In this document: one piece after another, positions 1 through 20,320 of the stretch
Position numbering within the stretch: the stretch's first letter is position 1
How the letters are laid out: the number at the start of each line of letters is the position of its first letter
IMG/VR virus record: IMGVR_UViG_3300045973_000508
Span: 1-20,320 of that record
Length of the DNA stretch: 20,320 bases
From: a virus
Reading direction: 5' to 3' (one strand)
Notes under the pieces: generated by a model
The model's database searches: none
The model's input: only the letters and a program-made list of their open reading frames with translations
What the model was told of the DNA's origin: nothing
Made by a program: the position numbers and the translations under genes

Positions 1-1
1 A

Positions 2-676
2 AACCACGACAGTTATATTTGTATGTCAACCAGATACAAAGTTGATAAATGTGGAAACCCAGGAATAGGTATTGATAAACTTGAAAGTAATGTTCAAAAT
101 TTACTCATTAATAACTTTTTCCCTTTACTCGTTAAGAATAGGAATTCAGGAAATTTGGTTAAAAGGATTGATGATATAGAAGATGAAATCACTCTTTTGA
201 ATAGAGATTTGAAATCTGAAAATAATAAGGAAAAAAGGGTGTTAGATCTGTATTTGGATGGTGATCTTGATAAAGGTATCTACAAAGAACGTTTAGAAGG
301 TATCAAAAAAGAGCAGGAAAAGATCAATACCAAAATTCAGGATTTACAGGTTGAAAAATTAAGGGTTGAAAGTATCATCAAATCAGAAAATGACCTTCAG
401 TCAATCGCCAGAACATACAGAAAAGAAGGTATAGACAGGGATACCATCAGAAAAATCATTAATCATATTGTTATTACACCTGCACCGGAAATTAATTTAT
501 GTGATAACACAAGGGATAAGGTTATAAAGGTTGATTTACATATTGGTGAACAGGTATTTGGGTTCTACATTGGTCAACGCAGTGAGAATATTAAGTTGGT
601 AAATGAACCAACAGAAAAGACCCTGAATGTATTTCAAGCAATCAATTTCGTGAACGACTATAAGGATCAAAATTAG
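2..676 (+). CDS. Large serine recombinase (phage integrase), C-terminal part
   Basis: This is the end of a large serine integrase, the enzyme that inserts and excises phage DNA at att sites. The frame is open to the left edge, so the gene starts outside the window and the ATG at 23 is an internal methionine, not the start. The visible part opens with a Y-x-C...C-G segment typical of the second half of the recombinase zinc ribbon. This is followed by 'I..LE..VQNLLINNF', then a long charged coiled coil (about residues 45-125 counted from that methionine), then a C-terminal domain with 'RDTIRKIINHIVI'. Zinc ribbon plus coiled coil is the hallmark of the large serine recombinase C-terminus; the coiled coil governs synapsis and directionality. 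The catalytic serine domain is not in view. The gene is convergent with the leftward early module. The family call is firm; whether this copy is functional cannot be judged. Confidence 0.85.
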   Translation, partial: NHDSYICMSTRYKVDKCGNPGIGIDKLESNVQNLLINNFFPLLVKNRNSGNLVKRIDDIEDEITLLNRDLKSENNKEKRVLDLYLDGDLDKGIYKERLEGIKKEQEKINTKIQDLQVEKLRVESIIKSENDLQSIARTYRKEGIDRDTIRKIINHIVITPAPEINLCDNTRDKVIKVDLHIGEQVFGFYIGQRSENIKLVNEPTEKTLNVFQAINFVNDYKDQN

Positions 677-679
677 GAC

Positions 680-709
680 AAAAAAAACCGGGGGTTACAA
701 ATCCCCGGT
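680..709 (-). terminator. Rho-independent terminator of the leftward early module
   Basis: A 7-bp perfect stem, ACCGGGG (687-693) with CCCCGGT (703-709), closes a 9-nt loop. Read on the minus strand the stem is followed by a run of eight T (680-687), so it ends leftward transcription from the 1324-754 gene pair. The plus side lacks a T-run, so it would terminate the integrase message poorly. Confidence 0.8.
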
Positions 710-753
710 ATGAATTCATTACATTTACATAAATTTGGTTCTTTTGGTTCACA

Positions 754-1038
754 TCATAGGCATTCATTTTCAGGGTTAGTTTCTTCACTTTCTGGATGGT
801 CGTCTGATTCCATTTCTTCTATTTCCAATATTTTACGCCAATCTCCAGGTGTGTAATCATACCCACGTATACTCTCATTTTGTTGGTTATCACATCCACC
901 GTGATAATAACAACAATACCACAAACAAAATTTTAAATCATAACAGGTATCCTTGTAGATATCTTGTCGTAAAGATTCAATTTCGTGTTCTGCGTCTTCT
1001 TTTGAATCAAAGATTTCAGGATTTTCATTCTGTTCCAT
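754..1038 (-). CDS. Small acidic cysteine-rich protein of unknown function
   Basis: A 94-residue protein that I do not recognise. It is strongly acidic at both ends. In the middle it carries a compact cluster C32, C38, C42, C43, H46 and C49, followed by a 'YDYTPGDWRK' segment. The cluster looks like a metal-binding or disulfide-rich knuckle, but its spacing matches no zinc-finger class known to me. The ATG overlaps the end of the upstream 99-residue gene by 14 nt, which argues for one transcript with coupled translation. The leftward terminator at 680-709 lies just downstream. The function is unknown; small acidic early phage proteins are often host-takeover or inhibitor proteins, but nothing here shows that directly. 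Confidence 0.6.
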   Translation of the reverse strand: MEQNENPEIFDSKEDAEHEIESLRQDIYKDTCYDLKFCLWYCCYYHGGCDNQQNESIRGYDYTPGDWRKILEIEEMESDDHPESEETNPENECL

Positions 1039-1324
1039 TGTCCAAATTTTTTAAAAATTTACACATAATCAAATAGTTATTATAATTATGGGTTATTTCT
1101 TCTCTATCAAAATAGAGATTCTCCCAGTTCCATACTTCACCATCATAGATGTAATCTACTTGAGCGACTATTTCATCATTAACAGAGAATGTAAAATGTA
1201 CCTGATTTTCACCTATTGGTTCTGCATAACTTTCAATGTTTGCATTTTCATCATACTGCGTTTTAAGAAAAAATACGATACCATTTAAATATCTCATTAC
1301 TTCATTTACTTGTTCTTCTTCCAT
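1025..1324 (-). CDS. Hypothetical protein, 99 residues
   Basis: Begins 'MEEEQVNEVMRYLNG'. The frame stays open further upstream to an ATG at 1399, but that extension is lysine-rich and lies close to the preceding terminator, so the start at 1324, placed after an A-rich run, is preferred. The protein is acidic, soluble and looks alpha/beta: a helix, then strands around 'VHFTFSVNDEIVAQVDYIYDGEVWNWENLYF', then a C-terminal helix. No domain is recognised. Its 3' end overlaps the next gene by 14 nt, so the two form a pair between the terminators at about 1466-1505 and 680-709. They probably have their own promoter between 1325 and 1465, but I found no convincing one. Confidence 0.6.
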   Translation of the reverse strand: MEEEQVNEVMRYLNGIVFFLKTQYDENANIESYAEPIGENQVHFTFSVNDEIVAQVDYIYDGEVWNWENLYFDREEITHNYNNYLIMCKFLKNLDNGTE

Positions 1325-1464
1325 TTTCTTTTTTTTAAACGACCCCGGAATTGAGGTCTTGGAAAAATATAGCAAAAAACTTGCAGAAAAAAAAATCACA
1401 TACGCTATTTATACATATTCTAGGTTACTGGATATAACGATAATACTTTTATATTGGAAGGAAA

Positions 1465-1505
1465 TAAAAAAAGAGGGTTAAAATAACACCAAGTTTTAAC
1501 CCTCT
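1465..1505 (-). terminator. Rho-independent terminator after the 2424-1568 operon
   Basis: A 12-bp perfect stem (1472-1483 with 1494-1505; half-site AGAGGGTTAAAA) has a 10-nt loop. On the minus strand it is followed by a run of seven T (1472 down to 1466). A second A-run at 1507-1517 lies on the upstream side. It cleanly separates the 2424-1568 genes from the 1324-754 pair. Confidence 0.8.
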
Positions 1506-1567
1506 CAAAAAAAAAAATCAATGGATGATTTTTAAAAATATACATATAATTTTTGGATTAACCAAAT

Positions 1568-1816
1568 CTATTGATCGATTAATTCTAACATATTTTTAAA
1601 TAGTGCACAAAATTCATAATTTTCTTCTTCTTCGTGGTATGTAATACTAACCTTCAGTAGTCTTTTGATCGCTCTCGTTCTGCGTGGTTCAGGAACATCT
1701 ATGAATGTCTTTATACTTTTCAATTCTTCTATTAAAATTTTGTCCATTTCTTTTCTTGCGTCCAGATCCACTTTAAAATATAATGGTGGTATTTCTGCGT
1801 CGTCTATGTATTTCAT
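1568..1816 (-). CDS. Small hypothetical protein, 82 residues
   Basis: An 82-residue, mostly helical protein. It has a basic patch in the middle (about residues 43-56, 'EPRRTRAIKRLLKV') and a C-terminal 'YEFCALFKNMLELID' helix. Its ATG overlaps the TGA of the upstream gene in an ATGA arrangement (1813-1816), so the two are almost certainly translated as a coupled pair from the promoter at 2429-2459. No known domain is visible. It could be a partner of the zinc-finger protein, which is inference from the coupling only. The leftward terminator lies about 60 bp downstream. Confidence 0.65.
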   Translation of the reverse strand: MKYIDDAEIPPLYFKVDLDARKEMDKILIEELKSIKTFIDVPEPRRTRAIKRLLKVSITYHEEEENYEFCALFKNMLELIDQ

Positions 1817-2424
1817 TTGTTTTGGGTTTTCTTTTTTTGGTAATATTCTTTTTGGTATTCTTTTATAACCTCTTTTCTCTTTTTCTTACTTTTTTCGGAG
1901 TATTTTTTTAGTATGTCTGTGTTCAATTCATTCCATTTTTTCTTACTTTCATTCTTTCGTTTTTTTCTTGTTTCTTCATCTAATTTTTCTTTTACTACCT
2001 TTTCTTTCACTTTTTTTCTACTATTTTTTGCATAGTATTTTTTCATATATTGTTTCATATATTGTTTCATATATTCTTTTCTATCATTCAGAATCTTAAC
2101 TTTTTGGTTTGGAAAATGAAACTTACCATCTTTGTCTTTAAGCGGTAATTTGTACCATATTTGTTCTTCTTCGTTGAATGTCCATCCTAACACCTGCATA
2201 AATTTAAATGTGTCTTGTTTCTGGGCGTCGTTCATATATCGGTTGGGTTGCATTGGTACACGTTCATTTTCTTCTTCTTCCCTTTTTTTCTGATGGTAAA
2301 AATTTGAATATTCTTTGAGACAAGTTTTACATTGGTTATTTATTTTTCCATTTTTCAAAATATAATATTCATCTATATCCTGTTCTTCGCCACACTTTAC
2401 ACATACTTTTCTTTCTTCTTCCAT
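1813..2424 (-). CDS. Zinc-finger protein with lysine-rich tail
   Basis: A 203-residue protein in three parts. Residues 8-35 form a CxxC-x20-CxxC zinc ribbon (C8, C11, C32, C35) of the kind found at the N-terminus of many phage HNH/endonuclease VII-like and putative regulatory proteins ('KVCVKCGEE...', 'CKTCLKEY'). Residues about 60-110 form a small domain with 'TFKFMQVLGWTFNEEEQIWYKLP'. Residues about 115-203 are a very basic charged helix rich in K, R and E. No HNH catalytic motif follows the ribbon, so nuclease activity is not supported; nucleic-acid binding is a reasonable inference. The basic part contains a triplicated Q-Y-M-K unit. The likely promoter ends only 4 nt before the ATG, so the mRNA may be leaderless. 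It is coupled to the downstream 82-residue gene. Confidence 0.65.
   Translation of the reverse strand: MEEERKVCVKCGEEQDIDEYYILKNGKINNQCKTCLKEYSNFYHQKKREEEENERVPMQPNRYMNDAQKQDTFKFMQVLGWTFNEEEQIWYKLPLKDKDGKFHFPNQKVKILNDRKEYMKQYMKQYMKKYYAKNSRKKVKEKVVKEKLDEETRKKRKNESKKKWNELNTDILKKYSEKSKKKRKEVIKEYQKEYYQKKKTQNK
2041..2076 (-). repeat. Three tandem 12-bp units inside a coding region
   Basis: The 12-mer TTTCATATATTG occurs at 2041-2052 and 2053-2064, and again with one mismatch at 2065-2076. On the coding strand each unit encodes Q-Y-M-K (last copy K-Y-M-K going inward). Repeat number could vary by slippage without a frameshift, because the unit is four codons long. Confidence 0.85.
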
Positions 2425-2428
2425 TCTA

Positions 2429-2459
2429 TATAAATATATAATTAAGTTGACAAAACCAA
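2429..2459 (-). promoter_or_regulatory. Candidate promoter for the 2424-1568 operon
   Basis: On the minus strand TTG (2459-2457) and TATTTATA (2436-2429) are 20 nt apart. This matches the layout of the Bacteroidota -33/-7 promoter and the motif before two plus-strand genes here. The -7-like element ends 4 nt before the ATG, which implies a leaderless or nearly leaderless message. It overlaps the 3' end of the 2442-2972 gene. Confidence 0.45.
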
Positions 2460-2972
2460 GTTATTTTTAAATTTTTCAAGTTTCTTTTTTAAGGTGTTGA
2501 ATTCGTTATCAGTTAACGTTTTACCGGATTTTCCAAGAAAATAAATGTATTGGTTCAAAAATGAAAGAACACCATATTGAGATAAATAAAATTCCCAGTT
2601 TGGTTTAAATTGATCAAATTTCTCATTTAGATATATTCTTAGTTTATCATCAACCGATATAGGTTCATTTTCTTTATTTATGGTCACTGGGATGATCTCT
2701 GGTGAACGATCTTCAATTTTAGGTATAGATGGTTCGATAATGATCTTAGCGTCTAAAATCGTCTCTATTTGAATAGTGGTATTTTTATATATTTCCAATT
2801 CCTCAGTTATCGTCCTGCATTCGATTTCGGTAAATTGTTTACCATAGTGGGCCATCATTGTCTTTAGTCGCTGCATAAATTCATCGGTTGTACAATATTT
2901 AATATTGATCTTCCAATTTGGTAAATATTGTTTGATTTCTTGGTCTATTTTCATTTCAATGTTTGCGTCCAT
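2442..2972 (-). CDS. Protein with two tandem copies of one unknown domain
   Basis: A 176-residue protein that I do not recognise, but it has a clear internal duplication. Residues 10-66 align without gaps to residues 116-172 at an offset of exactly 106. P-N-W at 18-20 matches 124-126, F32 matches F138, the G-K-x-[FL]-T-[ED]-x-E motif at 44-51 matches 150-157, L-E at 59-60 matches 165-166, and K-N at 63-64 matches 169-170. A proline- and isoleucine-rich linker (about 75-105) joins the copies. There is no signal peptide, membrane segment or Walker motif. It lies downstream of the initiator gene in the same direction, separated by a GC-rich hairpin, so a role in replication or early regulation is plausible but unproven. 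The ATG follows an A/C-rich stretch (2973-2985). Confidence 0.65.
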   Translation of the reverse strand: MDANIEMKIDQEIKQYLPNWKINIKYCTTDEFMQRLKTMMAHYGKQFTEIECRTITEELEIYKNTTIQIETILDAKIIIEPSIPKIEDRSPEIIPVTINKENEPISVDDKLRIYLNEKFDQFKPNWEFYLSQYGVLSFLNQYIYFLGKSGKTLTDNEFNTLKKKLEKFKNNLVLST

Positions 2973-3026
2973 AATGTTTGTTTGTTTAGTTGAATTTTAT
3001 TTTTTAGGCTGGCCCAGTATATAGGT

Positions 3027-3052
3027 CCGGCAGCGGATCCTATTCCCTGCGG
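3027..3052 (-). other. GC-rich intergenic hairpin between initiator and duplicated-domain genes
   Basis: In a locally very AT-rich region, 3007-3055 is unusually GC-rich. It can fold, on either strand, into a nine-pair stem with two single-base bulges: CCG/CGG, CAG/CTG and GGA/TCC nested around a 6-nt loop. A CTGGcCCAG inverted repeat lies next to it. No T-run follows, so it is not a standard terminator. A pause, mRNA-processing or protein-binding site is possible. Confidence 0.4.
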
Positions 3053-3062
3053 TCGTTGAAGA

Positions 3063-3839
3063 TTATAATGAAAGAAAAATTTTAACATCCGTTTTCATCA
3101 ATTCTATTTGTTCATTATCATAATATGGTAAATCTAAATTTTGGTCCATTATTTTTACCATTTCGTTGAAGAAGGTATCAATACCTTTTTTCATTAATTT
3201 TTCTTCCCAATTGTTATTGAAATAATTTGGAAAAATTTCATTGAAATCATCCCTGAATTCTTTTAAGGTTTTTACCGGAATAGTTTCAACCGCTACCGGC
3301 ATTTTAGAACCAAAAGTAAATTCTTCAACTTCAGAAAAAATTTCCTTATGGTCCAATATTGGTCCATTAGTATTTTCTTCTTTAATATTTATTTCTTTAT
3401 TACTTGTTTCATTAGTACTTATTAGTGGGTCGAAAATAGGAATCCTACTTTCGGAAATCCTAATATTAGGATTTCCATTATTAGAAATCCTATTTTCGGA
3501 AATACTATTATCAACTATTTCGTTAATAGTCCAAAGAACACCACTTCCTTGTCCCAATACTTTTTTATTTATATACCCTAATTTTTGAAGTTTATGAAAG
3601 GAAGTATAAAAGACAGTTTTCCCGAAACCACATTCTTTTAATAAAACTGTTGCATTAATTATATAATCATCAGAATTTGAAAGAATGGCATACATCATTC
3701 CGTAATCGAAATAATTCAAATTCTTATCTAATTTCATTTTATTTGTTATGCAGGTGTAAAATGATTCGTGTTCATCCCTGTTGTAAATCGTTTTGTTTAA
3801 AAATTCATTTTTCATTTTAGTAAAATAAAAAGGGGTCAA
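3063..3839 (-). CDS. Replication initiator-like protein with N-terminal winged helix
   Basis: A 258-residue protein with the layout of phage replication initiators (lambda O or DnaD-like). Residues about 37-107 form a winged helix: 'NYFDYGMMYAILSN', then 'INATVLLKECGFGKTVFYTSFHKLQKLGYI', then a beta wing ending 'GVLWTINE'. Residues about 110-180 are a low-complexity linker encoded by repeated DNA (see the iteron entry). Residues about 190-258 are a helical C-terminal domain ('LKEFRDDFNEIFPNYFNNNWEEKL'), the usual site for helicase or loader contact. It probably binds the phage origin and recruits the host replisome, since no helicase or polymerase gene is seen. The start could be 3839 or the methionine at 3815 ('MKNEFLN'); the longer form is kept because its extra residues F-Y-F-T-K look like a natural N-terminus. 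It could instead be a transcription factor. Confidence 0.7.
   Translation of the reverse strand: MTPFYFTKMKNEFLNKTIYNRDEHESFYTCITNKMKLDKNLNYFDYGMMYAILSNSDDYIINATVLLKECGFGKTVFYTSFHKLQKLGYINKKVLGQGSGVLWTINEIVDNSISENRISNNGNPNIRISESRIPIFDPLISTNETSNKEINIKEENTNGPILDHKEIFSEVEEFTFGSKMPVAVETIPVKTLKEFRDDFNEIFPNYFNNNWEEKLMKKGIDTFFNEMVKIMDQNLDLPYYDNEQIELMKTDVKIFLSL
3431..3507. repeat. Intragenic iterons and 24-bp palindrome, candidate replication origin
   Basis: Within the linker of the initiator gene a 26-bp unit occurs twice in direct orientation (3437-3462 and 3482-3507, 23 of 26 identical, 45 bp apart, in frame). Overlapping the first copy is a perfect 24-bp palindrome (3453-3476; half-site GGAAATCCTAAT). 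A further inverted partial unit is at 3431-3447. The repeated core is TAGGATTTCC/GGAAATCCTA. Directly beside it, 3371-3420 is about 84% A+T. Iterons followed by an AT-rich segment inside the middle of the initiator gene is the arrangement of the lambda origin in gene O. Confidence 0.6.
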
Positions 3840-3849
3840 GAAATCCGCT

Positions 3850-3909
3850 GGTTCTCACGTCAGTTTCATTCTTGCCCCAAAATTCTTTTAGTAGTATATT
3901 GTGAGAACC
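3850..3909. promoter_or_regulatory. Long-range inverted repeat upstream of the initiator gene
   Basis: GGTTCTCAC (3850-3858) and its exact reverse complement GTGAGAACC (3901-3909) are 42 bp apart, just upstream of the initiator start. They could be paired operator half-sites about five helical turns apart, or a 9-bp stem in the initiator mRNA leader. Confidence 0.45.
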
Positions 3910-4036
3910 TACAATTATAAATATATCAATCCTAGCCCAAAAGTCAATCTTACTAAAAATATTTTTGATATTTAGAACTTGCCTAAATAACGGTGCGATA
4001 ATCAGCGTCTTATCCATAAATACCAATTATCTTATG

Positions 4037-4049
4037 TAGAATCATTCTA
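4037..4049. promoter_or_regulatory. Candidate operator palindrome
   Basis: TAGAAT-C-ATTCTA is a perfect 13-bp palindrome lying between the divergent initiator and 4111 genes. Its size and position suit a dimeric repressor site. No repressor gene is in the window to test this against. Confidence 0.35.
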
Positions 4050-4110
4050 AATTACACATTGATCAGTTTTTTCGAGATCCAAAAAGTATTTATCTTAAAA
4101 AGATAGATAT

Positions 4111-4614
4111 ATGGATGATATCAATAATAGAATTTCAGAACAAGAACAGCGGGTCAGAAATAAATACATCAATAGGAATGGAAAATTTTTCGATTCTCTC
4201 ACGCCAACAGAAAACCCTTTTGAAAATTATGACTTGGATGGTATACGTGGTGAAGTCTCATTTAAATTGGAACTAAAAGAGCGAGGTGAAAAATACGATA
4301 TACATCAGTATTCAGGTAGTACCATAATTGAAATGACTAAGGTAGATTTCTTCAAAACAATAATCGAAGAAGACCCGGAAGCACAATGTCTTTATGTTTC
4401 ATATTATAGTGGTGGTGAAGACTTTATTTCCTTCAATATAACGAATAGATTACTCGCGGGCGATGATATACTTCAACCACACATTTTAATGTGTCAGAAG
4501 TCAGAATTTGGAAGCAGAGTAAAAGTTCCAAAAATGGTTGTAGACCTGGGTTTTAGTAACAAATATGGTGACAAAATGGTGATAAACAATAATATAGTAA
4601 AAATAATTCAATAA
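4111..4614 (+). CDS. Hypothetical protein, 167 residues
   Basis: A soluble acidic alpha/beta protein. A charged N-terminal helix (residues 1-25) is followed by several predicted strands around 'GEVSFKLELKERG', 'STIIEMTKVDFF' and 'QCLYVSYYSGGEDFISFNI', then a C-terminal basic strand region ending 'MVINNNIVKIIQ'. I cannot place it in a family. No catalytic motif, signal peptide or membrane segment is visible. It is the first rightward gene after the control region. The -7-like element TATTTATC ends 16 nt before the ATG, so the leader is short. The 43-codon frame at 4617 begins 2 nt after its stop. Confidence 0.65.
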   Translation: MDDINNRISEQEQRVRNKYINRNGKFFDSLTPTENPFENYDLDGIRGEVSFKLELKERGEKYDIHQYSGSTIIEMTKVDFFKTIIEEDPEAQCLYVSYYSGGEDFISFNITNRLLAGDDILQPHILMCQKSEFGSRVKVPKMVVDLGFSNKYGDKMVINNNIVKIIQ

Positions 4615-4616
4615 AA

Positions 4617-4855
4617 ATGAAAGAAGTTTATTATATTTTATACGTCTTAAATCTCTTATCTACAGATAATTATGAAGAATTCCACGACCCTACACTATCA
4701 TACTATAACTATGATGGTGTCCATAACTTCAACATTAGTTGGAATTAGCTTGACTTTCGTGTGATTATCGCTGTACATTAGCGGAGTTCAAACAGTTACA
4801 GGAATTTTATTATGATCAAAATTTGGTTTTCTCAGAAAATAATTGTACTTTTTGA
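4617..4855 (+). pseudogene. Short reading frame, probably a decayed or frameshifted small gene
   Basis: An ATG at 4617, 2 nt after the previous stop, opens a 43-codon frame to TAG at 4746-4748 ('MKEVYYILYVLNLLS...'). Immediately beyond, in another frame, 4754-4852 reads as plausible coding sequence without a stop ('CDYRCTLAEFKQLQEFYYDQ...') until TGA at 4853-4855. The two halves have similar aromatic- and acid-rich composition. This suggests one former gene of about 80 codons broken by an indel and a stop. Alternatively the 43-residue peptide is a real small protein and the second half is chance. Confidence 0.35.
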
Positions 4856-4874
4856 AATGTAAGACATATTTATT
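4843..4874 (+). promoter_or_regulatory. Candidate promoter for the exported-protein gene
   Basis: TTG (4843-4845) and TATTTATT (4867-4874) are separated by 21 nt, ending 17 nt before the ATG at 4892. It matches the spacing seen before the 5561 and 2424 genes. Confidence 0.45.
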
Positions 4875-4891
4875 ATAAACAACCAAAACAA

Positions 4892-5392
4892 ATGAAAACA
4901 TTAACCACAATTTTAATTATGTTACTGATTACAGTATCAGGTGTTAACGCTCAAAGTACTTTAGTATTTAAATTTGGTGATACGTTAACAGGTAAGATCA
5001 CCAGAATTGATGAAACAACTATAACATTACGAAAGGACAATAAAGAATTCAAGTTTCTTAAAACTGATTTAGATTCGTATACTGACAATAGAGATAATGA
5101 AAGGATAAGAATGGCAGGTAAAGAATTGATTAGTACATCAAGAAATTATATAACTGGGTTCGCGGTAACTGTTGCAGGTGCAGGTGTTATAGTATATTCT
5201 TCAACTATCAAGTCTAAGTCAATTAGAGAATCAGATATAACGAAATCAAACAACACACGAAACCTTATAACTATAGGTGGTGGAGTTATCGCATTGATTG
5301 GTGTAGTAATGCAAGTAGAAGCGTTTACACATCTTACTGACGCCGGGTTCATTTTATCTGAATATGGTTTTGGCGTTAAAATAAAATTATAA
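4892..5392 (+). CDS. Exported membrane protein, candidate lysogenic-conversion gene
   Basis: A 166-residue protein with a clear Sec signal peptide. K2 is the only basic residue ahead of a hydrophobic core 'TTILIMLLITVSGV', with likely cleavage in V-N-A/Q (after residue 20). There is no cysteine after the cleavage site, so it is not a lipoprotein. The mature part begins with a short beta-rich module, 'FGDTLTGKITRIDETTITLRK', a style common in Bacteroidota envelope proteins. Two predicted membrane helices follow (about 88-105 and 127-147). The gene has its own promoter-like sequence upstream and a strong terminator downstream, so it is an independent unit between early and late modules. That is typical of a 'moron' expressed from the prophage that changes the host envelope (superinfection exclusion, for instance). 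This role is inference; the export signals are visible. Confidence 0.7.
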   Translation: MKTLTTILIMLLITVSGVNAQSTLVFKFGDTLTGKITRIDETTITLRKDNKEFKFLKTDLDSYTDNRDNERIRMAGKELISTSRNYITGFAVTVAGAGVIVYSSTIKSKSIRESDITKSNNTRNLITIGGGVIALIGVVMQVEAFTHLTDAGFILSEYGFGVKIKL

Positions 5393-5433
5393 AGTATCAT
5401 TCTGTTTACACCCATTTACAGTTTGTGTTTGCT

Positions 5434-5467
5434 CCCCGGTCTATGTGTTTTTAGACCGGGGTTTTTT
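5434..5467 (+). terminator. Strong Rho-independent terminator
   Basis: A perfect 10-bp stem, CCCCGGTCTA (5434-5443) with TAGACCGGGG (5452-5461), has an 8-nt loop and is followed by six T (5462-5467). It ends transcription of the exported-protein gene. Confidence 0.92.
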
Positions 5468-5492
5468 ATGCGTGAAAATAAATGAAAATATA

Positions 5493-5523
5493 TTGACTTT
5501 TCAGAATTAATTTGATATTTATA
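5493..5523 (+). promoter_or_regulatory. Candidate promoter for the 5561 gene
   Basis: TTG (5493-5495) and TATTTATA (5516-5523) are separated by 20 nt, shortly after the preceding terminator. This is the best match in the window to the shared TTG-N20-22-TATTTATA pattern. The predicted leader is about 30 nt and A/C-rich, without a Shine-Dalgarno motif. Confidence 0.5.
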
Positions 5524-5560
5524 TAAAACACATAAAGAATAAAAAACAAAACAACAAACA

Positions 5561-5752
5561 ATGGAGAACAAACTAAATCAATATTACACCATCGACAAAG
5601 ACGCGTGCATAGATCAATTAAATAAATTGAACGAAGAATACTTGAAAGAAGAAAAAGAAATAATTAAACATAAAAAAAAGATAAAAGAAATAGGAAACCG
5701 CGTCTGTATTCTTCAAAGGTTATTGAATATAGATAAAGAGATCAATGATTAA
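5561..5752 (+). CDS. Small coiled-coil protein, 63 residues
   Basis: A 63-residue protein of unknown function that is almost wholly helical. Residues 15-60 have heptad-like leucine/isoleucine spacing and dense K/E charge ('LNEEYLKEEKEIIKHKKKIKEIGNRVCILQRLL'), so it probably forms a coiled-coil dimer. It sits alone between a strong promoter candidate and the structured leader of the HNH gene. The upstream terminator isolates it from the exported-protein gene. Small coiled-coil phage proteins often bind host factors, but there is no direct evidence of that here. Confidence 0.65.
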   Translation: MENKLNQYYTIDKDACIDQLNKLNEEYLKEEKEIIKHKKKIKEIGNRVCILQRLLNIDKEIND

Positions 5753-5794
5753 AAGAAAACAATAAACACTTTACATTAAATAGACATCTTCGTA

Positions 5795-5802
5795 TATTTA
5801 TA
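5795..5802 (+). promoter_or_regulatory. Candidate -7 element of the HNH gene leader
   Basis: TATTTATA, the same octamer as before the 5561 and 2424 genes, with TTA (not TTG) 21 nt upstream at 5771-5773. Transcription would start about 5808-5811, just where the first stem of the leader begins. Confidence 0.35.
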
Positions 5803-5810
5803 TATACGGT

Positions 5811-5897
5811 GGCGTCTCACATTACCCACATAAGATATTAGATTTCAAACCCTGATTATAGATACGAAGTGAGACGCGTAATTATAGTCAGGGTTTT
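5811..5897 (+). ncRNA. Structured leader with interleaved inverted repeats (candidate pseudoknot)
   Basis: Two inverted repeats interlock. Stem 1 is GCGTCTCAC (5812-5820) with GTGAGACGC (5869-5877), 9 perfect pairs. Stem 2 is AAACCCTGATTATA (5847-5860) with TATAGTCAGGGTTT (5883-5896), 14 pairs including one G-U. The order 1-2-1'-2' is that of an H-type pseudoknot with linkers of 26, 8 and 5 nt; alternatively the stems are mutually exclusive switch states. The segment contains no gene, begins at the predicted transcription start and ends 16 nt before the TTG start of the HNH gene. A cis-acting translational control element is the simplest reading, but an RNA has not been shown to exist. Confidence 0.5.
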
Positions 5898-5912
5898 GAT
5901 TTTAATATTAGA

Positions 5913-6422
5913 TTGAAAACAATAGAGTTAACACAAGGTTATTCAACAATCGTTGACGACCAAGATTATGATGAACTGATTAAGTATAGTTGGCACGCAT
6001 CAATTAAAGATGAAGGTAGAAATAAAAAAATAAGATGTTACGCGGTTGGCACATTAAAGATTGATGGTATATGGAAACATATGTTTCTTCATACTTTCAT
6101 TTTGGGTGGTGTTTATCCTGATGGTATGATAACAGACCATATCAACGGTGATACATTAGATAATAGAAGATGTAATCTAAGATTCTGTACACCATTACAA
6201 AACGCTTGGAATAGTGGTAAAAGAACTAACCCAAAAAGAACTTCACAATATAAAGGAGTTGAGTTTAATAAGTCAGGTAATAAATGGAGAGTAAGAATGA
6301 GAGTTAACGGTAAACGTATTCAAGTAGGTTCGTTCATTGACGAGAACGACGCTGGAAGATGTTATAATGAACAAGCACGTCTTTACTACGGAGAGTTCGC
6401 AAGACTGAACGTCATACAATAG
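5913..6422 (+). CDS. HNH homing endonuclease with AP2 DNA-binding domain
   Basis: A 169-residue free-standing HNH endonuclease of the kind common in phages. The N-terminus 'KTIELTQGYSTIVDDQDYDEL.KYSWHA' is the family's usual start. The HNH core holds H60 ('MFLH') and 'DHINGDTLDNRRCNLR' (D75, H76, N78, N84, N88). An AP2 domain fills residues about 112-166 ('SQYKGVEFNKSGNKWRVRMRV...GSF.DENDAGRCYN'). All expected metal- and DNA-contact residues appear intact. The start is TTG at 5913; no ATG lies upstream in frame before the stop at 5859, and the family N-terminus fits this position. Such enzymes nick or cut DNA in related phages lacking the gene and so spread themselves. The long structured leader may hold back translation, as hairpins do for some T4 homing endonucleases. 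Confidence 0.88.
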   Translation: MKTIELTQGYSTIVDDQDYDELIKYSWHASIKDEGRNKKIRCYAVGTLKIDGIWKHMFLHTFILGGVYPDGMITDHINGDTLDNRRCNLRFCTPLQNAWNSGKRTNPKRTSQYKGVEFNKSGNKWRVRMRVNGKRIQVGSFIDENDAGRCYNEQARLYYGEFARLNVIQ

Positions 6423-6444
6423 AACATCAACGCAATTAATAAGG

Positions 6445-6473
6445 TCATCCATCTTCTAAGGTGGGTGATTTTT
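6445..6473 (+). terminator. Terminator after the HNH gene
   Basis: A 9-bp stem with G-U pairs, TCATCCATC (6445-6453) with GGTGGGTGA (6460-6468), has a 6-nt loop and is followed by five T (6469-6473). Confidence 0.75.
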
Positions 6474-6536
6474 CATATATAGATGTTATGTATATGTATG
6501 AAGCCCCATACGGGTCTGAAAACCTAATGATTTCCT

Positions 6537-6556
6537 AAAGACCGCCACGGTCTTTT
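6537..6556 (+). terminator. Compact hairpin, possible second terminator
   Basis: AAAGACCG (6537-6544) pairs perfectly with CGGTCTTT (6548-6555) across a 3-nt loop, ending in a four-T run. It could be a back-up terminator or part of a packaging site. Confidence 0.5.
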
Positions 6557-6716
6557 CCTGCACACTATCATTACTTTTCAAATCCTGATTCCCCACCACC
6601 CTTTCCTCTTTTTTGGGGGTGTCCTCTCTATACATATTCATACATTCTACATATATCCATCCTAACAGGTCTTTAAGATTTCCCCCCTACCTTAAAATAA
6701 AATAAATTATTTTTTA

Positions 6717-6758
6717 AATATGTATAACGATTGGTAGTATATAATCTAATATGTATAA
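6717..6758. repeat. Paired 11-bp direct repeats before the small terminase
   Basis: AATATGTATAA occurs at 6717-6727 and 6748-6758, 31 bp apart (about three helical turns). An inverted ten-base match lies at 6629-6638. Two sites on the same DNA face just before the terminase would suit a terminase or late-regulator binding array. Confidence 0.5.
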
Positions 6759-6777
6759 GAGATTATGAAATATCAAT

Positions 6778-7170
6778 ATGGCAAAGAAGAAGACATTTAA
6801 CAACGAATTGATTAATAGTGTAAAAACCCAATTAATTGAAGAAAAGTTATACTCCACAAAAGATTCGTTACTTTTTTCGATGTTACAAAACACGTATTCA
6901 CAGTATCTTGAAGCGGTAGAGAAAATAGAAATTGATGGGTTAATCATTGAATATCTGGATGACAATCAGAATTTGAGAAAGAAACCTAATCCATATTATA
7001 GTGTAGCGATTGAATTATCAAAAGAGATTTTCAAATATTTAAACGCATTGTATATGACGCCAGTTTCAAGAAAGTTACTTGAAGACGCGAAGAATAAAAA
7101 AGACGAAGACGATCCATTGACATTATTGACGAAACAAATGTCAGGAATGGACAAGATTGAAAAAAGATAA
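6778..7170 (+). CDS. terS: Terminase small subunit, P27 family
   Basis: A 130-residue small terminase subunit, which recognises phage DNA and directs it to the large subunit for packaging. The key evidence is the P27-family signature near residues 70-100: 'NPYYSVAIELSKEIFKYLNALYMTPVSRKLL', an N-P start, a central helix, and 'TP.SR..L'. A charged tail follows. The N-terminal helices ('NNELINSVKTQLIEEKLY', 'STKDSLLFSMLQNTYSQYLEAV') would form the DNA-binding and oligomerisation part. Length is usual for the family. The large subunit starts 3 nt after the stop, so they are one operon. The repeat-rich region upstream is the natural candidate for its binding site. Confidence 0.9.
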   Translation: MAKKKTFNNELINSVKTQLIEEKLYSTKDSLLFSMLQNTYSQYLEAVEKIEIDGLIIEYLDDNQNLRKKPNPYYSVAIELSKEIFKYLNALYMTPVSRKLLEDAKNKKDEDDPLTLLTKQMSGMDKIEKR

Positions 7171-7173
7171 TAT

Positions 7174-8814
7174 ATGGTTATAGACCTTTGCGGGCTATCC
7201 AAGTACGTTCAGGATGTAAAGTCAGGAAGGATAGTAACAGGCGAATTAATTAAATTAGCAGTACAAAGATTTGAAAATGATTTAGAAAGAACAGATATAT
7301 ATTTTGATGAAACAAAGGTTATCAAGGTAATTACATTCATTCAAAATCTTAAACATTTTACAGGAAAATTCAACAATCGACCTTTCATTCTGGAACCTTG
7401 GCAACAATTTATAGTTGCGAACCTTTACGGATTTTACAGGGTTTCCGATGGAAAAAGAAAATATACAGAAGCGATAATTGAGATCGCTAGGAAAAACGGA
7501 AAAACTCAATTGGCGAGTGCGTTGGCACTCTATCATTTAATTGGTGACAATGAACCTGATGGTTCAATCATCTTCGCGGCCAATAGTAGAGAGCAGGCCA
7601 AGATTGGATTCACTGCTTGTTCAAAGTTCTCTATCAAACTAGACCCTAAACAAAATAAACTTCGTGCATACAGAAACGAAGTTAAATATGATGGTAACAT
7701 CATTAAGGTCGTTGCAGCGAAACCTGAAGTACTTGATGGATTAAACGCTAGTTGTGTAATTCAAGATGAAGGTCACGCAAGTAAAACAAGTGAAGTATAT
7801 GATGTATTAAAATCATCGCAGGGAATGAGAGATCAACCGATGTATGTAAACATATCAACGGCGGGATTTAACAAAACCAGTCCATTCTTCGAACTACGTA
7901 CAACATCAATTGAAGTTCTTCGTGGTGTAAAAAAAGATGATACTTTATTTGCTGCTCTCTGGGAGTTAGATGAAAAAGACGATTACAAAAATCCGGACAA
8001 TTGGATTAAAGCTAACCCAAATTTAAACGTAACAGTCTATCAATCATTCATTGAAAGTGAAATTAATAAGTCAACCAACAACACAAGTTTAGAAGTTGGT
8101 GTAAAAACGAAACACCTGAACATCTGGTGTGATAGTTCAAGTACTTGGATTCAAAATGATTACGTACTTAAAAGTACAAAGGATATTAAAATAGAAGATT
8201 TCGTTGGTGAAGAATGTTATGTCGGGATTGACTTAGCGTCAACAAGTGATATGACAGCGGTATCTATAATGTTTGAAAGGGATGGAAAATATTACTTCTT
8301 CTTCAAATTTTATCTACCACAAGATTCTTTATCAAGTCATAGTTCAAAAGAACAATATAAGATCTGGCAGAAACAAGGTTATCTAACCTTAACACCAGGA
8401 AATGTATGTGATTACAATTTCATTCAGAATGATTTGATGAACATAGATAAGGATTATACAATTTCAAAAATCCTTTATGATGTCTACAACAGCACACAAT
8501 TTATCATCAACGCTCAGGACGCAGGGTTAAACCAATTCGAAATATATAGCGGAACAATCGGAAACTTTTCCAAACCCACAAAAACATTTGAACGTCTTAT
8601 ACTTAGCGATAAAGTCATTTTAGAAAATAATCCAATTATACGTTGGATGTTGAACAATGTAATTCTACGTTCAGACCATAACGGAAACGTGAAGCCGAGT
8701 AAAATCAATGGTAACAGTGCGAATAAAATAGACGGTGTGATTGCATTACTCGAAGCATTGGGTGGATATCTCAACGAACCACATTATCAGATTTCCGTAG
8801 ACACAATAAGATAG
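7174..8814 (+). CDS. terL: Terminase large subunit (ATPase and nuclease)
   Basis: A 546-residue packaging motor of the HK97/Terminase_1 type. The ATPase domain has Walker A 'ARKNGKT' (105-111) after the usual 'FILEPWQQFIVANLYGF', and Walker B 'CVIQDEGH' with D198-E199, then the 'NISTAGFN' coupling segment. The RNase H-like nuclease domain has 'GIDLASTSDMTAV' (D353, D359), 'ILYDVY' (D436) and 'KIDGVIALLEALG' (D520), so all expected metal ligands are present. It cuts concatemeric DNA and pumps it through the portal encoded next. Length is normal. The ATG follows the small subunit by 3 nt and the portal starts 21 nt downstream. Confidence 0.97.
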   Translation: MVIDLCGLSKYVQDVKSGRIVTGELIKLAVQRFENDLERTDIYFDETKVIKVITFIQNLKHFTGKFNNRPFILEPWQQFIVANLYGFYRVSDGKRKYTEAIIEIARKNGKTQLASALALYHLIGDNEPDGSIIFAANSREQAKIGFTACSKFSIKLDPKQNKLRAYRNEVKYDGNIIKVVAAKPEVLDGLNASCVIQDEGHASKTSEVYDVLKSSQGMRDQPMYVNISTAGFNKTSPFFELRTTSIEVLRGVKKDDTLFAALWELDEKDDYKNPDNWIKANPNLNVTVYQSFIESEINKSTNNTSLEVGVKTKHLNIWCDSSSTWIQNDYVLKSTKDIKIEDFVGEECYVGIDLASTSDMTAVSIMFERDGKYYFFFKFYLPQDSLSSHSSKEQYKIWQKQGYLTLTPGNVCDYNFIQNDLMNIDKDYTISKILYDVYNSTQFIINAQDAGLNQFEIYSGTIGNFSKPTKTFERLILSDKVILENNPIIRWMLNNVILRSDHNGNVKPSKINGNSANKIDGVIALLEALGGYLNEPHYQISVDTIR

Positions 8815-8835
8815 AATAGAAACGAACATATATAA

Positions 8836-10104
8836 ATGGCATTTTGGAACAAGAAAAAAATAGAAGTTAAAGAAGAAGTAAAACCAGTTGAAGAAAGATC
8901 ATCAATTTTTGATGCTAATCCTTTTGGTACAGGTTATGCGTTTGGTTCCGGAACTTATAATCCAAGTAACGCACTTATGTTAAGTGCGGTATACAGAGCG
9001 GTGAACCTTATATCGAATGGTATTGCTTCACTTCAAATGAAAGTATATGATATTAACCCACAAGGATTTAAATCAGAATCATTAAACAATACCCTTTCAA
9101 ATTTACTCGGTTGTGAACCAAATGAATTTATGGGTAGATATATCTTTTTCAAGGAGTTAGAACAATATAAGTTAATGCGTGGTAACGCATACGTATATAT
9201 TACTCGCGACAAGAAATTTAACCCTACCAAGTTAGAATTGATCAACCCGGATTTCGTGGTTCCATTGATTTTAAACGGACAATTGAAATACCAGTTAACC
9301 AATCTAAACATAACAGCGGACGCAAGTGATGTGATCCATATTATGAATTACCCTTACACGGATAGTCTAAACATAACCAGAGGTGTTTCAACAATTCAAT
9401 ACGCAGCAAACAGTTTATCAGTATCATATTATTCTGAAAAACAAGCTGATAATTTCTTCAAAGGTGGCGCAAACAACGTTGGTATACTTTCAACTACTGC
9501 GGCCTTAAAACCGGAACAAAAAGAACAGATTATAAATTCATTGAAATCATCAAGTTCAATGGACGGTAATTCACCGGCGGGTGTAAGTCTTATTGGCGGT
9601 GCTGATTTAAAATTCACACCATTCAACATTTCACCAAAGGATGCACAATTACTTGAAGCACGTCAATTTAATGTGATTGATATCGCAAGATTTTTCAATG
9701 TATCACCAATATTACTTTTTGATTTACAGAATACAAAAGTATCAAGTGCTGAAAATAGTCAGTTAGATTTCCTAAATACAACATTACTTTCTGAAATAGA
9801 ACTTTTAGAAAACGAATTTACTCGTAAACTTTTACTTCCATCCCAAAGAAATAGAATGGAATTGAGATTTGATTTCTCAAATATATTGCGTGCAGATAAC
9901 CAAAGTAGAGCAGGATATTATCAGACCCTTTCACAAATTGGTGTAATGTCGCCAAATGACATTGCTAAAGAACTTAATCTACCTGAAGTTAAAGGTGGTG
10001 ATGTTCATACCATTCCAGTTAATGTAATGGACATAGAGAACATCATTTATAATCAACCTAAGACCTTAGCGGAAGCACCAATTGACAATAAGACAAAGAT
10101 TTAA
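8836..10104 (+). CDS. Portal protein, HK97 family
   Basis: A 422-residue portal, the dodecameric ring at the capsid vertex through which DNA passes. Family hallmarks are the N-terminal 'NALMLSAVYRAVNLISNGIASLQMKVY', the central 'ELEQYKLMRGNAYVYI.RD....P..LELINPD.V', and the C-terminal 'EARQFNVIDIARFFNVSPILLFD....SSAENSQLDFLNTTLLSEIELLENEF.RKLL'. Length is typical for phage HK97-like portals. It starts 21 nt after the large terminase and ends 8 nt before the protease. The start context is 'atataaATGGC', without a Shine-Dalgarno motif. Confidence 0.95.
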   Translation: MAFWNKKKIEVKEEVKPVEERSSIFDANPFGTGYAFGSGTYNPSNALMLSAVYRAVNLISNGIASLQMKVYDINPQGFKSESLNNTLSNLLGCEPNEFMGRYIFFKELEQYKLMRGNAYVYITRDKKFNPTKLELINPDFVVPLILNGQLKYQLTNLNITADASDVIHIMNYPYTDSLNITRGVSTIQYAANSLSVSYYSEKQADNFFKGGANNVGILSTTAALKPEQKEQIINSLKSSSSMDGNSPAGVSLIGGADLKFTPFNISPKDAQLLEARQFNVIDIARFFNVSPILLFDLQNTKVSSAENSQLDFLNTTLLSEIELLENEFTRKLLLPSQRNRMELRFDFSNILRADNQSRAGYYQTLSQIGVMSPNDIAKELNLPEVKGGDVHTIPVNVMDIENIIYNQPKTLAEAPIDNKTKI

Positions 10105-10112
10105 CAATAGAA

Positions 10113-10988
10113 ATGATAGACCAAAAAATTGAAGTTAGACACATAACAGAACTTAGAGCATCAACAGATCCAAATTCAAGAAAAGTAGCAGGAACAGCAA
10201 TAGTTTTTAATTCCTTATCTGAAGATCTGGGTGGATTTCGTGAAGTAATTCTTCCAACGGCAATCACTCAGGAATTGATCAATAGATGTGATATAGTGAT
10301 GTTGTACAATCACGACAGCGACCAAGGTGTTCTTGCTCGTTCCAAAAATGGAAAAGGTAGTTTAAAAATTACCTTAACAAGTACCGGAGTTGATTTCGAG
10401 TTCAACGCAAAGAAAACATCATTAGGTGATGAAGTTCTTGAATCAGTTAGACAAGGTGATTTGACCGCTTGTTCATTCGCATTTAGAATTGCGGAAGGTG
10501 GTGATAGTTGGATAAAAAATATTGATGGAACATATACACGTACCATTTCCAACATAGAATTACTCAAAGATTTAAGTATAGTAGTTGACCCTGCGTACGC
10601 AGCCACATCAGTTGATACCAGAGGTTTAGACGAACTTAAATCAATGGAAGGTATGAATGATTCAACTGAACCAATGGATACACCAGACGCAACAGAAACA
10701 AATAAAGAAGATATAAATAGTTGTGATATGTGTGATAAATGTGATTTAATCATTGCTCAGAACCAAAAAATCATTGAAATGATTCAAGGGATGATAATCG
10801 AAGATGTGATTGAAGACCTGGCTGAGACATTAGAACCTGTATGTGTAGAACCTACAGAGCCGGAACAAGAACCAATAGTCGAAGATAGTTGTGACCCTAC
10901 AATGGAAAAAAGGGAAATAGACCCGGATGAAGAACTTAGAAAATATTACATAGAGTTACGTAGTAACATAAAATCAATAAACATTTAA
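10113..10988 (+). CDS. Prohead protease (HK97 gp4-like) with acidic cysteine-bearing tail
   Basis: The first 170 residues are a typical U35/HK97 prohead protease, which cleaves the capsid delta domain during maturation: 'GTAIVFNSLSEDLGGFREVILPTA', 'LYNHD' with the likely catalytic H67, 'DLTACSFAF' with S121, and 'DLSIVVDPAYAATSV'. Unusually, another 120 residues follow. They are very acidic and contain C204-x2-C207-x2-C210, C244 and C260. The tail ends 'DEELRKYYIELRSNIKSINI'. The tail could act as scaffold, inhibitor or an exit signal, or be removed by self-cleavage; none of this is shown. The frame is intact. The capsid gene begins 7 nt downstream. Confidence 0.92.
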   Translation: MIDQKIEVRHITELRASTDPNSRKVAGTAIVFNSLSEDLGGFREVILPTAITQELINRCDIVMLYNHDSDQGVLARSKNGKGSLKITLTSTGVDFEFNAKKTSLGDEVLESVRQGDLTACSFAFRIAEGGDSWIKNIDGTYTRTISNIELLKDLSIVVDPAYAATSVDTRGLDELKSMEGMNDSTEPMDTPDATETNKEDINSCDMCDKCDLIIAQNQKIIEMIQGMIIEDVIEDLAETLEPVCVEPTEPEQEPIVEDSCDPTMEKREIDPDEELRKYYIELRSNIKSINI

Positions 10989-10995
10989 TAATCAT

Positions 10996-12135
10996 ATGAA
11001 TTTACTTGAATTAGTTGATTCGCGTAATTCCAAAGTTGAAGAATTGAATAGTATAATCAATTTGGGTATGACCGAAAAACGAAAATTAAACGAAGATGAA
11101 ACATTGAATATCAAACAAATAGATAATGATATCAATGAATTAGATCGTCAAATAAGCGAGATTCAGGCGCTCAAATCTGAAATAAAAACAAATAATAGAA
11201 ATAACAAATTAGAAACAAAAATGGAAAACAGAAAATCCTTAGTTGCTCAAATTAACGAAAGACGCAACGGAAAAACAACTGACGCAATTGAATTGAGCCT
11301 TGAAGAAAGAGCCGTAATTGCTGCTGAAACATCACAACACGGTGAAGAAATCGTAGGTCTTGATGTATATAACATCTTGGCTCCTTTGCGTGCTAAATTA
11401 GTCCTTAGTTCATTAGGCGCAACCTTTATGACAGGATTGAAAAATAACATCAAAATCCCTCTTTATTCTGGTAGTAACGCAGTATGGGAAGGTGAAAATG
11501 ATGCAACTGCAGACGGTGCAGGAACAATGAGCAAGGTAGAATTAAGTCCTAAACGTATTAGTGCTTATGTTGACATTTCAAAACAACTTTTGGCTCAAGA
11601 TACAGTTGGTGCTGAGAATTTAATTCTTAACGATATTGTTGTTGCTGTTGCTCAGAAACTTGAATCAACAATCTTTGGTCACGAAGATGGTTCAGCAACA
11701 CAACCAGAAGGTTTATTCGCAACTGGAAACACTTTAAATATCACTGGGACTACAACTTACACTAAAATCGTAGAATTGGAAACTGCAGTTGATACAGGTA
11801 ATGCTCTTCAGGGTAATTTAAAATATGTTACCAACGCAAGTGGTAAAGGTCTTTTGAAATCAACACCTAAAATCTCTGGTTCAACTTTCCCTGTCTATAT
11901 TATGGACGGTAAAGAAGCTAATGGTTACGAAGTAGTTTCTACTAACAACGTTGCTGACGATTATATCGTATTTGCTAACTGGAATGATTTCGTTGTTGCA
12001 CAATGGGGTGCAGTTGAATTAACAGTTGATCCTTATACTCAGGCTGCTAGCGGTATGGTTAGAATCGTTGTAAATGCTTACTTCGACGCTGCTAAGAAAC
12101 GTGAAGCTTCTTTCGCTATAGGTAAACTTGCTTAA
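10996..12135 (+). CDS. Major capsid protein, HK97 fold
   Basis: A 379-residue HK97-type capsid protein. Residues 1 to about 100 are the scaffold-like delta domain: a charged coiled coil ('LDRQISEIQALKSEIK') expected to be cut off by the neighbouring protease. The mature shell part follows, with 'YNILAPLRAKLVLSSLGATFMTGLKNNIKIPLYSGSNAVWEGEND...', 'ISAYVDISKQLLAQDTVGAENLI' and a C-terminal 'AANSGMVRIVVNAYFDAAKKREASFAIGKL'-like end. An internal ATG at 11221 (M76) could give a shorter product but is more likely just internal. A strong hairpin lies 43 nt downstream, fitting a high-copy message. Confidence 0.93.
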   Translation: MNLLELVDSRNSKVEELNSIINLGMTEKRKLNEDETLNIKQIDNDINELDRQISEIQALKSEIKTNNRNNKLETKMENRKSLVAQINERRNGKTTDAIELSLEERAVIAAETSQHGEEIVGLDVYNILAPLRAKLVLSSLGATFMTGLKNNIKIPLYSGSNAVWEGENDATADGAGTMSKVELSPKRISAYVDISKQLLAQDTVGAENLILNDIVVAVAQKLESTIFGHEDGSATQPEGLFATGNTLNITGTTTYTKIVELETAVDTGNALQGNLKYVTNASGKGLLKSTPKISGSTFPVYIMDGKEANGYEVVSTNNVADDYIVFANWNDFVVAQWGAVELTVDPYTQAASGMVRIVVNAYFDAAKKREASFAIGKLA

Positions 12136-12178
12136 TCAATAGACAAATAGATAATTAGACCCTAATATGTGTGTATAT

Positions 12179-12206
12179 CCTTGTCCGGAGTTATATCCGG
12201 ACAGGG
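12179..12206 (+). terminator. Hairpin after the major capsid gene, leaky terminator or mRNA stabiliser
   Basis: An 11-bp stem with one G-U pair, 12179-12189 with 12196-12206, has a 6-nt loop (core TGTCCGGA). No clear T-run follows, so full termination is unlikely; 3'-end protection or partial termination is more likely. Confidence 0.6.
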
Positions 12207-12248
12207 AATCACCATATTTTCAATAAAAAGATAGAATAAAACTGTCAA

Positions 12249-12533
12249 ATGATAACTTTAGACGAAACAAAAAAACATTTAAACATTGATATAGAGTATC
12301 TTGACGATGATGATTATATCTCTTTACTTCTTGATGTATGCACGATTGCGGTAAAAAACGAAATTAATGATACTACAACCGCTGATATTACGCTGATTTT
12401 ACCCTTAAAACAGGCCATTTTACTCTTAGTTGGTAACTTATACGCTAATAGAGAACCTGTTGCGTATTCAACAGTTGTTAAAATCCCTTACACCTTTGAT
12501 TTCTTGATAAACGCTTACAGAAAATACGATTAA
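12249..12533 (+). CDS. Head-tail connector protein (HK97 gp6-like)
   Basis: A 94-residue connector that binds under the portal. The sequence 'ITLDETKKHLNID.EYLDDDDYISLLLDVCTIAVKNEIN' is the classic opening of the gp6/phage connector family, followed by 'PLKQAILLLVGNLYANREPV' and a short C-terminal helix. Length and position after the capsid gene match the family. It begins the neck-gene string after the post-capsid hairpin; the next gene starts 4 nt downstream. Confidence 0.9.
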   Translation: MITLDETKKHLNIDIEYLDDDDYISLLLDVCTIAVKNEINDTTTADITLILPLKQAILLLVGNLYANREPVAYSTVVKIPYTFDFLINAYRKYD

Positions 12534-12537
12534 TCAT

Positions 12538-12858
12538 ATGCGAGCAGGACTTTTAAGATTTCCAATTGTGATATTGGAAAAATCGGAAACGAAAGATAGT
12601 TATGGCGCAACAAGTGATAATTGGGGTGTTTTTGCAGATACCAAGGCGAATGTGGTAAATGTTAATGGTCAAAAAAAGATAAGTGATGATCAATTCACTC
12701 ATTCCAATGCAACCGAATTTACCATTAGACATAATATCAAGGTAAACGAAAAAATGAGGATCCAATATGATGGTAAATTATATAAAATTCTCTACATCAA
12801 CAAGTTCATTTTGAACAACAATCAAATAATTGGTACAGAATTTCTTGAAAGGGCTTAA
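12538..12858 (+). CDS. Head closure / head-tail adaptor protein (SPP1 gp16-like)
   Basis: A 106-residue small beta-barrel neck protein. The N-terminal 'MRAGLLRFPIVILEKSETKDSYGATSDNWGVFADTKANV' and later 'TEFTIRHNIKVNEKMRIQYDGKLYKILYI' are typical of the head-tail joining family, which closes the capsid after packaging. It lies between connector and gp10-like genes in the conserved order, with gaps of 4 and 2 nt. Confidence 0.9.
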   Translation: MRAGLLRFPIVILEKSETKDSYGATSDNWGVFADTKANVVNVNGQKKISDDQFTHSNATEFTIRHNIKVNEKMRIQYDGKLYKILYINKFILNNNQIIGTEFLERA

Positions 12859-12860
12859 CA

Positions 12861-13343
12861 ATGAGTTATGATAGAGATAGAATGTTACAAATATTTGGTA
12901 CTGATGAACTTATCCAACTTTTTAATTCTCTCGAACCTGAAATTGGTGATGAAATAGTCAACAAACTTTTTAGAAAATCTGCCAAGTTAATTATTGCGAA
13001 GGTTAAGACCAACGCCGATAATTTAGGACACGAAAACAAGTCAGGTAAAAAAACAATAGCTGATTCAGTAACTTCTTCATTAAAAAAATCTGAAAAGAGA
13101 ATAATAATAGGAACACTAAGAAGAAAAGGTGGTGCATTCGCCCCAATTTTCGATAAGGGTACTGAAGCAAGGTACACGAAAAAAGGAAAATCAACAGGAT
13201 CAATCAAAAAGACAGACTTTTTCTGGGGTGCAGTTCGGGAAGTCCAAAATGAAATAAGAGAAAATTTGAGTATAGAAACTCAAAAAAGACTGGTAAAAAC
13301 AGTCAAAAAAATGAATAAACTGAATAAAACTCCAGCTAAATAA
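12861..13343 (+). CDS. HK97 gp10-like neck/tail protein
   Basis: A 160-residue basic protein of the HK97-gp10 family, needed at the head-tail junction and tail completion. The support is the motif order 'EIGDEIVNKLFRKSAKLIIAKVKTNA', a lysine-rich stretch with 'RIIIGTLRRKGGAFAPIFDKGTEARYT', and 'DFFWGAVREVQNEIRENL', as well as its place in the gene order. The stop and the next ATG overlap in TAATG, so translation is probably coupled. Confidence 0.85.
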   Translation: MSYDRDRMLQIFGTDELIQLFNSLEPEIGDEIVNKLFRKSAKLIIAKVKTNADNLGHENKSGKKTIADSVTSSLKKSEKRIIIGTLRRKGGAFAPIFDKGTEARYTKKGKSTGSIKKTDFFWGAVREVQNEIRENLSIETQKRLVKTVKKMNKLNKTPAK

Positions 13344-13729
13344 TGAGCATTTTGATCAATAAAGCGATATACTATATACTTTCAGGTACAACAGGAATAA
13401 CGCAAACAGTTGGAACAAAAATGTATCCAATCGCAGCAGATGACGACGCGAAAAATCCCTTCATAGTATACGAAAGAAAAAGTATAAATACTTTCTATTC
13501 CAAAGATGGTCTTGCATATGATGAATGTCTGGTAGATGTGATTTGTGTGAGTGATACTTATGGCGAATGTATAGAGTTAGCGGAAAAAGTTAGACAAGCA
13601 TTAGAGTTAAAGACCGGAACCTTTTCCGGGGTTAAAATAATGAGTTCAGTATTAGAAAATTCAACAGAAACATATGGTGTAGATAACTATATACAGATTT
13701 TGACTTTCAAAATAAAAACAATAAAATAA
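13343..13729 (+). CDS. Tail terminator / completion protein (DUF3168-like)
   Basis: A 128-residue protein of the tail-terminator type, which caps the tail tube at the neck. The pattern 'INKAIYYILSGTTGITQTVGTKMYPIAADDDAKNPFIVYERKSIN', then 'DVICVSDTYGECIELAEKVRQALELKTG', then a C-terminal strand 'NYIQILTFKIKTIK' is characteristic of the family. It overlaps the previous gene by one base and precedes the major tail protein by 25 nt. Confidence 0.87.
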   Translation: MSILINKAIYYILSGTTGITQTVGTKMYPIAADDDAKNPFIVYERKSINTFYSKDGLAYDECLVDVICVSDTYGECIELAEKVRQALELKTGTFSGVKIMSSVLENSTETYGVDNYIQILTFKIKTIK

Positions 13730-13754
13730 AAAATAGAAAAAATAACAAATAGAT

Positions 13755-14219
13755 ATGGCTAGTAACGTAGTTAATGGAACAGACGTTTGTCTGTTTATGG
13801 AAATTGGGCAAGTAACTGGATCAACAACAGGTACTACCCTTGAAGTTGTTGCACTATCCACTGGATGTAAAATCAATATCCAAAATTCAACAATTAAGAC
13901 TTCTTCGAAAGATAGTGGAAAATTTGAAAGTTCAATCGCTGGAAGATTTAGTTACACTATCGATGGCGATGGTTTTTATTCAACCGATGCGGACGCGAGT
14001 AGAATAACATATGATCAATTGATGGGTGCTTTCCTTAGCGGAAAAACACTAACAGTAACAATAGGTCAAACAACAGGTGTATTACCACAGGTTAAAGGAT
14101 CTGGTAAAATGTTAGTTGGTAAGGTAATAATCACAAAGTTCGACGCAGATTTCAAGGATCAAAGCGCGGCTACTTTTTCAATTAGTATGGAAGGTGTTGA
14201 TGCTCTAACATATTCGTAA
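13755..14219 (+). CDS. Major tail (tube) protein
   Basis: A 154-residue tail tube protein. It is rich in T, S and G, with alternating strands ('NGTDVCLFMEIGQVTGSTTGTTLEVVALSTGCKINI', 'SIAGRFSYTIDGDGFYS', 'SGKTLTVTIGQTT', 'KMLVGKVIITKFDADFKDQSAATFSISMEGV'), the TP901-1-like major tail signature. The closing 'ATFSISMEGVDALT' is typical. It is the high-copy tail component and is followed directly by a strong terminator that would limit transcription of the low-copy genes beyond. Confidence 0.92.
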   Translation: MASNVVNGTDVCLFMEIGQVTGSTTGTTLEVVALSTGCKINIQNSTIKTSSKDSGKFESSIAGRFSYTIDGDGFYSTDADASRITYDQLMGAFLSGKTLTVTIGQTTGVLPQVKGSGKMLVGKVIITKFDADFKDQSAATFSISMEGVDALTYS

Positions 14220-14241
14220 TCTTAAAACGAGTAGATAAACT

Positions 14242-14276
14242 AAAAGGGGTGGTAATTAAGTTTACCACCCTTTTTT
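14242..14276 (+). terminator. Terminator after the major tail gene
   Basis: GGGTGGTAA (14247-14255) pairs with TTACCACCC (14262-14270), extended by an A-run/T-run; six T follow (14271-14276). No clear promoter is visible before the next gene at 14338, so it is probably leaky and sets the ratio between tube protein and downstream genes. Confidence 0.85.
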
Positions 14277-14337
14277 CATTTTAAAAAACGTATATCAATT
14301 ACCCTTTTATAGACTAATAAGTAAAGACAAAATAAAA

Positions 14338-14661
14338 ATGAAAACAGTAACAGTAAAATTAGTAGACGGTAAAGAATTTATATTGAAAAATACGATGCGT
14401 ACTATAATGATTTTTGAGGAAATCAGCGGAAAAGGAATAATAGATATTTCAACCACAAAAGATTATTTGCAATGGCTCTATTCAACTTTAGTTGGTTGCA
14501 ATAGAGATACATTCACATATTCGTGGGACGAATTCATTGATCTTATAGACGAAAATCCACAACTTCCAATTTCTTTCAATGAATTTGATTCTACGCCAGA
14601 CATTTTAGAACCTGCGGTTGAAGAAAAACCAAAGGGTAAAAAAAAACAGGTAAACCGTTAA
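14338..14661 (+). CDS. Tail assembly chaperone, short form (G-like)
   Basis: A 107-residue protein in the position of lambda gpG, between the major tail and tape measure genes. It starts 'MKTVTVKLVDGKEFILKNTMRTIMIFEEISGKGI', a common opening of siphophage chaperones, and ends in a lysine-rich tail. The last codons include AAA AAA AAA before CAG and then TAA at 14659. The run of nine A allows a -1 shift into the downstream frame, making the longer GT product. The chaperone coats the tape measure protein during tail assembly. Confidence 0.85.
   Translation: MKTVTVKLVDGKEFILKNTMRTIMIFEEISGKGIIDISTTKDYLQWLYSTLVGCNRDTFTYSWDEFIDLIDENPQLPISFNEFDSTPDILEPAVEEKPKGKKKQVNR
14638..14646 (+). other. Slippery A9 site for programmed -1 frameshift
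   Basis: Nine consecutive A are read AAA AAA AAA in the short frame, so A-AAA-AAA (14640-14646) is a standard -1 slippery heptamer. After slipping, the frame reads T-G-K-P-L-T-F-K-E and runs without a stop into the 14673-14999 frame. A GC-rich 7-bp hairpin, GGGCGGA (14691-14697) with TCCGCCC (14705-14711), lies 44 nt downstream. Confidence 0.85.
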
Positions 14662-14672
14662 CATTTAAAGAA

Positions 14673-14999
14673 ATGTATGGATTATGCGTTGGGCGGATGG
14701 GTATTCCGCCCGCGTATTTTCTTGATGAAATGGAAAATTATGAATTAATGTCCATCATTCAGGAATCAGAAAACCAATACATAGAAAATTGGAATAGAAC
14801 AAGGGTTCTCGTTCATTCTATCTATCAAAGCCAGAATAGTAAATCATTAGATTATGAAGATATCTTCAAATTCCCTTGGGATGAAGAAGAAGAAGTTATA
14901 GAAACAATACCCAAAAAGACCAAAGAAGAACTTAAACAATATGCGTTGGAACTTCAAGATAAATTAAATGGTATCAATGTAGAGAATATCATTGAATAA
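14673..14999 (+). CDS. Tail assembly chaperone, frameshift extension (T part of GT)
   Basis: The T domain of the GT fusion, in the -1 frame relative to the G gene. The continuous product would use G up to codon 103 and then 117 more residues from 14646, giving about 220 residues. 'TFKEMYGLCVGRMGIPPAYFLDEMENYELMSII' is the typical T-domain opening (helix, G-I-P-P-x-F, D/T-x-x-E). The last 50 residues are acidic then basic. Independent translation from the ATG at 14673 would lose the 'TFKE' start of the domain and is less likely. GT recruits tube subunits onto the tape measure complex. The tape measure gene starts 26 nt later. Confidence 0.85.
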   Translation: MYGLCVGRMGIPPAYFLDEMENYELMSIIQESENQYIENWNRTRVLVHSIYQSQNSKSLDYEDIFKFPWDEEEEVIETIPKKTKEELKQYALELQDKLNGINVENIIE

Positions 15000-15025
15000 A
15001 CATAGATGAATAATATAAATATATA

Positions 15026-17428
15026 ATGGCAAACGATGCACAATTTAATTTAAAAACGAACCTTTCACTTCAAACTGAGGAATTCCAGAAAGGTGTTGCA
15101 GCAGCGAATGCACAAGCGACTAAAATGAAGAAGAATTTTCAGTCCCATAACAAAGGGATTTCTGATTCTTTCAAAGATTTAGGTGGAAAAATTGCTGGCG
15201 TATTTGCGGTGCTTGGTGCGGGACAATTGATTAGTAAAATGATTGAAGTACGTTCAACCTTTGAAAAATATAATGCGGTATTAACGAACACTTTAGGTAA
15301 TTCTAAATCGGCGGCTGATGCAATGCAGATGTTGGTTGAAATCGGTGCTCAAACACCATTTAGTGTCGATGAACTTACAGGTGCTTACGTAAAATTAGTG
15401 AATAGAGGGTTCAAACCAACCAGAGAAGAAATGATTAAAATGGGTGACCTTGCGTCATCAACAGGCAAATCATTTGACCAACTAGTTGAAGCAATATTAG
15501 ACGCTCAGACAGGTCAGTTTGAAAGACTTAAAGAATTTGGTGTTCGTGCTGAAAAACACGGTAACAAAGTATCAATGACCTTTAAAGGTGTTAAAACTGA
15601 GGTTGATTATACAGACAAAGCAATTCAAAAATATCTTCTTTCACTTGGTACACTTCAGGGTGTTCAGGGTTCTATGGCTGCAATATCACAAACTTTAGGT
15701 GGTAAAATATCCAATCTTGGTGATTCATTTGATGCTCTTTTCAATGCTTTAGGTGAAGATAGTAGTGGTATAATGAGTGGTGTAATTGATGGGTTGTCAA
15801 ATTTTCTTAAAATCACAACGGATATTGTAAAAATTCCAATGTCACAAAAGATGCAAGAAGAAAAGATTCAAATCAATGCGGTTGCTAACGCGTTGATCGC
15901 GAATAATTCTTCATTGGAAGTAAGACGTGTTTTACTCGCTAAATTAAATCAAATGGCTCCAGATGTAGCCAAAGGATTGATTGCGGAAAAGATTAATATT
16001 AATGCTTTAACAAAAAGTTTATCCGAATATAATAAACAACAACTAAACAAAATCATCCTTCAACAACAAGGTGAAGAAATCACAAAACAACAAGCAGAAG
16101 CAGATAGATTAAATAATGTTGCTGCAAAGAATATATTGAATTCTAATAAATCAGCGGATAGGGTTTTTGGTGAATTAGTTTCTAAGGGTGGTGCATTGAA
16201 AAAACTTGCTATTGATGCTAAGGCAATTTATATGGCTCGTGGTGATATAAGTAAATATTTTGATGACTTACACGATGCAGTTCTTAAATCAAATGATGTG
16301 AATATTGGGTTTTCATCTGGTGAAATGGCAGTTGCTAAAAGTATAAAAGGATCAACTGACTACGCTGAAGGTTATCTTAAAGTTGTAGGAAAATTAACAG
16401 CAGAAAAGGAAAAATTCGCCAAACAACACGGTATTGATTTGAATACTGATATACCATTAGAAAAAAGTGGTTCAGGAAAAGGTTCAGGTGTTGGTACAGG
16501 TAATACAGAAAAGGGTTTAACCAATCTACAAAAGTTATATCAACTAAGCGCGGATTTCAAAATAAAACTTCAAAAAGAAGTTGCAGATGATGAAATTTCA
16601 AGAAAAAACGCTGAAGTAAATTCATTTATCGAAGGTGAAAAACGTAAAATTCTAGCCATTGAAGTAACAACCAAGGCGGAAATTTCAGAACGAAAAAAGG
16701 TTCTTGCGGAACTTGATGCTCTCAAAAATCGTATGGATGTTGGTGGTATGTATATAAGTAAAATGGATCAAATTTTACCAGAGAATGCCAAACAAACAAG
16801 TGGTGAAAGGAACGCATCGCGTGGTCTTTCCGCCCCATTATTACCTTCAGTAAGTAATTTACAATTACTCACAAAAAACATTAAAGAATTCGCTAAATCA
16901 AGAGAACTAGTTGATATGATGTCAAACAGTTTTTACGATTTAGGTCTAACAATGATTGATTCATTTAAACTTGCAGATACAGGAATACAAGGTTTTGCTA
17001 AAAACATATTAAAAACAATTATTGATTTAGCAACTAAAATTATTGCGGTTGAGTTAAGTAAAGCTTTAGGTGTAGCAATTGGTGGTGCTGTTCAATCAGG
17101 GGCAGCAACTGGACCAGCAGCGATATTTACTACTCCTGCATTTATAGCAACAGCTGTAGGTGGTGTTCTTGCAGCTTTTGCTGCAATTCCAAAATTCGCT
17201 GAAGGTGGTATTGTTGGTGGTTCATCATTCACTGGAGATAGAGTTCACGCTTATGTGAATAGTGGTGAAATGATATTGAATTCTGGCCAACAAAATCGTT
17301 TATTCGGGATGTTGAATTCAGGTTCAAATGGTTCTTTATCAGGTGGTGAAGTTCGTTTCGAAATTGAAGGTACTAAGTTAGTTGGTGTACTTTCTAACTA
17401 TAACAGGAAATTCAAAAAAATAGCATAA
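15026..17428 (+). CDS. Tail tape measure protein
   Basis: An 800-residue protein that sets tail length and is ejected during infection. Residues about 75-270 form the conserved tape measure domain ('RSTFEKYNAVLTNTLGNS', 'EIGAQTPFSVDELTGAYVKLVNRG', 'DLASSTGKSFDQLVEAILDAQTGQFERLKEFG'). A long helical middle (about 280-640) follows, then a hydrophobic glycine/alanine-rich segment (about 660-720) likely to insert in a membrane. It closes with 'FAEGGIVGGSS..GDRVHAYVNSGEMILNSGQQNRLF', the usual tail end of such proteins. At about 1.5 angstrom per residue the tail would be near 120 nm, an estimate. The stop overlaps the next ATG by one base. Confidence 0.95.
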   Translation: MANDAQFNLKTNLSLQTEEFQKGVAAANAQATKMKKNFQSHNKGISDSFKDLGGKIAGVFAVLGAGQLISKMIEVRSTFEKYNAVLTNTLGNSKSAADAMQMLVEIGAQTPFSVDELTGAYVKLVNRGFKPTREEMIKMGDLASSTGKSFDQLVEAILDAQTGQFERLKEFGVRAEKHGNKVSMTFKGVKTEVDYTDKAIQKYLLSLGTLQGVQGSMAAISQTLGGKISNLGDSFDALFNALGEDSSGIMSGVIDGLSNFLKITTDIVKIPMSQKMQEEKIQINAVANALIANNSSLEVRRVLLAKLNQMAPDVAKGLIAEKININALTKSLSEYNKQQLNKIILQQQGEEITKQQAEADRLNNVAAKNILNSNKSADRVFGELVSKGGALKKLAIDAKAIYMARGDISKYFDDLHDAVLKSNDVNIGFSSGEMAVAKSIKGSTDYAEGYLKVVGKLTAEKEKFAKQHGIDLNTDIPLEKSGSGKGSGVGTGNTEKGLTNLQKLYQLSADFKIKLQKEVADDEISRKNAEVNSFIEGEKRKILAIEVTTKAEISERKKVLAELDALKNRMDVGGMYISKMDQILPENAKQTSGERNASRGLSAPLLPSVSNLQLLTKNIKEFAKSRELVDMMSNSFYDLGLTMIDSFKLADTGIQGFAKNILKTIIDLATKIIAVELSKALGVAIGGAVQSGAATGPAAIFTTPAFIATAVGGVLAAFAAIPKFAEGGIVGGSSFTGDRVHAYVNSGEMILNSGQQNRLFGMLNSGSNGSLSGGEVRFEIEGTKLVGVLSNYNRKFKKIA

Positions 17429-19632
17429 TGGCATTTCAAAAAAAATATTACTACTCGTTTAAAGATTTAAATGAACAAGAATATACCATCGAAATCTGGC
17501 AAGATACAACATCCACTATTTCAGCAGTTGAAGTTCTTGGCGGTGTTGAACCATTTTCAATCGAATATGCACAACTGGATAATAAGATTACACCAATACA
17601 CGGATCTGGAACTAACATTAATTTAATGGCGACCGCAACACATAACTTCATTGATTTATATACTGGTAGAATCCAGGAATTTATGGTGAAATGTTATAAA
17701 GGAACTTCATTAATATGGTGTGGATACCTTGATTCTGAAATGTATTCTAGTGATTTTTCAATGATTGAAAATTACCCTGTATCATTCACTGCGTCCGATG
17801 GATTCGCGATATTAGATCGAATGTTATATATAACGCCGAGTAATTTAGTACTTAGTGACGATGGTTACGCAATGATTGAAACAGGGTTGATGCCATATAC
17901 AGGAATATCAACCCAATGGACGGTTATAACCAATATTTTAGACAAATTAAATTTACCCTACAATGATATACGTGTTGGTCTTTCTACCACAAGTTCCGAT
18001 TTCACAATTGGTGAATATGAGACAATTTTCCATAAAACGTTTGTGATAAACAACAATTATGTGAACGAAACTAAAGAGCCGGAAACTTGTAGAAAAGTAC
18101 TAGAGGGTATTCTTGCACCATACGGTGCTTTCATTATTCAAATTAATGGTTCAATATATATAACTGATTTGAATTACATTGCAGATAATATTTACAATAA
18201 ACCATTCGAAGGTTTTAATCCAACATTCTATAATGGACTTGGTGTTGCATATGTAAATTTAATCCTTGGTGATCTTTCAGATATAGGGTTCAAAAGTGAT
18301 TCATCTACGCTTGCAATGATGTCGCCAATTAATAAGATGATTGTAAATTATAGTAATTATAGAGACTTAAATATTATTGATTATTCGCAAACAGATTTTA
18401 CAATAACAGGAACAACATCAGGTACAATAGGTAATACAGGTTATCAATGGAAAGAAACAACGTATTTAAATTCAGATACTTGGAATAAATTTCATAATGG
18501 CAGATTTATTTATTTACAAGGTGTAACAAACCCAAATAATACAGATACATATCTTTCAATTAATTCATATTCAAATAATAATGGTTATTCAGGTGGTGAA
18601 ATGAGTGAAGATGTTAAATCTTTTACATATAAAAAAGAATTGCCATATTTAATTCCAACAACAGATTATTTTTTACAAATCGAAATGTCTGCTTTCTTTC
18701 GAACAAGTGATAATATAGATGATATTGCTGCAATACCAAGTGTAATGGAACAAGGTGTTCTTGGTTGTAGGTTGGAATCCGGAGGTAAAAGGGCATATAA
18801 TTATAGATATTATGTCGAAAATAAATATGCGTTTAATGATGGTTCGCGGCTAATTGGATGGCGTGATTCAGGAAGTAATATAACTGTTCCTTCAACTAAC
18901 TTTAAGTCAGATTTCTACCTTTACTTCAATAAATTGAAAGGTGTTGATGGAACGATAATGAACAATTTGAAATATGATTCAATAGAAAATACTTGGGTGG
19001 AATTAAATGACAATAAATTAAATGCATCCGATAATGTTGAAAATAAAAAATTCCTATTTCCTTTAAATGGAATGGTAGGTGATTATATAACATTCAGTAT
19101 TTACGATTATTTTGTTTTGGATCAATCTCATTCGGCTACTTCGAACGCATTGAAAGCAAGTACAAAAGAAGTTAGAATTAAAGATATTAAAATAAGTATA
19201 GTCGATAAGGATGGAAATAATATTGAAAAAGCGGATACGGAATACTTCAGTAATATGATGCCAGAATACAAGGATGAACAGAAAGTTGATCTGATTCACG
19301 GAACAAATGTTGATAAATGTCCAACAGAAAGAGCAGGGTTACTTTATTCAGGCGCAACCCAATTTGATTTTTGTACAACTTGGACAAGGGAAGGAAACAC
19401 AAATATTTTAGAAAAACTTCTTCAGAACAGCGTTAAATCCAACTACTTATTACCAACAGTTCAACTAAATTGTACCATAAATTCTATACCTAATTTACTT
19501 GGATGTCTTACTTACCAAAATTGGATACCAGATAAAATATTTTCTCTTATGGGTGCTAAGATAAATTTAGAAGACGCAAGTACAGAAATAACAATTAGTG
19601 AAATAAGCAAGGATGTTTGGAACATTCTTTAA
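17428..19632 (+). CDS. Large tail-tip (distal tail / baseplate) protein
   Basis: A 734-residue protein directly after the tape measure, where the distal tail and tail-associated proteins lie. The opening 'YYYSFKDLNEQEYTIEIWQ', then 'VEPFSIEYAQLDNKITPIHGSG..INLMATA.HNFIDLYTGR', and 'WCGYLDSEMYSSDFSM..YPVSFTASDGFAILDRM' is the style I associate with large tail proteins of Bacteroidota siphophages and resembles Dit/Tal-type hub domains. Residues about 330-620 are S/N/Y-rich and beta-rich with ligand-binding character. The C-terminus 'INLEDASTEITISEISKDVW' fits a hub end. Translation is coupled to the tape measure gene (TAATG). It probably links tail tube to receptor-binding fibres. Confidence 0.75.
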   Translation: MAFQKKYYYSFKDLNEQEYTIEIWQDTTSTISAVEVLGGVEPFSIEYAQLDNKITPIHGSGTNINLMATATHNFIDLYTGRIQEFMVKCYKGTSLIWCGYLDSEMYSSDFSMIENYPVSFTASDGFAILDRMLYITPSNLVLSDDGYAMIETGLMPYTGISTQWTVITNILDKLNLPYNDIRVGLSTTSSDFTIGEYETIFHKTFVINNNYVNETKEPETCRKVLEGILAPYGAFIIQINGSIYITDLNYIADNIYNKPFEGFNPTFYNGLGVAYVNLILGDLSDIGFKSDSSTLAMMSPINKMIVNYSNYRDLNIIDYSQTDFTITGTTSGTIGNTGYQWKETTYLNSDTWNKFHNGRFIYLQGVTNPNNTDTYLSINSYSNNNGYSGGEMSEDVKSFTYKKELPYLIPTTDYFLQIEMSAFFRTSDNIDDIAAIPSVMEQGVLGCRLESGGKRAYNYRYYVENKYAFNDGSRLIGWRDSGSNITVPSTNFKSDFYLYFNKLKGVDGTIMNNLKYDSIENTWVELNDNKLNASDNVENKKFLFPLNGMVGDYITFSIYDYFVLDQSHSATSNALKASTKEVRIKDIKISIVDKDGNNIEKADTEYFSNMMPEYKDEQKVDLIHGTNVDKCPTERAGLLYSGATQFDFCTTWTREGNTNILEKLLQNSVKSNYLLPTVQLNCTINSIPNLLGCLTYQNWIPDKIFSLMGAKINLEDASTEITISEISKDVWNIL

Positions 19633-19657
19633 ATAAAGAGAATAGACATTATATATA

Positions 19658-20320
19658 ATGGATTTAAAAATTGATAAAAGGTTTGTCCCTTTGGTTAGAC
19701 GTGATGGTCGTATTGGTGTAGATGACGATGGCGGTTCAGTATCATCTTCATCAAGTGTTGGTGGTGGAACAGGTGCGTCAGGTTCTAGTGGTACATCAGG
19801 AACAAGTGGATCATCAGGGTCTAGCGGTGTTAGTGGTTCTTCAGGTTCTAGTGGAACAGCTGGTTCTTCAGGTAGTAGTGGAACAGGATTTTCAACAGTT
19901 GCTAACTATGCCGACAACCGTATTTTAACATCAAATAATGACGCGAATTCAGCCAATGCAGAAGAAAATTTAACTTTTGATGGAACAAGATTAATTTTCA
20001 AAAAAGGAACAAAAACCTTTTCGTTGGAAGTTGATGATAATGGTAATTTTCTTGTAACAGGAAACACAGGAAATACTGCAATCATTACCAATGGTGATAT
20101 GATCGCGTATAGTGCTTCTAATCCTGTTGTGAGTTGGTGGGATGCATTATCAGGAATAGTTGATGGTATTACAATTGAATATATAGGTGGTCATTTATCA
20201 GTTATTGGTGGCGCGAGTGGTAGTAATGGAACATCAGGAACCAGTGGTAGTAGTGGTGGAACAGGATCATCTGGAACGTCAGGTTCAAGTGGTAGTTCGG
20301 GGTCAAGTGGTTCTAGCGGT
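19658..20320 (+). CDS. Tail fibre-like protein with collagen-like Gly-X-Ser repeats, 5' part
   Basis: An ATG at 19658 opens a frame that stays open to the right edge (221 codons), so the gene is cut by the window. The N-terminus 'MDLKIDKRFVPLVRRDGRIGVDDD' is probably the tail-attachment peptide. Residues 39-74 are 12 uninterrupted G-X-[S/A] triplets. Residues about 77-181 form a beta-rich domain ('LTFDGTRLIFKKG...SLEVDDNGNFLVTGNTG'). A second G-X-S block starts at about 185 and continues past the edge. Such repeats form trimeric shafts in phage fibres. Synonymous codons vary within the repeats (ggt, gga, ggg; agt, tca, tct, agc, tcg), so this is long-standing selection on protein rather than fresh DNA expansion. 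Confidence 0.85.
   Translation, partial: MDLKIDKRFVPLVRRDGRIGVDDDGGSVSSSSSVGGGTGASGSSGTSGTSGSSGSSGVSGSSGSSGTAGSSGSSGTGFSTVANYADNRILTSNNDANSANAEENLTFDGTRLIFKKGTKTFSLEVDDNGNFLVTGNTGNTAIITNGDMIAYSASNPVVSWWDALSGIVDGITIEYIGGHLSVIGGASGSNGTSGTSGSSGGTGSSGTSGSSGSSGSSGSSG

Follow-up and report, generated by a model that had tools for sequence, protein, structure and literature searches.

A covarying kissing-hairpin RNA in phage operon leaders, probably of Bacteroidota phages, and its possible role as a promoter-proximal terminator

Introduction

What might two long inverted repeats, interlocked with each other just ahead of a gene for an HNH endonuclease, do for a phage? The question is raised by a locus in a 20,320-nt stretch of viral DNA (IMG/VR virus record IMGVR_UViG_3300045973_000508, positions 1 to 20,320), the whole of which we call the window. 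An earlier note, made from the sequence alone, described the repeats as a pseudoknot or switch in the leader of the HNH gene, and offered among its explanations an autoregulatory site for the endonuclease. Is the structure real, does it belong to the endonuclease gene, and what could it do in a phage operon?

Results

The repeats do interlock, in the order 1-2-1'-2', at 5811-5897. They had been called perfect repeats of 9 and 14 bp, and for the shorter one, GCGTCTCAC/GTGAGACGC at 5812-5820/5869-5877, this is exact. The longer one is a helix of 15 pairs, AAACCCTGATTATAG (5847-5861) with TTATAGTCAGGGTTT (5882-5896), two of which are G-U, so that as DNA it is imperfect. Together the repeats make two hairpins whose loops pair with each other, a kissing complex, and the stems do not compete (Table 1). 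The local fold of the site has a z score of -5.6. The belief that such an arrangement is very unlikely by chance is only partly borne out: a 9-bp Watson-Crick stem interlocked with a helix of at least 14 pairs, G-U allowed, arises in 42 of 1000 dinucleotide shuffles, but in just one of 1000 when the 9-bp stem must hold at least six G/C, as it does in the window. Chance interleaving is not rare in so AT-rich a window, and the window alone would not settle whether the fold is real. The decisive evidence for the fold at 5811 is, as we read the sequences, the family of relatives described below.

The placement of the repeats in a leader, between a promoter-like box and the TTG start of the HNH gene, stands as first described. 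Overlooked at that time were hairpin A, the inner stem of hairpin B, and a second copy of the element on the minus strand.

Table 1. Features of the element in the window, and divergent elements at other loci (positions are those of the window unless a locus is named)
Feature	Position	Strand	Details and evidence
-7-like promoter box TATATTTA	5793-5800	+	12 nt 5' of kissing strand; TAnnTTTG with one change
Hairpin A	5809-5829	+	stem 5809-5812/5826-5829 (GTGG/CCAC), 13-nt loop 5813-5825; R1 alignment, family covariation
Kissing strand 1, CGTCTCAC, within loop A	5813-5820	+	repeat and loop-loop covariation
Hairpin B, terminator-like	5847-5896	+	outer stem 5847-5861/5882-5896; local fold, R1, covariation
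Inner stem of hairpin B, TACG/CGTA	5863-5866/5877-5880	+	R1, covariation
Loop of hairpin B, AAGTGAGACG	5867-5876	+	10 nt; R1, covariation
Kissing strand 2, GTGAGACG, within loop B	5869-5876	+	complement of 5813-5820, 8 bp
T-rich tail TTTTGATTTT	5894-5903	+	interrupted, weaker than most relatives'; sequence
HNH endonuclease gene, first gene 3' of the 5811 copy	5913-6422	+	TTG start at 5913; Pfam HNH_3; homologues align from residue 1
Second copy of the element	3810-3921	-	R1 77.1 bits, E 8.3e-14 (rough, by the tool's own statement); absent from training set
Kissing pair of second copy, GTTCTCAC/GTGAGAAC	3908-3901/3858-3851	-	
-7-like box of second copy, TATATTTA	3918-3925	-	9 nt 5' of kissing strand; sequence
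Probable replication initiation/DNA-binding protein gene, first gene 3' of second copy	3063-3815	-	PHROG 1456 and 270; ATG at 3815
Divergent kissing terminator	L235:3510-3640	+	GTTACGG/CCGTAAC
Divergent kissing terminator	L342:7595-7725	+	ATGGTGG/CCACCAT
Divergent kissing terminator	L273:1-125	-	
Divergent kissing terminator	L102		
Divergent kissing terminator	L147		
Divergent kissing terminator of phage FL-1	about 3675-3840 of FL-1 (L233)	+	loop pair GGGCTGAA/TTCAGCCC at about 3690, in larger hairpins, 3' of TACATTTG box; promoter-anchored scan

A scan of IMG/VR for the short stem pair, filtered for an interlocked second stem, yielded many sequences of the same plan: 92 contigs by the exact, stricter pattern, and at least 120 by looser ones. 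The model A1/R1 (R1 below) was built from 43 family sequences. The elements are about 85-95 nt long, with a loop A of 13-14 nt, a loop B of 10 nt, and conserved unpaired nucleotides in both loops and in an internal loop (UGAA/GGAU). The 5811 site, itself one of the 43 training sequences, scores 75.5 bits under R1 with an E-value of 1.8e-13, such values being rough by the tool's own statement. Both window copies have the features of the family, namely hairpin A, a terminator-like hairpin B, 8 bp of loop-loop complementarity and a -7 box upstream (R1 75-77 bits).

That the leader resembles none already described agrees with the library searched: Rfam 15 gave no match at the gathering threshold in the window and 14 relative-bearing loci, and at permissive E-values positions 5700-6000 of the window gave chance matches only, far under the cut-off. 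A self-cleaving ribozyme and a group I intron were rejected for want of an Rfam match. So was a HEARO or omega RNA of IscB-type nucleases, for the same reason and on account of the partner, a 169-aa HNH protein in which Pfam recognizes HNH_3 only. A pattern-based scan of the viral contigs for relatives of this HNH protein found none.

How well do the relatives support the fold? The earlier note held that homologous leaders keeping neither stem, or showing no covariation, would speak against it; the leaders keep both stems and covary strongly. In a MAFFT alignment, built with no reference to the fold, 92.5% of the cells are paired, 18 pairs have changed on both sides, and the covariation score is 0.539, where shuffling gives 0.156 and sliding the partners no more than 0.113. 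The model-fitted alignment raises the paired cells to 98.3%, a figure biased toward the structure by construction. All three stems covary in the family, and so does the kiss.

The kiss deserves separate treatment. Because the first patterns had fixed the kissing sequence, a new search was made in which only the inner part of hairpin B was fixed and the loop 8-mer was left free. The inner stem is present at 101 distinct sites; 91 of these have, upstream at a steady distance, a strand that matches loop B 8/8, and seven have a 7/8 match, while three look like chance; about 23 different kissing 8-mers are represented, and, the family sequences being related to each other, all these counts are of non-independent events. 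Matches that lack the inner stem mostly reach only 5/8 complementarity. Five of the seven kissing pairs have changed on both sides in an alignment made mostly of free-loop sites. So wide a range of 8-mers could not have descended from a single sequence unless pairing was under selection.

Which strand folds, and does it fold in more than one way? The paired columns hold 53 G-U against 16 A-C combinations, an excess which indicates that the folded strand is RNA of the element's own orientation. When all column pairs were ranked by mutual information, the top 18 all belonged to the one structure, 17 to the modelled stems and one to the kiss, and no antiterminator or other competing helix was among the top pairs. 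Of the two suggestions joined in the phrase "pseudoknot or switch", the pseudoknotted RNA is thus upheld, while a switch between alternative folds is not, as the stems do not compete and no alternative helix covaries. For the last reason a classical attenuator, or a transcription riboswitch with a mutually exclusive antiterminator helix, was also rejected. On the strength of these comparisons the fold is very well supported.

The second window copy, found by its match to the covariance model, shows compensatory loop changes relative to the copy at 5811. A TTG start listed at 3839 for the replication gene that follows it falls within its hairpin B. The predicted kissing energy of each window copy with itself is -11.7 and -10.2 kcal/mol, and crosswise it is about -7.3 kcal/mol. 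Each kiss therefore fits its own partner better than that of the other copy, which points to action in cis.

The consensus for the -7 element of Bacteroidota promoters is TAnnTTTG (PMC7366714). Both window boxes differ from it at the last base. The consensus itself lies upstream in 123 of 148 distinct instances of the element, 9-12 nt before the kissing strand in nearly all, and from this spacing transcripts should start at about hairpin A. At the other end, hairpin B is followed by a T-rich stretch in every one of the 148 members (at least five T in some 8 nt), and the distance from loop B to the start codon, ATG, has a median of 42 nt, with quartiles of 37-44. A stable hairpin and then a T-rich tract is the sequence mark of an intrinsic terminator, and the element has both. 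A strict terminator scan, confined to loops of 3-8 nt, did not list the window copy at 5811. What the sequences show directly is a fold with its kissing pairs, set in a leader between a promoter box and a T tract.

Such an arrangement could be read in other ways. Might the element be mainly a gene in its own right, yielding a discrete and stable small RNA (about 90 nt) from its own promoter to its own terminator, with the downstream genes served by read-through or by other promoters? Promoter box, compact body and T tail would all fit. We consider it unlikely, as a free small RNA would have no need of the tight spacing to the next start codon, and a kissing sequence that can vary so long as it matches itself makes a conserved trans-acting seed improbable. 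The predicted position at +1 and the short, fixed spacer before the ATG would also suit a 5' cap, that is, a structure that guards the mRNA against degradation, with a short A/U-rich stretch left unfolded ahead of the start codon where ribosomes can bind. Such a cap needs no alternative fold, but would leave the T-rich tail, present after the stem in 148 of 148 members, without an explanation, and we are doubtful of it.

Does the element belong to the HNH gene? At the loci examined the genes 3' of the element are mostly replication genes, encoding DnaD-like helicase loaders, primase/helicase, ParB-like proteins and DUF6291 proteins. In about six of the 66 loci the gene next to the element resembles one for a homing endonuclease; Pfam recognized four of those six at its cut-off and a fifth weakly, and gave no match for the sixth. 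The HNH gene is an incidental neighbor among others of several kinds, and the proposed autoregulation specific to a homing endonuclease was rejected, the gene contexts being mostly those of replication. Could the element then be part of a replication origin, its leader RNA acting as a primer or in an R-loop at the replication module? Its usual neighbors are indeed replication initiation genes, and it sometimes lies directly 3' of a gene resembling the DnaA helix-turn-helix. The 5811 copy, however, is followed by HNH and terminase genes, and termination accounts better for the T tail and the spacing from the promoter, so that we regard a role in the origin as highly improbable. We note that in two loci the gene just 5' of the element (L187:9616-10026 and L172:5461-5856, both plus strand) has a weak DnaA HTH-like match. 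An origin-binding protein may thus be a neighbor in some phages.

Which hosts are involved? Searches of phage collections with four sequences gave one convincing cultured phage, Flavobacterium phage FL-1, which has one canonical copy (69.6 bits) and a second, divergent kissing terminator (Table 1). FL-1 also has a stretch with tRNA-like ends and a long insert (L233:19627-19800, plus strand), for which ARAGORN reported no tRNA gene. That the hosts are probably Bacteroidota follows from the type of promoter and from this one phage. In bacterial genome contigs the exact pattern had no match. The looser one had 12 in bacterial genomes, among which the three from Bacteroidota (L369, L372 and L379) were negative with R1. 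R1 found none in 395 Bacteroidota genomes, under stricter filters and with only nine candidates per listed genome, and the one match by pattern in 296 genomes of one family, again the L369 genome, was rejected. The element looks phage-borne, and few if any prophages appear to have it. The window has a fragment at 23-676 (plus strand) that matches integrase PHROG phrog_95 (E 3.9e-9). Its phage may on that account be temperate, even though the element's family was not seen in the bacterial genomes searched.

Some contigs have, besides a canonical copy, a divergent one with another loop code, as in L235 and L342. The loop codes in the divergent set (Table 1; L235, L102, L147, L342 and L273) are GTTACGG/CCGTAAC, ATGGTGG/CCACCAT and GGGCAG/CTGCCC, and several of the divergent copies have an AGTA/GAA internal loop that resembles the loop E (sarcin-ricin) motif. 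A free scan of the window for kissing terminators was too noisy to use; a scan anchored on the promoter gave clear extra cases, along with some controls. It found 194 sites with a kiss of at least 8 in 3.2 Mb, against five in one dinucleotide shuffle, the loci having been preselected for the element, so that only the non-canonical sites are informative, some of them of chance quality.

Discussion

What, then, does the element do? The reading that we somewhat favor, as modestly probable, is that it is a conditional, or level-setting, promoter-proximal terminator in the leaders of Bacteroidota phage operons, mostly replication operons. Transcription would start at or beside hairpin A. On leaving RNA polymerase, loop B would pair with loop A over 8 bp, and hairpin B, completed just 5' of the T tract, would then end transcription as an intrinsic terminator 15-30 nt short of the first gene. 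The kiss might tune or lock this terminator, and it might also display the conserved nucleotides of the loops and internal loop (UGAA/GGAU) to a factor that permits read-through. From the sequences we infer termination by hairpin B, an effect of the kiss on its efficiency, regulation, and the read-through factor. With no conserved competing helix, regulation would be by a bound factor or by folding kinetics, not by a two-state attenuator.

Several observations would count against a terminator. The T tract of the window copy is interrupted, no antiterminator covaries, both window boxes are off the consensus, and four variants (L280, L311, L324 and L325) have no hairpin A. In these four the kissing strand lies directly 3' of the promoter, and is still an exact match to loop B.

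One might also think of an RNA like put, a folded leader that would bind the polymerase transcribing it and make it resist later terminators. In keeping with this analogy are the pair of hairpins close to an operon promoter, the presence of one copy on either of two divergent operons of the window, and unpaired nucleotides that are conserved in the internal loop as well as in loops A and B. Hairpin B, unlike the known put sites, bears a terminator tail, and we think a put-like function quite improbable.

If the element is indeed a conditional terminator, a broader and rather tentative proposal can be made from the divergent copies. Bacteroidota phages may share a class of "kissing terminators", each of them a terminator close to its promoter, with its loop gripped by a hairpin that lies upstream. 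With several per phage, each with a self-matching code, there could be an independent RNA gate for each operon, which the kinetics of folding, or a factor of phage or host origin, would open.

Among the bacteria of guts and waters, Bacteroidota are a dominant phylum. How their phages control operons is little known, and the element offers a concrete way into this question, being widespread, of unusual tertiary design, and present in one or more copies per phage. A kiss that varies freely and nearly always matches amounts to many natural compensatory mutants for the effects of a loop contact on termination, and the cultured phage FL-1 makes the element testable. It would add an RNA family that is absent from Rfam 15. 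We found no report of such an element in the literature searched, with preprints and most subscription journals outside its scope. Terminator, kissing loops and leader RNA are each of a known kind; what seems new is their combination as a widespread, covarying phage leader.

How does the element compare with known systems? With the intrinsic terminators and attenuators of 5' leaders it shares a GC-containing hairpin and then a T tract, between a promoter and the first gene. It differs in that the terminator loop is paired to that of another hairpin lying upstream, the two loops covarying strongly, and in the lack of a competing antiterminator. The put RNA of HK022 is a two-hairpin phage RNA found near early promoters. 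To our knowledge it has no terminator tail, and we know of no kissing between its hairpins; compared by description only, the element is like put in having two hairpins near a promoter, and differs in its tail and its kiss. In ColE1 RNAI/RNAII and similar antisense pairs, a fully paired loop-loop helix of 7-8 bp forms between two hairpins. In the element the two loops belong to a single transcript, and their pairing seems to be cis-acting. The HMP-PP (thiS) riboswitch is an aptamer embedded in a terminator (PMC6478431), and is like the element in having conserved unpaired nucleotides inside an otherwise ordinary terminator stem; the element differs in sequence and fold, has no Rfam match, and is found in phage replication operons. 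Finally, ANTAR targets have two hairpins with hexanucleotide loops bearing A1 and G4, and exclude the terminator (PMC3369931). The dual hairpins of ANTAR-binding leaders, placed before or overlapping a terminator, recall the element, but in the latter, loops of about 14 and 10 nt are paired to one another and the terminator is present as well, which sets it apart from that class.
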